Of a DNA stretch of 64,000 nucleotides, positions 1-64,000 are shown piece after piece (position 1 is the stretch's first letter; every line of letters begins with the position of its first letter). The notes under the pieces are model-generated. The model saw only the letters and a program-made list of their open reading frames with translations. It did not search any database and was not told the origin of the DNA. The translations under genes and the position numbers were made by a program. Origin of the DNA: Prevotella melaninogenica (lineage in GTDB: Bacteria > Bacteroidota > Bacteroidia > Bacteroidales > Bacteroidaceae); the NCBI RefSeq assembly GCF_018128065.1, contig NZ_CP072360.1, positions 1,430,501 through 1,494,500 of the forward strand. The letters are read 5' to 3'.

Positions 1-114
1 AAAACATGAAAAAAGCACCCTTTTTAGAGTGCTTCTTTTAGCTTAAAATAGCGTTATTTTTGATTGAAAAGGGTCATTTTTCTGCTTGAAAAAGCATAAA
101 AACCCATCATTTTT

Positions 115-1140
115 TTAATGAAGAATGAAGAAAATCAGCTCTTTCATCAAATCTCCTGCACCAGTATTAGGATTATCCAATCCTTTACTCTTTCCATCGA
201 TATCTCGAATCTTAGAAATAATATCCATCGTTTTGCGTGCAGAATAGTTCTTTTGTCCAATCACAAACTCTTTTGCTCCCCATATGCTTCGTAAATCTAA
301 AGCTGCTGCTATATCTTTTTCTGTGTTTTTCTGAGGCGCGTAATGAACAATCATCAGACTTTGAAAATAAGAAAAGAGCAAAGGAAGGAAAGAATAAAGT
401 GAACCAGCTTTGGGATTATTGTCAAAATATTTCACAATCTGATTTGCCTTAAAACAGTCTTTCTGAACAATTGCATTCCTAAGTTCAAACGCATTGAAAT
501 CTTTACTTACTCCAATCTCCTTTTCCACGACTTCTGGTGTTACCATAAGATTGTCTGCCGGGAGCGAAATAAGAACCTTATCAAGTTCTGAAGTAAGACG
601 ACTGAGATCTGCCCCAATATGATCAGCTATAATCTGACACGATTTAGGGTCGATACTAACTTTTCTTTCTTTTAAGTAACTTTGGATAAAATCAGGGAGC
701 TGATAGTCGCGCAACTTCTTACTTTCAAAAACGACACCTACAGATTGTGCTAATCCAAGCGTCTTCTTACGTGCATCAATTTTCCCATTTTTATGGCACC
801 ATACAAGGATGGTTGATTTTACGGGATTTTTGAGATACTTATCCAATGCTTCTAAAGAGCGTATATTCTGTGCTTCTTTGACGATTATCACTTGATGTTC
901 AGCCATCATTGGATAGCGTCTTGCCATATCAGCTACTTGAACAGCTGTTACGTCTGATCCGAAGCAGATGGTTTCATTAAAATCCCGTTCTTCTGGAGAA
1001 AGAACATGTTCCGCTATATAATCAGAAATCTGGTCTATATAATAAGATTCTTCACCCATCAGCATATAGATGGGAGCAAACTTCTTATTCTTCAGATCCT
1101 GCATTATACTCTGAAATGTTGATCCTTGCTTTGCTGGCAT
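115..1140 (-). CDS. holA: DNA polymerase III subunit delta
   Basis: This 341-residue protein matches the clamp-loader delta subunit, which opens the beta sliding clamp within the gamma/tau-delta-delta' complex. The N-terminal stretch (ApiYmLmGEESYYIDQISDYI, near residues 22-42) is the usual start of the delta ATPase-fold domain, which in this family lacks a working Walker A. The C-terminal third is helical, as in the clamp-loader collar. Length is normal for the family. The gene diverges from the HsdR-N-like gene, and a likely -7 box for it lies at 1275-1282 on the minus strand. dnaX, another clamp-loader subunit, is also in this window (29.6-31.4 kb). The identification is by sequence pattern and is firm. 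Confidence 0.93.
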   Translation of the reverse strand: MPAKQGSTFQSIMQDLKNKKFAPIYMLMGEESYYIDQISDYIAEHVLSPEERDFNETICFGSDVTAVQVADMARRYPMMAEHQVIIVKEAQNIRSLEALDKYLKNPVKSTILVWCHKNGKIDARKKTLGLAQSVGVVFESKKLRDYQLPDFIQSYLKERKVSIDPKSCQIIADHIGADLSRLTSELDKVLISLPADNLMVTPEVVEKEIGVSKDFNAFELRNAIVQKDCFKANQIVKYFDNNPKAGSLYSFLPLLFSYFQSLMIVHYAPQKNTEKDIAAALDLRSIWGAKEFVIGQKNYSARKTMDIISKIRDIDGKSKGLDNPNTGAGDLMKELIFFILH

Positions 1141-1152
1141 TTACTTTTTTAT

Positions 1153-1160
1153 TAACTTTG
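1153..1160 (+). promoter_or_regulatory. -7 box of a Bacteroidota promoter
   Basis: TAACTTTG fits the TAnnTTTG consensus. It points rightwards towards the HsdR-N-like gene and would give a roughly 200-nt leader. Confidence 0.45.
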
Positions 1161-1274
1161 CATTATAGATAAACCATATACACAGACAAGAAGAGCGAGA
1201 CTATATGTCCATCTTAACAACTAATCTGTTGAAAGGAACACGTCTTCTAATATCTTGCTGTTCGGTCTGTCATG

Positions 1275-1282
1275 CAAAGTTA
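1275..1282 (-). promoter_or_regulatory. Likely holA promoter (-7 box)
   Basis: The minus strand reads TAACTTTG, with a TTG about 20 bases upstream (complement of 1302-1304). This is the -33/-7 spacing of Bacteroidota promoters. It would start holA transcription about 130 bases before its ATG. Confidence 0.55.
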
Positions 1283-1362
1283 GTAGAAAAGAGATAGAAA
1301 ACAAAATTTTCATTTGACTTTCGCCTTCACTTTACACCATTTATATATAATGATATTTAGTT

Positions 1363-1812
1363 ATGATACAGCTTAACCTTCCTCCTTACCAAATAAGAAT
1401 AAAAGAGGTAAACGGACGGAAGCAGATTTTTGATATTCTTCGCAGGAAATACATAGCACTCACTCCAGAGGAATGGGTGCGTCAACACTTTATACACTTC
1501 CTTATTGAACACAAGCATTACCCTGCTTCCCTCCTCGCTAATGAGGTTCCGTTGCAGGTGGGTGAAAAGAAAGTTCGTGCAGACAGTGTACTATACGACA
1601 ATCAGCTTCGACCAAGGATGATTATAGAGTACAAAGCTCCAACAATACCCCTAACACAGAAAGTGTTTGACCAGATATCTGTTTACAACCTCCTACTCCA
1701 TGTTGATTATCTCGTTGTATCGAATGGATTAGGGTCGTATATCTGCAAAATGGATTATGAACAACAATCATACACATTCCTTGAGAGTCTTCCTGATTAT
1801 CAAAACATCTGA
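1363..1812 (+). CDS. HsdR N-terminal-like (PD-(D/E)XK fold) protein
   Basis: This 149-residue protein resembles the N-terminal nuclease-like domain of type I restriction HsdR subunits, but it stands alone without helicase or specificity partners. The segment RADSVLYDNQLRPRMIIEYK carries an acidic residue and a later E-x-K, the pattern of a PD-(D/E)XK active site. No methylase or specificity subunit lies nearby, so it is probably not part of a restriction system. Its role is unknown. It sits divergently beside holA. Single-domain proteins of this type are common in Bacteroidota. Confidence 0.75.
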   Translation: MIQLNLPPYQIRIKEVNGRKQIFDILRRKYIALTPEEWVRQHFIHFLIEHKHYPASLLANEVPLQVGEKKVRADSVLYDNQLRPRMIIEYKAPTIPLTQKVFDQISVYNLLLHVDYLVVSNGLGSYICKMDYEQQSYTFLESLPDYQNI

Positions 1813-1885
1813 CAATACTAATGATTTAACCCCCAATGATAGCATAATTAAACTTGACAATCAGTAAGACAAGACACTTTGGCAT

Positions 1886-1893
1886 TATCTTTG
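1886..1893 (+). promoter_or_regulatory. -7 box upstream of the TerB/J-domain gene
   Basis: TATCTTTG matches the Bacteroidota -7 consensus about 60 bases before the start codon at 1952. Confidence 0.5.
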
Positions 1894-1951
1894 TCTATAA
1901 GTCAGAAGTGTAACGATAAAGAGAATTTATTTCATATAAACAGAAGAAGAT

Positions 1952-2770
1952 ATGGCAATTGCAAAATGGATAGGTGGCGCATTAGGTTGGATTCTTAGCG
2001 GAAACATGTTAGGGGCTTTGGCAGGTTTTTGCGTTGGATCAATGCTTGACGAGGCAATCACTGGAAATAAAAACAACACTTTTGGTGGTGATAATCAAGA
2101 TGAATTTGGTGAACAAAATCACTTTGGGGGTTCTCGTGCTTTTGAAGAAGATCGCAACTCCTTTTTGTTTGCAATGCTTGTTCTGTCATCTTACATCATA
2201 AAGGCAGATGGCAAGATAATGCACTCCGAGATGGAGTATGTACGTCTGTTTCTTCGTCAGAACTTCGGTGAACAGGCAGTAAGACAAGGCGAATCCATTC
2301 TACTGAAGTTATTTGAATTACAAAAGCAACAAGGACCTTACCAATTCAAAGAAACAATCCGTAAGAGTTGCGTTGAGATACGCTTTCACACAAGTGTTAG
2401 TCAACGACTACAATTGCTTAATTACCTTGTAATAATAGCAAAAGTTGATGGATCAGTAAGCCCAGAAGAAGTTATTGCCTTAAAAGAAATTGCCCAATAT
2501 ATTGGACTTTCTGAGCAAGATGTAGAGTCTATGCTCAACTTAGAAAGTGGAGCAAAAGCAAGTAGCAACATTGAAGATGCTTATAAGGTGTTAGGCATAT
2601 CTCCATCAGCAACTGACGATGAAGTCAAGGCTGCTTACCGCAAGATGGCTTTAAAACATCATCCAGACCGCGTATCTTCACTGGGAGATGACATTAGAAA
2701 AGCAGCTGAGAAGAAGTTCCAAGAGATTAATGATGCCAAAGAGAGAATCTATAAGGCAAGAGGACTATAG
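1952..2770 (+). CDS. TerB-like and J-domain co-chaperone-like protein
   Basis: The protein has 272 residues. The N-terminus is a glycine-rich hydrophobic segment (near residues 7-30) that may insert in or lie on the membrane. The middle (about 60-195) is helical and reads like a TerB/tellurite-resistance domain, with acidic DGKI and DGSVSPEE patches. The last 65 residues are a J domain, with DAYKVLGISPSATDDEVKAAY and the diagnostic HPD. This is the layout of DjlA-type co-chaperones, which stimulate DnaK through the HPD loop. It has its own promoter-like element at 1886-1893. The exact client is not known. Confidence 0.85.
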   Translation: MAIAKWIGGALGWILSGNMLGALAGFCVGSMLDEAITGNKNNTFGGDNQDEFGEQNHFGGSRAFEEDRNSFLFAMLVLSSYIIKADGKIMHSEMEYVRLFLRQNFGEQAVRQGESILLKLFELQKQQGPYQFKETIRKSCVEIRFHTSVSQRLQLLNYLVIIAKVDGSVSPEEVIALKEIAQYIGLSEQDVESMLNLESGAKASSNIEDAYKVLGISPSATDDEVKAAYRKMALKHHPDRVSSLGDDIRKAAEKKFQEINDAKERIYKARGL

Positions 2771-2905
2771 TTAGTAAACGAGTTTATAGTTTACAAGTTT
2801 TTACAAGTAAACAAGTTTGTAGTTGACAAGTGAATAAGTTTTTGCTGGTAAATAAACGAGTTTTTGTTGACAAACAAACGAATTATTGTTGACAAATTGG
2901 ATACA
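2771..2905. repeat. Imperfect short repeats of the ACAAGTT/AACGAGTT type
   Basis: The spacer between the J-domain gene and the cyclophilin gene is built from degenerate copies of a roughly 10-bp unit: GTAAACGAGTTT, TTACAAGTTT, TAAACAAGTTTG, TTGACAAGTG, TAAACGAGTT, TTGACAAAC. The same repeat family recurs at about 19109-19180 and 51120-51290. No coding potential is seen. Confidence 0.7.
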
Positions 2906-2988
2906 GATTATTGCTTACCAATTAAATTGAAAAGACCCCGTCTAAAATATCATTTATCATCGTTACAAAAGAAACAAACATAAGTAAT

Positions 2989-3735
2989 ATGGCAACAAAA
3001 CTTAAAATAAAAACAACTGAAGGTGATATCATCATTCGCCTTTATGATGAGACTCCAAAACATCGTGATAACTTTTTAAAGCTTGCAAAGGAAGGGTATT
3101 TCAATGGTACGCTCTTCCACCGAGTAATAAAGGACTTTATGATACAAGGTGGTGATCCAGATAGTAAGAATGCTCCAAAGGGTAAGATGTTAGGTACAGG
3201 TGGACCTGATTATACCATTCCTGCTGAGTTTGTGTATCCACAATACTTCCACAAACGTGGTGCCCTGAGTGGTGCCCGCACTGGTGATGAAGTTAACCCC
3301 AATAAAGAGAGCAGCGGTAGTCAGTTCTACATCGTATGGGGAAAGACCTACAAGCCTGCTGAACTAAAGCAAATGGAGCGTCAGATGGCGATGCAACAGG
3401 AACAACAAGTTTTCAATCAGCTAACAAAAGAAAATCACGAGGAGATAATGAACTTAAGGCGTAATCGTGACCGTGTTGGCTTGCAGACGCTGCAAGAAAA
3501 ACTTATAGAACAAACTAAGACGATCTGTAAGGAACAAGGTAAACCAACCTTTACAGAAGAACAGATAGAGGCTTACACTACTGTTGGTGGTACTCCTTTC
3601 CTTGACAATCAATACACTGTCTTCGGAGAAGTTGAAAAGGGTCTCGAAATTGTTGAACGTATCCAAAACTGTGATACAGACCGCAATGACCGTCCAACAG
3701 AAGATATTATGATTGAGGCTATAGACTTATTATAA
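2989..3735 (+). CDS. Cyclophilin-type peptidyl-prolyl cis-trans isomerase
   Basis: This 248-residue cyclophilin catalyses proline cis-trans isomerisation. Core motifs are present: NFLKLAKEGYFNGTLFHRVI, then KDFMIQGGDP, GSQFYIVWGKT and YTVFGEVEKGLE. No signal peptide is seen, so it is probably cytoplasmic. A roughly 75-residue charged, glutamine-rich helical insertion (from YKPAELKQ to EEQIEAYTT) lies between GSQFYI and the final FLDNQYTVFGEV strand, making it longer than minimal cyclophilins. Such insertions occur in Bacteroidota members. Confidence 0.92.
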   Translation: MATKLKIKTTEGDIIIRLYDETPKHRDNFLKLAKEGYFNGTLFHRVIKDFMIQGGDPDSKNAPKGKMLGTGGPDYTIPAEFVYPQYFHKRGALSGARTGDEVNPNKESSGSQFYIVWGKTYKPAELKQMERQMAMQQEQQVFNQLTKENHEEIMNLRRNRDRVGLQTLQEKLIEQTKTICKEQGKPTFTEEQIEAYTTVGGTPFLDNQYTVFGEVEKGLEIVERIQNCDTDRNDRPTEDIMIEAIDLL

Positions 3736-3841
3736 GCTCTCTTTATCAAAGCTTAAAAATAAAATCCTTGTATAGTTATTTCCACCAAGAAGTAACTACA
3801 CAAGAGTTTTTGATATTCTAACCGAATAGAACTATTCTATC

Positions 3842-4183
3842 TTAACGAAGATAGTATGACAGAAGTTCTAAGTTCTTCTGCTTAGTAGCATCCATTATCA
3901 AAAAGATGTCTATAAGCCACCAAATACCACAACCACCACCTGTTAGCAGCTTACCAATACCTAAACCAACATCACCAATATAGAAGCGATCTACACCAAA
4001 TGTTCCAACAAATACTGATAAGAGGATTGATAACAAAGGGTCTTTCATTTGGGTAAGAAGAGTCATTATCTCCGCCTCTCTCAATTCTGAGTTCTCCAAT
4101 CTTGTACGGACACTCGAGATACTTTCCATAGGGATCTTTGATGAAAGCATCATCAATATATGATTCACTTTGTCTGATTCCAT
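3842..4183 (-). CDS. TM2-domain membrane protein
   Basis: A 113-residue protein with a soluble helical N-terminus and a C-terminal TM2 domain. The segment LLSVFVGTFGVDRFYIGDVG is the glycine-rich first helix and turn, followed by a second helix (GGGCGIWWLIDIFLI) and KQKN. TM2 proteins are small two-helix membrane proteins of undefined role. It is the last gene of a leftward three-gene cluster with the DUF2752 and CD225-like genes. That combination is common in Bacteroidota, which suggests a shared membrane function. The specific job is unknown. Confidence 0.85.
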   Translation of the reverse strand: MESDKVNHILMMLSSKIPMESISSVRTRLENSELREAEIMTLLTQMKDPLLSILLSVFVGTFGVDRFYIGDVGLGIGKLLTGGGCGIWWLIDIFLIMDATKQKNLELLSYYLR

Positions 4184-4246
4184 AATGATTACCTTAGATT
4201 TAACTATTTATATACAGATATCACGTATCCATAAAAGCCTTATCCA

Positions 4247-4627
4247 CTACAAATTTAGGATATTTCTTACAACAAACCAAATAAAAAAAAGAATTATATA
4301 CAACCATATAAGGCGCTTATCTTCTATTACCTTTGTCAGATTATCCTTAGTCTTTCCTTTCGGTAGTAACGCACGGACTCCAAAAGATAAGATATATGGT
4401 CCAGAAAATAGAAGAAAATAATTATAATGGATTGCATCTAAAAAATGTCCTTGCAATAAGGTGTGCAATGCACGTTGAATACCACAACCAGGACATTGTA
4501 ACCCTGTTACAAGCTTTAATGGGCACTTAGGTGTCCACAAACTTGCAACAGGGTCATATAAATAATATATTGTCAATAGGATTACTCCTAAACAGAGTAA
4601 CCCTGAAAGTTTTATACTACGTTTCAA
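4247..4627 (-). CDS. DUF2752 family membrane protein
   Basis: A 126-residue protein with about three hydrophobic helices. It carries the DUF2752 signature CPLKLVTGLQCPGCGIQRAL, in which paired cysteines sit in a CPGCG turn. The cysteines could bind metal or be redox active, but no activity is established. It starts 3 bases after the CD225-like gene ends and precedes the TM2 gene, so the three are probably co-transcribed. Confidence 0.82.
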   Translation of the reverse strand: MKRSIKLSGLLCLGVILLTIYYLYDPVASLWTPKCPLKLVTGLQCPGCGIQRALHTLLQGHFLDAIHYNYFLLFSGPYILSFGVRALLPKGKTKDNLTKVIEDKRLIWLYIILFFIWFVVRNILNL

Positions 4628-4630
4628 TGA

Positions 4631-4939
4631 TTAATTAAATCCAGACAATGCACTCAGTGCCGCCAAACCACCAAAGAAAACAAGGTAGAGGATAGAAACA
4701 ATTGCACCTGCAACAATACCAATAATGCTCCATTTCTTTGCATCATTAGCAGCCAAAGCAGCCTCTTCGTATTGTTTCATCATATAAAGTTCATTCACCT
4801 TCATAGCGCGAATGATTGCATAAATACCTGCTGGCAAACAGCAACATACAGTTGTGAAAATCGCAAGAGCCAAATTGTTATTTGGCTTAGGAGTATTCAT
4901 TTCTTCCATAACTTTTTTTGAGCCGACTCCCCATAGCAT
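4631..4939 (-). CDS. CD225/dispanin-family membrane protein
   Basis: The open frame is 102 residues, but the likely start is the internal ATG at 4909 (MEEMNTPKPNNN), giving 92 residues. The core NLALAIFTTVCCCLPAGIYA, the following basic AIIRAMKVNELY, and a second helix (SIIGIVAGAIVSILYLVFF) are typical of CD225/dispanin proteins, the family that includes interferon-induced transmembrane proteins. The cysteine cluster in helix 1 is also characteristic. It is first in the leftward three-gene cluster. Function in bacteria is not established. Confidence 0.8.
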   Translation of the reverse strand: MLWGVGSKKVMEEMNTPKPNNNLALAIFTTVCCCLPAGIYAIIRAMKVNELYMMKQYEEAALAANDAKKWSIIGIVAGAIVSILYLVFFGGLAALSALSGFN

Positions 4940-5729
4940 TATTTTTTGTTTATTAATTAAACCACATTGCTACTACGGTGGGGAAGTCTTAGGTGACACC
5001 TCTTCACAAATGGATTATTGTTTTTAGTTTATTACTTAACCGAGAACAAATTTAAGTAATTTAGATTAAATATACAAGCTAAAGAAAAACTTTTCGTTCT
5101 GTCATAAACAAAAACATCATAATTTAAACAAATATAACATCTAAGAAATGCTACGAAAAAGAAAAAAAGGAACTCCTATAAACAAAAATCGGATCAGAAT
5201 CTTTATGACTCTAACCCGATCTCTCTTTTATATTCTCTCAATTATTTTTCTTAACTACATAATTGCGTAAGAACCAGTGTGTCTATGTTTATGCCAAACA
5301 ATTTACACGACCAAAATTATATTCTTTAATGACATCTGTCATATAATGAAACATCTTACGCATAACACTCATATTCTTTACTTTCTCTTTCATAATGTTT
5401 CCTTTCTTCTGTTGAGTTATACAATCTTTTACCTGTGTTTATTGAGACTGAAGCCCATTCTTTTGCTACCTCTTTTTGTTATCCTTAATGAGGTGCTTTT
5501 GTATTGTTTTGTGTTTGCAAAGTTAGCACACTTTCCAAAATAACACAAAGAAAACTCACTCTTAAATCGCTTTTTTAATCACTAATTGACTTTCATCAAA
5601 ACTATTGATTCGTATCAATCGAATGAATTGATTCATATCAAAGCAACTACTCCACCCTATCAACTTCCTCAAAACGAAGATATTATGATAAAAAAGAATG
5701 GGAAAGACGAGTATCACATTTTCTTTTCT
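4940..5729. other. Intergenic region with one candidate leftward promoter
   Basis: About 790 bases lie between the start of the CD225-like gene and the aguA promoter. The minus strand carries TAAATTTG at 5047-5054, a plausible promoter for the three-gene membrane cluster. A short frame at 5277-5543 has no recognisable content. No RNA gene is recognised. Confidence 0.5.
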
Positions 5730-5737
5730 TACCTTTG
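5730..5737 (+). promoter_or_regulatory. aguA promoter -7 box
   Basis: TACCTTTG lies 4 bases before the ATG at 5742. Transcription would begin at or within a few bases of the start codon, so the mRNA may be nearly leaderless. This also rules out the upstream in-frame ATG at 5586. Confidence 0.6.
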
Positions 5738-5741
5738 CACT

Positions 5742-6839
5742 ATGAATACTAATAGATATAACGGATTCAGACTACCTGCTGAGTGGGAACCACAAAGTTG
5801 CGTTATGTTGATATGGCCACACGAGGATACCGACTGGCGGCCTTATCTGAAAGAGATTACAGAAGTTTATCTCCAGATGGCGAATGCAATCACACAATAT
5901 GAGACCTTACTTATTACGGCTCGTGATACCGAAGGCGTACGCGCTTTGTTAGCTGAGAGGCTGACTGACGAGCAAATGAGAAAAGTAACGCTCTTCACGT
6001 GTGATTACAATGACACATGGGCACGAGACGTGGCTCCGATTTCACTCGTGTCAGACAAAGAACCCAAAGGTAGCTTTCAACCACTCCATCTACTCGACTT
6101 CTGTTTCAATGGCTGGGGCGAAAAGTTTGAAGCTGGAAAAGATAACAAAATCAACCGCCAACTTTATGAGGCAGGACTCCTCCAAGGAGCTTTAGAGAAC
6201 CATAAGGACTTTGTGTTAGAAGGTGGTTCGATAGAGAGCGATGGAGACTGTACACTCTTCACGACAACAGGTTGCCTGATGGCACCACATCGTAACCAAC
6301 CGCTCACACAGGAGGATTTAGACAAACGACTGCGCCTACTCTTTCCAAATGTAGAACGAGTTGTGTGGCTCGATTATGGTCAGTTAGCAGGTGACGACAC
6401 TGACGGACATATCGACACTATTGTGCGTATCGCTCCCAACAACACCTTATTATATATAGCGTGTGACGACAAAGACGATGAGCATTACGAGGATTTCCGA
6501 CTTTTAGAGGAACAGCTCAAGCAACTCCGCACACTCGAAGGTAAACCTTACCGCTTACTTCGTCTGCCGATGCCCGATGCTATCTATGATGATGATGAGC
6601 GTCTGCCAGCGACACATGCCAACTTCCTTATCATCAACGGAGCTGTGCTTGTACCAACCTACAACCAGCCAGCAAAAGATAAAGCGGCATTGGATACAAT
6701 CCAAGCAGCATTCCCTGATCGTGACATCATTGCTATTGACAGTCGTACTATCATAAGACAGCATGGTTCAATACACTGTCTTACCATGCAGTTGCCACAA
6801 ATCAACCGCCTCACCCGAACTAATGAGGGCAGTATATAA
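5742..6839 (+). CDS. aguA: Agmatine deiminase
   Basis: This 365-residue enzyme converts agmatine to N-carbamoylputrescine and ammonia. The start is set at 5742 (MNTNRYNGFRLPAEWEPQSC) because family homology begins there and a promoter lies just upstream; the open frame reaches back to 5586. Motifs of the agmatine/peptidyl-arginine deiminase fold are present: the N-terminal PAEWEPQ, TWARDVAPI, EGGSIESDGDC, GHIDT with acid and histidine, and the C-terminal HGSIHC holding the nucleophilic cysteine. aguB follows 48 bases downstream, completing the route to putrescine. Reading is cytoplasmic and firm. Confidence 0.95.
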   Translation: MNTNRYNGFRLPAEWEPQSCVMLIWPHEDTDWRPYLKEITEVYLQMANAITQYETLLITARDTEGVRALLAERLTDEQMRKVTLFTCDYNDTWARDVAPISLVSDKEPKGSFQPLHLLDFCFNGWGEKFEAGKDNKINRQLYEAGLLQGALENHKDFVLEGGSIESDGDCTLFTTTGCLMAPHRNQPLTQEDLDKRLRLLFPNVERVVWLDYGQLAGDDTDGHIDTIVRIAPNNTLLYIACDDKDDEHYEDFRLLEEQLKQLRTLEGKPYRLLRLPMPDAIYDDDERLPATHANFLIINGAVLVPTYNQPAKDKAALDTIQAAFPDRDIIAIDSRTIIRQHGSIHCLTMQLPQINRLTRTNEGSI

Positions 6840-6887
6840 CATTAGAACACAGAACAATAAACATAAACAAGGCAAACACCTTATATT

Positions 6888-7772
6888 ATGAGAGAACTGA
6901 AAATTGGTTTTCTGCAGCAACATAATGTTGTAGATATAAAAAACAATATAGAGCGACTGGCTGAGGGTATTACAGACTTGGCACAACGTGGTGCGGAGCT
7001 TGTTATCCTACAAGAGTTGCACAACTCACTTTACTTCTGCCAGACAGAAGACGTAAACAAGTTTGACTTAGCCGAGACAATCCCAGGTCCATCTACTGGT
7101 TTTTATGGCGAATTAGCACGCGGATTAGGTATTGTCATTGTAACATCTCTCTTTGAGAAGCGTGCACCTGGACTTTACCATAACACAGCCGTGGTCATAG
7201 AGAAAGATGGCAGTATTGCGGGTAAATATCGCAAGATGCACATTCCAGACGACCCAGCTTACTATGAGAAGTTCTACTTCACACCAGGTGACCTCGGTTT
7301 CCACCCGATTGACACAAGCGTAGGACGTCTTGGTGTACTCGTCTGCTGGGACCAGTGGTATCCGGAGGCAGCCCGCCTGATGGCTTTACAGGGCGCAGAG
7401 ATGCTCATCTATCCAACTGCAATTGGTTATGAGAGTAGTGACACAGACGAGGAAAAACAACGCCAACGTGAAGCGTGGACTACCGTAATGCGTGGTCATG
7501 CTGTTGCCAATGGTCTGCCTGTAATAGCCGTCAATCGCGTCGGTCATGAACCTGACCCAAGCGAGCAAACGCAAGGTATACAATTCTGGGGTAGCAGTTT
7601 CGTTGCCGGACCGCAAGGCGAACTACTTTATCGTGCTTGTGACAACGATGAAGAAAGCGTTATCCTCAACATCAACCTTGACCACAGCGAGAATGTTCGT
7701 CGTTGGTGGCCTTTCTTGCGCGACAGAAGAATTGACGAGTACGGAGAGATAACAAAAAGGTTTATTGATTAA
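6888..7772 (+). CDS. aguB: N-carbamoylputrescine amidase
   Basis: A 294-residue nitrilase-superfamily enzyme that hydrolyses N-carbamoylputrescine to putrescine, carbon dioxide and ammonia. The Glu-Lys-Cys triad is visible: Glu in VILQELHN, Lys in KYRKMHIPDD, and Cys in GVLVCWDQWYPEAAR. The run YHNTAVVIEKDGSIAGKYRK and the QGIQFWGSSFVAGPQGE segment are typical of this subfamily. Length is normal. It lies 48 bases after aguA on the same strand, so the two form the agmatine-to-putrescine operon. Confidence 0.95.
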   Translation: MRELKIGFLQQHNVVDIKNNIERLAEGITDLAQRGAELVILQELHNSLYFCQTEDVNKFDLAETIPGPSTGFYGELARGLGIVIVTSLFEKRAPGLYHNTAVVIEKDGSIAGKYRKMHIPDDPAYYEKFYFTPGDLGFHPIDTSVGRLGVLVCWDQWYPEAARLMALQGAEMLIYPTAIGYESSDTDEEKQRQREAWTTVMRGHAVANGLPVIAVNRVGHEPDPSEQTQGIQFWGSSFVAGPQGELLYRACDNDEESVILNINLDHSENVRRWWPFLRDRRIDEYGEITKRFID

Positions 7773-7785
7773 AAACCTCCCCTAA

Positions 7786-7802
7786 CCCCTCCAAAGGAGG
7801 GG
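7786..7802. repeat. Palindromic repeat CCCCTCCAAAGGAGGGG
   Basis: A 7-bp stem with an AAA loop just after aguB. Related C/G-rich hairpins follow genes at 22915-22933 and 23722-23743. They appear to be a dispersed intergenic repeat family. Confidence 0.7.
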
Positions 7803-7837
7803 AAGTCCCCCTACCCCTCTCATGAACCAATGGTCAT

Positions 7838-8230
7838 TGACCGAAGGGAAGTAATGGAAGAGGGTGTCTTAACGGAATAAGAGATTCTCTCTTTATTAAT
7901 GATTACTGCTTGATAGGAGTTAAACAACACCTCCTTCCATACGAAATATGATAATAAGTAGAGTCTATCCAATAAGATATTAGAACTTAATATGCCATCC
8001 GCACCATTGGTGCTTACCATGCGCACCACACGTGCTGAGCACCAACACATAGGCTGGATATGGATTGAGCGTTGCATTGTAATACTCAAAGAGCCATACA
8101 AAACTCGTTCTTAGAGTTTGGTATGGCTATTTTTTCTTTACCAACATAATTACCCTCTTATAACAGTCGCTGTTGGATTGATATTCTTTCCCTACAAAAC
8201 TAATATTCTCCCATTACTTCCCTTCGGTCA
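7838..8230. repeat. 393-bp intergenic segment bounded by 20-bp inverted repeats
   Basis: TGACCGAAGGGAAGTAATGG at 7838-7857 recurs as its exact complement at 8211-8230. The interior includes a TGGTGC/GCGCACCA hairpin near 8007-8027 and a terminator-like hairpin at 8092-8135. No convincing protein is encoded. Target-site duplications are not seen, so it may be a non-mobile or decayed element. Confidence 0.6.
8092..8135 (+). terminator. Rho-independent terminator-like hairpin
   Basis: Arms AGCCATACAAAACTC and GAGTTTGGTATGGCT pair over 15 positions with one mismatch around a 7-nt loop, followed by A and six T residues. It lies 320 bases after aguB, so it may end an aguAB read-through transcript or a separate small RNA. 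Confidence 0.7.
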
Positions 8231-8268
8231 GTAACACTGGTTTAGGAGAGAAGTCGAACGGTGAGACT

Positions 8269-9306
8269 TTAGATTAACGGCATTCCCGCCTCTTCACATG
8301 CTCTTCTCATTTCATCTGGCCAGATACTTGCTTGTATCTCACCGATATGCGCTTTGTGCAACATTATCATACAAAGGCGGCTTTGACCGATACCACCACC
8401 AATACACAATGGTAATTTGTCTGAGAGCAACTGCTGATGGAAATAAAGCTGTTCGCGCTCTTCTTGCTTCTCTATTGTCAACTGTCGAAGCAAAACCGTC
8501 TTATCCACACGGATACCCATAGAAGAGAGTTCAATACTACGACCTAAGATAGGATACCAAACGAGGATATCTCCATTCAACCCCATCTTACCATCTTCTG
8601 CCACCGTAGACCAGTCATCGTAATCAGCAGCACGCCCATCGTGCTTCTCGCCATTACTTAACCGGCACCCTATGCCTTCAATAAACACGGCACCATACTC
8701 TTTACAAATCGCATCTTCGCGTTCTTTTGCTGTCATTGTAGGATACATATCCAACAGGTCTTGTGCATGAATAAAATGAATCGACTGTGGAAGGAAAGGT
8801 TTCAGCTGAGGATAAGACTCACAAGTAAGAAACTCTGTGCGGAGAATAGCTGCATAGATTCGTCGAACAACATTCTCTAAAAAAATACGTGTTCTGTCGT
8901 TTTCGGTGATGACAGCCTCCCAGTCCCACTGGTCAACATAAAGTGAGTGAAGATTATCCAGCTCCTCGTCAGCACGAATCGCATTCATATCGGTATAGAT
9001 ACCATAACCTGGTTGAATAGCATATTCAGCTAACGTTAGTCGCTTCCACTTTGCCAGCGAGTGTACAACTTCAGCCTCAGCTTCTCCTAAGTCCTTGATT
9101 GGAAAAGAAACAGGGCGCTCAACACCATTCAAATCATCATTAATACCTAAACCTTTCAGTACGAACAGCGGTGCCGTAACACGACTTAAACGTAGTTCGG
9201 TAGCTAAATTTTGTTGGAAGAATTCTTTTATCAGTTTGATTCCTTGCTCAGTCTGGCGTTTGCCAAGTACTGCTTTATATCCTTCTGGTTTTATCAGTTG
9301 GCTCAT
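8269..9306 (-). CDS. asnA: Aspartate--ammonia ligase (asparagine synthetase A)
   Basis: A 345-residue AsnA-type enzyme that makes asparagine from aspartate, ammonia and ATP. It is related to class II aminoacyl-tRNA synthetases. Family segments include the N-terminal KPEGYKAVLGKRQTEQGIKL, the FPIKDLG and VHSLAKWKR region, YTDMNAIRADEELDNLHSLY with VDQWDWE, and the C-terminal GGGIGQSRLCMIML, which resembles class II motif 3. Length is typical. The gene is monocistronic and convergent with aguAB. A -7 box on the minus strand at 9354-9361 gives a leader of about 40 bases. Confidence 0.96.
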   Translation of the reverse strand: MSQLIKPEGYKAVLGKRQTEQGIKLIKEFFQQNLATELRLSRVTAPLFVLKGLGINDDLNGVERPVSFPIKDLGEAEAEVVHSLAKWKRLTLAEYAIQPGYGIYTDMNAIRADEELDNLHSLYVDQWDWEAVITENDRTRIFLENVVRRIYAAILRTEFLTCESYPQLKPFLPQSIHFIHAQDLLDMYPTMTAKEREDAICKEYGAVFIEGIGCRLSNGEKHDGRAADYDDWSTVAEDGKMGLNGDILVWYPILGRSIELSSMGIRVDKTVLLRQLTIEKQEEREQLYFHQQLLSDKLPLCIGGGIGQSRLCMIMLHKAHIGEIQASIWPDEMRRACEEAGMPLI

Positions 9307-9353
9307 TATATTTTCTTTCTATTGATTTTTTTATTAATTATCTTTATTGCTCA

Positions 9354-9361
9354 CAAAGGTA
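9354..9361 (-). promoter_or_regulatory. asnA promoter -7 box
   Basis: The minus strand reads TACCTTTG about 48 bases upstream of the asnA start codon. Confidence 0.6.
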
Positions 9362-9647
9362 TATATTAATTATCAAACTGAAAAACAATAACTAACACAA
9401 TACTGCAAAATAACAGATTTCATCTACGTTTTACAACATTATGACAATTTAGAGAAGAGCCTTGGTTTATTAAGCTTATTTTTCTTTTCTGCTGATAAGA
9501 AGTTTTCCCCATCAGAAACTTCTCTCATTGCATATAGAGTTCATTAACACATAACAGATGTAAAAACGACCTTAGATGAAAGATATTAGTCAGCTTGCGA
9601 AACATTACTTCTATACCAGAAACTTTAACAAGAATGTTTACTGTTCG

Positions 9648-9679
9648 TTTGGAGTTATGCAAACTTTAATGTATCTTTG
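9648..9679 (+). promoter_or_regulatory. tRNA-Arg promoter (-33 TTTG, -7 TATCTTTG)
   Basis: TTTG at 9648-9651 and TATCTTTG at 9672-9679 are 20 bases apart, a full Bacteroidota promoter 11 bases before the mature tRNA 5' end. Confidence 0.7.
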
Positions 9680-9690
9680 CACAGTCATTA

Positions 9691-9764
9691 GGCTCCGTAG
9701 CTTAGCTGAATAGAGCGTCAGATTCCGGTTCTGAAGGTCTTGGGTTTGAATCCCAACGGAGTCA
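9691..9764 (+). tRNA. tRNA-Arg (anticodon CCG)
   Basis: A complete 74-nt cloverleaf. The acceptor arm is GGCTCCG/CGGAGTC with one G-U pair. The D stem is GCTT/GAGC. The anticodon stem TCAGA/TCTGA encloses loop TTCCGGT, giving anticodon CCG (reads CGG). The T stem TTGGG/CCCAA encloses TTTGAAT. CCA is not encoded. Its 3' half is the seed of the tandem repeats that follow. Confidence 0.96.
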
Positions 9765-10363
9765 CTAAAAGTGATGAACACCTTGATTACATTTAGCTGA
9801 ATGAGGTCAGAAAAATGTTCTGAAGGTCTTGGGTTTGAATCCCAACGGAGTCACTAAAAGTGATGAATACCTTGATTACATTTAGCTGAATGAGGTCAGA
9901 AAAATGTTCTGAAGGTCTTGGGTTTGAATCCCAACGGAGTCACTAAAAGTGATGAACACCTTGGTTACATTTAGCTGAATGAGGTCAGAAAAATGTTCTA
10001 AAGGTCTTGGGTTTGAATCCCAACGGAGTCACTAAAAGTGATGAACACCTTGATTACATTTAGCTGAATGAGGTCAGAAAAATGTTCTGAAGGTCTTGGG
10101 TTTGAATCCCAACGGAGTCACTAAAAGTGATGAATACCTTGATTACATTTAGCTGAATGAGGTCAGAAAAATGTTCTGAAGGTCTTGGGTTTGAATCCCA
10201 ACGGAGTCACTAAAAGTGATGAACACCTTGGTTACATTTAGCTGAATGAGGTCAGAAAAATGTTCTAAAGGTCTTGGGTTTGAATCCCAACGGAGTCACT
10301 AAAAGTGATGAACACCTTGATTACATTTAGCTGAATGAGGTCAGAAAAATGTTCTGAAGGTCT
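9728..10363 (+). repeat. Seven tandem 89-bp repeats derived from tRNA-Arg
   Basis: Beginning inside the tRNA anticodon arm, an 89-bp unit repeats seven times and ends with a 13-base partial copy. GGTCT recurs at 9736, 9825, 9914, 10003, 10092, 10181, 10270 and 10359. Each unit holds the exact tRNA 3' half (anticodon-stem 3' strand, T arm, acceptor 3' strand), a TCACT-AAA-AGTGA hairpin at the tRNA 3' end, and a degraded 5' half. That half keeps TTAGCTGAAT and GTCAGA but has loop AAAATGT and no acceptor 5' strand. Variants (AACACC/AATACC, GATTAC/GGTTAC, CTGAAGG/CTAAAGG) run A-B-C-A-B-C-A, a 267-bp higher-order repeat. Confidence 0.95.
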
Positions 10364-10398
10364 CAGAGAAAGAAAGAATAAGAATCACAGATTGTAAC

Positions 10399-10435
10399 AA
10401 AGGATGTATGGTTGTTTGCTATTCATCCTTTTTTT
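10399..10435 (+). terminator. Rho-independent terminator after the tRNA-Arg array
   Basis: AAAGGATG pairs with CATCCTTT around a 17-nt loop and is followed by more T residues. It would end a transcript that spans the tRNA and the entire repeat array. Confidence 0.75.
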
Positions 10436-10486
10436 GTTCAACCGAGTTAGCTTAAATATTGATTAATCCATCACAAAATTAAAAGT

Positions 10487-11653
10487 ATGCAGAAGAAAAA
10501 CAGAATTGGTCTACTCCCACGCGTTATCATCGCAATACTGCTTGGATTGTTTCTTGGCTATTATCTCCCAGACCCAGCAGTAAGAGCGTTTCTGACTTTT
10601 AACAGTATCTTCAGTCAGTTCCTCGGCTTTATGATACCACTGATCATCATTGGGCTGGTAACCCCTGCTATTGCAGGAATTGGCAAAGGAGCTGGCAAGT
10701 TACTGATAGTTACCGTAATCATTGCCTACGTTGATACTATCTTAGCAGGTGGATTGTCATACGGAGCAGGTACGTGGCTCTTCCCATCTATGATTGCCTC
10801 TACAGGAGGAAGTATGCCACAAATTGATAAAGCTACCGAACTGGCACCTTATTTTACAATCAATATCCCTGCTATGGTTGACGTAATGAGCAGTTTGGTA
10901 TTCTCATTCATTGCAGGGCTGAGTATTGCACACTATGGTTTGCGCACTATGGAGAACCTCTTTAATGAGTTTAAAACCATAATTGAGAAGGTTATTGAGA
11001 AGGCTATTATCCCTCTCCTACCGCTTTACATCTTTGGTGTATTCCTTAGCATGACCCATAATGGGCAGGCAAGACAGGTGCTTTTAGTATTCTCACAGAT
11101 AATCATTGTCATCCTCGTTCTGCATGTGCTCATCCTTATCTATGAATTCTGCATTGCAGGTGCTATCGTTAAGCGCAATCCTTTCAGACTACTCTGGAAT
11201 ATGTTGCCCGCTTATCTGACAGCATTAGGTACAAGTTCATCCGCAGCAACAATCCCTGTAACGCTGAAGCAGACAGAAAAGAACAATGTAAACAATGAGG
11301 TGGCTGGCTTTGTTGTACCTCTTTGTGCTACTATCCATCTTAGCGGAAGTGCTATGAAGATTACGGCTTGTGCATTGACTATCTGTCTATTGACAGGCTT
11401 ACCACACGACCCAGGGTTATTCATTTACTTTATTCTTATGCTCTCTATCATTATGGTAGCAGCCCCTGGCGTCCCTGGTGGTGCGATTATGGCAGCCTTA
11501 GCTCCACTATCAAGCATCTTAGGATTTAACCAAGAGGAACAGGCTTTGATGATAGCATTGTACATTGCAATGGATAGTTTTGGTACTGCTTGCAACGTGA
11601 CTGGTGATGGAGCTATTGCCATTGTTATTAATAAATTCTTTGGTAAGAAATAG
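10487..11653 (+). CDS. Dicarboxylate/amino acid:cation symporter
   Basis: A 388-residue inner-membrane transporter of the dicarboxylate/glutamate symporter family (SDF, DAACS), which imports acidic or neutral amino acids or C4-dicarboxylates with Na+ or H+. It has many hydrophobic helices. The serine-rich re-entrant loop TALGTSSSAATIPVTLK and the late GTACNVTGDGAIAIVINK region form the substrate and cation sites in this family. Length is near normal. Substrate cannot be fixed from sequence; a serine/threonine or glutamate/aspartate carrier is possible. It follows the tRNA-Arg array and its terminator. Confidence 0.9.
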   Translation: MQKKNRIGLLPRVIIAILLGLFLGYYLPDPAVRAFLTFNSIFSQFLGFMIPLIIIGLVTPAIAGIGKGAGKLLIVTVIIAYVDTILAGGLSYGAGTWLFPSMIASTGGSMPQIDKATELAPYFTINIPAMVDVMSSLVFSFIAGLSIAHYGLRTMENLFNEFKTIIEKVIEKAIIPLLPLYIFGVFLSMTHNGQARQVLLVFSQIIIVILVLHVLILIYEFCIAGAIVKRNPFRLLWNMLPAYLTALGTSSSAATIPVTLKQTEKNNVNNEVAGFVVPLCATIHLSGSAMKITACALTICLLTGLPHDPGLFIYFILMLSIIMVAAPGVPGGAIMAALAPLSSILGFNQEEQALMIALYIAMDSFGTACNVTGDGAIAIVINKFFGKK

Positions 11654-11752
11654 TTAATTCACTTGTAAAAGTGCTTAACTCATCAGCTTAATAAGAAATC
11701 CTAAAAAGAGACAGCAAAGCCTCTTTCATTAGGCTTTATCAAAATTAAATAG

Positions 11753-11760
11753 TATCTTTG
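11753..11760 (+). promoter_or_regulatory. pepT promoter -7 box
   Basis: TATCTTTG lies about 70 bases before the pepT start codon at 11829. Confidence 0.6.
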
Positions 11761-11828
11761 CAGATGACAGGCTGCAATTAGCAGCATTGAACACGCAAAA
11801 AAACATACAATAAAATATCCGTAACATC

Positions 11829-13052
11829 ATGGAAATAGTAGAAAGATTTATTAACTACACCAAGTTTGACACACAGTCAGCTGAAGACTCAGAGACAGTG
11901 CCAAGTACATCGAAACAACTTATCTTTGCAAAATACCTCAAGGAGGAACTTGAACGTGAAGGGCTGAAAGATGTTGAAATGGACGAGATGGGCTATATCT
12001 ATGCCACTCTCCCTGCAAACACTAAGAAGAAGATTCCAACAATAGGTTTCATTTCTCATTATGACACTGCACTTGATGCAAGTGGAGCGAATGTCAATGC
12101 CCGTATCGTAAAGAATTACGATGGTGGTGACATACAGTTGAATCCTAATATGGTTAGCTCACCTCGAATGTTTCCTGAGCTTTTAGAGCATAAGGGAGAA
12201 GACCTCATCGTAACAGATGGCACGACTCTTTTGGGTGCAGATGATAAGGCAGGTATAGCTGAAATCGTACAGGCTATGTGCTTCCTCCGCGATCATGACG
12301 AGATAAAGCATGGTGATATTCGTATCGCTTTCAACCCAGACGAAGAGATTGGTATGGGAGCTCATCACTTCGATGTTGAGAAGTTCGGTTGTGAATGGGG
12401 TTATACCATTGATGGTGGCGATCTTGGAGAGCTTGAATATGAGAACTTCAACGCTGCTGGTGCCAAAGTTCTTATCCATGGTGTAAGCGTTCATACAGGT
12501 TATGCTAAGGGTAAGATGATCAACGCAAGTCGTTTAGCATGTGAATTCAATAATATGATTCCTGCAACAGAGATACCTGAAGAGACTGAAGGGTATCAAG
12601 GATTCTATCACCTTACCAGTATAGAAAGCCGCTGTGAGGAAGCAAAGCTCAGCTATATTATTCGTGATCATGATCGTGAACACTTTGAAGATCGTAAACG
12701 TTTCATGGAGAACTGCGTGAAGCAGATGAATGAAAAGTACGGTGAAGGAACTGTTGAGTTGAAGATGAACGACCAGTACTATAACATGAAAGAGAAAATC
12801 GATCCTAACATGCACGTTATCGAGTTAGTTCTCCGTGCTATGCATCAAGCAAACGTCGCTCCAAAGGTGCAGCCTATTCGTGGCGGTACAGATGGTGCAC
12901 AACTATCTTTCAAGGGTCTTCCTTGCCCTAACATCTTTGCTGGTGGCGTAAACTTCCATGGACCTTACGAGTTTGTTTCAGTCCAGGTAATGGAAAAAGC
13001 CATGCAGGTTATCATTAATATCTGTCGACTTACGGAAGAGTTTAATGATTGA
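11829..13052 (+). CDS. pepT: Peptidase T (tripeptide aminopeptidase)
   Basis: A 407-residue M20-family zinc peptidase that removes N-terminal residues from tripeptides. The dinuclear zinc motifs are present: [14 protein letters not shown] (His, Asp), [14 protein letters not shown] (bridging Asp), and [14 protein letters not shown] (catalytic Glu and zinc Glu). A dimerisation domain follows (ending near [12 protein letters not shown]), and the catalytic domain closes with [13 protein letters not shown] and [17 protein letters not shown]. Cytoplasmic, no signal peptide. It is a single gene with its own promoter and a strong terminator at 13088-13142. Confidence 0.95.
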
Positions 13053-13087
13053 TGTTTGATAATTAAGTAGTTAAAGATATGCCGTAG

Positions 13088-13142
13088 GAGTTAAGCCAAC
13101 TGATTATAATCTATATACTTATGTTGGTTTAACTCTTTTTCT
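13088..13142 (+). terminator. pepT terminator
   Basis: GAGTTAAGCCAAC pairs with GTTGGTTTAACTC (13 pairs, one G-U) and is followed by TTTTTCTTTT. Confidence 0.8.
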
Positions 13143-13278
13143 TTTAACTATCCATTTACCACCTATCATTTACAAAAAGATGTCCAACACTCAAACAACA
13201 CATACAGAATTATATACAACTAAGGTCTTGGCTTCACCTCCAATACCCCACAAACTCCTCTAACTCCATAAAATATTT

Positions 13279-15549
13279 ATGTCAGAACTACCCGAATTGG
13301 TCAAAGACCTTGCACTCATTCTCGTTGTAGCAGGATTTGTAACTCTTATTTTCAAGAAACTCAAGCAGCCATTGGTATTAGGTTACATCGTGGCAGGCTT
13401 CCTTGTGTCACCCCACATGCCCTATTTGATGAGCGTTGTCGACAAATCCGATATACAGACATGGGCGGACATTGGTGTTATCTTCTTGCTCTTCTCATTA
13501 GGATTAGACTTCTCCATTAAGAAGATTCTAAAAATGGGAGCCTCCCCTATCATTGCCGCCTGTACCATCATCTTCTGTATGATGACATTAGGTGTCATTG
13601 TAGGGCATAGCTTTGGATGGAAAGAGATGGACAGCATCTTCCTTGGAGGTATGGTAGCAATGAGTTCTACAACCATTATATACAAAGCCTTCTCGGATAT
13701 GGGACTCACGCAACAAGGCTTTGCTTCAACGGTTATGAGCGTACTCATATTGGAGGACATCCTTGCCATTGTAATGATGGTGATGCTCAGTACTATAGCC
13801 AATGGAAACAGCCCCGATGGAGTACAACTCGTGGGAAGTATTATGAAAATTGGCTTCTTTCTTGTTCTATGGTTCGTAATCGGGATTTTTGCCATCCCAC
13901 TCTTCCTTCGTTCCGTTCGTAAAATACTTAACAACGAAACCCTGCTTATTGTGGCATTGGGTTTCTGTTGTCTTATGGCCGTTATATCAACACGGGTAGG
14001 GTTTAGTGCAGCTTTCGGTGCCTTTGTTATGGGAAGTATCTTGGCTGAAACGGTTGAAGCTGATAAAATCATCCGCCTTGTAGACCCTGTTAAGAATCTC
14101 TTTGGAGCTATCTTCTTCGTCTCTGTTGGTATGTTGGTAAATCCAAGTGTTCTTGTTAACTATGCTCTTCCTATCCTTCTGCTTGTCGTTACAATCCTCG
14201 TAGGACAGGCTTTGTTTGGTACCTTAGGCTATCTTCTCGGAGGCCAGACACTCAAAAACGCTATGCGTTGTGGTTTCTCAATGGCACAAGTGGGTGAGTT
14301 TGCCTTCATTATAGCGACATTAGGACGTTCTTTGGGAGTCATAAGCGAATTCCTCTACCCCGTTGTCGTTGCAGTATCAGTCATCACCACCTTCCTCACG
14401 CCTTATATGATTCGTGCGGCAGAGCCATGCTATGACTTCCTCATCAAACATCTTCCCAAACGATGGGTTCGTCGACTTACTCATATCCAAACGAATAGTG
14501 TGGGAGGGAGTGCCACTGCTGATAATCATTGGAAAGTCCTGATGAAGAAGATGATACTTAACACACTTATCTATGGCATTCTTTCTTCTGCTGTCATTGC
14601 CATTATGTTCTCTGCAGCCCTTCCTCTTTGTAGGAAGTTATCTATAGAATGGACAGGAAGCCATTGGGCTGGTAATGCCGTATGTGGATTTCTCACAATC
14701 GGCTTTATTGCACCTTTCTTACGTTCTATCGTAATGAAACAGAATCATTCCGAAGCATTCAAAGCATTGTGGACAGACCGACGCATCAATCGCCTACCCC
14801 TCACAGCAACCGTTCTCGCACGTGTAATTATCGCACTCGGTTTCATCTTTTACGTATGTAATTACCTCACACGCTTCAAAAATGCACTGATGATTGCCAT
14901 TGCAATGGGTATATTAATATTGATGCTACTCTCCCGTTGGCTCAAGAAAAGAAGTATAACATTGGAACGTCTGTTTATCCAGAACCTCCGAAGCCGTGAC
15001 ATTGAGGCACAGATACAAGGAAAGAAGAAACCTCTTTTTGCCGACTATCTGATAGACCGTGATATCCATATTGCTAATCTTGAACTGCCCGACGATTCTC
15101 TATGGGCTGGTAAGACATTGTATAGTCTGAAGCTCCGAAACCGATTTGGCGTGCATATTAGCAGTATCCTTCGTGGCTCCCAGCATATCAATATTCCGAA
15201 TGGTGGCACAATTCTCTTCCCTGGCGATAAACTGCAAGCCATTGGTAATGATGAGCAGCTAACAAAACTTTCTAAGGCAATAAATGCTGAGTTACAGGCA
15301 GAGCTTACTGACATAGAGAAGCATGAGATGAAACTCCGTAGTTTCACCATCTCTAAGACAAGTCCTTTCATTGGCAAAACGCTCAAAGACAGTGGTATCC
15401 GCGACGAATATAACTGTATGGTTGTGGGTGTTGACGAAGGTCAGAAGAACCTCACCCTCATCACTCCTTCCCGCTGTCTGCAAGCAGGCGACATCCTATG
15501 GGTAGTGGGAGAAGAACGCAACATAGAGCGTATCCTCGCATTAGGATAA
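13279..15549 (+). CDS. Kef-type monovalent cation:proton antiporter with TrkA-C domain
   Basis: A 756-residue CPA2-family membrane protein. The N-terminal 400 residues hold about 12 membrane helices with family motifs: LGYIVAGFLVSPHMP, IFLLFSLGLDFS, MSSTTIIYKAFSDMG, ILEDILAIVMM, and a later GAFVMGSILAET. A second hydrophobic block (about 430-560) is unusual in length for simple KefB proteins. The C-terminus is a cytosolic TrkA-C-like regulatory region, read as two lobes (LWAGKTLYSLKLRNRFGVH and FIGKTLKDSGIRDEYNCMV). It probably exchanges K+ or Na+ for protons. No NAD-binding TrkA-N domain is visible. Confidence 0.88.
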   Translation: MSELPELVKDLALILVVAGFVTLIFKKLKQPLVLGYIVAGFLVSPHMPYLMSVVDKSDIQTWADIGVIFLLFSLGLDFSIKKILKMGASPIIAACTIIFCMMTLGVIVGHSFGWKEMDSIFLGGMVAMSSTTIIYKAFSDMGLTQQGFASTVMSVLILEDILAIVMMVMLSTIANGNSPDGVQLVGSIMKIGFFLVLWFVIGIFAIPLFLRSVRKILNNETLLIVALGFCCLMAVISTRVGFSAAFGAFVMGSILAETVEADKIIRLVDPVKNLFGAIFFVSVGMLVNPSVLVNYALPILLLVVTILVGQALFGTLGYLLGGQTLKNAMRCGFSMAQVGEFAFIIATLGRSLGVISEFLYPVVVAVSVITTFLTPYMIRAAEPCYDFLIKHLPKRWVRRLTHIQTNSVGGSATADNHWKVLMKKMILNTLIYGILSSAVIAIMFSAALPLCRKLSIEWTGSHWAGNAVCGFLTIGFIAPFLRSIVMKQNHSEAFKALWTDRRINRLPLTATVLARVIIALGFIFYVCNYLTRFKNALMIAIAMGILILMLLSRWLKKRSITLERLFIQNLRSRDIEAQIQGKKKPLFADYLIDRDIHIANLELPDDSLWAGKTLYSLKLRNRFGVHISSILRGSQHINIPNGGTILFPGDKLQAIGNDEQLTKLSKAINAELQAELTDIEKHEMKLRSFTISKTSPFIGKTLKDSGIRDEYNCMVVGVDEGQKNLTLITPSRCLQAGDILWVVGEERNIERILALG

Positions 15550-15554
15550 ATATT

Positions 15555-15609
15555 TTTAGGCTTATTAGCCCAATTACATAATCAAGTAATAAGGACTAAT
15601 AAGCCTAAA
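15555..15609. terminator. Hairpin after the antiporter gene
   Basis: TTTAGGCTTATTAG and CTAATAAGCCTAAA form a perfect 14-bp stem just after the stop codon. The T-tract is weak, so termination is likely but not certain. Confidence 0.55.
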
Positions 15610-16213
15610 TTGTATATTGCCAAACGAAGCCACAGAATATTCGTGAAATACCCAAAGAACTACGCCACGGATTATTTTCATGATAAACATTAAAAATACA
15701 GGTTAGTCCTTCCATATTATAAGATGATAACTATTCTCTAATAAGAGATGTTATTACACGTGATGCAAGGAAAGTTTTATATTAGCTTGCTGTCACTTTT
15801 AACATTTCGCATATCTTTCTGTAATATAAAGAGTTAAGTATCTAACACAAATGACAGGAATGACAGGAACTTTCATTTATGGATTACTCAGTAAAACGAA
15901 ATCGACTAATTGATATAGATACTTTGCTGGTTCTTCCGAAATATAGAGTGATGAAATAAGTTTCCCAATATAATAGGACACACTGAGAAAAGGAAAGCGG
16001 AGGTAATCATTATCACCCAATATTCAACACCCAACACTCATCACCCAATATTCTCCTTTGCTCAATGCACCAGTGCCTTTATTGGACGACAACGAAAAAA
16101 TCATATCTCTATCGGTTTAGATTTAATAGAGAACAAAAACTTAATTGACTTTTTTTTCTTACCTTTGCAGCTGATTTTGAAAATGACTATTTATAAATTT
16201 TAATTATATTAAT
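15610..16213. other. Intergenic region with a promoter near its right end
   Basis: About 600 bases without a credible gene. Around 16010-16055 there is low-complexity CACCCAATATTC-type repetition. TACCTTTG at 16160-16167 fits a -7 box for the next gene. Confidence 0.5.
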
Positions 16214-17158
16214 ATGAAGAAAATCTACTTATTATTTATTTGTTTCATAGTAGTTGCACAGACCATAAGTGCACAGAATGATAAGAAATTATTGAAGATG
16301 ACCTTTGGCAAATCTTACTTTGAACTTAAGTATGATGCAAAAGGAAAACTTGTAGAGACGGTTGAATATTATGCAGATGAATCCACAAAACGTAACAGCA
16401 AGTATACTTATAACGATAACAAAGTGGAGCAAATCTTCTATGAGAATGATAATGTAAACGATAAAGATAATCGAACATCTGTTCTCAAAAATAATAGAGT
16501 TGTTTCAGAAAGAATACACTTGTCAGCACATGAAGGAGAACCTGAATATTGGGCAGATTACAACTACACGTATAATGGTGCAGGTGAACTGATAAAGGTT
16601 GTAACAACCAGTAATGGACGTCCAGACACAGAGTATAAATTGACATGGACAGACGGAGATATTACACTCGTAGAGCATTTTCGAGATAACAAAAAAGTAG
16701 GACAGGTAGCTTATGAATACAACAAAAGCATCACCAACAAATATCTATCTCTATTTGTCAATCCAATTACTTCAATTGCCGATTATGAAGGCATCGTACC
16801 ATACGGACAACTTTTAGCAGGATACTTTGGAAAAGTTTTCCAACATCCAGTAGCTGCTGTGCACTATACGGTGATAGATAAAGACTATTTTGGGTGGACA
16901 AGTGATGATGATTTCACAATTACGTATAAGCAGAATGCAAGTGGTATTGTAGAAAATATCAAACAATCAGGGGAAGAAGGAGTGACAGCAACGTGTATTT
17001 GGGAAGAAACCCCTACAGGTATCAGTGTTTATAAGCAGGAGAAAGAGAATACAAAAAAGATTTATGACCTTTCTGGTAAATGCCTTGAAAATATACAACA
17101 TGGTGTGAATATTATCAAAGAAACGAATGGCAAGACACATAAGGTTATTGTAAGATAA
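16214..17158 (+). CDS. Secreted protein of unknown function with T9SS-like C-terminal tail
   Basis: A 314-residue exported protein. Residues 1-20 form a signal peptide (MKKIYLLFICFIVVAQTISA, then QNDKK). The body contains short beta repeats of the YTYNDNKVEQI, YTYNGAGELIKVV, YEYNKS type, like DUF4595-type beta-sheet proteins. The last 35 residues (IYDLSGKCLENI then GVNIIKETNGKTHKVIVR) match the short tail common on Prevotella T9SS substrates. Function is not recognised. A promoter-like TACCTTTG lies 47 bases upstream and a strong terminator follows at 17188-17224. Confidence 0.72.
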   Translation: MKKIYLLFICFIVVAQTISAQNDKKLLKMTFGKSYFELKYDAKGKLVETVEYYADESTKRNSKYTYNDNKVEQIFYENDNVNDKDNRTSVLKNNRVVSERIHLSAHEGEPEYWADYNYTYNGAGELIKVVTTSNGRPDTEYKLTWTDGDITLVEHFRDNKKVGQVAYEYNKSITNKYLSLFVNPITSIADYEGIVPYGQLLAGYFGKVFQHPVAAVHYTVIDKDYFGWTSDDDFTITYKQNASGIVENIKQSGEEGVTATCIWEETPTGISVYKQEKENTKKIYDLSGKCLENIQHGVNIIKETNGKTHKVIVR

Positions 17159-17187
17159 TATTCTACTGTTTATCAAAGAAATAGCAT

Positions 17188-17224
17188 AATAAAAGGAGGA
17201 GCAGCATAAGTTTCTCCTTTTATT
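17188..17224 (+). terminator. Terminator with an 11-bp perfect stem
   Basis: AATAAAAGGAG and CTCCTTTTATT pair perfectly with a 15-nt loop, with T-rich sequence after. Confidence 0.7.
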
Positions 17225-17268
17225 AGTATTTTTAATATTTAATCTAACGTTTCCTCGCATAATTAGAG

Positions 17269-17276
17269 TATCTTTG
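17269..17276 (+). promoter_or_regulatory. -7 box of the coiled-coil lipoprotein gene
   Basis: TATCTTTG overlaps the in-frame ATG at 17274. That ATG cannot be the start of the mRNA's coding region, which favours 17301. Confidence 0.6.
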
Positions 17277-17300
17277 CATTGTCATTCGATGATTATACAG

Positions 17301-18209
17301 ATGAAACGTAATAAATTAACAGCTCTGATAGCACTTGTAGGTGTTGTAGCCTTCACATCTTGTGAGGATGTGAAACGTCCAACCCCTGTCAGAGAACGTA
17401 TCAATGTCACTCCTCCATCAAGAGAGGCAGAGGCTATAAGTCAGTTGACAGCATCAATAGATGAGATTTCAGCTAACCTTGATGCCATATCTTCTCAAGA
17501 GGCAATGCTCTGTAAGACTACAGAGCACGCAAATAAGAAGTCGAAGATTATTCAGCAGATAAGGGGGCTCGGTGCGCTGCTTAGAGAGAAGCAAAACCAG
17601 ATTGATAAACTGCTAAATGAAAAGGTTAAGAAAGTGGATGCTCCAGCAGCATCTAATCCTACAATAGATAATCTTTACAAGGTAATAGAGTTCCTTTCAT
17701 CACAGCTGAAGGAGAAAGGAGATCGTGTAACCCAATTAGAGCAGGTTGCAAGTCGTAAGGATGTCACTGTAGACCAGCTTAAATACATCGTTATGAACCA
17801 AACTAACAGCATTGATGCAATGCGTTACAGGTTCAACATGGCAGCTTTGAAGCGCGAATATGCTCAACTGAAAACTAAAGAGAAGCAAAGAATTAAAGAA
17901 GATAAGGAGTCAGATAAAGTCTACTATATCATTGCGAACAAAGAGACTCTGAAGGATAAAGGTCTTTTGAAGACATCACTTTTCTCTAAGAAAGTGGATA
18001 ATAACAATGTAACAAAAGATCTGTTTACAGAGGCTAACAGCAAAGATCTGAAGACACTGACGATAAACTCATCGAGTCCAAAGCTCTTATCCCAGAACCC
18101 AAAAGGTAGTTATACACTCACGCAGAATGAAGACAGAACGACAACACTCACCATTACAGACCCAGAGAAGTTTTGGAATGTGTCGCGCTATCTGATCATC
18201 CAAGAGTAA
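17301..18209 (+). CDS. Coiled-coil lipoprotein of unknown function
   Basis: 302 residues from the preferred start at 17301 (MKRNKLTALIALV). The signal sequence ends at lipobox FTSC, so Cys21 would be lipidated. Residues about 45-200 are helical and heptad-rich, predicted as a long coiled coil (AEAISQLTASIDEISANLDA, LLREKQNQIDKLLNEKVKKV, ERVTQLEQVASRKDV-like). The C-terminal 100 residues form a beta-rich tail (YYIIANKETLKDKGLLKTSL through DPEKFWNVSRYLIIQE). It may anchor in the outer membrane and span the periplasm. The family is widespread in Bacteroidota but has no defined role known to me. Confidence 0.75.
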   Translation: MKRNKLTALIALVGVVAFTSCEDVKRPTPVRERINVTPPSREAEAISQLTASIDEISANLDAISSQEAMLCKTTEHANKKSKIIQQIRGLGALLREKQNQIDKLLNEKVKKVDAPAASNPTIDNLYKVIEFLSSQLKEKGDRVTQLEQVASRKDVTVDQLKYIVMNQTNSIDAMRYRFNMAALKREYAQLKTKEKQRIKEDKESDKVYYIIANKETLKDKGLLKTSLFSKKVDNNNVTKDLFTEANSKDLKTLTINSSSPKLLSQNPKGSYTLTQNEDRTTTLTITDPEKFWNVSRYLIIQE

Positions 18210-18237
18210 ATCTACTTTGAAATAGAAAGAAAATAAA

Positions 18238-18290
18238 TTAGGCTGCAAAGGTTGTGAAAATCGAATAATTTTCTTATCTTTGCAGCCTAA
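18238..18290. promoter_or_regulatory. Promoter inside a 13-bp perfect inverted repeat
   Basis: TTAGGCTGCAAAG (18238-18250) and CTTTGCAGCCTAA (18278-18290) are exact complements. The -7 box TATCTTTG of the next gene (18275-18282) overlaps the right arm. The repeat could be an operator or a terminator stem for the upstream gene. Confidence 0.65.
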
Positions 18291-18295
18291 AACTT

Positions 18296-19111
18296 ATGCG
18301 TAGCGTGAAAATAAAGGAAGTAATTGATGCCCTTGAACGATTCGCGCCTTTGCCCTTGCAGGAAAGCTATGATAATGCTGGCCTACAAGTTGGATTGACA
18401 GAGGCGGAAGTATCAGGGGCTTTATTGTGTCTTGACGTGACGGAAAAGGTGGTTGATGAGGCTATCAACAAGGGGTGTAACTTAATTGTTGCGCACCATC
18501 CGCTCATCTTCCGCAAGTTGGCACAAATAACAGACGTGAACTATGTGCAGCGCACAGTGATAAAGGCTATCAAGCATGATATCGTCATTGCCGCTATGCA
18601 CACAAACTTAGACTCAGCTGTGGGTGGTGTTAACTACAAGATAGCTGAGAAGTTAGGACTTAAGAACCTTCGTTTCTTCGGTCGTAACAAACAAGTGGTA
18701 AACCCACAGACAGGAGAATCAGTAACAGGTGGCGATGGTGTCATCGGTGAGTTTGAGGAGCCTTTGGCAGCAGACGATTTGATACTGTTATTGAAAAAGA
18801 AGTTTGATGCAGAGTGTGTTCAAACCAATGAATTACTTCGTCGTGAGATTCACACCATTGCTCTCTGTGGTGGTTCAGGCTCATTCCTATTGCAGGATGC
18901 TATCGCAGCAGGTGCAGATTCCTTCATGACAGGTGAGATGAGCTATCACGAATACTTTGGTCATGAGCAAGAAATACAGATTTGTATCATCGGACATTAT
19001 CAGAGTGAACAGTTCACTACTGAGGTGTTACGTGACGTTATCGAACGAGAATGCCCAAGTGTAAAATGCTACTTGTCTGAGATTAATACGAATCCTATCG
19101 GGTATTTTTAG
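18296..19111 (+). CDS. Nif3-like dinuclear metal centre protein
   Basis: A 271-residue member of the Nif3/YbgI family, which forms toroidal hexamers with a di-metal site; the physiological reaction is not established. Metal-ligand motifs are visible: LIVAHHPLIFR (two histidines), AMHTNLDSAVGG (His, Asp), and GHYQSEQFTTEVL (His, Glu). The start ATG lies 13 bases after the -7 box, so the leader is very short. Often annotated as GTP cyclohydrolase 1 type 2 homologue. It is followed by the zinc-ribbon gene 185 bases downstream, a pairing common in Bacteroidota. Confidence 0.93.
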   Translation: MRSVKIKEVIDALERFAPLPLQESYDNAGLQVGLTEAEVSGALLCLDVTEKVVDEAINKGCNLIVAHHPLIFRKLAQITDVNYVQRTVIKAIKHDIVIAAMHTNLDSAVGGVNYKIAEKLGLKNLRFFGRNKQVVNPQTGESVTGGDGVIGEFEEPLAADDLILLLKKKFDAECVQTNELLRREIHTIALCGGSGSFLLQDAIAAGADSFMTGEMSYHEYFGHEQEIQICIIGHYQSEQFTTEVLRDVIERECPSVKCYLSEINTNPIGYF

Positions 19112-19180
19112 TTGACGAGTTAGACAAGTTGACAGGTTGACGTGTTAGACAAGTAAACAAGTTAATTGTTAAGAAGTTGG
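19109..19180. repeat. ACAAGTTGAC-type short imperfect repeats
   Basis: The spacer has degenerate units GTTGACGAGTT, AGACAAGTT, GACAGGTTGAC, AGACAAGTA, AACAAGTTAA, the same family as at 2771-2905 and 51120-51290. Further on, ATTATGAATTTTGA is repeated at about 19249-19278. Confidence 0.65.
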
Positions 19181-19296
19181 ACGAATGGAGTCTGTGGTGT
19201 TGTCTTAACTCCTCTCACTCCTAAACTCCTAAAACAACAGTAATCATAATTATGAATTTTGAATTATGAATTTTGAATTAAATTAACATAAGAACT

Positions 19297-20118
19297 ATGG
19301 CAAAGAAAGATCCAAAAGAGTTACCAGTAGAGGAGAAATTGAAGGCCCTTTTCCAGTTACAGACAACCCTGTCAGGAATCGACGAGAAGCGTGCATTGCG
19401 TGGTGAGTTGCCACTTGAGGTACGTGACTTAGAAGATGAGTTGGAAGGTCTGCACATTCGTATTGAGAAGATTGAGCAGGACATTAAGGACTATCAGAGT
19501 GCTGTTACCCAGAAGAAGGGTAACATCGTTGACGCTCAAGCAAGTTTGGAGCGTTACAACAAGCAGTTGGACTCTGTTGCAAACAACCGTGAGTATGACA
19601 CTTTGACAAAGGAAATCGAGTTCCAAACATTGGAGATTGAGCTTTGCAATAAGAAAATTAAGGAAGCTCAAATTAAGGTTGAAGAGAAGCAGAAGGACTT
19701 AGAGGCTAATCGTGCATTGCTCGAAGACCGTCAGCACGCCTTAGAGGAGAAGCGCAACGAGCTCGATGAGATTATGCAGGAGACACGCGAGGAGGAAGGT
19801 CTGCTGAAGGAGAAGGCTGCAGAGTTGGAGACTAAGATTGAGCCGGGATTGCTTCGTAGCTTCAAGCGTATCCGTCGTGGTGCTCGCAATGGTTTGGGTA
19901 TCGTTTACGTACAGCGTGATGCTTGTGGTGGTTGCTTCAACAAGATTCCACCTCAGCGCCAGTTGGATGTGAAGATGCACAAGAAGATTATCGTTTGTGA
20001 GTACTGTGGTCGTATTCTCATTGACCCAGAGTTGGCTGGTGTAAAGGTTGACAAGACCGAGGAGAAGCCAAAGAAGCGTAGAACAACTCGTAAGAAGAAG
20101 GAAGAGGAGGGAGAGTAA
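19297..20118 (+). CDS. C4 zinc-ribbon coiled-coil protein
   Basis: A 273-residue cytoplasmic protein with a long antiparallel coiled coil (about residues 30-175, highly charged) and a C-terminal zinc ribbon. The ribbon cysteines are C-x2-C in DACGGCFNKIPPQRQLD and C-x2-C in IIVCEYCGRILIDPEL. The tail is basic (KKRRTTRKKKEEEGE). The layout matches the CT398/zinc-ribbon family, which has been linked to secretion and nucleic-acid functions in other bacteria. Role here is inferred only. It follows the Nif3-like gene. Confidence 0.88.
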   Translation: MAKKDPKELPVEEKLKALFQLQTTLSGIDEKRALRGELPLEVRDLEDELEGLHIRIEKIEQDIKDYQSAVTQKKGNIVDAQASLERYNKQLDSVANNREYDTLTKEIEFQTLEIELCNKKIKEAQIKVEEKQKDLEANRALLEDRQHALEEKRNELDEIMQETREEEGLLKEKAAELETKIEPGLLRSFKRIRRGARNGLGIVYVQRDACGGCFNKIPPQRQLDVKMHKKIIVCEYCGRILIDPELAGVKVDKTEEKPKKRRTTRKKKEEEGE

Positions 20119-20181
20119 TCATCGGCCCTTTTTATCCCATAGAGGATTAAAGTCTTTCATCTTCTGAAAGATAGAAAATAG

Positions 20182-20235
20182 CCTCAATACATTTGAAATG
20201 CCATCAAGCATTCTTATGTATTGAGGTTACTTTTA
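20182..20235 (+). terminator. Terminator after the zinc-ribbon gene
   Basis: CCTCAATACAT and ATGTATTGAGG form a perfect 11-bp stem, followed by TTACTTTTACG. Confidence 0.6.
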
Positions 20236-20501
20236 CGTTTAGCACTCTATTATTGCTATGCTATAAAATTTTAGTTCAAATCGATTATTATCTCACAATA
20301 ATCTTATTATTCTCATCATATTATGCATTCTGACCAAACCAAATAAAATCTGTTCAGCCTCTAATAATAGATTTCAGTTTAAAGTAAAGAGAAAGAGTTC
20401 ATTTGTTACTCTTTCCCTCTTTCTGCCTCCTTTTTATCTTTCTGTTACCTTTTCTTTTTCTCGGTTATTCTGTCTAATTTATATATTTTTTTAAGATTTC
20501 C

Positions 20502-20532
20502 TTGCCAGTTCTAAAAAGATGTTTTACCTTTG
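20502..20532 (+). promoter_or_regulatory. Promoter of the (CA)27 transcription unit
   Basis: TTG at 20502-20504 and TACCTTTG at 20525-20532 are 20 bases apart. Transcription would begin near 20538 and run through the CA tract. Confidence 0.65.
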
Positions 20533-20553
20533 CGCCCGTGAAACAATTAGCAA

Positions 20554-20711
<158 letters not shown>

Positions 20712-20772
20712 CGTTTAATCATACTTTTTTTCTTCCATCCTACGCGCGCGCGAAGCGTGGCGTAACGCTTGT

Positions 20773-20812
20773 AAACAAAGGACTTCACGGAGTTTCCTTT
20801 GTTCGCTTTTTT
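20773..20812 (+). terminator. Terminator downstream of the CA tract
   Basis: AAACAAAGGA pairs with TCCTTTGTT around ACT/AGT-rich loop sequence and is followed by CGCTTTTTT. With the promoter at 20525 it defines a roughly 275-nt transcript. Confidence 0.7.
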
Positions 20813-20926
20813 GTACCCGTTTGCGAACTGTCAAGAAAGCAAAATAAGGACGTTTTAAGCACTGGTTTTACTGCAAAAAATACTTATCATTTTATAGTAA
20901 TAGTTTGTTTTCTCTCGTTGATTTCT

Positions 20927-20958
20927 CAGGCAGGCAGCAGTGATATGCTGTCTGCCTG
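20927..20958 (+). promoter_or_regulatory. Stable hairpin in the leader of the fimbrillin operon
   Basis: CAGGCAGGCAGCA and TGCTGTCTGCCTG pair over 13 positions (one G-U) around loop GTGATA. There is no T-tract, so it is not a terminator. It lies 128 bases before the small-peptide gene and could act in RNA stability or as a protein site. Confidence 0.5.
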
Positions 20959-21086
20959 TAGAGAGGGAGAGGGCAAGCAATCAGAAGGGATAAATAATGA
21001 GATCGTCAGGATGTATATATAAAGGTGGCGTGATAAAGCCACATCTATAGAACAGTAACAACTATTTTTAATCAAATCAAAAAGCA

Positions 21087-21293
21087 ATGAGAAAGAAACA
21101 AGAAAAGAAGGTTTATTCTGCACCACGTTGCACGATAATCCAAGTAAGCGAAACCACTTATTTGATGGACACTTCTTTCCCCAGTCAGCACAACCCAGCC
21201 CAACCGGGTGGAACCTTTGGTGATGCAAAGCAGGCTCCAAGCTGGATGACAGAAAGCGAAGAAGCAACCGAGCATTCTTCATGGGAAGACTAA
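21087..21293 (+). CDS. Small protein upstream of the fimbrillin-like gene
   Basis: A 68-residue protein starting MRKKQEKKVYSAPRCTII. The lysine-rich start, a K-x-Y-x-x-P-x-x-x-V/I-like segment, then a Ser/Gly-rich and acidic tail, resemble short conserved peptides found beside Bacteroidota surface-protein genes. No signal peptide or known domain is seen. It ends 57 bases before the fimbrillin-like lipoprotein gene and is probably co-transcribed. A role linked to that protein is inferred from position only. Confidence 0.6.
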   Translation: MRKKQEKKVYSAPRCTIIQVSETTYLMDTSFPSQHNPAQPGGTFGDAKQAPSWMTESEEATEHSSWED

Positions 21294-21350
21294 CAGAGAG
21301 TTATTAACCAAGTAAAGAAAACAAAATCACACTAAAAGAAGAAACAGACA

Positions 21351-22895
21351 ATGAAAAAGAAATTATTCAAGACCCGCCTGCTTTCATTCGCAGCTTTCTG
21401 CGGGCTCACATTCGCGTTTGCATCCTGTGCCAATGAAGACGTAGCGCAGAACCCAAACAACATAGATAACGATAAGAACTTGACAACCTTCACAGCAGGT
21501 GACCCCTCAACACGCACCTCAATGGAGAGCGATGGCAAGTTCTTTTGGGAGGGAGGCGACAAGATTTGGGTAAAAGATGATAACGGTGCTTGGCAGCAAA
21601 GTAGCAACGCCCCTACAGAAAAGACTGCCAGCTTTAAGTTTAAAGTACCCGGCAACTTTACACAAAGCAGCAGCTATAAGGTTTACTACCCTGGTAAGAA
21701 TGGAAATCGAGACAAAGTAACAATCTCTGCAAACCAAAGTCAGTCAGAACCCAACACTACCGCCCACTTTGGCACATCAGGCGATTGCGGAATGGCTGAT
21801 GCATCAAAGCAGTCAAACGGCTCGTTTGCTTTTGCGCTTGACCACAAGGCAGCTTACTTGCTTCTTTTGCCACGTACAGCCAATACAATCTTGCATGACT
21901 GCTACTTGACAAAGGTAGAGATAAACTCTGATAACGACATCACTAGTACATATACCCTTGACCCAACAACAGGCGAACTAACAGGTACTGGAACAGGCAA
22001 ACAGATTGTTCTCACAACAAAGAGTAGCGGAACATACGCTAATGGTTTCCCTTTAACCAACACTGCCACAAACGCCGCTACTAACGGTTCTTACGTTGTT
22101 ATAAAACCGGGCACCCATACACTCAAGATACGTTATTGGGTGAAGGACATTGTAACAAATGTAGAAGGAACTATAACCAAGACATTGTCATCAGCTACCT
22201 ACGACCAGAATAAATATTATAACATCACTGCTAACCTTGACGTAAAGGATTACGACGGAACAAAGTACTACATGTGGGATGCTCAGCAGAATTATTGGGC
22301 AGGTCATGAATGGAATAGCGCAGCTCCATGGCAGCCAACGCTTACGACACAGCCAGCCAATTCAAACTACCCCAAGAGCAACACCGACTCTCGTTGGTAC
22401 CACGAGGGCGGCGGTCTAGGTCGCATCGATGCTACTCAGAGTTGCGCTACTCTTCCCAACGTGAACGAGATGACATGGTACGCTGCCAAGGGCAATCCCC
22501 GTTGGGACAAGGACGAATTATGGACAACTATGGGTCATTTATATAAAGGCGGCATGTGGTTTAAGAAGAAGTCAGTCTTACTGGCAGAAGGTAATTATAA
22601 CACCGAGAAATCTGTCGACGGCACTGATTGGCGTATAAATAGAAATGCAAACCGCTGGTCCGTATCTCAGACTCTTCCTTCCGCTGCCGATGCAAACAAA
22701 TACTTCTACCTGCCCGCCTTGGGTTTCTACAGCTCTGGTCTGTGGTACAACGTTGGCGAAGCCGGCTTCTATTGGTCGTCAAGTGCTACTCCGCGGTACA
22801 GCATCAGCGCGTGCCTTGTGCGCTTAGACAGTGGTTTCGTCCACGTGTTCAACGAAGACCGCTACCGCGGTCTCTGGGTCGGGGTGTTTGAGTAG
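21351..22895 (+). CDS. Fimbrillin-family lipoprotein with C-type-lectin-like variable C-terminus
   Basis: A 514-residue surface lipoprotein. The signal ends at lipobox FASC, giving Cys26. Residues about 40-300 look like a fimbrillin/Mfa-type beta domain (STRTSMESDGKFFWEGGDKI, ALDHKAAYLLLLPRT, YYNITANLDV). The C-terminal 200 residues have the FISUMP/C-type-lectin look: LPNVNEMTWYAAKGNPRWD, then YFYLPALGFY, then GFYWSSSA and a final DSG-x-V...RYRG. The last 60 codons are rich in NNC (for example TAC AGC ATC AGC; GAC CGC TAC CGC) and more GC-rich than surrounding genes, as in DGR target genes. No RT gene is visible in this window. Confidence 0.82.
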   Translation: MKKKLFKTRLLSFAAFCGLTFAFASCANEDVAQNPNNIDNDKNLTTFTAGDPSTRTSMESDGKFFWEGGDKIWVKDDNGAWQQSSNAPTEKTASFKFKVPGNFTQSSSYKVYYPGKNGNRDKVTISANQSQSEPNTTAHFGTSGDCGMADASKQSNGSFAFALDHKAAYLLLLPRTANTILHDCYLTKVEINSDNDITSTYTLDPTTGELTGTGTGKQIVLTTKSSGTYANGFPLTNTATNAATNGSYVVIKPGTHTLKIRYWVKDIVTNVEGTITKTLSSATYDQNKYYNITANLDVKDYDGTKYYMWDAQQNYWAGHEWNSAAPWQPTLTTQPANSNYPKSNTDSRWYHEGGGLGRIDATQSCATLPNVNEMTWYAAKGNPRWDKDELWTTMGHLYKGGMWFKKKSVLLAEGNYNTEKSVDGTDWRINRNANRWSVSQTLPSAADANKYFYLPALGFYSSGLWYNVGEAGFYWSSSATPRYSISACLVRLDSGFVHVFNEDRYRGLWVGVFE

Positions 22896-22914
22896 TCCTA
22901 AAAGCCCACCCTGA

Positions 22915-22933
22915 CCCTCCCCAAAGGGGAGGG
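22915..22933. repeat. Palindromic repeat CCCTCCCC-AAA-GGGGAGGG
   Basis: An 8-bp stem 20 bases after the fimbrillin-like gene. It belongs to the same family as 7786-7802 and 23722-23743. Downstream hairpins are known beside some DGR variable regions, but its dispersed siblings argue for a generic repeat. Confidence 0.7.
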
Positions 22934-22985
22934 AGTGCCTAACGGGATAAAAGAAGTAAATAAGCAAACCGTTTGAAAAAAAATT

Positions 22986-23063
22986 CTAACGTGTTAGAAA
23001 TTTACGGGGAACGTGTTAGCGAGAAATTTCTAACGGGTTAGAAATTTTCTTGCAACCCGTTAG
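22986..23063. repeat. Array of four palindromes at exact 22-bp spacing (CTAACGNGTTAG)
   Basis: Four 12-bp cores begin at 22986, 23008, 23030 and 23052: CTAACGTGTTAG, GGAACGTGTTAG, CTAACGGGTTAG and GCAACCCGTTAG. Most are followed by AAATTT. The first and third are palindromic or nearly so. The array sits between the fimbrillin-like and HU-like genes. Confidence 0.85.
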
Positions 23064-23095
23064 AAATTTTACTCTGACCTAATATGCGTTTTAAG

Positions 23096-23137
23096 CCTCC
23101 GCATTATGCGGATTTTCAAAGCTTTGCGGAGGTTTTT
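23096..23137 (+). terminator. Terminator of the fimbrillin-like operon
   Basis: CCTCCGCA pairs with TGCGGAGG, followed by TTTTT. Confidence 0.72.
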
Positions 23138-23267
23138 ATCTCTTTTAAATACTGAATAAACACGCTTTGATTGAGCTTATCAAACTGAGAAAAAACGAAA
23201 CTAATGAAAAACGTGTTGCTGCAAAGTGCAGCACAAGTAAGTAATAACTAATAAAATTTTAAACACA

Positions 23268-23702
23268 ATGAAAATCAAATTGATTGAAAGAAGAAAGCCG
23301 GGTACAAAGACTGGACCGGGTAAGTTTTATGCAAGTCCTGTAAACGTGGGGAAGAAGAACCTGCGGGATATTGCGCATGACATTGCGGGACGTTCTTCGC
23401 TGACACGTGGTGATATCGAAAACGTGCTGTCAAACTTTATGGATTGTCTGCCCCACTATCTTCGTGACGGCTTTAGTGTGCAGTTAGGCGAATTTGGCAC
23501 GATGCGCTTGACACTGTCAAGCGAGGGAGCTGAAACGGAAAAGGCTTTTAAGACCGAGAAGATTAAGCCGCGCGTAACGTTTACACCGGGCGTAGAACTG
23601 AAAGCTGCCCTGCGCGAGAACTCGTATGAGACAGTGAAGGAGGAAAAGTCGGGCGGAAAGAAAGAAGGAGGCGGAAAGGCTCCCGGACCTATGCCAGAGT
23701 AG
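23268..23702 (+). CDS. HU-family DNA-binding protein
   Basis: A 144-residue DNABII-type protein that would bend and package DNA as a dimer. It begins MKIKLIERRKPGTKTGPGKF, a Bacteroidota-type N-terminal extension before the HU core. The helical part (DIAHDIAGRSSLTRGDIENV, LSNFMDCLPHYLRDG) is followed by VQLGEFGTMRLTLSS and KIKPRVTFTPG, which align with the HU beta arm and saddle. The tail is Lys/Gly-rich and flexible (GGKKEGGGKAPGPMPE). It is flanked by two 22-bp-phased palindrome arrays. Copies of this subfamily often lie near mobile or surface-protein loci. Confidence 0.86.
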   Translation: MKIKLIERRKPGTKTGPGKFYASPVNVGKKNLRDIAHDIAGRSSLTRGDIENVLSNFMDCLPHYLRDGFSVQLGEFGTMRLTLSSEGAETEKAFKTEKIKPRVTFTPGVELKAALRENSYETVKEEKSGGKKEGGGKAPGPMPE

Positions 23703-23721
23703 GAAGCGGCCTCACCCCCAA

Positions 23722-23743
23722 CCCCTCTCCTATTGGAGAGGGG
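23722..23743. repeat. Palindromic repeat CCCCTCTCC-TATT-GGAGAGGGG
   Basis: A perfect 9-bp stem 20 bases after the HU-like gene, third member of the C/G-rich hairpin family. It may serve as a transcript end. Confidence 0.7.
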
Positions 23744-23766
23744 AGTGAACACCGAGATACCCCCAC

Positions 23767-23829
23767 ATGTTTGAATGCATTATTGTGGATGATAAGCTAA
23801 ACGCCATACAGCAAAGATTTTGTTCGTAA
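23767..23829 (+). pseudogene. Remnant of a response-regulator gene start
   Basis: A 20-codon frame reads MFECIIVDDKLNAIQQ and then a short unrelated end and a stop. CIIVDD followed by AI is the usual opening of LytTR-type response-regulator receiver domains. Only the first beta strand and acidic pair remain, so this looks like the truncated 5' end of a lost regulator gene. Confidence 0.5.
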
Positions 23830-23863
23830 ACCTTACAATGTAAACCTTATAATGTAAGCCTTA
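23826..23863. repeat. Three tandem 14-bp repeats (GTAAACCTTACAAT)
   Basis: GTAAACCTTACAAT, GTAAACCTTATAAT and GTAAGCCTTATGGC follow one another just after the response-regulator remnant. Confidence 0.75.
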
Positions 23864-23980
23864 TGGCAAATATTCTGCAAATGGGGTTCTTCCTCTTTCG
23901 GGGGGAGTTGAGGGGCTTCTCTTTTCTCCGCAAATTGTTTATGGTAAAGGATTGGCTTTAATCAAGAATAAATCAAAAAA

Positions 23981-24038
23981 TTGTTCGCGAACAAAAAGGA
24001 AATTGTTCGCGAACTTTTTTTGATTTGTTCGCGAACAA
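23981..24038. repeat. Array of three TTGTTCGCGAACAA palindromes at exact 22-bp spacing
   Basis: Copies begin at 23981, 24003 and 24025. Each has core TTGTTCGCGAAC, complete as a 14-bp palindrome in the first and third copies, with A/T runs between. The spacing equals that of the array at 22986-23063 although the core sequence differs. Confidence 0.88.
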
Positions 24039-24159
24039 TTTTGGTAGAGTCTTAGAATAAATTTTCTCGCATGAAGTCAGAATGCAGAAAGATATACACT
24101 TCAAAGGAATGTTTTAAGACAGACAACCTATGTTTATCAGGTAGCACTGATTCAACTCC

Positions 24160-24699
24160 TTACTTCACATAGAAGATACGATTTTGCTTGCGTGATGAGG
24201 TCTTGCCTTCCTTTGCTGCATAACCAAGAATACAGAAGCCGATACCTTCATAATCGCCTTCTATCCCCCACTCTTTCAACATCTGCTTACCATCTTCACG
24301 TTCAAAAGTCTGCTTGGCACGATTAATCCAACAGCTTCCTAAACCTACTGCGTGAGCAGCATTCATAAGGTTGCCCATCATCAACGCACCATCATAGACG
24401 TGATTAGGGCTACTCTTATCCGCTAACACAGCAAGGACAACGGATGCTCCATAAAAAGGGTCGCTCGTTACGCCCATTATCTCACCATTAATCGCCGATA
24501 AGCGGTCGCGTACTTCCTTATTAGTCACTTCAACGATGATAGCAGTCTGCATATTCTTTCCACTTGCAGCGTAAAGACCAGCTTCCATCACCTTATCAAT
24601 CAACTCCTGTGCAGGCATACGCTCTTCATAAGCACGTATGCTACGACGTGTCAACAATGCTTCTAATGCTTCCATAACATATTCTATTTTATAATTCAT
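24160..24699 (-). CDS. Nitroreductase-family flavoprotein
   Basis: An FMN-dependent NAD(P)H nitroreductase-like enzyme. The frame has 179 residues; the alternative start at 24675 (MEALEALLTRRSIRAYEE) gives 171 residues and begins at the usual family N-terminus. FMN-contact motif RRSIRAY is present, then AASGKNMQTAIIVEVTN and the late GLGSCWINRAKQ, GIGFCILGYAAKEG. If the upstream ATG is used, it overlaps the end of the malY/patB gene by 11 bases, suggesting translational coupling. Substrate is not predictable. Confidence 0.87.
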   Translation of the reverse strand: MNYKIEYVMEALEALLTRRSIRAYEERMPAQELIDKVMEAGLYAASGKNMQTAIIVEVTNKEVRDRLSAINGEIMGVTSDPFYGASVVLAVLADKSSPNHVYDGALMMGNLMNAAHAVGLGSCWINRAKQTFEREDGKQMLKEWGIEGDYEGIGFCILGYAAKEGKTSSRKQNRIFYVK

Positions 24700-25870
24700 T
24701 TACGGCTTTTGCCAACTGCTCCAACGCCTGACGAAGTATAGAACGTGGTGTACCGATATTCAAACGCATAAAACCTTCACCTCCGGGACCAAACATTCTA
24801 CCATCATTTAAAGCTAAATGAGCTTTGTCAATGAAGAGGTTTAATAGTTCTTTGTGCTTCAATCCAAGGTCACGACAATCCAACCAAACAAGGAAACTTG
24901 CTTGTGGACGAAGTGGACGAACACTTGGAATATGTTCACGACAGAAGTCTTCGACAAAGAGAATATTGTCTTCTACATACGCCAACATCTGTTTACGCCA
25001 CTCCTCTCCCTTTCGGTAAGCAGCTATCGTGGCTATTGGGGCAAAGAGTGTAGGCTCATCTAATTCGTTTGCCTTCAACCAACCATAGAAACGATTACGC
25101 AGTTCTTCATTCGGAACAATGGCATACGAACTAACGATACCTGCCATATTAAAGGTCTTTGTCGGTGCTGCAAAAGTAATACTAATTTCCGCAGCATGCT
25201 CTGACACACTTGCAAATGGTGTATGACGATTGCCAAAGAGAGCCATATCGCTGTGTATCTCATCGCTAATGACAAGAATATTATGCTCATAACAGAAGTC
25301 TGCCAAGCGGCGTAATGTATCTTCCGACCAACACAATCCTGCAGGGTTATGAGGATTAGAGAGGATTAGTAAACGACATTTATCATCACATACCTTTGCG
25401 AGATTCTCAAAGTCCATATCATAATATCCGTCTTCACGGAGACGAAGCGGATTGAAGACAACCTTACGATGATTAGCCTCTGGTGTCAAACGGAATGGAT
25501 GATAGACAGGTGGTTGTATTATCACCTTTTCGCCTGACTCTGTGAATACATTTACAACAAAACCAATACCCCTTACGATACCGGGAATAAAACTCAACCA
25601 CTCTGGCTTTACTTCCCAAGCATGATGCGCACATATCCAATCAATGATAGCAGGGCGATAGTCAGATGGTTCTATGGTATAACCAAAGATAGGATGTGAA
25701 AGACGGTCTTTAAGGGCATCCACAACAAAATCAGGAGTAGCAAAGTCCATATCAGCCACCCAAAGTGGTAACAAGTCATTACGTCCCCAACGTGGAAGAA
25801 GTGCCTCATGCTTCAAGTCACCACTTCCCGAACGGTCGATTATCTCGTCAAAGTTATAAGTCTTTATCAT
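24689..25870 (-). CDS. MalY/PatB-type PLP-dependent aminotransferase (cystathionine beta-lyase-like)
   Basis: A 393-residue class I/II aminotransferase-fold enzyme of the MalY/PatB group, which mostly cleaves carbon-sulfur bonds in cystathionine or cysteine. Signatures are LPLWVADMDFATPDFV near the N-terminus, GIVRGIGFVVNVFTESGEKV, LSNPHNPAGLCWSE, ISDEIHSDMALFG, and TFAAPTKTFNMAG, in which the lysine binds PLP. Its ATG overlaps the TGA of the metY-like remnant as ATGA, so the two were once coupled in a sulfur-amino-acid operon. Transsulfuration or hydrogen sulfide release is the likely role. Confidence 0.9.
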   Translation of the reverse strand: MIKTYNFDEIIDRSGSGDLKHEALLPRWGRNDLLPLWVADMDFATPDFVVDALKDRLSHPIFGYTIEPSDYRPAIIDWICAHHAWEVKPEWLSFIPGIVRGIGFVVNVFTESGEKVIIQPPVYHPFRLTPEANHRKVVFNPLRLREDGYYDMDFENLAKVCDDKCRLLILSNPHNPAGLCWSEDTLRRLADFCYEHNILVISDEIHSDMALFGNRHTPFASVSEHAAEISITFAAPTKTFNMAGIVSSYAIVPNEELRNRFYGWLKANELDEPTLFAPIATIAAYRKGEEWRKQMLAYVEDNILFVEDFCREHIPSVRPLRPQASFLVWLDCRDLGLKHKELLNLFIDKAHLALNDGRMFGPGGEGFMRLNIGTPRSILRQALEQLAKAVNEL

Positions 25871-26183
25871 ACTTCCAAAGCCTGTTTAATATCATCAAAG
25901 AAAGCAGCGTATTGCTGATAGCAGCCATGCCTGAGTTAAGGGCGATAACATTCTCAGCTCCAGTCAAAGTCTTAACACGCTGTTCGAGATTCGTCACCGT
26001 TGGGTTTTCCACACGTGAATAATCAGGAGCATCAATACGTCCACAAAAGGCATCAGCCATCACTTCCGCATTGTCAAATTCAAAAGCAACAGCATTATAG
26101 ACTGGCATACTTAACGCATCGTAAGCATCCCTACGCTTGTAAGCCTGATGAATAGCCAGTGTTTGCTTCTTCATATCTTTCAA
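25854..26183 (-). pseudogene. Internally deleted O-acetylhomoserine sulfhydrylase-like gene
   Basis: About 100 residues match the start of Cys/Met-metabolism PLP enzymes (KKQTLAIHQAYKRRDAYDAL, SMPVYNAVAFEFDN, YSRVENPTVTNLEQRVKTLTG, VIALNSGMAAI). A full enzyme has about 420-430 residues. After AISNTLL the frame runs into SLMILNRLWKYDKDL. In another frame the same bases read FFDDIKQALEV and stop at TGA (25869-25867), a normal C-terminus for this family. The middle of the gene, including the PLP lysine, is missing, and the two ends are fused out of frame. The TGA overlaps the next ATG. Confidence 0.85.
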
Positions 26184-26219
26184 ACAGTTGTGTTGTTTAT
26201 AAAGGATTCATAAATCAAG

Positions 26220-26242
26220 GACGGACGGAAAAACCGTCCGTC
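26220..26242 (-). terminator. Hairpin after lptD
   Basis: GACGGACGG and CCGTCCGTC form a perfect 9-bp stem with an AAAAA loop, 23 bases after the lptD stop. On the minus strand the tail is only moderately T-rich. Confidence 0.5.
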
Positions 26243-26264
26243 ATATAAGTTGTAGTTTATCTTA

Positions 26265-29111
26265 TTAATACCACTGTACCGCATTGGTGATACCGCTTCG
26301 TTTATCATATTTCAACGCATCTGTCAGCGTTGCAGCATTACAACGGAAGGTAAAGTTGTAAGATGTATATGGTGCTAAAACTACAGAAGCACTCATATTA
26401 AAACAGTGTAGGTCACGTGACAGGCTGGCTGTTGTCATACTCATCGCATGGTTTTCAAAGTCGTAACCACTTGAGAAGTTAATGTTCCAGCCATCACTGA
26501 TACGAATATTACCAGAGAAGTTCAGCGTCTGTGTGAACTTATAAGGGTAACGCATCGTCTTAGTATTGAACCTACCCGCTGTATTCTCACGCATCGTAAT
26601 ACCATAACCGATTGTCAATGACCATGGCATATTGAAACTCATGTAACCATCGTCATCCGTCTCAGCAATATTACCACGCTTCTTCTTAGCTGCATGCTTT
26701 CCTTTCTCAAGGTCATCGTCCATATTCGATTCGATATTGGTATCAGGCCCATCGCTCTCTTCCGTCACCTTGTCGTCATTCTTATCATCCTTACGTCCGA
26801 ACCACTTCTTCAACTTCTCTGGATTCAAAGTGAATGAGAAGTTCTGCGACATACCTTGAAAACGAGGCAAACGACCATACCCCCACTCAGTATGATTACC
26901 TACGTAAGGCTTACCATTAGCATCAAGTTCGTAAGCATAGGTAGCAAACTGTGCATTCATTGAGAAGGTATAATTCTTCCACCACTTCAAACGTAGACGC
27001 ATACTAAGGTCACTCCAACGATGATAGTCTGCTGCAGCATTGTAAGACATACTGGCTCCTAACTCATCAATGATACTTATCTTCTTATAACCAGTCGTAT
27101 CTTTGTCGCTCTTGATTTTCATTTCGAGGTTATTGCTAACATCCCAACTAATCATCTCAGTCTTGTACTTACCCGGCACACTATAGAGTTCATCCTGATA
27201 AGGAGAGTACTCAACAAGTTTCACATTACCGCTTGCATCGGTGTACTGGTAGCTGTCATAATAGCCATAACGGCGTGCACCGAAGTTAGGTGAATAAGAG
27301 AATGAAACCTGTGGCGTGATAACATGGCGGATAGCCTGAATCTTATCACCAAAAAGTTTTCTATTAGGTGTCCAGAAACCATACAACTTAGTGCTGGCAC
27401 CTACATTCATGCTCCAATTATATACATTATGGAAGCCATACGTAGTGTCTCTTACCACCTCTTTCTGAAGAGTGTTATCCCATCCACGTGTCACCTTCTT
27501 AGAATACATACGATCCGTAAAATTGAAAGATGGCGTCACATTGATATAATTAAACAAGGTGAAGTTTGCCTGTACAGGAATTGTATGCTGAAAAGCATTC
27601 TTCCAGTCTTTGATCAGATTAGAGTGTAAGAGTTTATCTTCCTTCGTTGAGATAGAATTAGCCAACTGACCCGTATAGCTCATCGAAATCTTCTCATACC
27701 AACGTTCCTTACCCACAAGATGCTTACGCTTGAAAGGGTAGAATCGGCTCAAACTAATGTTCAAGTCTGGCAGTGTTATCTGAATAGAAGAGTCACGCAT
27801 ATTCTGTGCAAGGTTCGTAGTAGCACTCAAAGAGAGTCCAATACTTGAAAAACCTGTGCTCCAGCTTACAGAAGAAGTTCTAGTAGACTGTGTGAGTGTC
27901 TGCGGATTATACATACTATTGAGGTTGTTACGCTCATAGCTTGATGTCGCAAAGTTCACACTTGCCGAGAGAGAGCTGTAAGGATTAGCCTTAGGATCTT
28001 GGCGATGATTCCATTGAATCTTGAAACTCTCCTGCTCTGCAAAGTCTGGCAATCCCTTGTCACCAGTCTTTGAGTCCTGATAACTAAAGAGGAATGAACC
28101 AGAATATCTATAACGCTTGCGGTAGTTGCTGGCTGCAGAAACACCCCAAGAACCTCTGGTATAGATTTCACCTAAGAGTTTCAAGTCCCATTTATCACTA
28201 ATGGCAAAGTAGTAACCACCATCACGAAGATAGAAACCACGATCACTTTCATCACCATAGCTTGGCATAATAAAACCACTTGAATACTTCTTTGAGAAAG
28301 GAAAGAAGCCGTATGGAATTGCCAATGGTAAAGGTACATCAGCCACAACGAGATAAGCTGGACCAAAAACAACATCCTTACCCGGACGAACCTTTGCACG
28401 CGAAAGGGCAATATAAAAATCAGGATGGGCTTTATCACATGTGGTATAACGTCCATGCTGCAAATAAACAGAACCCGTAGAATCACGCTTTCCTACTTCT
28501 CCACTAAGGAAACCATCCTGCTGTTCGGTATAGATACCTTTAATCAAGCCCTTCTTTGACTTGAAATTAAAAGCCATCGTATCGCTCTTATACTCGTCTT
28601 TACCCATTGTAAAGACTGGCTTTCCCTTAATTCCACCCTCTTCAGTAGAGTCTGCCGTACCTGTTGCACGCACAGTACTCTTATTGAGATTCATGTCTAC
28701 CTTATCACTTGAAAGCTTCATATTCTCATAATCAACTTTCGAGCCACCATACAAGTATGCAGTACCCGACTCCGCATCATAAACGAGAGAGTCCTCTGCA
28801 GAATACTTCACAGGTACATCAATTCCATTTGAGCGCGCACGCATCATGCTGTCGGCACGAATAGAATCGTCTATAGCCTTATTATGATGATAGATAGCCA
28901 ACTGAAGAGAATCCATCTTCGCGGTATCTGGAATATTCTTATCAACCTCCTTACTAACCTTTGGTGTCTGTCCTTTCAGTAGCGTATCAACCACAACGGC
29001 GTTAGCCTTAGCCTTCTTGGTTTTCTTACCTTGAGGCACAGGCATGTTGACACTTGCCATTGCAAACACAACAACAAAGGATAATAGGAATATAATGCTC
29101 TTATTTCTCAT
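26265..29111 (-). CDS. lptD: LPS-assembly outer-membrane protein LptD-like
   Basis: A 948-residue outer-membrane protein. Residues 1-20 form a signal peptide (MRNKSIIFLLSFVVVFAMAS). The OstA/LptA-like domain (about 100-210) reads AEDSLVYDAESGTAYLYGGS and KSTVRATGTADSTEEGG; such domains receive LPS from the periplasmic bridge. The rest is a large aromatic-rich beta barrel with alternating short strands (SFKIQWNHRQDPKANPYSSL, VSFSYSPNFGARRYGYYDSY). An acidic, low-complexity loop (VTEESDGPDTNIESNMDDD) lies near residue 780. Length is typical for Bacteroidota LptD. A -7 box (TATTTTTG, minus strand, 29127-29134) is 16 bases upstream. Confidence 0.87.
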   Translation of the reverse strand: MRNKSIIFLLSFVVVFAMASVNMPVPQGKKTKKAKANAVVVDTLLKGQTPKVSKEVDKNIPDTAKMDSLQLAIYHHNKAIDDSIRADSMMRARSNGIDVPVKYSAEDSLVYDAESGTAYLYGGSKVDYENMKLSSDKVDMNLNKSTVRATGTADSTEEGGIKGKPVFTMGKDEYKSDTMAFNFKSKKGLIKGIYTEQQDGFLSGEVGKRDSTGSVYLQHGRYTTCDKAHPDFYIALSRAKVRPGKDVVFGPAYLVVADVPLPLAIPYGFFPFSKKYSSGFIMPSYGDESDRGFYLRDGGYYFAISDKWDLKLLGEIYTRGSWGVSAASNYRKRYRYSGSFLFSYQDSKTGDKGLPDFAEQESFKIQWNHRQDPKANPYSSLSASVNFATSSYERNNLNSMYNPQTLTQSTRTSSVSWSTGFSSIGLSLSATTNLAQNMRDSSIQITLPDLNISLSRFYPFKRKHLVGKERWYEKISMSYTGQLANSISTKEDKLLHSNLIKDWKNAFQHTIPVQANFTLFNYINVTPSFNFTDRMYSKKVTRGWDNTLQKEVVRDTTYGFHNVYNWSMNVGASTKLYGFWTPNRKLFGDKIQAIRHVITPQVSFSYSPNFGARRYGYYDSYQYTDASGNVKLVEYSPYQDELYSVPGKYKTEMISWDVSNNLEMKIKSDKDTTGYKKISIIDELGASMSYNAAADYHRWSDLSMRLRLKWWKNYTFSMNAQFATYAYELDANGKPYVGNHTEWGYGRLPRFQGMSQNFSFTLNPEKLKKWFGRKDDKNDDKVTEESDGPDTNIESNMDDDLEKGKHAAKKKRGNIAETDDDGYMSFNMPWSLTIGYGITMRENTAGRFNTKTMRYPYKFTQTLNFSGNIRISDGWNINFSSGYDFENHAMSMTTASLSRDLHCFNMSASVVLAPYTSYNFTFRCNAATLTDALKYDKRSGITNAVQWY

Positions 29112-29126
29112 TGCCTAAATAACGTG

Positions 29127-29134
29127 CAAAAATA
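29127..29134 (-). promoter_or_regulatory. lptD promoter -7 box
   Basis: The minus strand reads TATTTTTG, giving a leader of only about 10 bases before the ATG at 29111. Confidence 0.55.
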
Positions 29135-29403
29135 CTGAAATAATGCCGAACATAAACACCATTACGCTATTTTAACTTTTATAATAATGTACCTGCGCAC
29201 AAATAACAGAGTACCAACAATTCATTTTGTCCTCGCCCTCCGACTCAGAGAGCATTTCCATTTTAATGCCTCAAAATACCGATAAGGGGTTGAAAAATCA
29301 TTACACTTCCCCAAATAAAACACCTGCAAACTAAAGGCAAAAATACGTGCAAAAAACATATCCACAACCAGCAGAAAATCAACCTATTACAAAGTCATAC
29401 AAG

Positions 29404-29502
29404 AAAAGGTGCTTAATTGGACTTCAAAAGGGCGTTAGTAACACCCCAAAAGGGCATCTTTTCCAAGCCAATTGAGCATCTTTTCGAAGCCAAAAGACCA
29501 TG
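29404..29502. repeat. Dispersed ~100-bp intergenic repeat, copy 1
   Basis: This spacer segment (AAAAGGTGCTTAATTGG ... AAAAGGGCGTTAGTAA ... AGGGCATCTTTT ... AAGCCAATTG) matches the reverse complement of 60659-60759 over nearly its whole length with scattered substitutions. It contains no gene. It lies between lptD and dnaX. Confidence 0.8.
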
Positions 29503-29598
29503 TATTGGTTTTGAAAGGTGCGAAAATAGTTTACAACTATCAACAAACAAGGAAACAAGTTATTTGTAGAAGACGGAAAGACTAAGACAAATTTCACT

Positions 29599-31410
29599 TT
29601 AATCCAAACACAAGCCTAACGTTTCTACAAGCTTCTTTACAGGATGATGTGCTTCCAGCAGTTTATCGAAAGACTCACGAGGCGTAAGTATCGGCTTGAT
29701 TTCATCATGCTTGGCAAGACGAATTGCTATTTCTATCTGTCCATTACGTAATTCCTTTGCCAATGTGGCACGAATACGCGACTTGATAGTTAGCATTTCG
29801 TTGAGCTGAATATTGTTATCAGCAAGCACCAAGATTGCTGGATACTCTGTGATAGTAGGCGTAATATTCTTCATACGCTGTGCCAAAGCCTGCATACGCT
29901 CTGGCATACGAGAGCACATAGCACGCCAACTCACAACAAGGTCTTGCTGTGAAAACCTTTCGTTTTCATCCTTATTGGTTATTTCAACTTCCTCTTCCTG
30001 CTTTTTCTTCTTATCGGTTCTAAGCAGATTATCGAACGACATCGTCAATGAACCAAGATTTACAGAATTCGGAAGACCTGAGGAAACACTCATTTTAGGA
30101 CGTACACCAGAAGTCTCTGCAATAGACTTTTCTGGTGAAGACACAACCTCAACTGATACTGTCCCACCATCATTAGAGTTGCGAACAGTATCATCATCAC
30201 GCTTCAGGCTCCCGACCACCTGCGGAGTCGGTTTCGGTTGAGCCTTCAGAATAAGATTCTTGAACAGGGATTTTAATCGCTTAGGGCTGCGCCCCGAGGC
30301 TGGGACATCATCATCCTTCTGCGTAATCTGCGCCACTTGAATAAGCGTCAGTTCTACCAACAAACGCTTGTTGGAACTCTGACGATACTCCACATCACAG
30401 CGATTCATAATCTGCAATGCTGTATAAAGGAAGCTGACAGGACACTTCTGTGCTTGCAATTGGTAACGATTACGCAACTGTTCGCTCACCTCAAGCAATG
30501 GAAGTGTCTGAGCATCCTTTGCCATCAACACGTTACGGACATGAGATGCCAAGCCATTTACAAGGTGTCCACCATCGAATCCCTTATTTATAACCGTATT
30601 CAAAAGTACCATCACCTCACTTACCTTATTCTCTAAAGCAAGGTCGACAATATTAAAATAATTCTCAGCATCAAGTACATTCAAGTCCTCTATCACCTTC
30701 TGATAAGTGATATTTCCCTGAGAGAAACTTGCAGCCTGATCGAAGATAGAGAGTGCATCACGCATTCCACCATCAGCTTTCTCTGCAATAACACTCAATG
30801 CCTCTTCGTCAAACTGTATATTCTCTTTCTCAGCAACACTTTTAAGATGGCTGATGATGTTTGGAACTGTCATACGCTCGAAGTCGTAGATTTGACAGCG
30901 GGAAAGAATCGTTGGGAGAATCTTATGCTTCTCAGTCGTAGCAAGAATGAAGATAACGTGTGCGGGTGGTTCCTCCAAAGTCTTAAGAAAAGCATTGAAG
31001 GCTGCTGTAGAGAGCATGTGAACCTCATCGATGATAAAGACCTTATAACGTCCTACCTGTGGCGGGATTCGGGTCTGCTCCATCAATGACTTGATGTTCT
31101 CAACAGAGTTATTGCTGGCGGCATCTAATTCGAAGATATTATAACTTCGTCCTTCTCCGAACGCTTTACAGCTCTCACACTCGTTACAAGCCTCGCTGTC
31201 AGCCGTTGGATGTTCGCAGTTAATAGCCTTCGCAAAGATACGAGCACAAGTAGTTTTACCCACACCTCGTGGACCGCAAAAAAGGTAAGCATGAGCCAGC
31301 TTGCCACTCTTCACAGCATTCTTCAGCGTAGTAGTCAACGCCTGCTGTCCAACAACAGAATCAAAGGACATAGGACGGTACTTTCGCGCCGAAACAATAT
31401 ATTCATCCAT
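29599..31410 (-). CDS. dnaX: DNA polymerase III subunit gamma/tau
   Basis: 603 residues from the preferred start at 31410 (MDEYIVSARKYRPMSFDSVV). An ATG nine codons upstream lies at or before the likely transcription start and is rejected. The AAA+ ATPase of the clamp loader shows Walker A GPRGVGKT (46-53), the zinc module with C-x-n-C...CNECESC, Walker B FIIDEVHML, and sensor SRC. The C-terminal third (from about 380) is the tau-like extension, rich in Ser, Lys and Glu, followed by a structured end. A -7 box on the minus strand lies at 31435-31442. Confidence 0.95.
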   Translation of the reverse strand: MDEYIVSARKYRPMSFDSVVGQQALTTTLKNAVKSGKLAHAYLFCGPRGVGKTTCARIFAKAINCEHPTADSEACNECESCKAFGEGRSYNIFELDAASNNSVENIKSLMEQTRIPPQVGRYKVFIIDEVHMLSTAAFNAFLKTLEEPPAHVIFILATTEKHKILPTILSRCQIYDFERMTVPNIISHLKSVAEKENIQFDEEALSVIAEKADGGMRDALSIFDQAASFSQGNITYQKVIEDLNVLDAENYFNIVDLALENKVSEVMVLLNTVINKGFDGGHLVNGLASHVRNVLMAKDAQTLPLLEVSEQLRNRYQLQAQKCPVSFLYTALQIMNRCDVEYRQSSNKRLLVELTLIQVAQITQKDDDVPASGRSPKRLKSLFKNLILKAQPKPTPQVVGSLKRDDDTVRNSNDGGTVSVEVVSSPEKSIAETSGVRPKMSVSSGLPNSVNLGSLTMSFDNLLRTDKKKKQEEEVEITNKDENERFSQQDLVVSWRAMCSRMPERMQALAQRMKNITPTITEYPAILVLADNNIQLNEMLTIKSRIRATLAKELRNGQIEIAIRLAKHDEIKPILTPRESFDKLLEAHHPVKKLVETLGLCLD

Positions 31411-31434
31411 AACTTTAAAATCTAATTGTATATG

Positions 31435-31442
31435 CAAAGGTA
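31435..31442 (-). promoter_or_regulatory. dnaX promoter -7 box
   Basis: The minus strand reads TACCTTTG. Transcription would start near 31429, which decides for the ATG at 31410. Confidence 0.6.
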
Positions 31443-31520
31443 ATAAAAGTTAAGAAAAGAGGAGGAAGGTAGGAAGAATTAAATTGTTAATTTGCTAAAA
31501 ATATATATGTTTAATACGCC

Positions 31521-31546
31521 CATATGCAATCTTTTCCTTACTTTTG
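31521..31546 (+). promoter_or_regulatory. Promoter of the FtsB/DivIC-like gene (-7 TACTTTTG)
   Basis: TACTTTTG at 31539-31546 lies downstream of the ATG at 31524, so translation must begin later, most likely at the GTG at 31566. Confidence 0.55.
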
Positions 31547-31565
31547 CAAAAAAGAATGTAAAGAA

Positions 31566-31910
31566 GTGAGTAAGATTACTGGACATATTTTCAATTTTTT
31601 CAGTCGATTTAAATTTCATATCGTCATCATTTTGGGCGTACTCATTGTAGGCGTACTGGATGAGAACAGTTTTATGAAACGTATAGAGTATGCTTATCAG
31701 ATTGAAGACCTAAAAACTGAAATCCAAAAGTATGATAACCAATACCAGCATGACATGCAACAACTTAAGGAACTTAAAACAGATCCAAAGGCAATTGCAC
31801 GTGTAGCTCGGGAACGTTACTTTATGAAAGCTGATAATGAAGACATCTTCGTATTGAGCGATGATGAGCAACAAACTGAAAACACAGCCAAAAATGAGAC
31901 AACTGAATAA
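31566..31910 (+). CDS. FtsB/DivIC-type septum formation protein
   Basis: 114 residues from a GTG start at 31566, chosen because the promoter lies just upstream. A single membrane helix (FHIVIILGVLIVGVLDENSF) is followed by a coiled coil (YQIEDLKTEIQKYDNQYQHD) and the terminal LKTDPKAIARVARERYFMKA, the typical DivIC/FtsB ending. Such proteins stabilise the divisome with FtsL and FtsQ. The acidic tail is normal. The next gene overlaps its 3' end. Confidence 0.87.
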   Translation: MSKITGHIFNFFSRFKFHIVIILGVLIVGVLDENSFMKRIEYAYQIEDLKTEIQKYDNQYQHDMQQLKELKTDPKAIARVARERYFMKADNEDIFVLSDDEQQTENTAKNETTE

Positions 31911-32328
31911 ACTCGAATCTATTATTTACCTTTTGGGAGGAATAATAATGGTTGCAGGTGCAGGCTTGTACGCTTTTCTGTTGATACAACCGATTGCTTG
32001 CTGGCTAATGCTTGCAGGTGCTGTTGCATTTGCACTTATGCAGTCTCGTCAGCGTTACCTTGGAACAACTCTTTCTATTCGTCGCTTACGCAAGATTATG
32101 TCTCTGGCAGGTTGGGGATTTATCCTTGCTGGACTCTTTATGGTAGAAGACTCCTATCATTTCTTTCGTCCGCTATTTGCAGGCTCATTAGATGGTTATA
32201 GCAGTTATGTAAGTATCTTCCATCACAATTGGGTTATACTCTTACTCATTTCTGCTATCATCGAGATGTATACAACTCATCGTATCAGCTACGAACTAAA
32301 AAAGGAAAGCGAAAGTCCAAGTACCTAA
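31894..32328 (+). CDS. Four-helix membrane protein of unknown function
   Basis: 144 residues from the ATG at 31894, which overlaps the end of the FtsB-like gene by 17 bases; an upstream in-frame ATG at 31861 is also possible. Four hydrophobic segments are visible (IIYLLGGIIMVAGAGLYAFL, CWLMLAGAVAFALM, SLAGWGFILAGLFMV, WVILLLISAIIEMYTTH). No domain is recognised. Similar small proteins follow the divisome gene in other Prevotella-like genomes. Confidence 0.72.
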   Translation: MRQLNKLESIIYLLGGIIMVAGAGLYAFLLIQPIACWLMLAGAVAFALMQSRQRYLGTTLSIRRLRKIMSLAGWGFILAGLFMVEDSYHFFRPLFAGSLDGYSSYVSIFHHNWVILLLISAIIEMYTTHRISYELKKESESPST

Positions 32329-32435
32329 AAAAGCTAAAAGCTTAGAGATAGTTTTAATTTGAATAAAAAAGTTTCTCGACTTCAATTATAGAATGTAATT
32401 TTGTCAGAGAAGAAACAGAACCAGTTTAATGAACT

Positions 32436-33284
32436 ATGAATAGAATTCTTTACGCACTTCTGACGCTCATAGCGTTTACGTCATGTGCCAACTCCTTCAA
32501 TATACAGGGAACATCTAACGTATCAAGTTTGGATGGAAGAAAATTGTATTTGAAAACAGACCAAGCTGACTCACTGATTGACTTAGACTCATGTGATGTT
32601 GTTCATGGTCAGTTTGCCTTTCATGGAACTGTTGACTCTACTAAGATCGCACAGATTTTCATGGATGATATCAACCTACAGTTCCCTGTTGTTATTGAGA
32701 AGGGAGATATTACCGTTAAATTGGACAACACTCAGCAGCGTGTTAGTGGCACACCGCTGAATGACAAACTAAATGATTTCTGGACAAAGTTTATACAGCT
32801 CCGCAATCAATATGCAGAAATAGATCACGAGGAAAGTGCTGCCATTATGAATGGTCATGATGAGGAGACGGTGAATGCTCAGCTTATTAAGAAGGCATTG
32901 AACGTATATGACAAGGGTGACAAACTATTTACGAAGTTCATTACAGAGAACTTCAACAACATTCTTGGTCCATGGTGTTTCCTTACACGTATCAGCTACG
33001 AGACAACACCTAATGCTTACCCTGTATGGATGAATGATTATATGTATACCAATGCTGTTAATCAGTTACCATCTTGGATTGAGTACATTATGAGTAAGGC
33101 AACAGATAGCTTTAAGAAAAACCCTCAGATAAAAGCATTCTATACAGACTTCTTACAAGCACAAAAAGAAATGAATGGAATGGTTGACCCAGCAGGATTA
33201 ACTGATGCAGCAGGAACAACTCCTAACGCAGCAGTAGCGCCTCCAACTCCTGCAGAGATGGCAGGCGACTCTATTCCAGAGTAA
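32436..33284 (+). CDS. DUF4369-domain lipoprotein
   Basis: A 282-residue lipoprotein with lipobox FTSC (Cys17). Residues about 20-115 resemble DUF4369 (FNIQGTSNVSSLDGRKLYLK, FAFHGTVDSTKIAQIFMDD), a beta domain usually found before a thioredoxin fold in Bacteroidota. Here a helical region and a Pro/Ala-rich tail follow instead and no CxxC is present, so it is not a disulfide reductase. Function unknown; probably periplasmic or outer-membrane anchored. Confidence 0.8.
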   Translation: MNRILYALLTLIAFTSCANSFNIQGTSNVSSLDGRKLYLKTDQADSLIDLDSCDVVHGQFAFHGTVDSTKIAQIFMDDINLQFPVVIEKGDITVKLDNTQQRVSGTPLNDKLNDFWTKFIQLRNQYAEIDHEESAAIMNGHDEETVNAQLIKKALNVYDKGDKLFTKFITENFNNILGPWCFLTRISYETTPNAYPVWMNDYMYTNAVNQLPSWIEYIMSKATDSFKKNPQIKAFYTDFLQAQKEMNGMVDPAGLTDAAGTTPNAAVAPPTPAEMAGDSIPE

Positions 33285-33411
33285 ATCTTACATACCCTTT
33301 TGTTCAGTAGTCTTTGTGTAAAAAACTTTCCAACTACTTCTGAGACATTTATATACGAGCTTAAGTCTTATCTCAGAATAGAAAACAAACAACCCCTAAC
33401 AGCAAGAAAAT

Positions 33412-34761
33412 ATGAGGAAACTCATTCAAGGCGGAACAATCGTCAACGAAGGGCGAAGCTTCATTGGTTCGCTCATCATAGAGGACGATTGTATCATAGA
33501 GATTATAGAAAATAACGAAACACCCCGTGGTATATTTGACGAAATTGTCAATGCCACGGGGTGCTTTGTCTTACCGGGTGTTATTGATGACCATGTTCAC
33601 TTTCGTGAGCCGGGACTAACGGAAAAGGCTGATATTGAAAGTGAGAGTCGTGCTGCTGCATACGGTGGCGTTACCTCTTACTTTGAAATGCCAAACACCA
33701 ACCCGCAGACAACAACTCTGGAGGCTTTACAAGAGAAGTGGGAACGTGCAAAACAATCAAGTTATGTGAACTATAGCTTCTTCATTGGTGCTACAAATAC
33801 TAATTATAAGTTGCTCCCTCAGTTGGATGTCCACACTATTCCCGGAATAAAACTCTTTATGGGAGCCTCAACTGGTAATATGCTTGTTGATAGACGTGAA
33901 GCCTTGGAACAGACCTTCCGTACTGCTGCAGAGCTAAACCTCCCAGTAATGACACACTGTGAGGATTCGGGTATCATCAATGAAAACATGAAAGCTGCCA
34001 AGGAACGCTTTGGCGAGGACCCTGACATTACACACCATTGGGAAATACGTAGCGACGAAGCTTGCTGGGCTTCCTCGCTATTAGCTGTGGAATTAGCAAG
34101 AAAATATAAGACTCAACTCCACATTGCACATATTTCTACAGCAAGAGAACTATCATTGGGTGCTCAGCCAGAAGATGAAGGAAGGATTACTTTAGAGGCT
34201 GTCATTGCACACATTGCTTTCTCTAACGAAGACTATCTTACGAAGAAAGCACTTATAAAGTGTAACCCTTCTGTGAAAACGACTACTGACCGAACAGCTA
34301 TTCGACAGGCGCTCACAGATGGACGTATCAGAGTGATTGGTACCGACCATGCCCCACACCTATTGGCACAGAAGCAAGGTGGTTGCTCTAAGGCAGCATC
34401 AGGTATGCCAATGATTCAGTTCTCACTTGTCACAATGCTTGAATTGGTTGACGAAGGAGTACTAACAATCGAGCAAATGGTAGAGCTGATGTCACACGCA
34501 CCAGCACGTCTCTTCCGCATAGACCAACGAGGCTTCTTACGTAAAGGATATAAAGCTGACATCACAATCGTCTCACCAAACCAACCTTGGACAGTAGACG
34601 AAGATTGTATTCAAAGTAAATGTAAATGGAGTCCAATGATGGGACACACCTATCTATGGCGTGTCTTACATACCTTCTGTAATGGACATCATCTACTAAA
34701 CAATGGAGAGTTTGACAACACTATACGTGGTGAAAGGATTACTTTCCGAAATGAAAAATGA
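33412..34761 (+). CDS. pyrC: Dihydroorotase
   Basis: A 449-residue amidohydrolase of the class I dihydroorotase type, which interconverts carbamoyl-aspartate and dihydroorotate in pyrimidine synthesis. Zinc ligands and substrate motifs are visible: DDHVHFREPG, FFEMPNT-like SYFEMPNTNP, GIKLFMGAS (bridging Lys position), MTHCED, LHIAHIST and GTDHAPH. The C-terminus has the usual KADITIVSP. It heads a tight rightward run: the MetH-activation gene starts 6 bases after it. Confidence 0.93.
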   Translation: MRKLIQGGTIVNEGRSFIGSLIIEDDCIIEIIENNETPRGIFDEIVNATGCFVLPGVIDDHVHFREPGLTEKADIESESRAAAYGGVTSYFEMPNTNPQTTTLEALQEKWERAKQSSYVNYSFFIGATNTNYKLLPQLDVHTIPGIKLFMGASTGNMLVDRREALEQTFRTAAELNLPVMTHCEDSGIINENMKAAKERFGEDPDITHHWEIRSDEACWASSLLAVELARKYKTQLHIAHISTARELSLGAQPEDEGRITLEAVIAHIAFSNEDYLTKKALIKCNPSVKTTTDRTAIRQALTDGRIRVIGTDHAPHLLAQKQGGCSKAASGMPMIQFSLVTMLELVDEGVLTIEQMVELMSHAPARLFRIDQRGFLRKGYKADITIVSPNQPWTVDEDCIQSKCKWSPMMGHTYLWRVLHTFCNGHHLLNNGEFDNTIRGERITFRNEK

Positions 34762-34767
34762 TTCATA

Positions 34768-35607
34768 ATGGACAAAAATAAAGTAGATAACAAAAGTAAG
34801 ATTATAACATACAATCTCAGCGATGTCTCTCCTTACATCAACTGGGCATACTTCTTTTATGCGTGGTCAATGAATGGAAAGGCTAAAGATGCACAACAAG
34901 AACTGCGTAATGAAGCAGAGAACTTGTTGGCTGATATGGAAGGAAAATACCACACACGTGCTGTCTTTGCGCTATGTGAAGCCAATAGTGAAGGCGATGA
35001 TATAATCATCAATGGAACACGTGTCCCTATGTTACGCCAGCAAAAAGTTATTTCAGGCAAACCAAACCTATGCCTTGCTGATTTCATACGCCCTGCATCT
35101 TCGGGCATCAAGGATACGATTGGACTCTTTGCGACCTCTGTTGATGAAGAATTTACCAGCAACAATGAACAAGATCCCTACCAGCGTATGCTTTCTCAGA
35201 CATTAGCTGATCGATTAGCAGAAGCTACAGCAGAGAAGATACACGAGGATGTTCGTAAAAAGTATTGGGGCTATGCACCTGACGAGCAGCTTACTCTAAT
35301 GGAGATTTTTACAGAGAAATACCAAGGCATACGACCAGCTGTAGGCTATCCTTCCATCCCTGACACAAGTATGAACTTTCTTCTATATGAGCTGTTAGAC
35401 ATGAAGGGCATTGGTATCAAGCTTACAGAAAATGGAATGATGGTACCACATGCCAGTGTATCAGGTTTTATGTTTGCACATCCTCAAAGTCGATATTTCG
35501 ATTTAGGCAAGATTGATGACGACCAATTAGTAGATTATGCACGCCGTCGTAATCAGCCTGTTGAGACTTTAAGGAAGTATCTTGCCTCTACTCTATTGAA
35601 GAAATGA
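34768..35607 (+). CDS. Stand-alone methionine synthase activation-domain protein
   Basis: A 279-residue protein matching only the C-terminal activation domain of cobalamin-dependent methionine synthase. In MetH that domain binds S-adenosylmethionine and supports reductive reactivation of the cofactor. The family segments are present in order: INWAYFFYAWSMNGK, VCLADFIRP-like, TEKYQGIRPAVGYPSIPDT, and GIKLTENGMMVPHASVSGF followed by AHPQSRYFDLGKI. No methyltransferase or B12-binding domain is attached. It could serve a MetH elsewhere in trans. It overlaps the next gene by 4 bases (ATGA). Confidence 0.88.
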   Translation: MDKNKVDNKSKIITYNLSDVSPYINWAYFFYAWSMNGKAKDAQQELRNEAENLLADMEGKYHTRAVFALCEANSEGDDIIINGTRVPMLRQQKVISGKPNLCLADFIRPASSGIKDTIGLFATSVDEEFTSNNEQDPYQRMLSQTLADRLAEATAEKIHEDVRKKYWGYAPDEQLTLMEIFTEKYQGIRPAVGYPSIPDTSMNFLLYELLDMKGIGIKLTENGMMVPHASVSGFMFAHPQSRYFDLGKIDDDQLVDYARRRNQPVETLRKYLASTLLKK

Positions 35608-36776
35608 TAGCGAGAATCGTTATATATCTTATATTAATAATAGTGCTGTCTGACCTATACATTGACTTACACTATTTCCGCAAGCGTTACCACACTACTT
35701 GGTGGCAACGCCTTTTGTGGTGGTTACCTTGCATAGGTATGGTTATCTATACCTGTGCAATGGCATCCATTCGTAACTTTGCACCTGATAACCTTACTTG
35801 GCTGAACACCTATCTGTTCCTCCTCGGATTATTTGTTGGTCCTAAGGCTATTTTCGCCTTTACATCCCTCTTAGGCTCAATAGTCCGTAAATACATCATT
35901 CGTACAAATAGAAACTGGGGACATTACATAGGTATATTCCTTGGCTTCTTTGCTGTCGGCACATTTATCTATGGGCTTACCTACGGAGTTTCAAACATAC
36001 AAGTAAAGCATGTAGACCTATATTTCAAGGATTTACCCAAGTCTTTTGACGGTTATCGTATTGTACACGTATCTGATTTACACCTCGGAACTTTCAATGG
36101 ATGGCGCAGTAAGATTCTCAAAGCAGAGATGGATAGCATTGAAAAGCAAAAAGCTAACCTTATTTGTTTTACTGGTGATTTGCAGAATATACGCCCAGAA
36201 GAGATTGAACAGATGGCTTCGCTAATCCGCCAACCTATGAAAGGAACGATTTCCATCTTAGGGAACCATGATTATACGGAATATATCAAGGGTGATGCCA
36301 AAGAGAAGGCTGCACAAGAAGCACGATTGGTAAATGCAGAAAAAGATGTCTTAGGCTGGACTCTTTTACGGAATCAAAACACTTGTATTACAACACCTGC
36401 AAAGGAGTCAATTTATATCTGTGGCACAGAGAACGATGGCAAACCGCCTTTCCCAAACTATTCTGACTATAAGAAAGCGGTCCAAGGGATAGGTCCTAAC
36501 GCATTTATAATTATGCTACAACACGACCCATCAGCATGGAAACGTTCTATACTCCCAAAGACAACAGCACAGCTGACACTCAGTGGGCATACACACGGAG
36601 GACAGATGCAACTATTCGGATGGCGTCCAACCAGTATCCGACAACCAGAAGACTATGGGCTCTATGAAGAGAACGAACGTTACCTCAATATAACAGCAGG
36701 ATTAGGAGGGCTCGTTCCTTTCCGTCTCAATATGCCTAACGAGATAGCTGTGATAACATTACATGTTAAGAAATAA
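35604..36776 (+). CDS. Membrane-anchored metallophosphoesterase
   Basis: A 390-residue protein with about four N-terminal membrane helices (to about residue 130) and a calcineurin-like phosphoesterase domain. The metal motifs appear in order: VHVSDLHLGTF, CFTGDLQNI, SILGNHDY, and SGHTHGGQMQLF. This arrangement resembles YaeI/UDP-diacylglucosamine hydrolase-type phosphodiesterases, but substrate cannot be assigned. It overlaps the stop of the upstream gene and the 3' neighbour, consistent with an operon reaching the acyltransferase. Confidence 0.88.
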   Translation: MIARIVIYLILIIVLSDLYIDLHYFRKRYHTTWWQRLLWWLPCIGMVIYTCAMASIRNFAPDNLTWLNTYLFLLGLFVGPKAIFAFTSLLGSIVRKYIIRTNRNWGHYIGIFLGFFAVGTFIYGLTYGVSNIQVKHVDLYFKDLPKSFDGYRIVHVSDLHLGTFNGWRSKILKAEMDSIEKQKANLICFTGDLQNIRPEEIEQMASLIRQPMKGTISILGNHDYTEYIKGDAKEKAAQEARLVNAEKDVLGWTLLRNQNTCITTPAKESIYICGTENDGKPPFPNYSDYKKAVQGIGPNAFIIMLQHDPSAWKRSILPKTTAQLTLSGHTHGGQMQLFGWRPTSIRQPEDYGLYEENERYLNITAGLGGLVPFRLNMPNEIAVITLHVKK

Positions 36777-36795
36777 AATAAAAAAGAATATATCT

Positions 36796-37608
36796 ATGAG
36801 TAATATTGCATCACAACAACAAAGGCAAAATTCAATAGCCATAATGGTTATTACGTTTTTGTATAGAATCTACATACTTTTAATTGCCTTCCCACTTTTT
36901 CTCATTGCATCTATTCTTACTGCATTAACAACAACTATAGGTTGTCAACTCGGTAATGGGCACTTCTGGGGATACTACCCTGGGAAATGGTGGTCATGGT
37001 TTACCATTCGAATACTCTTTCTTCCCGTAAAGATTGAAGGACGTGAACATCTTGACCCCAAGCAGAGCTATGTCTTTGTTAGCAATCATCAAGGATCTTT
37101 TGACATCTTCCTCATCTACGGCTTTCTTGGAAGAAATTTCAAATGGATGATGAAAAAAGCAATCCGTAAGATTCCATTGGTAGGATTGGCATGCGAGAAA
37201 GCACATCATATCTATGTGGATAAAAGTGGCGCAAGTAAGATCAAAAAGACTTACGACACAGCACGTGAGACACTTCGTGGAGGTATGTCGGTTGTCGTCT
37301 TTCCCGAAGGTGCGCGTAGCTTTACAGGGCACATGGGTAAGTTCCGTCGTGGAGCTTTCATGCTGGCAGACGAACTTCAATTGCCAGTTTGTCCACTGAC
37401 CATCAATGGTTCTTTCGATGTCATGCCACGCACTAAGGATTGGCATTTCCCTCAATGGCACCGACTCCGTCTCACCATTCACCAACCTATCTTCCCTAAC
37501 GGGAAAGGTACAGAGTATGAGAAGAAAACCATGAATGAAGCATACACTTCTGTCATGGATGGTCTTACTCCCGAATACCAAGGCTACATAGAGAACCCAG
37601 ACCAATAA
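36796..37608 (+). CDS. plsC: 1-acyl-sn-glycerol-3-phosphate acyltransferase
   Basis: 270 residues from the ATG at 36796; another in-frame ATG lies at 36763, overlapping the upstream gene. The enzyme adds an acyl chain to lysophosphatidic acid to make phosphatidic acid. An N-terminal membrane helix (YIILLIAFPLFLIASIL-like) is followed by the H-x4-D catalytic motif in SNHQGSFDIFL and by VVVFPEGARSFTG, the phosphate-binding block. Length is normal for PlsC. It closes the run that starts with the dihydroorotase. Confidence 0.88.
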   Translation: MSNIASQQQRQNSIAIMVITFLYRIYILLIAFPLFLIASILTALTTTIGCQLGNGHFWGYYPGKWWSWFTIRILFLPVKIEGREHLDPKQSYVFVSNHQGSFDIFLIYGFLGRNFKWMMKKAIRKIPLVGLACEKAHHIYVDKSGASKIKKTYDTARETLRGGMSVVVFPEGARSFTGHMGKFRRGAFMLADELQLPVCPLTINGSFDVMPRTKDWHFPQWHRLRLTIHQPIFPNGKGTEYEKKTMNEAYTSVMDGLTPEYQGYIENPDQ

Positions 37609-37622
37609 AAACAGACAAAAAC

Positions 37623-37653
37623 TTGTTAGTATCATATTTTTATACTACATTTG
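37623..37653 (+). promoter_or_regulatory. Promoter of the zeta-toxin pair
   Basis: TTG at 37623 and TACATTTG at 37646-37653 are 20 bases apart. The first in-frame ATG after it is at 37678, which sets the start. Confidence 0.62.
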
Positions 37654-37677
37654 TCCTATCAGTATAAAAGAATCATT

Positions 37678-37893
37678 ATGAGTAAACAAACGATTGATAC
37701 ATATAAACTGACGGGCGCTGAAGAGCCTTCTGACGAGGTCCTTTCACAACTTATGCGTGAGGCTGCTGCAATAGCTAAGAAAAGAGACGAGAAAGCTCAC
37801 CAACAACTATTCTCTCAACTTCGTAAAGAAGCTGCCAAAAGATTAAAGGAATGGAATAATAAAAATATTTCCAACCCAATGACTTCTCTATGA
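37678..37893 (+). CDS. Small partner protein of a zeta-type toxin (putative antitoxin)
   Basis: A 71-residue charged helical protein (MSKQTIDTYKLTGAEEPSDE, then a basic run RKEAAKRLKEWNNKN). Its last codons overlap the ATG of the zeta-like gene by 4 bases, so both are translated together. It is not recognisably homologous to classic epsilon antitoxins. The antitoxin role is inferred from position, size and coupling. Confidence 0.6.
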   Translation: MSKQTIDTYKLTGAEEPSDEVLSQLMREAAAIAKKRDEKAHQQLFSQLRKEAAKRLKEWNNKNISNPMTSL

Positions 37894-38501
37894 TAAATGA
37901 AAATCATCGCCCAGTTCTTATAGTTATTGCTGGACCTAATGGGTCTGGTAAGACGACTATTACCTCTCGAATTCTACATCATGAATGGATGGAGAATGCT
38001 ATATACATTAATCCAGATATTATAGCACAAGAGAAATTTGGCGATTGGAATTCTCATGAGGCTATTATGAAGGCTGTTGATTATTCTGAACGCTTAAGAG
38101 AAGAGTGTTTAGAGAAGAAACAAAGCATTATATTTGAAACCGTTTTATCAGTTGAATCTAAGATAGATTACATAAAACGAGCAAAAGATGCAGGTTTTTT
38201 TATACGCTTATTCTTTGTTTCAACTGCTTCTCCTACAATTAATGCTTCAAGAATAGCTAAACGAGTTTTGGAAGGTGGACACGATGTTCCCATTACCAAA
38301 ATTATATCACGATACAATCGTTCAATTATAAATTGTGCTATTGCATCAAAAATTGCTGACAGAACATACGTTTACGACAATTCTATCAATAATGAGGATG
38401 CTAAATTACTTTTCCGTATGTCTGAAGGAGAGGTAATAAAGCAATACACTTGCGAGATACCCGAATGGGCAGAAACAATTTACTATCAAGGAAACATTTA
38501 A
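37890..38501 (+). CDS. Zeta-toxin-family P-loop kinase
   Basis: A 203-residue protein with a Walker A (GPNGSGKT, residues 15-22) and the zeta-toxin pattern: NPDIIAQEKFGDWNSHEAIM, YSERLREECLEKKQSIIFET, KRAKDAGFFIRLFFVSTASP, and RVLEGGHDVP, where the arginine/glycine-rich segment contacts nucleotide. Zeta kinases phosphorylate UDP-N-acetylglucosamine and block wall synthesis; whether this one does is unproven. It is a short, stand-alone kinase coupled to the preceding small gene. Confidence 0.8.
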   Translation: MINENHRPVLIVIAGPNGSGKTTITSRILHHEWMENAIYINPDIIAQEKFGDWNSHEAIMKAVDYSERLREECLEKKQSIIFETVLSVESKIDYIKRAKDAGFFIRLFFVSTASPTINASRIAKRVLEGGHDVPITKIISRYNRSIINCAIASKIADRTYVYDNSINNEDAKLLFRMSEGEVIKQYTCEIPEWAETIYYQGNI

Positions 38502-38520
38502 ATGTTGAAACAACCTGATA

Positions 38521-38554
38521 TTTTTGTTACTTTCAGGTAAATATACTACTTTTG
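38521..38554 (+). promoter_or_regulatory. Promoter of the glycosyltransferase gene
   Basis: TTTTTG at 38521-38526 and TACTTTTG at 38547-38554 have 20-base spacing; the ATG is at 38571. Confidence 0.62.
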
Positions 38555-38570
38555 CAAAAAACAAAAATCT

Positions 38571-39317
38571 ATGACAAGCGATAGCATTGTAATCATACCG
38601 ACATACAACGAAAAGGAGAATATAGAGAAGATTATCCGAGCGGTATTCCAATTGGAGAAGTTTTTTCATATTCTGGTAATTGACGATGGCAGTCCTGACG
38701 GGACAGCTCAAATCGTACATAATCTGATAAAGACAGAGTTTACAGACCGTCTCTTTATCATTGAGCGTTCAGGTAAGTTAGGATTAGGTACAGCCTATAT
38801 AACTGGCTTCAAGTGGGCATTGGAACATGGCTACGACTACATCTTCGAGATGGATGCAGACTTTAGTCATGACCCTAATGATCTTCCTCGTCTCTATGCA
38901 GCTACCCACGATGAAGGCTACGATGTTGCCGTTGGTTCACGCTATGTTAGTGGCGTAAACGTTGTCAACTGGCCAATCGGACGTGTACTGATGAGTTACT
39001 TTGCCAGCAAATATGTTCGTGCCGTAACAGGTTTCCATGTTCATGACACTACTGCAGGCTTTGTATGTTATCGTCGTCGTGTCCTTGAGACAATCCCATT
39101 AGACTTGGTTCGCTTCAAAGGCTATGCCTTCCAGATTGAAATGAAGTACACCTCCTTCAAGATTGGTTTCAAAATCAAGGAAGTACCAGTTATCTTCGTC
39201 AATCGCCGTGAGGGAACCAGTAAGATGAGTGGTGGTATCTTCTCCGAAGCCTTCTTCGGTGTCATCCGACTCCGAATAGACGGATGGTTCAGAAAATATC
39301 CAAAGATGCCAAAATAA
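38571..39317 (+). CDS. Polyprenol-phosphate mannosyltransferase-like glycosyltransferase
   Basis: A 248-residue family 2 glycosyltransferase resembling dolichol/polyprenol-phosphate mannose synthase. Sequence shows VIIPTYNEKENIEKIIRAVF, VIDDGSPDGTAQIV, FEMDADFSHDP (the DxD-like metal site), and GVNVVNWPIGRVLMSYFAS. A C-terminal membrane anchor is absent, as in the soluble DPM1 class. It would load mannose or glucose on a lipid carrier for glycoconjugate synthesis. Substrate is inferred by family only. Confidence 0.88.
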   Translation: MTSDSIVIIPTYNEKENIEKIIRAVFQLEKFFHILVIDDGSPDGTAQIVHNLIKTEFTDRLFIIERSGKLGLGTAYITGFKWALEHGYDYIFEMDADFSHDPNDLPRLYAATHDEGYDVAVGSRYVSGVNVVNWPIGRVLMSYFASKYVRAVTGFHVHDTTAGFVCYRRRVLETIPLDLVRFKGYAFQIEMKYTSFKIGFKIKEVPVIFVNRREGTSKMSGGIFSEAFFGVIRLRIDGWFRKYPKMPK

Positions 39318-39718
39318 AAACTTCTACAAGAAAAAGACAAACTATTTAGAAAATACACCAACAGCCATAACTCCTTAGGAATATGGTTGTTTACGTTAGA
39401 AAGTATTACTACGCTTCTATATAACTACCAATTGACTCAAACCAACTAAGAACACATACTATTCAAAGAGCCTCATCCCTTCTTGTTCAGAGTATCACCT
39501 AAACTATCAAACGACTCTGAATATATACGATGAAAACCAAAGGTAAAGGCTCAACGAATTATTAATTGATATAAAGTCCACTTAGTAATAACCCTACTGA
39601 CGATGTAGCTGTTGAGTATTATGAAGATAAAGTCATTCATATAAAGATTTGACATCAAACAACACGAGACTAAGTCCTTTTACACAACGTTTCATCCCAG
39701 TATCAAAACTTACGAATC
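39318..39718. other. Intergenic region without recognised content
   Basis: About 400 A/T-rich bases before the patatin gene. No gene, RNA or repeat is recognised, and no clear -7 box was found. Confidence 0.5.
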
Positions 39719-41089
39719 ATGAACACCACAAAAAAGAAAATTGGCTTAGCCTTATCCGGTGGAGGCTACAGAGCCGCAGCGTACCACATTGGTACTCTAC
39801 GTGCATTACACCGTCTTGGTATTTTAAACAAAGTAGATGTTATCTCTTCTGTTTCTGGCGGTTCTATAACAGCAGCCTACTATGCACTAAACAAAGACAA
39901 CTATGAAGACTTTGAAAAAAGCTTTACTCAAAGTCTCGCAAAGGGAGTGTTGTGGTTATCCATCACGTATCTTATCATTGTAAGCGTTTTATTGTTAGCT
40001 ACATCCATACTACTAAGCCATATCACAGCACGCCTTATGAGCATTCTGTTCCCTCATCAACCTATCTTCTCTGGTATATGTGCAGCCTTAGTAGGAGTAC
40101 TTAGTTTCTTCCTACTACTTATCTATTGTCTCAAACACTCCTTTGTAACAATTCCTACAAGTAAGTTCGTCTCACGTTTATACAACAAAGTTTTCTTTAA
40201 GGGAAAGACACTTAGCGACCTACCTGACACACCTTCATTATGTATCAACTCCACAAATATCGCCACACAAAGACCGTTCTTCTTCTCTAAAAAAGACATG
40301 GGAGAATATGCTTATCGAATAAATGGAAGATCTATTTTCAACACACAGGATTTTCCAATAGCAAGTGCTGTTATGGCTTCGTCCTGTGTCCCTTATGGTT
40401 TTACTCCTATTACAATTGACAAGAAACATCTAACAGAAGACTATAGTCAATGTTCTAATAAGCCCGAAGCGCCAAAATTAATTGATGGTGGTGTTTATGA
40501 TAATCAAGGAGGGCATAAGCTAAGCCAAGATAAAAGTAGGTTTCATACAGACTTCATCATTGTCAGTGATGCCGGTAATAGTGCTATCTCAGCAGATAAA
40601 ACAAAAAATATCTTTAGCTTGGCGATGAGTACTATCAGTTTGATGATGGATAGAGTAAAGAAAATGCAGAGAACTGAAAATCTATATCAAACCTATGTCG
40701 GTAAGGAACATTTTGCGTATGTTCCTTTAGAGTGGGACTGTTCAGAAAGACTTATTCATGGATTCGTGAACAACCTGAAAGATGATAACGTTCATCCTGA
40801 TGTATGGCAAGCACACGCAATTACAGAAGAAGACATTGCACAATTAAAAGGATTAGAAAGTAAATCCGCATATACAGCTATTATTGAAAAGATTAAGAAA
40901 TCTATCAATTGGACAGCATTAGAGCAGAAGATACCACAGAAAGAAAGTGAAGAAATAGCACGAAGCGTGGGAACAAGTTTGACAGCTCTTCCCCCTCAAG
41001 AAATTGAAAGTTTAACTGCACACTCTGCTTGGCTAACAGAACTTCAAGTTCGCCTTTATATGCCAATGCTCATAACAGCAGAGAACTAA
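39719..41089 (+). CDS. Patatin-like phospholipase with membrane segments
   Basis: A 456-residue lipid acyl hydrolase. The oxyanion glycines (LALSGGGYRAAAYHIG) and the nucleophile elbow SVSGGS (Ser46) are followed by two strong membrane helices (about residues 80-140: LSITYLIIVSVLLLATSILL, ICAALVGVLSFFLLLIYCL). The catalytic Asp lies in LIDGGVYDNQGG. Patatins normally use a Ser-Asp dyad, which is present. A membrane insertion between the two catalytic motifs is unusual and would place the enzyme at the membrane. Substrate unknown. Confidence 0.87.
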   Translation: MNTTKKKIGLALSGGGYRAAAYHIGTLRALHRLGILNKVDVISSVSGGSITAAYYALNKDNYEDFEKSFTQSLAKGVLWLSITYLIIVSVLLLATSILLSHITARLMSILFPHQPIFSGICAALVGVLSFFLLLIYCLKHSFVTIPTSKFVSRLYNKVFFKGKTLSDLPDTPSLCINSTNIATQRPFFFSKKDMGEYAYRINGRSIFNTQDFPIASAVMASSCVPYGFTPITIDKKHLTEDYSQCSNKPEAPKLIDGGVYDNQGGHKLSQDKSRFHTDFIIVSDAGNSAISADKTKNIFSLAMSTISLMMDRVKKMQRTENLYQTYVGKEHFAYVPLEWDCSERLIHGFVNNLKDDNVHPDVWQAHAITEEDIAQLKGLESKSAYTAIIEKIKKSINWTALEQKIPQKESEEIARSVGTSLTALPPQEIESLTAHSAWLTELQVRLYMPMLITAEN

Positions 41090-41097
41090 ACAGACAT

Positions 41098-41133
41098 AAG
41101 TCCCTTGCAAGCAAATAGACTTGCAAGGGACTT
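41098..41133 (+). terminator. Terminator after the patatin gene
   Basis: AAGTCCCTTGCAAG and CTTGCAAGGGACTT form a perfect 14-bp stem with an 8-nt loop. A further stem (AAAGAAACGTT ... AACGTTTCTTT, 41146-41222) follows before the convergent dipeptidase gene. Confidence 0.7.
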
Positions 41134-41264
41134 ATTGTATAAACAAAGAAACGTTATTCTCCGATGTAAACCTTTCTTTTACATGAAAAGAATTTGCTAC
41201 AACAGAGAACAACGTTTCTTTGTTACTATGTCTTGACACAGCTTACTGTGTCTTAATGCCAAAC

Positions 41265-42626
41265 TTATGCTTCCTTATCGTACTCGAGATGGAAGTGAAT
41301 GATAGTTTCAATACCCTTCATCCAAAGGTCAACAGGCATATTCTCGTTCGGAGAGTGAATAGCATTTGACTCCAAGCCGAAGCCCATGAGAACAGTCTTC
41401 ACACCGAGCAACTTCTCGAAAGTAGAGATAATTGGAATACTACCACCGATACGTACTGGCAGTGGACGTTTACCGAATACAGCTTCGAAGCCACGCTCAG
41501 CAGCTTTATAGGCTGGGAAGTCGATAGGACAGACATAGCCATGACCACCATGATGCTTCTCTACCTTCACTGTGACATAATCAGGAGCAACGCTGTTGAA
41601 ATAGTCCACTACCAACTGGCTAATCTTTGTATGATCCTGATGTGGCACAAGGCGTGAAGAAAGCTTTGCGTATGCCTTTGATGGAATAACAGTCTTCGCA
41701 CCATCACCCGTGTAACCACCCCAGATACCACATACGTCGAATGTTGGACGATAGCCAGTGCGCTCAATAGTACTGTAACCTTCCTCACCAAAGAGTGCCT
41801 TCACACCGAGAGACTTCTTATATTCCTCTTCATTGAAAGGAATAGATGCTACGAGTTTACGCTCCTCATCTGAAGCCTCCTCAACATCATCATAGAAGCC
41901 AGGAATGAGAATCTTACCATCAGGACCAGTTACGTCAGCTATCAACTTACAAAGTACATTGATAGGGTTAGCCACTGCACCACCAAAAGTTCCTGAGTGA
42001 AGGTCACGGTTAGGACCAGTCACCTCTATCTGCCAGTAAGACAAACCACGCAAACCGGTTGTGATAGAAGGGGTATCAGGACCAATAAGACCTGTGTCAG
42101 AAACGAGGATAACATCGCAAGCCAAGAGTTCCTTGTGTTCCTCTATGAATGGACCGAGGCTACCAGAACCAATCTCTTCCTCACCTTCAAAGATGAACTT
42201 CATATTATGCTTCAACAAGTCATTCTTGTTAAGATACTCGAATGCCTTTGCCTGCATAAATGATTGTCCCTTATCATCATCTGCACCACGAGCCCAGATA
42301 TGACCATCCTTGATAACTGGCTCAAAAGGTTCAGTCTTCCAAAGTTCAAATGGCTCTGCTGGCATCACGTCATAGTGACCATAAACCAATACTGTCTTTG
42401 CATTAGGGTCAACAATTCTCTCAGCGTAAACCATAGGATTACCCTTTGATGGCATCACCTCAGCTTTGTCAACACCTGCCTCAAGCAGCAACTCCTTCCA
42501 ACGCTCAGCACAGCGTACCATGTCCTCCTTATGAGCTGGTTGTGCACTTACGCTTGGTATGCGTATCAGACTGAATAACTCCTCGAGCATTCTGTCTTTA
42601 TTCTCTTCTACATATTTCTTAATCAT
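41265..42626 (-). CDS. M20-family dipeptidase
   Basis: A 453-residue zinc dipeptidase related to carnosinase and CNDP-type enzymes. Motifs: IRIPSVSAQPAH, VLVYGHYDVMPAEPFELWK (zinc His and Asp), IWARGADDDKGQSFM (bridging Asp), IFEGEEEIGSGSL (catalytic Glu), and the late GGSIPIISTF and NAIHSPNENMP. No signal peptide is visible, so it acts in the cytoplasm. A -7 box (TAAATTTG, minus strand, 42658-42665) precedes it and the gene is divergent from the lipoprotein at 42771. Confidence 0.92.
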   Translation of the reverse strand: MIKKYVEENKDRMLEELFSLIRIPSVSAQPAHKEDMVRCAERWKELLLEAGVDKAEVMPSKGNPMVYAERIVDPNAKTVLVYGHYDVMPAEPFELWKTEPFEPVIKDGHIWARGADDDKGQSFMQAKAFEYLNKNDLLKHNMKFIFEGEEEIGSGSLGPFIEEHKELLACDVILVSDTGLIGPDTPSITTGLRGLSYWQIEVTGPNRDLHSGTFGGAVANPINVLCKLIADVTGPDGKILIPGFYDDVEEASDEERKLVASIPFNEEEYKKSLGVKALFGEEGYSTIERTGYRPTFDVCGIWGGYTGDGAKTVIPSKAYAKLSSRLVPHQDHTKISQLVVDYFNSVAPDYVTVKVEKHHGGHGYVCPIDFPAYKAAERGFEAVFGKRPLPVRIGGSIPIISTFEKLLGVKTVLMGFGLESNAIHSPNENMPVDLWMKGIETIIHFHLEYDKEA

Positions 42627-42657
42627 AATTCTTTATTTATTGATTTTCTAATGTACG

Positions 42658-42665
42658 CAAATTTA
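42658..42665 (-). promoter_or_regulatory. Dipeptidase promoter -7 box
   Basis: The minus strand reads TAAATTTG 32 bases before the dipeptidase ATG. Confidence 0.55.
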
Positions 42666-42741
42666 AGCATCATTTATCAATTTCGCAAGTTTTTTGTTTA
42701 ATTTTATACTTGCTCACATATATGATAATAGAAATAATTTG

Positions 42742-42749
42742 TATATTTG
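42742..42749 (+). promoter_or_regulatory. -7 box of the frameshifted lipoprotein gene
   Basis: TATATTTG lies 21 bases before the ATG at 42771. Confidence 0.58.
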
Positions 42750-42770
42750 TAAAAACTAACACATTACCCC

Positions 42771-43085
42771 ATGAATAAAATTATCTTAACTATTATCCTT
42801 TCATCTTTACTATTCGCATGTAGCTCTGTTAAACTTACAGAAGAACAACGTATGCTGAATGAAATAAGGCGAGATGTCCCTTTTCAATTAGACTCTCTTA
42901 AACCCACCAATAGTAACAGCTGGAGCTTCGCCAACAATGGTATTATTACAGCAGAGCCTGACTATGAAATAAGGGATGACGGTGCATTATTTGTTTATCG
43001 TACTTTCTTTAATGAACCGAAACAAGCACAGCAGCCCAATATAGTATGGCGTAACCTCTTCGTAAAAAGAGGAAACATCGGATAA
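42771..43085 (+). pseudogene. 5' part of a frameshifted lipoprotein gene
   Basis: 104 residues with a lipoprotein signal (MNKIILTIILSSLLFACSS; Cys17). The frame ends shortly after NIVWRNLFVKRGNIG. At the A5 run near 43064-43068 the adjacent frame continues KKRKHRIICVDRVLKDDKTK and joins the next open frame without a stop, reading as one protein of about 443 residues. A single lost A would explain it. It could be a sequencing error, a recent mutation or a phase-variable tract. Confidence 0.7.
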
Positions 43086-43099
43086 TATGTGTAGATAGG

Positions 43100-44101
43100 G
43101 TGTTGAAAGATGATAAAACGAAAGGTATAATTTATGTTCTTCAGAGTAGGAATAAGTCCTATGCCTCTTGTGGACATTATAATTGGGATATCACCCGATT
43201 GGAACATTTAGAGTTAGTTGGCTCTATTTTAGAAGATATGAAGAACTCAACTCTAAAACGATTCAACCTTTCTAACAGCACTCCTAAATTAATGTCTTCA
43301 GATATCAAGAAGCCTTCCTCACAGAATGATTATTGGCGTCTTATCTTCCATGCCGACTCTCTTTATGAGCAAGGGCGTTATGATGATGCCATCCGTGTAT
43401 ATACTGAAGCATTCGCAGATGATCGTTACATCTTTCCTTCCAAGTTATCAAGTGTTGCTTATAAATTACGTATGGTTGATAAAGAAGAGGCTGCTTATAA
43501 GTTTGATAAGCACCGTATAAGAATGGAAAAAGATTACTATCAGATGCCAGACTCTGCTACTGTGCCTTCTTATGAAGATGAGTTTGATAAGCGAGCAGAT
43601 ATCTATAACTATGATTTATCACTGAAGAACCATTTAGAAGAGATGCTTGAACGTGACCAAGCTTATAGGACACAATGGATATTGAGCCGACAGTTGCACC
43701 ATGAGGAGACACAATATGATATAGCGTTAAGGCTTCGTGCTGATAGTATTGACTCTCTCAACCAAGTCGAGATAAGGCAAATATTGAAAGAACACGGCTT
43801 CCCTAAAAAGACAGAAGTAGGCACTTCTGCTTGTGAGGCAGCATGGATAATCATTCAGCATGCACCCTTGGACGTACAGAAAGAATATCTACCTATGTTG
43901 GAGAGAGCTGCGACAGAAGGGAACATTCAAGCTGCTTTAGTTGCTGCTCTACATGACAGGATTGATGTAAGAGAGGGGCGACCTCAGAAATACGGAACAC
44001 AGAGAAATCGCAATGGGATCTGCCCTTTACTTAATAAGAAAATGGTCAATCAATGGCGGAAGGAGGTTGGTCTTCCACCATTGGATGAATATTCAAAGTG
44101 A
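43100..44101 (+). pseudogene. 3' part of the frameshifted lipoprotein gene
   Basis: 333 residues from a GTG that is not a convincing start; the frame is open further upstream to 43055. It continues the protein begun at 42771. The middle (DYWRLIFHADSLYEQGRYDD, AIRVYTEAFADDRYIFPSKL) has a tetratricopeptide-like repeat, and the end reads PLLNKKMVNQWRKEVGLPPL. Joined with the 5' part it would be an exported, TPR-bearing lipoprotein of unknown function. Confidence 0.68.
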
Positions 44102-44117
44102 ACTTAGGGTATCCATT

Positions 44118-47100
44118 TCATAAAGACATTTTGTTCCCTTGTTCTATTGCTCTTAAAACTTTCACACCTTCTCCCACCGTTTTAACGTCACTAACCACCA
44201 TAGAACGCTTGCCATTTCGCTCTTTCAGATTACAACGGCGGGGATGAGAACCGATATAGTTGAGAACCTTATCAAAGGCAGCACTCTGATAGTAAACGCT
44301 ATTTGGATTAGAAACGAACTGCATTTGCATACGTCCCTGCTTGAGAATAATCTTCTCACAACCCAATCGCTTACCCACACGACGAAGTGCAACGACCTGC
44401 ATCAGTTCCTCACCTTGACGAGGAACAGGACCGAAACGGTCTTGCAGACGCTGACGATAGGCATCGAGGTCCTCGTCTTTTTCAATATTATCCAGTTCAC
44501 GATAAAGCAGCATACGCTCAGAACTGCCTGGTACGTAATTATCAGGGAAGTACATTTCAAGGTCGCTCTCTACGGCACAATCATCAATGAAATCATCACC
44601 AGTAATCTGCTTTCCTTCTTCCATCTCCTCTTCATAAAGATCTTGGAACTCATCATTCTTCAGCTCCATTACCGCCTGATTGAGGATTTTCTGATAGGTT
44701 TCATATCCCAAATCTTCCATGAAACCACTCTGCTCAGAGCCTAAGAGGTTACCCGCACCACGGATATCGAGGTCTTGCATAGCAAGATTAAAGCCACTAC
44801 CAAGATCAGAGAAAGTCTCTAAAGCCTCCAAACGACGACGTGCCTCTGGGTTCAATGCAGCTAAAGGTGGCGCAAGCAGATAACAGAAAGCCTTCTTATT
44901 AGAACGACCGACACGCCCACGCATCTGATGCAGGTCGGAGAGTCCGAAACGATGAGCATCATTGATGATGATAGTATTAGCATTGGAAATATCAATACCA
45001 TTCTCAACAATCGTTGTTGAAAGCAGTACATCATAGTCATAGTTCATAAAGCCCATAACTATCTCCTCCAATTCCTCAGGTTTCATCTGTCCATGTCCGA
45101 TAGCAATACGACAGTCAGGCACGTACTTCTTGATAAGGTTTGCTATCTCAGGAAGGTTACTAATGCGATCGTTAACGAAATAAACCTGTCCATTACGGCT
45201 CATCTCAAAGTTGATTGCATCTGCTATCACTTCATGTGAAAAAGAAGCTATCTCGGTCTGAATAGGATAACGATTAGGTGGCGGTGTACGCATAATACTC
45301 ATGTCACGTGCACCCATCAGCGAGAACTGGAGCGTACGTGGGATAGGCGTTGCCGACATTGTCAGCGTGTCAACATTCGTTTTCAACTGGCGAAGTTTCT
45401 CCTTTGTAGACACACCAAACTTCTGTTCTTCATCAATGATGAGCAGTCCGAGGTCGTTCCACTTCACCGACTTGCCTATCAACTTATGCGTACCAACAAG
45501 GATATTTATCTTTCCATCTGCCAAATCCTCCAACACCTGTTTGGCTTGTTTAGCACTGCGAGCACGTGAGAGGTAGTCAACACGCACAGGCATATCCTTC
45601 AATCGCTTCTTAAAAGTCTGGTAATGCTGGAAAGCTAATACAGTTGTTGGCACAAGCACTGCAACCTGCTTATTATCCACAGCAGCCTTGAAAGCAGCAC
45701 GAATAGCTACTTCCGTCTTACCAAAGCCCACGTCACCACAAACCAGACGATCCATCGGACGTGTGCTTTCCATATCATGTTTGAGTTCTTGTGTAGCCTT
45801 CAACTGGTCGGGTGTATCTTCATAAAGGAATGAAGCCTCCAATTCGTGCTGCATAAACGTATCAGGAGAAAAGGCAAATCCCTTTTCACGACGACGTTTA
45901 GCATAGAGCTTAATGAGGTCACGAGCAATATCCTTAATACGCTTCTTTGCCCTTTCTTTCAGACGATCCCAAGCACCTGAACCAAGAACTGACAGTCGTG
46001 GAGCCTCGCCACTATCACCACGACGATACTTACTGATTTTGTAAAGTGAATGGATAGATACGTCCACAATATCATTATGCTGATAAACAAGACGTATCAT
46101 CTCCTGATAAGAGTCGCCAGCAGGAACACGAACCAGACCGGCAAACTTGCCAATTCCGAAGTCAACATGCACAAGGAAGTCGCCGGGTTCCATCTCTTGC
46201 AGCTCCTTCATCGTCAAAGCCATCTTACCTTGACGAGCCTTGTCAGACTTAAGGTTGTACTTATGGAAACGGTCAAAAATCTGATGATCGGTAAAGAAAC
46301 ATACTTTCAGCGTACTATCAACAAAACCTTCATGGAGTGTTCGGTTGACTGGTGTGAAAGGAAGAGCTCCCACAGTTGCATCCCCACCCTCTCCAGACAG
46401 ATCGGCTACGGACAGATTCTCTGAGTCAGGTGACACACTTGTCTCTGACAATGAGTCGAAGATATCTCTAAGACGTACGGTCTGTTTCTCACTATCGGCA
46501 AAGATATAGAGTTTATAACCTTGAAGAAGATAGTCACGAAGGGTCTTAGAAAGCAAGTCGAAGTTCTTATGAAAGAGCGGTTGCGGTGATGTGCTAAAAG
46601 TAATCGTAGCCCGTGAACCATCTTTCTTCTTTGCTAAATCGGAACTGGAATGATTAATACCGAACTCTATACGACGGAAGTCAAGCGCATCATTCATCCA
46701 ACGTGAGGCTGGAACAAGCTGTCCCTCCTTACGGAAAGCCTGCTCTAATTCGCGTTGTTCCATCTCAGTCTTACCTTCGAGTTTCTCTGTCAACGCCTGA
46801 TTAGTAAATCCTTCTTGATAGATATTATCTATCGCATCACGAACATAAAGGAAGTCCTTAAAAGCTAATATCGCATCATCTGGCAGGAACTGCAGGAATG
46901 GAACCTTCTCTTCCGAGGATGTAGCTAACTCTGGTACAATCTCAACACGTTTCAGTTTCTCATTAGATAGCTGTGTTTCAACTTCAAAAGTACGGATTGT
47001 TTCAATATCATCACCAAAGAAGTCGATACGAAAAGGAAGTTCGTTTGAGAAAGAATAGACATCTATGATACTACCACGCACAGCAAACTGTCCCGGTTCA

Positions 47101-47657
47101 TAAACGTAATCAGTCTCTGTGAATCCAAAAGAACGCAGTGTCTTTTCAACCTCTACAATATCAATATGCTGATCAACTGTCAATGTCAAACGACGTTCAT
47201 CCAACTGTTTCTTTGACACAACGAGTTCTGACAGAGCCGAAGGTTCAGTAACAATATAGAGTGGAAGAGCGTTATTAGTCTCCGAAGCAAGTGCAGAAAG
47301 ACGTGTCAGGACCTCTGTGCGCAGGATTTCATTACCCGCATCACGCTGTCCATATTTCACGGCACGACGATAAGACGACGGATAAAACAGCACTTCCGCC
47401 ACCTTCCCTTCTCCATCAACGGGCATAGCTATGGTCTTGAGGTCATTATAGAAATAGCCTGCTTCATCGTTATCATTCAACACGAAAACAGTCGTAGTCT
47501 TCCATCGTTCAGCTATTGATGCAAAGAACATCGGAGCAGCTGAAGCCACGAGTCCCTGCAGGAAAACAGTTCTTATCGACTTATCTTCCTGTATCTTTTG
47601 TATTGCTCCTGCCTGTGGCAGCATAGCGTATAGTTTCTGTATGTCTTGTATCTTCAT
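44118..47657 (-). CDS. mfd: Transcription-repair coupling factor
   Basis: A 1179-residue DNA translocase that removes stalled RNA polymerase and recruits UvrA. The N-terminal UvrB-like damage-recognition part (IDVYSFSNELPFRIDFFGDD) lacks a working helicase. The RNA-polymerase-interacting Tudor-like domain (EPGDFLVHVDFGIGKFAGLV) follows. The RecG-like helicase has Walker A GDVGFGKTEVA, Walker B LLIIDEEQKFGV, TMSATPIPRTL and GRVGRS. The C-terminal TRCF domain binds UvrA. Length is standard. The 3' end lies 17 bases from the convergent lipoprotein gene end. Confidence 0.97.
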   Translation of the reverse strand: MKIQDIQKLYAMLPQAGAIQKIQEDKSIRTVFLQGLVASAAPMFFASIAERWKTTTVFVLNDNDEAGYFYNDLKTIAMPVDGEGKVAEVLFYPSSYRRAVKYGQRDAGNEILRTEVLTRLSALASETNNALPLYIVTEPSALSELVVSKKQLDERRLTLTVDQHIDIVEVEKTLRSFGFTETDYVYEPGQFAVRGSIIDVYSFSNELPFRIDFFGDDIETIRTFEVETQLSNEKLKRVEIVPELATSSEEKVPFLQFLPDDAILAFKDFLYVRDAIDNIYQEGFTNQALTEKLEGKTEMEQRELEQAFRKEGQLVPASRWMNDALDFRRIEFGINHSSSDLAKKKDGSRATITFSTSPQPLFHKNFDLLSKTLRDYLLQGYKLYIFADSEKQTVRLRDIFDSLSETSVSPDSENLSVADLSGEGGDATVGALPFTPVNRTLHEGFVDSTLKVCFFTDHQIFDRFHKYNLKSDKARQGKMALTMKELQEMEPGDFLVHVDFGIGKFAGLVRVPAGDSYQEMIRLVYQHNDIVDVSIHSLYKISKYRRGDSGEAPRLSVLGSGAWDRLKERAKKRIKDIARDLIKLYAKRRREKGFAFSPDTFMQHELEASFLYEDTPDQLKATQELKHDMESTRPMDRLVCGDVGFGKTEVAIRAAFKAAVDNKQVAVLVPTTVLAFQHYQTFKKRLKDMPVRVDYLSRARSAKQAKQVLEDLADGKINILVGTHKLIGKSVKWNDLGLLIIDEEQKFGVSTKEKLRQLKTNVDTLTMSATPIPRTLQFSLMGARDMSIMRTPPPNRYPIQTEIASFSHEVIADAINFEMSRNGQVYFVNDRISNLPEIANLIKKYVPDCRIAIGHGQMKPEELEEIVMGFMNYDYDVLLSTTIVENGIDISNANTIIINDAHRFGLSDLHQMRGRVGRSNKKAFCYLLAPPLAALNPEARRRLEALETFSDLGSGFNLAMQDLDIRGAGNLLGSEQSGFMEDLGYETYQKILNQAVMELKNDEFQDLYEEEMEEGKQITGDDFIDDCAVESDLEMYFPDNYVPGSSERMLLYRELDNIEKDEDLDAYRQRLQDRFGPVPRQGEELMQVVALRRVGKRLGCEKIILKQGRMQMQFVSNPNSVYYQSAAFDKVLNYIGSHPRRCNLKERNGKRSMVVSDVKTVGEGVKVLRAIEQGNKMSL

Positions 47658-47767
47658 CGCAAATGCGTTGTGCTTGCAAAGTTACAACAAAATTCAGACA
47701 GAGGGCAATTATCTATGAAATTAAGCAGAAAAGTACTTAAAGATTTGGTAGTTTCGTGAACTCTCCT

Positions 47768-47775
47768 TATATTTG
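47768..47775 (+). promoter_or_regulatory. tmRNA promoter -7 box
   Basis: TATATTTG on the plus strand, so transcription starts near 47780. The mature tmRNA 5' end is at 47867, leaving about 87 bases of 5' leader to be removed. Confidence 0.55.
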
Positions 47776-47866
47776 CAGTCTGATTCAGTGGAAACAGCAG
47801 AGGATAAACGGGAAAATAAGGATGGATAACACCGCCTTTAACCTCTAAAATCCTCATTGTACTATG

Positions 47867-48263
47867 GGCTTGTTTGGATTTGACGGCAAGACGAGATGGT
47901 ACGTAAGCACGCGGAGCATCGTTGACTGGCTCCTAAATCTCAGTTATCGAAAAATTAATTGGCGAAAACAATTACGCTCTCGCTGCCTAACCGAAGTACA
48001 GTAGGTTACTGGCTTTATCCGACTATTAGATAGTTGGACGAGACATCGCTCCGAGGATGTTGTTCCGAATCCAGAGAGTAAGCGATGCAGGTTCAATCGG
48101 AAATAGTCAGTGTATGCCTCGCTGCACTGATGAAAATTTAGAGGATAAGATGTCGGTTGGTGGTCCAGGTCTTGCCGACATACGAAAATCGAAGGCTGGA
48201 ATAAACGTGTAGAAAGCGTATGGTTTCCTTGTGCGGACGTGGGTTCGACTCCCACCAGGTCCA
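47867..48263 (+). ncRNA. ssrA: Transfer-messenger RNA (tmRNA)
   Basis: A one-piece tmRNA that rescues stalled ribosomes. The 5' end GGGCTTG pairs with CAGGTCC at the 3' end (two G-U pairs), and the T arm GTGGG-TTCGACT-CCCAC precedes it. The tag frame begins at GGC (47961) and reads Gly-Glu-Asn-Asn-Tyr-Ala-Leu-Ala-Ala with stop TAA (47988-47990). The 3' CCA is not encoded. A terminator follows at 48301-48341. Confidence 0.95.
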
Positions 48264-48300
48264 CTCTTATACTCTCAACAGGGGATATGAAAAGATTCGA

Positions 48301-48341
48301 AAAGAGGCAGCATTAAAGCATTTTTGATACTGCCTCTTTAT
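48301..48341 (+). terminator. tmRNA terminator
   Basis: AAAGAGGCAG and CTGCCTCTTT form a perfect 10-bp stem, followed by TTTATTG. Confidence 0.75.
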
Positions 48342-48755
48342 TGTATCTCTGCCAAGCTAATACACATAAAAGAACCACATCCCTCTTCTAAACCGAGAAA
48401 TTCCGAAGAAGCAATTTCCACAAAGACATGCTTTCGCTCGAATCTATGCATTAATAAGTATAGGTGTTTACTGCTACAAACCCTAAGAAAAGTGCTGTTA
48501 GCTATGACCACAAGAAAGCTCTATCTGTCTTTCAATTGACTTCATGATTACATTTTTCTCGTCTTTTAAGTCATATTTTACTCGACAAAAGAACAATCTA
48601 TTAAAGTTTAATCCCAATCTTACAAGTAGTTATAACCGTATCACCAAATAGTCTCTTACTTACAACTGACAATAAAAAAAGAAATAACACCTTATCGAAA
48701 TATTAAAGAAGTTTAAAATACACTTTATGGTCGCTTTATTGTAAAACTAAAATCC
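48342..48755. other. Intergenic region without recognised genes
   Basis: About 415 bases between the tmRNA terminator and the tRNA-Ser promoter. A short rightward frame (48324-48539) has no recognisable content. Nothing else is seen. Confidence 0.5.
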
Positions 48756-48763
48756 TATTTTTG
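48756..48763 (+). promoter_or_regulatory. tRNA-Ser promoter -7 box
   Basis: TATTTTTG lies 51 bases before the mature tRNA-Ser. Confidence 0.5.
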
Positions 48764-48814
48764 CAAACTAATTTGAGTCCAATATATAAACGATATATTT
48801 TGGAGGGCACTCAA

Positions 48815-48902
48815 GGAAAGATGCTCGAGTGGTTGAAGAGGCACGCCTGGAAAGCGTGTATACCCCTAAAGGGTATCGGGGGTTCGAATCCCCCTCTTTC
48901 CG
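48815..48902 (+). tRNA. tRNA-Ser (anticodon GGA)
   Basis: An 88-nt class II tRNA. Acceptor GGAAAGA/TCTTTCC pairs perfectly. The anticodon stem CACGC/GCGTG encloses CTGGAAA, giving anticodon GGA (reads TCC/TCT). A long variable arm (TATACCCCTAAAGGGTATC) is present, as expected for serine. T arm GGGGG-TTCGAAT-CCCCC. Confidence 0.95.
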
Positions 48903-49030
48903 CGAGGGAGGTGTAGAACAATGGGTTACGTGGTTTGCACCTTTTTTTATCTCCTTAAACAGAAGGAAAGCACACGAACAATCACAAACTTTCTCTCCAA
49001 CGTACAACACGTATTTTTTCTTTCTGTTAC

Positions 49031-49059
49031 TTGTTATACGATTTATTTTCATAACTTTG
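49031..49059 (+). promoter_or_regulatory. Promoter of the 49123-50093 gene pair
   Basis: TTG at 49031-49033 and TAACTTTG at 49052-49059 are 18 bases apart. The ATG is at 49123. Confidence 0.55.
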
Positions 49060-49122
49060 CAGAAAGTAAGGCAAAGAAATAGCTTTGCATTCAAACAATA
49101 ACATTCAAATTCAAGAAAATAG

Positions 49123-49371
49123 ATGTTAGAACTCGACACAACCAATATGTGTTCCCATCTACAAAAGAAGCTATTCAATGAAGATGGCGTTTATCACCCA
49201 ATATGGCAAGCGATACAGTCTGATGGAGAGATAACAGCTGTTATTCGATCACGACAGCTACACATCTACCGAAATGGTAAAAAAATATTGATACTCCCAG
49301 GTAAGGCTGCACCAAAGATTATTCGCGATGACAGTCTCAACAAATTATTACCTAAGAACTTACTGAAATGA
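49123..49371 (+). CDS. Small protein of unknown function
   Basis: 82 residues (MLELDTTNMCSHLQKKLFNE ... KIIRDDSLNKLLPKNLLK), no signal peptide or domain recognised. Its stop overlaps the ATG of the dehydrogenase gene by 4 bases, so it is probably real and co-translated. Function unknown. Confidence 0.58.
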   Translation: MLELDTTNMCSHLQKKLFNEDGVYHPIWQAIQSDGEITAVIRSRQLHIYRNGKKILILPGKAAPKIIRDDSLNKLLPKNLLK

Positions 49372-50093
49372 AAAGAGCAATCGTTATAGGTGCCAGCAGT
49401 GGTATCGGTCACGAAGTGGCACGACTACTCATCAGAGAGGGTTGGACTGTGGGTGTAGCAGCTCGTCGTACAGACAAACTGACAGACCTGCAAAATACCG
49501 CTCCAGAGCATGTCTTTACCGCACAGATTGATGTAACTGACGAAGCTGCAGAAGCAACTCTCCTGCAACTTATTGAGCGTATGGGTGGACTCGAACTCTA
49601 CTTTCATGCAGCAGGGATCGGATGGAAAAACCCTAATCTTGATGCTGAAATAGAACTTAAAACGATGGAAACCAACGCACTCGGATTTACAAGGATGGTA
49701 GGGTGTGTCTTTCGTTATTTTGCAGCCAATGGGGGTGGACACATCGTTTGTATTACATCCATCGCAGGAACAAAAGGGCTCGGTCCTGCTCCTGCTTACA
49801 GTGCAACGAAAGCAATGCAAAACACCTATCTACAAGCATTAGAGCAACTTGCTAACAGCAAACATCTTAACATCCACTTCACAGATATTCGTCCAGGATT
49901 TGTTGACACTCCCCTACTCGCTGGTACGTCAAACCTTCCCATGTTAATGACTACTGAGAAGGTGGCTCGCAGCATCATAAAAGCGATTAATAAGCGTCGT
50001 CATATCTGCATCATCGATTGTCGTTGGCGTATACTCACCTACTTGTGGCGACATATTCCGAATTGGGCATGGAGACGAATGAAGTTGAGCTAA
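49368..50093 (+). CDS. Short-chain dehydrogenase/reductase
   Basis: A 241-residue SDR-family oxidoreductase. The Rossmann nucleotide motif is VIGASSGIGHEVARLLIREG, with an Arg-rich AARRTDK suggesting NADPH preference. HAAGIG matches the NNAG element, and the catalytic Ser and Tyr-x3-Lys are in ITSIAGTKG and PAYSATKAM. A basic amphipathic tail (WRILTYLWRHIPNWAWRRMK) may touch the membrane. Substrate unknown. Confidence 0.9.
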   Translation: MKRAIVIGASSGIGHEVARLLIREGWTVGVAARRTDKLTDLQNTAPEHVFTAQIDVTDEAAEATLLQLIERMGGLELYFHAAGIGWKNPNLDAEIELKTMETNALGFTRMVGCVFRYFAANGGGHIVCITSIAGTKGLGPAPAYSATKAMQNTYLQALEQLANSKHLNIHFTDIRPGFVDTPLLAGTSNLPMLMTTEKVARSIIKAINKRRHICIIDCRWRILTYLWRHIPNWAWRRMKLS

Positions 50094-50287
50094 CAATTCT
50101 ATAATGAATGTTCACACTCGCAAATGCAAATAAAAGTTAAACAATATACACAAGATTAAACTTTTGTTTCAGTCATTCATCTAAGCAAATAAGTTTAAAA
50201 AAATATCTATTGCAGAAGAGAAGGAGAAGAATAGATAAAAAGATATGTATTAACAAAGAAATAAGAAAACAATAATTATTATAGAAT

Positions 50288-51094
50288 ATGAGAAAATTCT
50301 TTCTAAAGATTCACAAATGGTTTGCCTTACCATTAGGCGTAGTGATGGCAATTCTATGTTTTAGCGGTCTGGCAATATTACTAATAAAAGATCTCGCACC
50401 ACTGTTTGACATGAATGCCAAAGAGTTACCCATCTATACAACAATCGTACGACTGCACCGCTGGCTCTTTATGAAACCAGAGAATGCACATGATGGTGGA
50501 CTATCATTGGGAAGAATCCTCACAGCAGTGTCGTCAATCTGTATGACGATAGTATTGCTTTCAGGGATTGTGATCTGGTGGCCAAAGAGCAAGAAAGCAC
50601 TAAAAAATCGTTTGAAAATCAGTACAAACAAAGGCTTCCGCCGCTTTGTTTACGACTCTCATGTGTCGTTAGGAATCTATGTTGTCATCTTCCTTCTCCT
50701 CATGTCTCTCACTGGACCCGTCTTCTCTTTCGGTTGGTACAGACAGGGTATATCAAAACTCTTCGGACAACCTATGCCACCAAAGGGTATGAAGATGCAA
50801 CAGCCAAAAGACGGAGCTAAGCAGAGCGCAACAAACGACAAGGCTTTTGTACAGGTAGACACAAGTCAGATAAAGCAACAGACACAAGCAGCTAAAGACG
50901 AAGCAAAAGATATGAAAGGCGACCAACATGGCAAGAAGCCAAAGGGTGGTAAGCTTTTTAAGCAGTTGCATACTGGAACCTGGGGTGGTTGGTTCTCACG
51001 TGTTCTCTACGCTATTGCAGCCTTCATCGGTGGTTTCCTCCCTATTAGCGGCTACTACCTGTGGTGGAAAAGAAGAAGTAGGGAAAAGAATTAA
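50288..51094 (+). CDS. PepSY-associated membrane protein
   Basis: A 268-residue PepSY-TM family protein. It begins KIHKWFALPLGVVMAILCFS and has about four membrane helices (LTAVSSICMTIVLLSGIVIWW, VYDSHVSLGIYVVIFLLLMS, then a final WFSRVLYAIAAFIGGFLPIS with GYYLWWKRR). The conserved histidines in the helix ends (KIHKW, DSHVS, LHRW) may bind haem or metal, as in related iron-uptake reductase-like proteins. A Lys/Gln-rich loop (about 160-220) is species-specific. Role inferred only. Confidence 0.83.
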   Translation: MRKFFLKIHKWFALPLGVVMAILCFSGLAILLIKDLAPLFDMNAKELPIYTTIVRLHRWLFMKPENAHDGGLSLGRILTAVSSICMTIVLLSGIVIWWPKSKKALKNRLKISTNKGFRRFVYDSHVSLGIYVVIFLLLMSLTGPVFSFGWYRQGISKLFGQPMPPKGMKMQQPKDGAKQSATNDKAFVQVDTSQIKQQTQAAKDEAKDMKGDQHGKKPKGGKLFKQLHTGTWGGWFSRVLYAIAAFIGGFLPISGYYLWWKRRSREKN

Positions 51095-51119
51095 ACTTAG
51101 GTTCATCAGGAAGACGGAA

Positions 51120-51290
51120 TAACGGAGTTGACAAGTAGGCGAGTAGACAAGTTTGTAGTAGATGAGTTAACAAGTTGCTTGTAAAGACGGGGTATATAGA
51201 AGACAAAGTAACAGAGTTAACAAGTGGACGAGTTAACAAGTTGCTTGCGAGAACAGGGTACATAGAAGACATAGTAACAGGAGGTGGGGG
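51120..51290. repeat. ACAAGT/ACGAGT short repeats with a 66-bp direct duplication
   Basis: Degenerate units (GAGTTGACAAGTA, GAGTAGACAAGTT, GAGTTAACAAGTT) fill the spacer. A longer block starting GAGTTAACAAGTTGCTTG at 51164 recurs at 51230. Confidence 0.75.
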
Positions 51291-51324
51291 CAAAGAATAT
51301 TGCCGAGGATAACAAACAAAAAAA

Positions 51325-51381
51325 TGGCAAGCAGACGAGTATTAGTTATAACGGATATAACTTTTACTCGTTTACTTGCCA
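51325..51381 (+). terminator. Large imperfect hairpin between convergent genes
   Basis: Arms starting TGGCAAGCAGACGAGT at 51325 and ending ACTCGTTTACTTGCCA at 51381 pair over about 26 positions with four mismatches around ACGGA. It could end transcription from either side. Its arms contain the same ACGAGT repeat unit as the surrounding spacer. Confidence 0.6.
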
Positions 51382-51423
51382 ATAATACAATTACCTTGTT
51401 TACTTGTCAACTCGTAAACTCGT

Positions 51424-52992
51424 TTACTTAATTACCACCTTACGTGTAGTGCCATCAGAAGACTTGATGATGTTAAGACCCTTCTGTGGCTGCTGGAACT
51501 GGCGACCATCAACGGTGTAGTACTTTTCAGTAGTTGTCTTGTTGAAGGTAGTGTTCTCAATGCCAGTAGTGACAGCAGTGCTCATTGGTTCACTTGAATA
51601 CTTCTTACCACCATCCTCGTAAACCATTACGACCTTGAGCGTACGGATGCCATTATCATAGAAGTGAACGAAACGCTCGTTTTCGACAATCTTAAAGTCG
51701 CTATTCAATCTGTCTTTATAGTTAAATGGAATGTTCGTCATTTCATTCTCATCCATATAGACGAACTGTGACTTCTTGAAGGTGTATGGCGTCGCACTAC
51801 CATTGACATAGACGTTATAATACATCTTCTCTGGGTTGAGGTAGTTACCATTAACATCTACATTATCAACATAGAATGCTAAAGTCGTTGTAGTAATAGA
51901 GTAGTCATAACTTAGTGAAGCAGAGCAATAATGTAGGGTTGGGGTCTTAGGGTTGGCTACTGCCTGCTGACTATAAGGAGTCAAGACAAGATTCTCATAG
52001 CTCTTAACATATTCCTCTTCCGTAATGTTCTCTTCACTACTCTTACCCAAAGAGGTGCGAAGAATCTTATTAGCAGTCAGCTTACCAGACCCATCGATAC
52101 TGAACTCAAGTTCGTTGGCAACAGTGGTTGCATTCTCAAAAGCAGCAGCATAGGTATGATACTCTGACTTATCACTGTCGTATGTCTTGAAATCTGTCTT
52201 AAGCGTCTTACCTAAGTATTGATTTGTTTGCATCACAGCCTTATTACCTTGCTTTGTGAGTTTTATCCAAACATTCGCGAGCTTTGAACTCTTGAACAAT
52301 CCTTTGAGATAGATATCATTGCCATCTGTCATTGCATCAACAATACGTGGAGAGGTCTCTTCCTTAGAAGTAACGGTGTACTGACTCTTTGTAGCCGTAG
52401 CAGGTGGTGTAATAAGCTGTTCATTAAGTGGCTCAATCCTCATAGCCCAGTCGCCACCATAGCTTCTTTGCCATTCTTTATTATAAGAAGCACCCCATAT
52501 TTGGGTTCTCTGCCCCATACCTTTCATCACGAGTCTATTGTTCTCCCAAGTGAAATCTACGTAGTTTAACGCTGCGCCAACAGGCTCGTAATCCTTTCCT
52601 TCATTAGAAGAAACCATACGTTGAAGCGTGATTGTGCGCTCGCTACTTTCTTCGTCATCATCATCCCCACCGTAGTCGTCTGTAAGGATATCCTGTGGTA
52701 GCTTTGCTCTATACTTGCCATCAGCTTGTCTTTCAAGCTTTAACCATGACTTACTGTCGAGACCTGATAGTGGATTGTAAATGTAAATACAGCCATCATC
52801 GCCGATAACAATCTTAGACACTAAGCCTTCATATCTGCCTGCTTGTATATCTGTCCAACCCTTCTTAACCCAAGACTTGCTTGAGCGATACAGGTTTTCA
52901 ATCAGCTTACCTTTAGGTGTGTCTTTTATTATCTGAGCGGAAGCTGTAAGGCTCAGTACTAATGCACAAATTGAGAATAAAACTCTTTTCAT
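51424..52992 (-). CDS. Secreted protein with T9SS-like C-terminal tail
   Basis: A 522-residue exported protein. Residues 1-19 are a signal peptide (MKRVLFSICALVLSLTASAQ). The body is beta-rich with no recognised catalytic domain. The last 45 residues (KYYTVDGRQFQQPQKGLNII, then SSDGTTRKVVIK) are the tail common on Prevotella type IX secretion substrates. It is the last gene of the five-gene protease operon, 44 bases after the PorV/PorQ-like gene. Function unknown. Confidence 0.75.
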   Translation of the reverse strand: MKRVLFSICALVLSLTASAQIIKDTPKGKLIENLYRSSKSWVKKGWTDIQAGRYEGLVSKIVIGDDGCIYIYNPLSGLDSKSWLKLERQADGKYRAKLPQDILTDDYGGDDDDEESSERTITLQRMVSSNEGKDYEPVGAALNYVDFTWENNRLVMKGMGQRTQIWGASYNKEWQRSYGGDWAMRIEPLNEQLITPPATATKSQYTVTSKEETSPRIVDAMTDGNDIYLKGLFKSSKLANVWIKLTKQGNKAVMQTNQYLGKTLKTDFKTYDSDKSEYHTYAAAFENATTVANELEFSIDGSGKLTANKILRTSLGKSSEENITEEEYVKSYENLVLTPYSQQAVANPKTPTLHYCSASLSYDYSITTTTLAFYVDNVDVNGNYLNPEKMYYNVYVNGSATPYTFKKSQFVYMDENEMTNIPFNYKDRLNSDFKIVENERFVHFYDNGIRTLKVVMVYEDGGKKYSSEPMSTAVTTGIENTTFNKTTTEKYYTVDGRQFQQPQKGLNIIKSSDGTTRKVVIK

Positions 52993-53036
52993 AACTGTTA
53001 CTTTTGATTAAATAATTTATATTGTTTGTCCTTGTT

Positions 53037-53990
53037 TTAGAAATCATAGCCAATACCTATGCTACAGTAGCTACTTCCTGTGTCTGCCGTCTTAAGATTA
53101 TAAGCTCCGTTCAGACGCAAACCGTGATATTTGAAGCCTGCACCCATGGTGACATGACTGAGGTCGTGGTCACCATACTCATAGCCAGCACGCACCGATA
53201 CCATCTTGTTGTAGGTGTATTCGAGTCCACCACCTAACATAAAGAGTTTGGCTTCGGAAGGTTGGAAGAAATAACGAGTAGACAAGGCTGCTGCAACCTG
53301 ATGCTTCTCAGCCACATCAACAGACAGCGCACCACCAACGGCAACGTGGGTAGGGAGCGTTGCCTTGTGCATGTTACCATAGTCGAGTTTTGGACCAATT
53401 GCGCCCACTTTAGCATCAAGAATGAGGCATGCTGGTTTGTTGGCGAGCGTCAACTCGTTGTTCAAATAAGATGCGCCCACATTGAAAGCACCACCAACAG
53501 CATTCTTTGAGAGGTGGCTATAGATAAGACTTCCTGTAGCATACGCCGCGAAGCCAGTACCAAAGAGATAGGTATAACCTAAATCGAGCGTCCAATTATA
53601 AGGTTTGTAATCCTTTGTTGGATTACCAGAAATGTCATAACCCTTTAGACTTAAGCCACCCGCATAGCGAAAACCTACGAAGGCTGCATGACGTTTCGCA
53701 AACTTATAGCCAGCTGTGGCTGCATAAATCCCAAAGGTTCCATCAGCACCTTCCACTTTTTCAAAGAGAGAAGCAGAAGCATCTGCGGTGAACTTCTTAT
53801 CAGATGCGAAGATGGCAGCAGGGTTGTTGTATAGATACATACCCTCAACGGCAGCCGAAGCGTTACCCATAGCGGCTGTTCGGGCATCGGTATTCGCTGT
53901 TAATATCGAGAGATCTTGCCCTTGGGCATTAGCCTGCGTAGCACCGAGAAGTACTGCGCAAGCCAAGAGAATGATATGTTTTGTATTCAT
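53037..53990 (-). CDS. PorV/PorQ-family outer-membrane protein
   Basis: A 317-residue outer-membrane barrel protein. A signal peptide (MNTKHIILLACAVLLGATQANA, then QGQ) precedes GMGNASAAVEG-like TAAMGNASAAVEGMYLYNNP, the conserved start of the PorV/PorQ family. The rest alternates short strands to a final GIGYDF, a typical C-terminal barrel strand. PorV and PorQ handle T9SS cargo at the cell surface. This copy is shorter than PorV and sits 11 bases after the protease gene, suggesting a local, operon-specific version. Confidence 0.82.
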   Translation of the reverse strand: MNTKHIILLACAVLLGATQANAQGQDLSILTANTDARTAAMGNASAAVEGMYLYNNPAAIFASDKKFTADASASLFEKVEGADGTFGIYAATAGYKFAKRHAAFVGFRYAGGLSLKGYDISGNPTKDYKPYNWTLDLGYTYLFGTGFAAYATGSLIYSHLSKNAVGGAFNVGASYLNNELTLANKPACLILDAKVGAIGPKLDYGNMHKATLPTHVAVGGALSVDVAEKHQVAAALSTRYFFQPSEAKLFMLGGGLEYTYNKMVSVRAGYEYGDHDLSHVTMGAGFKYHGLRLNGAYNLKTADTGSSYCSIGIGYDF

Positions 53991-54001
53991 ACTTTTTGTG
54001 T

Positions 54002-56758
54002 TTATCGTTTAATGAACATCTGGGAGTGATTGCCCTTACTGGTGTATACCGTAAGTTTATACGTTCCTGGGGTTAGTTTAGAAAGGTCAAGCGTTGCTAC
54101 GCTGTACTTATCAGGTGTCACAGTAGCCTTCATCACGCGCTCACCCACAGTAGAACTGATGACGAGTTCTGCCTGCTTCACTTCAGGATTGAGCAATGCG
54201 TGGATGTCTTTCTGCACTGGAACAGGATAGACAGCATAGACAGGAGCCGACTTCTTTTCAACAACACGTACTTGGAAAGAACCGTCAGAAGATGTCTCAC
54301 GACCATCAGTAGCAGCGATGTTGATACGTGTAACACCCTTTGCCATAGGCTTTAGTTGAAGGTTGTCATTGCTAACTGTGGCTGAAGCGATACTACCGTT
54401 CGCAGCATTAGCCTTGTAAGTAAGCTGCACATTATCGCTGTATGAGTAATGTCCTGACAATGGAATCGTAACGACACCCTCGTCTAAACCGATGATATAG
54501 TTCTCGAAAGGCTTTGTTAGCTGTGGTGGAATATACTTTACAATCTTAAACGTAAAGCTCTTCTCAGCCTTGGCTCCTAAGTCATCAGAGAGTACGAAGG
54601 TGCAAGTATAACTACCAGCTGCAAGCACTGGAACGAGATTGACGGTCACAGTGTTACCTTTAACAGTGTAAGAAACACCCTTTGTCTCGCCCGTAGCTTT
54701 GACATCCCAGTTGTGGCCATCAGGGTCAACAACGTTGAAGCTGAACGACTTACGTTCATTCTCCATCACCTCTATGGCTTCTATTGGGAATCCAGTAGCC
54801 TCTGGGGCATGGTTGAGTTTGGTCGTACACTTCTGAATCTTTGGTTCAGAGAGGTTTCCCCAGCGGTCAACTGCCACTACGGCAACGCTGTAAGTGGTGT
54901 TATCCCTCAAATCATCAAAGTCATACTTAAGAGTTTCGCCTAAGCTATGCCCCATACCATTGATTTCTCTGTAGGTCATATCCTTGAGCTTGTCAGCTGT
55001 CAATTCGCCCTGAGCAATATAGAGTCGATAGAAGGCTGCGGTCTTATCCTCATCCTTGGCGATACTCCACTCCGCATTGATGTCTACGAAGTCAGGCTTG
55101 AGCGTAAGTGTACCTACCTTCTCTGGGGCAATCTTTGTGTCTGATTCAAAAGCTGCTTCAGCGTCAATATAGCCCTTACCTAACTTACCTTTGTAGGTTG
55201 GGTTCTGTTCATCAATATTATAAGGTCTGTAAGCAGTAATCAAACGTTTCTTCAGATCATCATTTGTAAAGCCCTGTTTGCCGAAGTAAGAAGTGATGAG
55301 CGCAGCAATACCCGATACGTGTGGACACGCCATGGAGGTGCCTTGGAAGTAAGCATAGCCTGATGCAGCATTCTTCTTTGGGACTGTACTCAATACTCCT
55401 GCTCCATTTCCGAAGCGATCTTGGTCGCCACCAGGTGCCGTAATCGTCACCCATTTAGCATAGTTACTGTAACTTGCCTTCGAGAAGTCCCACGCCATAG
55501 CAGCGACAGAAACCGTAGGGGCGTAGCAAGCTGGGTAAGCAGAGAACTCCTTGTTTTCGTTACCAGCAGCGAAGATTACCACGCCACCCTTCATTGGAGA
55601 GTCAGCACGTTGATTGCCGTTAGCATCGCAACCCGCCATCTTGATGAAGTAGTCGATAGCTTCTTTTAGCGACTGTGGCATCGAGGTGACACCAGCGTTT
55701 GATGAATAACCCCATGAGTTCTGGCAGATAACAGCTCCGTTGTCAGCTGCATACTTGATGGCAGCAGCTGCGTCACCTTGTTCGTTCTTGTTTCTGAATA
55801 TCTGGCAACTCAGCAAGCGTACACCACTATCTGCAAAGCCATCACCACCAGCAATGCCAGCAACACCCTTCCCGTTGTTATTGCGTGCTGCAACAGTTCC
55901 TGCAACGTGGGTACCATGTCCGCCATCATCGGGTTCTATCGTTCCACCGATGACGTCTTTTGCAGAAACAAAGTTATATCCGTAAATATCATCAACAAAA
56001 CCATTGCCATCATCATCAACGTTAGGTTGACCATTCTTCTCCTTCTCGTTGACATAAAGGTTGTCAATCAAGTCTTCGTGCGTGATGTCGATACCACCAT
56101 CAACAACAGCCACAATGACATTCTTCTTACCTGTCGTGTACTTTTCCCAAACAGGTTTGACGTTACAGTCTGCACCCTTTACAGCACGAGCGTTAATCGT
56201 ACCATCATTATAATAATGCCACTGTTTGCCAAGAAGTGGGTCGTTAAATTTGCTTCCTGTTCCTTGCATGCTTGCATCAGAAGGGCTATAAGGAACAACC
56301 TTGACCTCTGGTCTTGCCATTGGCAACACACGTTCAGCACATTCAACGCCCTCTGCTTTATTGAACTGAGCCAATACGGCAGCCACATCTTTAGACTTAT
56401 CAAAGTAGATGGTGTACCATCGGTCGAGTCCTGCAGCTATCGTTCGAGCTTCATATTCGCCAGCAGGCTTAAAGACTCTTTCCATCTTATAAGCACCTGA
56501 ATATTGCATTGCTGAAGCTATTTCTGATGGGACACTCTGCATCTCAACGCTACCACTACGGGTCGTTGGTATAGATTGGTTCGCACCCTTTGCCAACTTC
56601 ACGTTGATGCAACCTTTTACCGCAAAAAGGTCTTTGTCAATGTTGACCGCACGTGTGTTAGACGAAGTTGCATCCGACTCCAAACCATCTTGGCACGATG
56701 TGGCGAGCATCATACCAGAGACAGCACACGCACATAAATATATAATAGATTTTCTCAT
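54002..56758 (-). CDS. Subtilisin-like S8 serine protease lipoprotein with C-terminal sorting domain
   Basis: A 918-residue surface protease. A lipobox (LATSC, Cys22) is followed by a propeptide-like region to about 200. The catalytic triad is complete: Asp220 in VAVVDGGIDI, His281 in GHGTHVAGT, and Ser475 in GTSMACPHVSG, with oxyanion Asn400 in AAGNE. Fibronectin/Ig-like beta domains (about 545-820) follow. The end (VYPVPVQKDIHALLNPEVKQ ... LTPGTYKLTVYTSKG) is a T9SS type A sorting domain. Having both a lipobox and a sorting domain is unusual. It lies between the BACON lipoproteins and the PorV/PorQ-like gene. Confidence 0.93.
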   Translation of the reverse strand: MRKSIIYLCACAVSGMMLATSCQDGLESDATSSNTRAVNIDKDLFAVKGCINVKLAKGANQSIPTTRSGSVEMQSVPSEIASAMQYSGAYKMERVFKPAGEYEARTIAAGLDRWYTIYFDKSKDVAAVLAQFNKAEGVECAERVLPMARPEVKVVPYSPSDASMQGTGSKFNDPLLGKQWHYYNDGTINARAVKGADCNVKPVWEKYTTGKKNVIVAVVDGGIDITHEDLIDNLYVNEKEKNGQPNVDDDGNGFVDDIYGYNFVSAKDVIGGTIEPDDGGHGTHVAGTVAARNNNGKGVAGIAGGDGFADSGVRLLSCQIFRNKNEQGDAAAAIKYAADNGAVICQNSWGYSSNAGVTSMPQSLKEAIDYFIKMAGCDANGNQRADSPMKGGVVIFAAGNENKEFSAYPACYAPTVSVAAMAWDFSKASYSNYAKWVTITAPGGDQDRFGNGAGVLSTVPKKNAASGYAYFQGTSMACPHVSGIAALITSYFGKQGFTNDDLKKRLITAYRPYNIDEQNPTYKGKLGKGYIDAEAAFESDTKIAPEKVGTLTLKPDFVDINAEWSIAKDEDKTAAFYRLYIAQGELTADKLKDMTYREINGMGHSLGETLKYDFDDLRDNTTYSVAVVAVDRWGNLSEPKIQKCTTKLNHAPEATGFPIEAIEVMENERKSFSFNVVDPDGHNWDVKATGETKGVSYTVKGNTVTVNLVPVLAAGSYTCTFVLSDDLGAKAEKSFTFKIVKYIPPQLTKPFENYIIGLDEGVVTIPLSGHYSYSDNVQLTYKANAANGSIASATVSNDNLQLKPMAKGVTRINIAATDGRETSSDGSFQVRVVEKKSAPVYAVYPVPVQKDIHALLNPEVKQAELVISSTVGERVMKATVTPDKYSVATLDLSKLTPGTYKLTVYTSKGNHSQMFIKR

Positions 56759-56775
56759 TACTATTTCTTTCTATA

Positions 56776-58377
56776 TTATTTGCTTGGATTGTGTTGTTTG
56801 AGCATTCGTTCTACCTTAGCCATTCGTTGTTCTTTACTTCCAGCAAAGACGCTTGGCTTGTATAGAACAGTAATCTGCATGACTGCCTTACCATTGTTCA
56901 CGTCGGAATATTCTCCACCAGAGATAGCCAAGGTCAGATAGTCAGAACGACGAGCATAGACATTATGCTTACCATTGTAACCTACAAACTCAAAATTGTT
57001 TGAAGTAAGCAGTTTGTCGAACTCATGGGTTACGAACCATTCATTACCATACTGCCATATTCCTAAGTTTGGTTTACTGTAGAACAAACTGTACTGCTCA
57101 ACACTTCCAACCTTCTCTTGTGGAGTAGAAGCATCGCTACCAAGGAAGAAGAAGTAGGTGCGAGCAATCTGTACAGGGTCATTTGTCTGGTAGAGGAGTG
57201 CTTCAACTTCATTGCTCTTAGACATTTGTCGCTTCATCTCCTCACTTTTCTTGCTCTTTTCGTATTTTTCAACATCACTCACCTTCTTATCATTCTTGTT
57301 TAAGAGGTCGATAGGACCGAGGTCAAGACTACTTAAGGTTGGGTAATCACGATCCTGTGTGCGCATCTGATAGAAGAATAACACGACACTGTTATTCTCT
57401 TCTCTGATATCTACATCCATCGTGTAAGCCTCTTTCACATTGACGTAATGATTCGTATCCTTCTCGTCTCTTGTGTATCCATTGGCTTTCATAAACTCTT
57501 GGAAAGCCTGTGTCTTAACCGAATTAACACCCTCTCTTGTCAGCGAACGTGTATAGACACGGGTCGGTACAAAATGCTTCGTATCGTGTACATAGACAAC
57601 ATCCTTGAACAATGGCGATGGTGTTCTGAAGAAATAACTTTCCTCATAGATTCCATTTACCTCATCTGGACCGCCATATTCTGTAAGCATACTACCACGA
57701 CGATACTCATATTCCATCATCTTATGCAGACTAAAAGGATTACCAGGGTTACAAGCCAAGACAAAGAGAGAGACCCCAGGCTGCTTTACAACCACATCGT
57801 AGTTCTTTCCAGCAAGAGTTAACGTAAGTTTTGCAGTTCTTTCTGCCACGGCATAGTTAGGCTTAGAGATAAACTTCAAACGATGTTTTTTCTTGATAAC
57901 TTGCAGCCATTCTGGCTTTTCGTTCTGTGTGAGGTCGTAGGATGCGCCTTCCAATTTCAGGTCGACAGTGGTCGTACCACCCACTTGCGGAAGTATAACC
58001 TCACCTTTCGTAATATCCAACGAGATATCAGAAGCATTCTGACTAACCATAATCTTCTGTACAGCCAAACCACCATCCACAAGGATATAGCTACCTCTTT
58101 CCATTCCCGTTGGATTAGCATCCGCCTGCACAGTGAGTTCGTTTCCATTCTGTGTAAGGTGTAGCCACGACTTCGGAGTCGTCGCAATCCATTCCTTACA
58201 ATTCGTGTTCACTGTAATTTTCTTCTCATCAATCTGATGAGAGAAAGATATCTCCTTTTCTGAAAGATTCAGATAAGGCTGTTCAAAGCTGTCATTCTCA
58301 GCACATCCAATCACTATCCCCAATAATAGGAATAACAAGGAGATCTGCAGCAGCTTATGTAAATTTATTATACGCAT
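56776..58377 (-). CDS. BACON-domain lipoprotein (paralogue 2)
   Basis: A 533-residue lipoprotein, Cys25 at the end of the signal (LLLLGIVIGC-like). Two BACON-like beta repeats (about 30-200; CKEWIATTPKSWLHLTQNGN, EKPEWLQVIKKKHRLKFISK) are followed by a 330-residue domain with FFRTPSPLFKDVVYVHDTKH. That domain is shared with the next upstream gene, so the two are tandem duplicates. BACON domains often bind glycans or mucin. It lies 17 bases upstream of the protease gene. Specific ligand unknown. Confidence 0.82.
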   Translation of the reverse strand: MRIINLHKLLQISLLFLLLGIVIGCAENDSFEQPYLNLSEKEISFSHQIDEKKITVNTNCKEWIATTPKSWLHLTQNGNELTVQADANPTGMERGSYILVDGGLAVQKIMVSQNASDISLDITKGEVILPQVGGTTTVDLKLEGASYDLTQNEKPEWLQVIKKKHRLKFISKPNYAVAERTAKLTLTLAGKNYDVVVKQPGVSLFVLACNPGNPFSLHKMMEYEYRRGSMLTEYGGPDEVNGIYEESYFFRTPSPLFKDVVYVHDTKHFVPTRVYTRSLTREGVNSVKTQAFQEFMKANGYTRDEKDTNHYVNVKEAYTMDVDIREENNSVVLFFYQMRTQDRDYPTLSSLDLGPIDLLNKNDKKVSDVEKYEKSKKSEEMKRQMSKSNEVEALLYQTNDPVQIARTYFFFLGSDASTPQEKVGSVEQYSLFYSKPNLGIWQYGNEWFVTHEFDKLLTSNNFEFVGYNGKHNVYARRSDYLTLAISGGEYSDVNNGKAVMQITVLYKPSVFAGSKEQRMAKVERMLKQHNPSK

Positions 58378-58412
58378 ATCAGATAATAATTTAAGCTATA
58401 ACAAATTGTATC

Positions 58413-60029
58413 TTACTTCAAAGCCTTCTTCGCAGCAGAGAAGTTTTTAATCATCTTTGCCTGTGCCTTTACGGCTTTACTACCAGCACTTGATACCGAT
58501 GGGTCGAAGCTGTAAAGCAATGCGAGAACAGGTGTGTTGTTATCTAATACGCAGGTGATATCAATAACCAAATGGTCGCTTTCACGTACAAAGAAGTGGT
58601 TGTTACCTGATGTGCGAAGGAATGAGAAGCCCTCTTCGCCGAGTAACTTCTTGATTTCCTTTGTTGCAACCCATTTATTACCATACTTCCATACGCCGAG
58701 ACTTGTTTCTTTGAAGAGCAATGCGCCGATCTGAACACTACCAAGATTATCAGGTGCATCACCATTCTTATCGGTTGTGTAGAAAATGTGGATGCGTCCG
58801 TAGGCTGCAGTAGGGTCGGTGCTTGCCTTCAGCTTGTACTGAATCTGCGAAATCTCTGAGGTCTTATATTCGTTGGTGCTACGCTCCTCTTCAGTGCTAC
58901 CAGCCTTCTGCTCGTAATCCTCTACCTGTGCCAATTTCACGTTGTCTTTCTGCAAAAGTGTGAGTGGATAGTATGGTAACTTGCTGAAAGTCTTGTATTC
59001 ACCAATCTGTTTCATAATAGGAGTGAAAGTAAGGTTAACGCCCTCATTATTCTCTTTCTCAGATATATAAACCTTCAAAGAAAGCAGCTCCTTGTCGTTG
59101 GTATATTCTCTGTCAGACTGAGAATTGCTACGTACATAGCCATTGTCTGTTAAGAACTTATCGAAAGCCTTGTCTTTTACTGCGTCAACGGCTTTTCTGC
59201 CATCGCCAATAGAGATAATCTGTGATGGAGTAACGCCATCAGAGCTGCAATACTGTATCAAAGTGAAGATGGGCGAAGGAGTAATAAAGGTGTAGGTCTC
59301 TTCAAGCCCGTAGGCTGGCATAGCAGTCTGATACTCGCGTAGGAAGCTACCACGACCTAACTCAAAGTCCATAATCTTGTGCTCATCCTGTGGTACACCT
59401 GGATAGATAGGGAGGATGTAACGTTGTATGCCCGACTGAGAAACAACAATCTCACGGATGACGCTACCACTCTTTGCGTACAGCTTCACCTCACGCTTCT
59501 GATAAGTGTCGTTGCGTTCAGCAATCAGTTTGATTTCCTCTTCGCCCTTGACAATTTTCAACCAACTAACTTCCTCACTGGTTGTCACGTCATAAACAGA
59601 CGAATTGGTTGTGATGTCAACCGTCTTTTCACCACCTGTCTGGGGGAGGTAGATAGCATCTGGTGCTACGTCGAGCGTCACGTCAGCAGCGCTCTGCGTC
59701 ACAGCTATTTTACCTGATGCACCATTGGCATTGACGAGAACGTAGCTTGTACGCTCGCTTCCCATCTTGTTTTCTGTTGACTTCACCTTCAGTACGTTGC
59801 CGTCCTGAACCAACGAGAGCCAGTCGCCTTCCTGTGGAGACGATGCAATCCAGCTTGCTTGATTTGTTGTAACGCTAATGTTTCTTTCGCTTACGCCTTT
59901 GTCAAACGTAATACTGTTTTCCGAAAGAACCAATGTAGGCATTTCAAACTCGTCTTCCTTTGCACATGAGAAAAGGCAAAGAAGAATTCCACCTAACATT
60001 AGGGAGTAGAGTGTCTTTTTTAATTCCAT
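58413..60029 (-). CDS. BACON-domain lipoprotein (paralogue 1)
   Basis: 538 residues from the ATG at 60029 (MELKKTLYSLMLGGIL; another ATG three codons upstream at 60038 is possible). Lipobox LFSC gives Cys22. Two BACON-like repeats (NQASWIASSPQEGDWLSLVQ, SEEVSWLKIVKGEEEIKLIA) precede the same C-terminal domain as its neighbour (TFITPSPIFTLIQYCSSDGV). It is the first gene of the five-gene operon; two candidate minus-strand promoters lie at 60174-60181 and 60414-60421. Probably a surface binding protein. Confidence 0.83.
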   Translation of the reverse strand: MELKKTLYSLMLGGILLCLFSCAKEDEFEMPTLVLSENSITFDKGVSERNISVTTNQASWIASSPQEGDWLSLVQDGNVLKVKSTENKMGSERTSYVLVNANGASGKIAVTQSAADVTLDVAPDAIYLPQTGGEKTVDITTNSSVYDVTTSEEVSWLKIVKGEEEIKLIAERNDTYQKREVKLYAKSGSVIREIVVSQSGIQRYILPIYPGVPQDEHKIMDFELGRGSFLREYQTAMPAYGLEETYTFITPSPIFTLIQYCSSDGVTPSQIISIGDGRKAVDAVKDKAFDKFLTDNGYVRSNSQSDREYTNDKELLSLKVYISEKENNEGVNLTFTPIMKQIGEYKTFSKLPYYPLTLLQKDNVKLAQVEDYEQKAGSTEEERSTNEYKTSEISQIQYKLKASTDPTAAYGRIHIFYTTDKNGDAPDNLGSVQIGALLFKETSLGVWKYGNKWVATKEIKKLLGEEGFSFLRTSGNNHFFVRESDHLVIDITCVLDNNTPVLALLYSFDPSVSSAGSKAVKAQAKMIKNFSAAKKALK

Positions 60030-60173
60030 ACTCTTCAAGGTTTTTATAAGATAAAAATATATTATTGATTAAATTTTATTCTGAGAAAGTGTTCCTTTCC
60101 AATATAAAAGTGTTGGGTAAATACTAAAAATCATAGTGTTTATCTTATTCGAATTATTTTAGATTATTTTCTG

Positions 60174-60181
60174 CAAATATA
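60174..60181 (-). promoter_or_regulatory. Protease-operon promoter -7 box
   Basis: The minus strand reads TATATTTG, giving a leader of about 140 bases before the first BACON gene. Confidence 0.55.
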
Positions 60182-60413
60182 CTGATTCTTAGGGATATAA
60201 GCAAATGGGTCTAGTTAAAATAAACTAATCTATTGTTGTTGTTATTTATTCTTTTACCTTCGTATAAATATAAACAAATCTTTTCTCTCCATACTCCATT
60301 TCTGAATTCTTTTTCGGTAAGTTATGACCTCTACCAGCCTTATTACCTCATTTATAATTCTATAAAACATCATTCTTATTACGGTCTATAAAAATTATGT
60401 GTGCAAAGGTACT

Positions 60414-60440
60414 GGCTTCTTGTTGACGTGGCAATACCCA
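60414..60440 (-). promoter_or_regulatory. Second upstream minus-strand promoter
   Basis: The minus strand reads TACCTTTG (60414-60421) with TTG about 20 bases upstream. It would transcribe 380 non-coding bases before the first BACON gene. Confidence 0.55.
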
Positions 60441-60504
60441 TTTTTAAGTAATTTATTTCCGATTATCCGTGTGGAGCTCATTTCTTATCCCTAATATCTA
60501 TTAT

Positions 60505-60570
60505 AACTTGGAAGTTTGAACTTGGAACTTGGAACTTGGACACTTGGAACTTGGACACTTGGACACTTGA
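60505..60570. repeat. Tandem ACTTGGA-type repeats
   Basis: Units AACTTGGA, AACTTGGA, CACTTGGA, AACTTGGA, CACTTGGA, CACTTGAG follow one another. No gene is present. Confidence 0.8.
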
Positions 60571-60658
60571 GCGTTAACGTTTTTACTTTTTTACTTTTTC
60601 AGAGGTCTTTTTACTTTTACATAATCTTGTAAAATATTTTCGCACACATAAAATCCAA

Positions 60659-60759
60659 CACATGCTCTTTTAGCTTTCAATTAACGCCCAATTGGCTTGC
60701 AAAAGATGCCCTTTAGAGGTCTTACTAACGCCCTTTTAAAATCCAACTAAGCACCTTTT
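60659..60759. repeat. Dispersed ~100-bp intergenic repeat, copy 2 (inverted)
   Basis: Reverse complement matches 29404-29502 (shared AAAAGGGCGTTAGTAA, AGGGCATCTTTT, AAGCCAATTG) with scattered substitutions. It lies in the non-coding stretch upstream of the BACON operon. Confidence 0.8.
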
Positions 60760-61196
60760 GAAACACACCTTTGCAACTATCTGATTCCATGCGAGTTACA
60801 AGACAGACAAAAATCACTATTTTCAGCGTATTTTCTCATCACAAACCACCAATTATTGTAAATATATTTCAAACCAGTTCCTACCCTTTTTCACTCTCAA
60901 TCAATCATGACAATCTAACAAATGAAACGTAGAAAATTACACAGAAAAGCAGACAAAGGCAAGAAAATAATTTATTTCTCTCTTCCTTTGATTACAACAG
61001 ATAAGGATTTCTTACTTTATTTTAACACCTTTGCAGTATTATTGAGGACTTTCAGTCGCATATACTTTGCAAAAACAAATAGTAAAAAAAGAAACTGAGT
61101 GATAGTCGCCATCTTTGGATACCGATAAGCTTTGAAAATGAAAAGCCTATCCTACGTAAGTAGTTCATAATTATGATTAAAGAGACATACGCTATT

Positions 61197-61376
61197 CACG
61201 TACAGTAACTATTCAGCGATAAGGTTTAAAAACTATTATTGATTATCAGTAAGTTACATAAATAGGTACAGACAAATTCTATTAAAAAATGTCTTTTCGA
61301 GCCTTTTTGCCACAATGTTAAGTTTATAAGTTATTGATATTCAACGTTTATTATCGCTGAATAGTTACCACGTACA
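61197..61376. mobile_element. MITE with 18-bp inverted repeats and 8-bp target duplication
   Basis: GTAACTATTCAGCGATAA (61205-61222) recurs as its exact complement at 61351-61368. Both ends are bordered by the same eight bases, CACGTACA (61197-61204 and 61369-61376), a target-site duplication. The 164-bp interior carries no gene. Ends starting GTAA and an 8-bp duplication match the IS66 family, so this looks like a non-autonomous IS66-type derivative. Confidence 0.85.
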
Positions 61377-61421
61377 TCTCTATTTTCAATGATGTTTAAA
61401 ACATCCGAGCTGTTTATATGC

Positions 61422-62525
61422 TTATCCGTTCTTTACATCGACTATCTTTGTCGGAGCCTGCTCCTTATTACGACGATTGACCACTGTAACCACACTCTGC
61501 GCAAGACTGAGGAAAGCCTGACCTGTAATCGTATCAACCTGAGTTGCTGCTGGTGTACCATTATCACCATTCTCACAAATGCTCTGTACAATTGGAATCT
61601 GGGCGAGCAATGGACAATCAAGCTCTTTCGCTAAGTTCTTGCAGCCGTCTTTTCCAAAGATATAGTATTTGTTCTCTGGGAGTTCAGCTGGCGTGAACCA
61701 AGCCATATTTTCTACCAAGCCGAGGATTGGAATATTCACCTTGTCATTGCGATACATGTCAATACCTTTACGTGCATCAGCCAAAGCTACTTTCTGTGGT
61801 GTAGAGACAATCACTGCACCTGTGATAGCAAGCGTCTGCATGAGTGTCAGATGGATATCGCTGGTGCCGGGAGGCGTATCAAGGATGAAGTAATCAAGTT
61901 CGCCCCAATCTGCATCAGCAATGAGTTGCTTAAGAGCTGAAGTCGCCATACCACCACGCCAAAGCGTCGCCGTGTCTGGATTAACAAAGAAACCGATAGA
62001 AAGCAGCTTCACACCATACTTCTCTACTGGTTCAATGAGCTGTCGTCCATCTTTTTCGACTCCGTATGGACGTGCATCTTCAACGCCAAACATCTTTGGC
62101 ATACTTGGACCAAAGATATCTGTATCAAGCAAACCAACCTTATAGCCAAGGCGTGCTAAAGCTATGGCAAGGTTAGCTGAAACAGTACTCTTCCCTACTC
62201 CACCCTTTCCAGAGCTAACAGCAATGATATTCTTCACCTGAGGCAACAACTTACTAACCTCTGGACGTGGTGCATTCTTAAATTCTGTAGTAATAGTTAC
62301 TTCAACCTCCTTACCAACCGAATAATGGATTTGCGCCTCAGCTGCCTTAATGGTAGACTTGAGAAAAGGGTCGGTCTCACGTGGGAAGATAAGCGTAAAA
62401 CTTACTTTATTCCCATTGATACTGGGTGTATCAGCCAGCATCTCACTTTCTATAATGTTCTTTTTTGTTCCTGGATAAATTACTTTCTCCAGTGCATCTG
62501 TAATGAGTTTTGGATATAATGTCAT
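61422..62525 (-). CDS. Mrp/NBP35-type iron-sulfur cluster carrier ATPase
   Basis: A 367-residue cytoplasmic P-loop ATPase of the Mrp/ApbC family, which carries Fe-S clusters to target proteins. An N-terminal DUF59 domain (about 1-90) is followed by the deviant Walker A SGKGGVGKST (105-114) and LLDTDIFGPSMPKMFG. The segment FILDTPPGTSDIHLTLMQTL is the Walker B-like and switch region. No C-terminal CxxC is visible in the usual place. It lies about 140 bases downstream of the 131-residue gene on the same strand. Confidence 0.93.
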   Translation of the reverse strand: MTLYPKLITDALEKVIYPGTKKNIIESEMLADTPSINGNKVSFTLIFPRETDPFLKSTIKAAEAQIHYSVGKEVEVTITTEFKNAPRPEVSKLLPQVKNIIAVSSGKGGVGKSTVSANLAIALARLGYKVGLLDTDIFGPSMPKMFGVEDARPYGVEKDGRQLIEPVEKYGVKLLSIGFFVNPDTATLWRGGMATSALKQLIADADWGELDYFILDTPPGTSDIHLTLMQTLAITGAVIVSTPQKVALADARKGIDMYRNDKVNIPILGLVENMAWFTPAELPENKYYIFGKDGCKNLAKELDCPLLAQIPIVQSICENGDNGTPAATQVDTITGQAFLSLAQSVVTVVNRRNKEQAPTKIVDVKNG

Positions 62526-62666
62526 TGTTTTATTATTTTATCGATTTTAAATGAAGCCACTAAACAAAGGACCTCTCACCGCTATAAAAGCTTGTAGGCT
62601 TCCAAATAAGGTTTCTTCTTACTTCTTTTAATATTCAAAAAGAATGCCACAAATTAATTGGACACA

Positions 62667-63062
62667 TTAGTTATCACCATTTTGCGATTGCTCCCATTCT
62701 TCCCACTCTTTAGCAACAGCTTTCCAGTCAGTCATCTCTCCCGCTTCAATAGCTTGCTGCTCACGTGTAGCCGCATCACGAGCCTTATCACGTGCACGCT
62801 TTGCCTTCATATCAGCAATTGTAGCATCGTCAAGAATCAGAATAGCTCCACGATGGATAGCATCTTGCAATTCCTCTTCACCAAAAGCCTTACCAGGTTC
62901 ATTGAAATCAGAAATATTAAATTCGTAGATGGTACGGAGGTCGTGACGAATCAGTTTCTGCTTCGCACGATTACCCGCATTCTTCAGTCTGAGTAGCTTT
63001 GCTATTTCTATTATCTCGTCTTTTGCGAATTTATTTCTTCCCATGTTTTGACTCTTTTTCAA
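62667..63062 (-). CDS. Conserved-looking hypothetical protein
   Basis: The frame has 131 residues; a start at 63044 (MGRNKFAKDEIIEIAKLLRL) is more likely and gives 125. The N-terminal part is helical and basic, then FNISDFNEPGKAFGEEELQD, and the end is a charged coiled coil (DMKAKRARDKARDAATREQQ). No domain is recognised. It precedes the Mrp gene on the same strand and may share its transcript. Confidence 0.62.
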   Translation of the reverse strand: MKKSQNMGRNKFAKDEIIEIAKLLRLKNAGNRAKQKLIRHDLRTIYEFNISDFNEPGKAFGEEELQDAIHRGAILILDDATIADMKAKRARDKARDAATREQQAIEAGEMTDWKAVAKEWEEWEQSQNGDN

Positions 63063-63382
63063 ATGCCCTTAATGGCTTTTCCTGTCTGCGAAGATAGCAA
63101 CAAAATCCCAATACTGCAAGTTTTTCTTGAAGAATACATTGTGCAAGGCATCATAAAGTGTCATAATAAAGACAGGCTTCAGTTTGAGAAATAGCATTAA
63201 ACAACTCATCTAAAAAGTGACAAAGAAAGTTTTGAAGTATTCCAATGACTGAAAAAAGATTTAAAGAACGCAAATGTACAAGAAACATTAATAAGAGAAA
63301 CAACTAAAACATACAAACTTATCCCAAGTTTAACCCCCACTTTCGCCTATTTCTTGCAGTGACCGTACTTTCCTCGTTTTTC
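63063..63382. other. Intergenic region between the hypothetical gene and the IS
   Basis: About 320 bases. The right-hand part should contain one end of the insertion sequence, but I could not identify its inverted repeat. A minus-strand TATCTTCG (63090-63097) near-matches a -7 box for the 62667 gene. Confidence 0.45.
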
Positions 63383-64000
63383 TTATGGGCTCTGTGTCCT
63401 ACAAATTTTATTCTTTTTGTATGGTGAGTGTTTTAAGTTCAACTTATCGCATATCTGTTTTGCTTGCTTCGAAGGACTACTACATTGGCGCATCTCGATG
63501 TTCTCACCTAATGGATTCTTCCCTTTTGTTGTGACGAGCTTCTGGGTGCTCATACGTCGTACAATCTCGGTCCAGTAACAGGTTTCTCCTTCTCGTTTTA
63601 ATTGACAACGGATGGTATTTACCACCCAATAGGCTAATAAGCCGAAGAAGAGGTGTGCGTCGCTTCTCTCATCTTTCTGATGATAGATAGGACGGAGGTT
63701 GAGATCATTCTTTAGTTGCCTGTTCGTGCATTCTATCTCACGAATGAGATTGTAGTATTCCCATGTCACGCGCTCATCAAGTGTCCTGACATTGCTGCGG
63801 AGGAAGTATACTCCGTGACCAGATTCCATTGCCGAGAGGTCTTTTATCTCCCAGTCTACACGTAGCATCTGATTGGGTTTCTTCTCATTTTTTATGTAGC
63901 TTATCTGGTAGAACTTCGCTATAGAAGGGTACTTCTGTATGGCACGTCCTGTACGTTCAACAACCTTTTCATAGGTTTTTGTTCCACCTTTCTTGGAGAT
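63383..64000 (-). CDS. IS1634-like transposase, C-terminal part (runs off the window)
   Basis: The frame stays open from 63383 to the window end, and an in-frame ATG at 63868 is not a true start. The sequence (SKKGGTKTYEKVVERTGRAI, VDWEIKDLSAMESGHGVYFL, YNLIREIECTNRQLKNDLNL, HLFFGLLAYWVVNTIRCQLK) matches the C-terminal DDE/IS4-like catalytic region of IS1634-type transposases, including the late glutamate in REIE. It is the 3' portion of an insertion sequence whose other end is outside. Confidence 0.83.
   Translation of the reverse strand: MSKKGGTKTYEKVVERTGRAIQKYPSIAKFYQISYIKNEKKPNQMLRVDWEIKDLSAMESGHGVYFLRSNVRTLDERVTWEYYNLIREIECTNRQLKNDLNLRPIYHQKDERSDAHLFFGLLAYWVVNTIRCQLKREGETCYWTEIVRRMSTQKLVTTKGKNPLGENIEMRQCSSPSKQAKQICDKLNLKHSPYKKNKICRTQSP

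Follow-up and report, generated by a model that had tools for sequence, protein, structure and literature searches.

A tandem array of tRNA-derived repeats behind tRNA-Arg(CCG) in Prevotella, with a motif conserved between species and a likeness in build to E. coli tRNA-linked repeats

In the window, which is the whole 64,000-nucleotide stretch of Prevotella melaninogenica DNA analysed here, a tRNA-Arg(CCG) gene is followed by a run of short repeats made from parts of that tRNA. The locus raises the question of whether these repeats are decaying copies of the tRNA or units that are kept for some role. The genome measures 3.34 Mb in two contigs, and the window sits on the larger one. Judged by the transporter gene downstream of the array, Prevotella denticola, P. 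veroralis and P. vespertina are the named relatives, at 88-89% identity. The features of the locus are as follows.

8269..9306, minus strand: asnA, aspartate-ammonia ligase, upstream neighbour (NCBIfam TIGR00669, equivalog, above cut-off)
9648..9679, plus strand: promoter-like site TTTG-N20-TATCTTTG (pattern search)
9691..9765, plus strand: tRNA-Arg, anticodon CCG (ARAGORN; Rfam RF00005)
9766..9854, plus strand: unit 1, variant A
9789..9826, plus strand: conserved 38-bp motif I of unit 1 (ACATTTAGC...GAAGG), found again at 89-bp intervals in the remaining units (six species compared, 5 of 38 columns variable)
9855..9943, plus strand: unit 2, variant B
9944..10032, plus strand: unit 3, variant C
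10033..10121, plus strand: unit 4, variant A
10122..10210, plus strand: unit 5, variant B
10211..10299, plus strand: unit 6, variant C
10300..10363, plus strand: unit 7, cut short after GAAGGTCT; matches variant A over the part present
about 10399..10436, plus strand: terminator-like hairpin with T-run, common to relatives (fold; relatives' loci)
10487..11653, plus strand: dicarboxylate symporter family protein, downstream neighbour (Pfam SDF, above cut-off)
11829-13052: pepT, next after the dicarboxylate symporter family gene

Tandem Repeats Finder placed the array at 9728-10363 with a period of 89, 7.1 copies, 97% matches and a score of 1230, the highest of its 14 rows for the window. The motif beginning with TAGC starts at 9794, 9883, 9972, 10061, 10150, 10239 and 10328, with a spacing of exactly 89, and the variant sites order the units as A-B-C-A-B-C-A, which indicates that a three-unit block of 267 bp was duplicated. 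Motif starts and variant sites thus bear out the 89-bp spacing and the 267-bp higher-order block proposed in an initial annotation of this DNA. That annotation had also counted seven units and assigned an intact tRNA 3' half to every one of them. Six units are complete, each ending in 33 or 39 contiguous nucleotides identical to the tRNA 3' end plus the next base, but the seventh stops at 10363 and has no copy of the tRNA 3' end. The units read AAAATGT at the position of the anticodon loop, and in units 3 and 6 the anticodon-stem part has a single change; the 5' part of the unit is itself derived from the tRNA body. In the array region ARAGORN and Rfam found one tRNA only (59.4 bits with the Rfam tRNA model at 9691-9765) and no complete cloverleaf in the array copies, which rules out tandem tRNA genes. 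Elsewhere in the window genome the sole other match to the unit lies in a second tRNA-Arg gene, with anticodon TCT. A general genomic repeat was rejected on this ground, and because motif I occurred in the genomes of the genus only at the loci described below. The array, the order of its units and its place behind the tRNA are established.

The initial annotation placed a promoter before the tRNA and a terminator behind the array. TTTG-N20-TATCTTTG at 9648-9679 fits the consensus of a Bacteroidota-type promoter. The broader pattern TTTG-N19-21-TANNTTTG occurs 11 times in the window where 1.18 matches would be expected, and this excess makes it a useful promoter marker in the window genome. The terminator hairpin is seen in the fold and in the loci of relatives, but a simple scan of 9300-10600 returned no terminator-like and no sigma-70-like site and thus missed the hairpin at 10399-10436 too. 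Because they lie between the tRNA promoter and the terminator, the window units are predicted to be transcribed together with the tRNA. In the clade of the window the units precede the shared terminator; in G016, G200 and G204 the first unit is preceded by a terminator, with the motif beginning right after the T-run, so that co-transcription of the whole array cannot be the general rule. Over 60-80 bp ahead of the tRNA (window 9606-9690), G146, G348, G310 and G583 look strongly alike, and this likeness exceeds what a promoter core alone would need.

The 5' half of the unit had been described as decayed. A 22-mer from this half was sought with up to two mismatches in 398 genomes of the genus and was present in nine (G000, G016, G039, G132, G146, G200, G204, G310 and G348), while the same 22-mer written backwards was found in one of the 398 (G258) and in none of the nine. 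A sequence-only profile built from 14 units detected 10 of the 398, adding G379, and 4 of 301 genomes drawn from 30 genera of the family, all four in the genus of the window, adding G583; the two draws overlap. Both searches combined give motif I in 11 species genomes. Reading of the loci showed an intact tRNA-Arg(CCG) no more than about 150 nt ahead of the motif in 9 of the 11. The motif of G132 follows a displaced tRNA 3' half, and that of G379 lies in a repeat in which the contigs break.

No part of the unit is better conserved than motif I. Among eight genomes, 0-3 bases of a 23-mer differ, against 0.16-0.75 for the fourfold sites of asnA. With one unit taken from each of six species, 5 of 38 columns are variable in the motif, 19 of 23 in the spacer and 11 of 31 in the 3' half, and column permutation gave p = 0.0001 against all columns and p = 0.026 against the 3' half alone, an estimate that takes in recognisable copies only. 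In G310 and G039 the motif is kept despite a degraded 3' half. Plain decay of tRNA copies was rejected on the asnA and column comparisons, and the 'decayed' half has to be given up as a description. Conservation of the motif between species is evident from these alignments; it points to constraint or to transfer between species and falls short of proof of function.

One window unit folds with a z of -2.29, matched by 3 of 200 shuffles, and the unit taken in another register reaches -1.39; for units of G016 and G200, shuffled sequences did equally well. The whole array has a z of -7.69 (20 shuffles), a value inflated by its repetition. In motif I no pair was changed on both sides (0 of 13 and 0 of 14 in two alignments); an apparent compensation in an outer stem of G310 proved to be a column shift in the alignment and was excluded from the count. 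The conservation of motif I thus appears to be one of sequence, and not demonstrably one of RNA structure. Fourteen tails with the hairpin motifs termed types III and IV, described below, share a consensus of 26 pairs, 15 of which are changed on both sides, all in the terminator hairpin. These two-sided changes show that the terminators are maintained there.

Presence of the motif partly follows relatedness. Among the 398 genomes, those with asnA of at least 88% identity all carry it (G146, G348, G310, G379 and, with a split frame, G132), the next by asnA identity (G124, 86%) is without it, and G583 has it at 91%. P. denticola has an asnA of 88.7% identity and the tRNA at the same locus, but the motif is absent. 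The asnA genes of G016, G200 and G204 are distant (77-80%), and the asnA search gave no match in G039. Relatives hold one to four recognisable units per locus, with one copy each in G310, G016 and G039. The 3' end of the unit tracks the acceptor stem of the species itself, reading CGGAGTC or CGGGATC. In the window, G310, G132, G146, G348, G583 and P. denticola, the last and often worn copy of the tRNA end is followed by AGATTGT and the shared terminator. The extra sequence thus sits between the tRNA and this common flank. In G016 the unit and a trailer are duplicated together, and the trailers behind the tRNA and behind the unit are nearly alike; the trailer itself is also duplicated in G035.

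In G132 the intact tRNA (C1:840071-840144) is separated by about 56 kb from a displaced 3' half (783904-783945), and behind the tRNA lies a gene for a tyrosine-recombinase-type integrase (Pfam Phage_integrase, with SAM-like and arm-binding domains). The stretch C1:783904-840144 (L185, L216) is an integrated element, it sits in the true tRNA, and tRNA-Arg(CCG) serves as an integration site. Like an attachment-site remnant, the array repeats the tRNA 3' end downstream of the gene. The displaced copy of G132, however, begins with the anticodon loop and is some 56 kb off, neither of which applies to the array units. Cores of such elements start at the anticodon loop TTCCGGT in G075 and in three of four viral-contig hits, the fourth containing a whole tRNA. 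Against reading the array as an attachment-site remnant stand the absence of this crossover start, where the units read AAAATGT, and the absence of an element or integrase gene between tRNA and copy, for which the 89-bp units have no room. Together, the missing TTCCGGT loop in the units and the position of the G132 element in the true tRNA argue against such elements as the source of motif I, although a different element, since lost, may have supplied it. Viral sequences gave the same indication. The exact 22-mer of motif I occurred in no viral contig, and a 16-mer of it gave 57 stretches, none of them followed by a tRNA-like 3' half on reading. Further searches for a phage-borne motif gave 13, 7 and 11 stretches, likewise without a tRNA-like 3' half on reading, and another gave none. 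The single match in the phage collection, at 77.5% identity, covers the tRNA only. A phage-borne motif was rejected on the 22-mer, 16-mer and phage-collection results.

Other tails of the same build, with different 5' motifs, were found at arginine tRNAs. CCCCRACCAAARCGC followed by an intact or worn copy of the tRNA end stands behind tRNA-Arg(TCT) in G014, G204, G206, G047, G011, G200, G270 and G229. The pattern of this TCT type matched in 23 of 299 genomes, 8 times behind tRNA-Arg(TCT), 14 times elsewhere, and in G085 at a contig start without the tRNA; the backwards control matched once each in a similar number of genomes. In one such locus (L212, G204 C10:27700-28900), five units of about 88-110 bp come after tRNA-Arg(TCT), and every one of them has a terminator, the motif CCCCGACCAAAACGC and a copy of the tRNA 3' end. 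Tails were also surveyed in 29 loci and 60 hand-picked stretches, which yielded 85 tRNA tails of at least 150 nt. Exact sub-patterns placed the hairpin motifs III/IV in 11 of the 61 surveyed tails behind tRNA-Arg(CCG); G007 has one further tail of these types, found by reading, and G317 one outside the survey. Type IV tails occur at tRNA-Arg(CCG) in G019, G027, G094 and others, and at tRNA-Arg(ACG) in a single genome, G204, with a 3' end that fits the local tRNA. The hairpin-B pattern of types III/IV is present once each in G022, G055 and G204 and absent in G009. Unit 2 of G009 resembles unit 1 of G022 and G055, and unit 2 of G019 resembles unit 1 of G009, an order that would fit stacking or loss from an ancestral array alike. 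The tRNA-Arg(CCG) tail of G022 (L320) contains a tandem repeat of about 31 bp, CGACGAAGTCAATCCCAACGGGACTCCAAAT, a second scale of tRNA-end repetition.

Among the 85, 5 of the 61 Arg(CCG) tails held a strict copy of the last 14 nt of the tRNA; none of the 18 Arg(ACG) tails and none of the 6 tails of other tRNAs did. Nor did any of 4250 shuffled tails, or any of the 85 when reversed or reverse-complemented. In loci that had partly been fetched by motif, such a copy was present in 12 of 64 Arg(CCG), 5 of 9 Arg(TCT), 2 of 10 Arg(ACG) (one locus being counted twice) and 0 of 33 others. Among the tRNAs sampled, such tails were seen at arginine tRNAs only, the other tRNAs being thinly sampled; the other tRNAs read in the window genome had no such tail.

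The initial annotation compared the array with the repeats behind E. coli tyrT. According to PMC8144298, 22 tRNA-linked repeats (TLRs) lie at ten loci of E. coli K-12, one to five at each. They follow the RNA gene closely in tRNA and rRNA operons, and their final 18-19 bp match the 3' end of the upstream tRNA or rRNA exactly. The paper dates the first description of TLRs to 1978 and states that no function was known for them prior to its own work. The same text states that a starvation phenotype of the rtT RNA was later retracted, so that the role of rtT is weaker than the initial annotation implied. It describes RrA, RrB and RrF as TLR small RNAs that belong to three E. coli rRNA operons, where they lie between two terminators; they are transcribed and processed and bind Hfq and CsrA, and the authors propose the repeat at the end of RrB as an RNase E signal. 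PMC4986893 and PMC2965389 also treat rtT, and older works cited in this literature are Rudd 1999 and Bosl and Kersten 1991, 1994.

The comparison stands in build and fails in sequence. In both cases, tandem units lie directly behind a tRNA gene and end in the 3' end of that tRNA. The E. coli K-12 tyrV tail has three 178-bp units, with the 19 terminal nt of the tRNA at the end of each, whereas the window has six complete units of 89 bp with 33 or 39 nt, and one truncated unit, slightly above the one to five of E. coli. The array lies directly behind its RNA gene, and 3' identity to the tRNA exceeds the 18-19 bp of the TLRs in six units and is lacking in unit 7. Several Prevotella III/IV copies start at about the same T-loop position as the tyrV copies, AATCC. 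In the tyrV fold a strand within each unit pairs with the copied tRNA end. No sequence homology was found as judged through the Rfam RtT model (RF00391) only, which gave four hits in the E. coli locus (L384), none in 16 Prevotella loci, and none in window 9600-10480 at E up to 10. The window array also differs in that its 5' part stems from the tRNA body, and the Prevotella tails differ in being found, as sampled, at tRNA-Arg(CCG), (TCT) and (ACG) only. RrA, RrB and RrF share with G016, G200, G204 and types III/IV a repeated 3' end of the upstream RNA behind or between terminators, but they follow 5S rRNA. The Prevotella arrays are therefore built like TLRs, with no relationship to them found through the RtT model. 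A search of the open-licence literature found no report of such repeats in Prevotella, which is a weak negative. The array is confirmed and unusual, of a kind known from E. coli; its conservation is what the initial annotation had missed.

We tentatively prefer the reading that the array is tRNA-linked-repeat-like, co-transcribed with the tRNA, with the copied 3' ends as signals that release trailer RNAs. The first step would have been a duplication, in a common ancestor of several Prevotella lineages, that placed a 5'-truncated part of tRNA-Arg(CCG) and its trailer behind the tRNA. Unequal recombination would later have multiplied the unit, in the window by doubling the three-unit block. The units would be transcribed together with the tRNA from its promoter. 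Each complete unit would end in the copied T-arm and 3' acceptor strand of the tRNA, which might act as an extra 3'-processing or stability signal, by analogy with what the authors of PMC8144298 suggest for RrB. Processing might then release short trailer RNAs bearing the conserved 5' motif, and discrete array RNAs would be expected to end at the repeated CGGAGTCA. The duplication origin, the transcription, the processing and any role of a released RNA are what we infer; the order of the array, the kept motif, the joint duplication of unit and trailer in G016, the build of the tyrV tail and the terminator stems of types III/IV point this way, and the lack of motif I covariation, the weak folds, the rarity (10 of 398), the absence in P. 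denticola and the terminator ahead of the first unit in G016, G200 and G204 count against it.

The units could instead be functionless tandem duplicates, with a 3' half kept tRNA-like by recombination with the tRNA and a motif that seems conserved because near-identical copies are the ones recognised, or because it was transferred between species. A unit end that follows the acceptor stem of its own species would be expected of such a relic, as would patchy presence across genomes, a motif without covariation and a recent block duplication in the window array. However, a motif unlike the tRNA cannot be maintained through recombination with it, and this motif is kept at an asnA fourfold difference of about 0.7 beside unconserved spacers, and also where the 3' half is degraded. 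We consider such a neutral origin somewhat unlikely. That the units are scars or miniature derivatives of elements integrating at tRNA-Arg, each an element end with a displaced tRNA 3' end and stacked by repeated integration, is quite unlikely. The integrated element of G132 shows the site to be used, the units sit between the tRNA and the flank common to relatives, and the likeness among units of G009, G022, G055 and G019 is as from stacking, though loss from an ancestral array fits too; the type IV tails at both tRNA-Arg(ACG) and tRNA-Arg(CCG), fitted to the local tRNA, keep this explanation alive. On the other side stand the TTCCGGT start of real element cores, absent from the units, the viral searches for motif I, the size of the units (66-116 bp, with no gene) and the duplicated trailers of G016 and G035, which fit plain tandem duplication.

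Several copies of T-arm and 3' acceptor strand in one predicted transcript might also titrate tRNA-processing enzymes or another tRNA-binding factor, as a sponge or decoy. The copies lack the 5' acceptor strand and the anticodon loop, without which ordinary tRNA enzymes are expected to bind poorly, and G310, G016 and G039 have only one recognisable copy each, so that this role is very improbable. Beyond the tRNA-linked-repeat-like reading of the window array, the tails might together be a TLR family of Prevotella's own at arginine tRNAs, selected, with independent 5' motifs I-IV joined to the same T-arm and 3' acceptor strand and often with their own terminator. We regard this wider proposal as unlikely. 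If true, this family and the E. coli TLRs would be convergent counterparts, and a second 3' end on a tRNA transcript would be a general route to small RNAs coupled to tRNA synthesis. In an unrelated set from another phylum, with the same build and a different sequence, the common features could show what TLRs are for, and species with one to seven units, together with relatives that have none, would be a ready comparative series.

Three further features were noted in the window. A tmRNA gene with the tag GENNYALAA, followed by tRNA-Ser(GGA), lies at 47866-48903. Tandem Repeats Finder also reported a run of 27.5 AC dinucleotides at 20646-20700 and a 66-bp repeat of 1.9 copies at 51157-51280.
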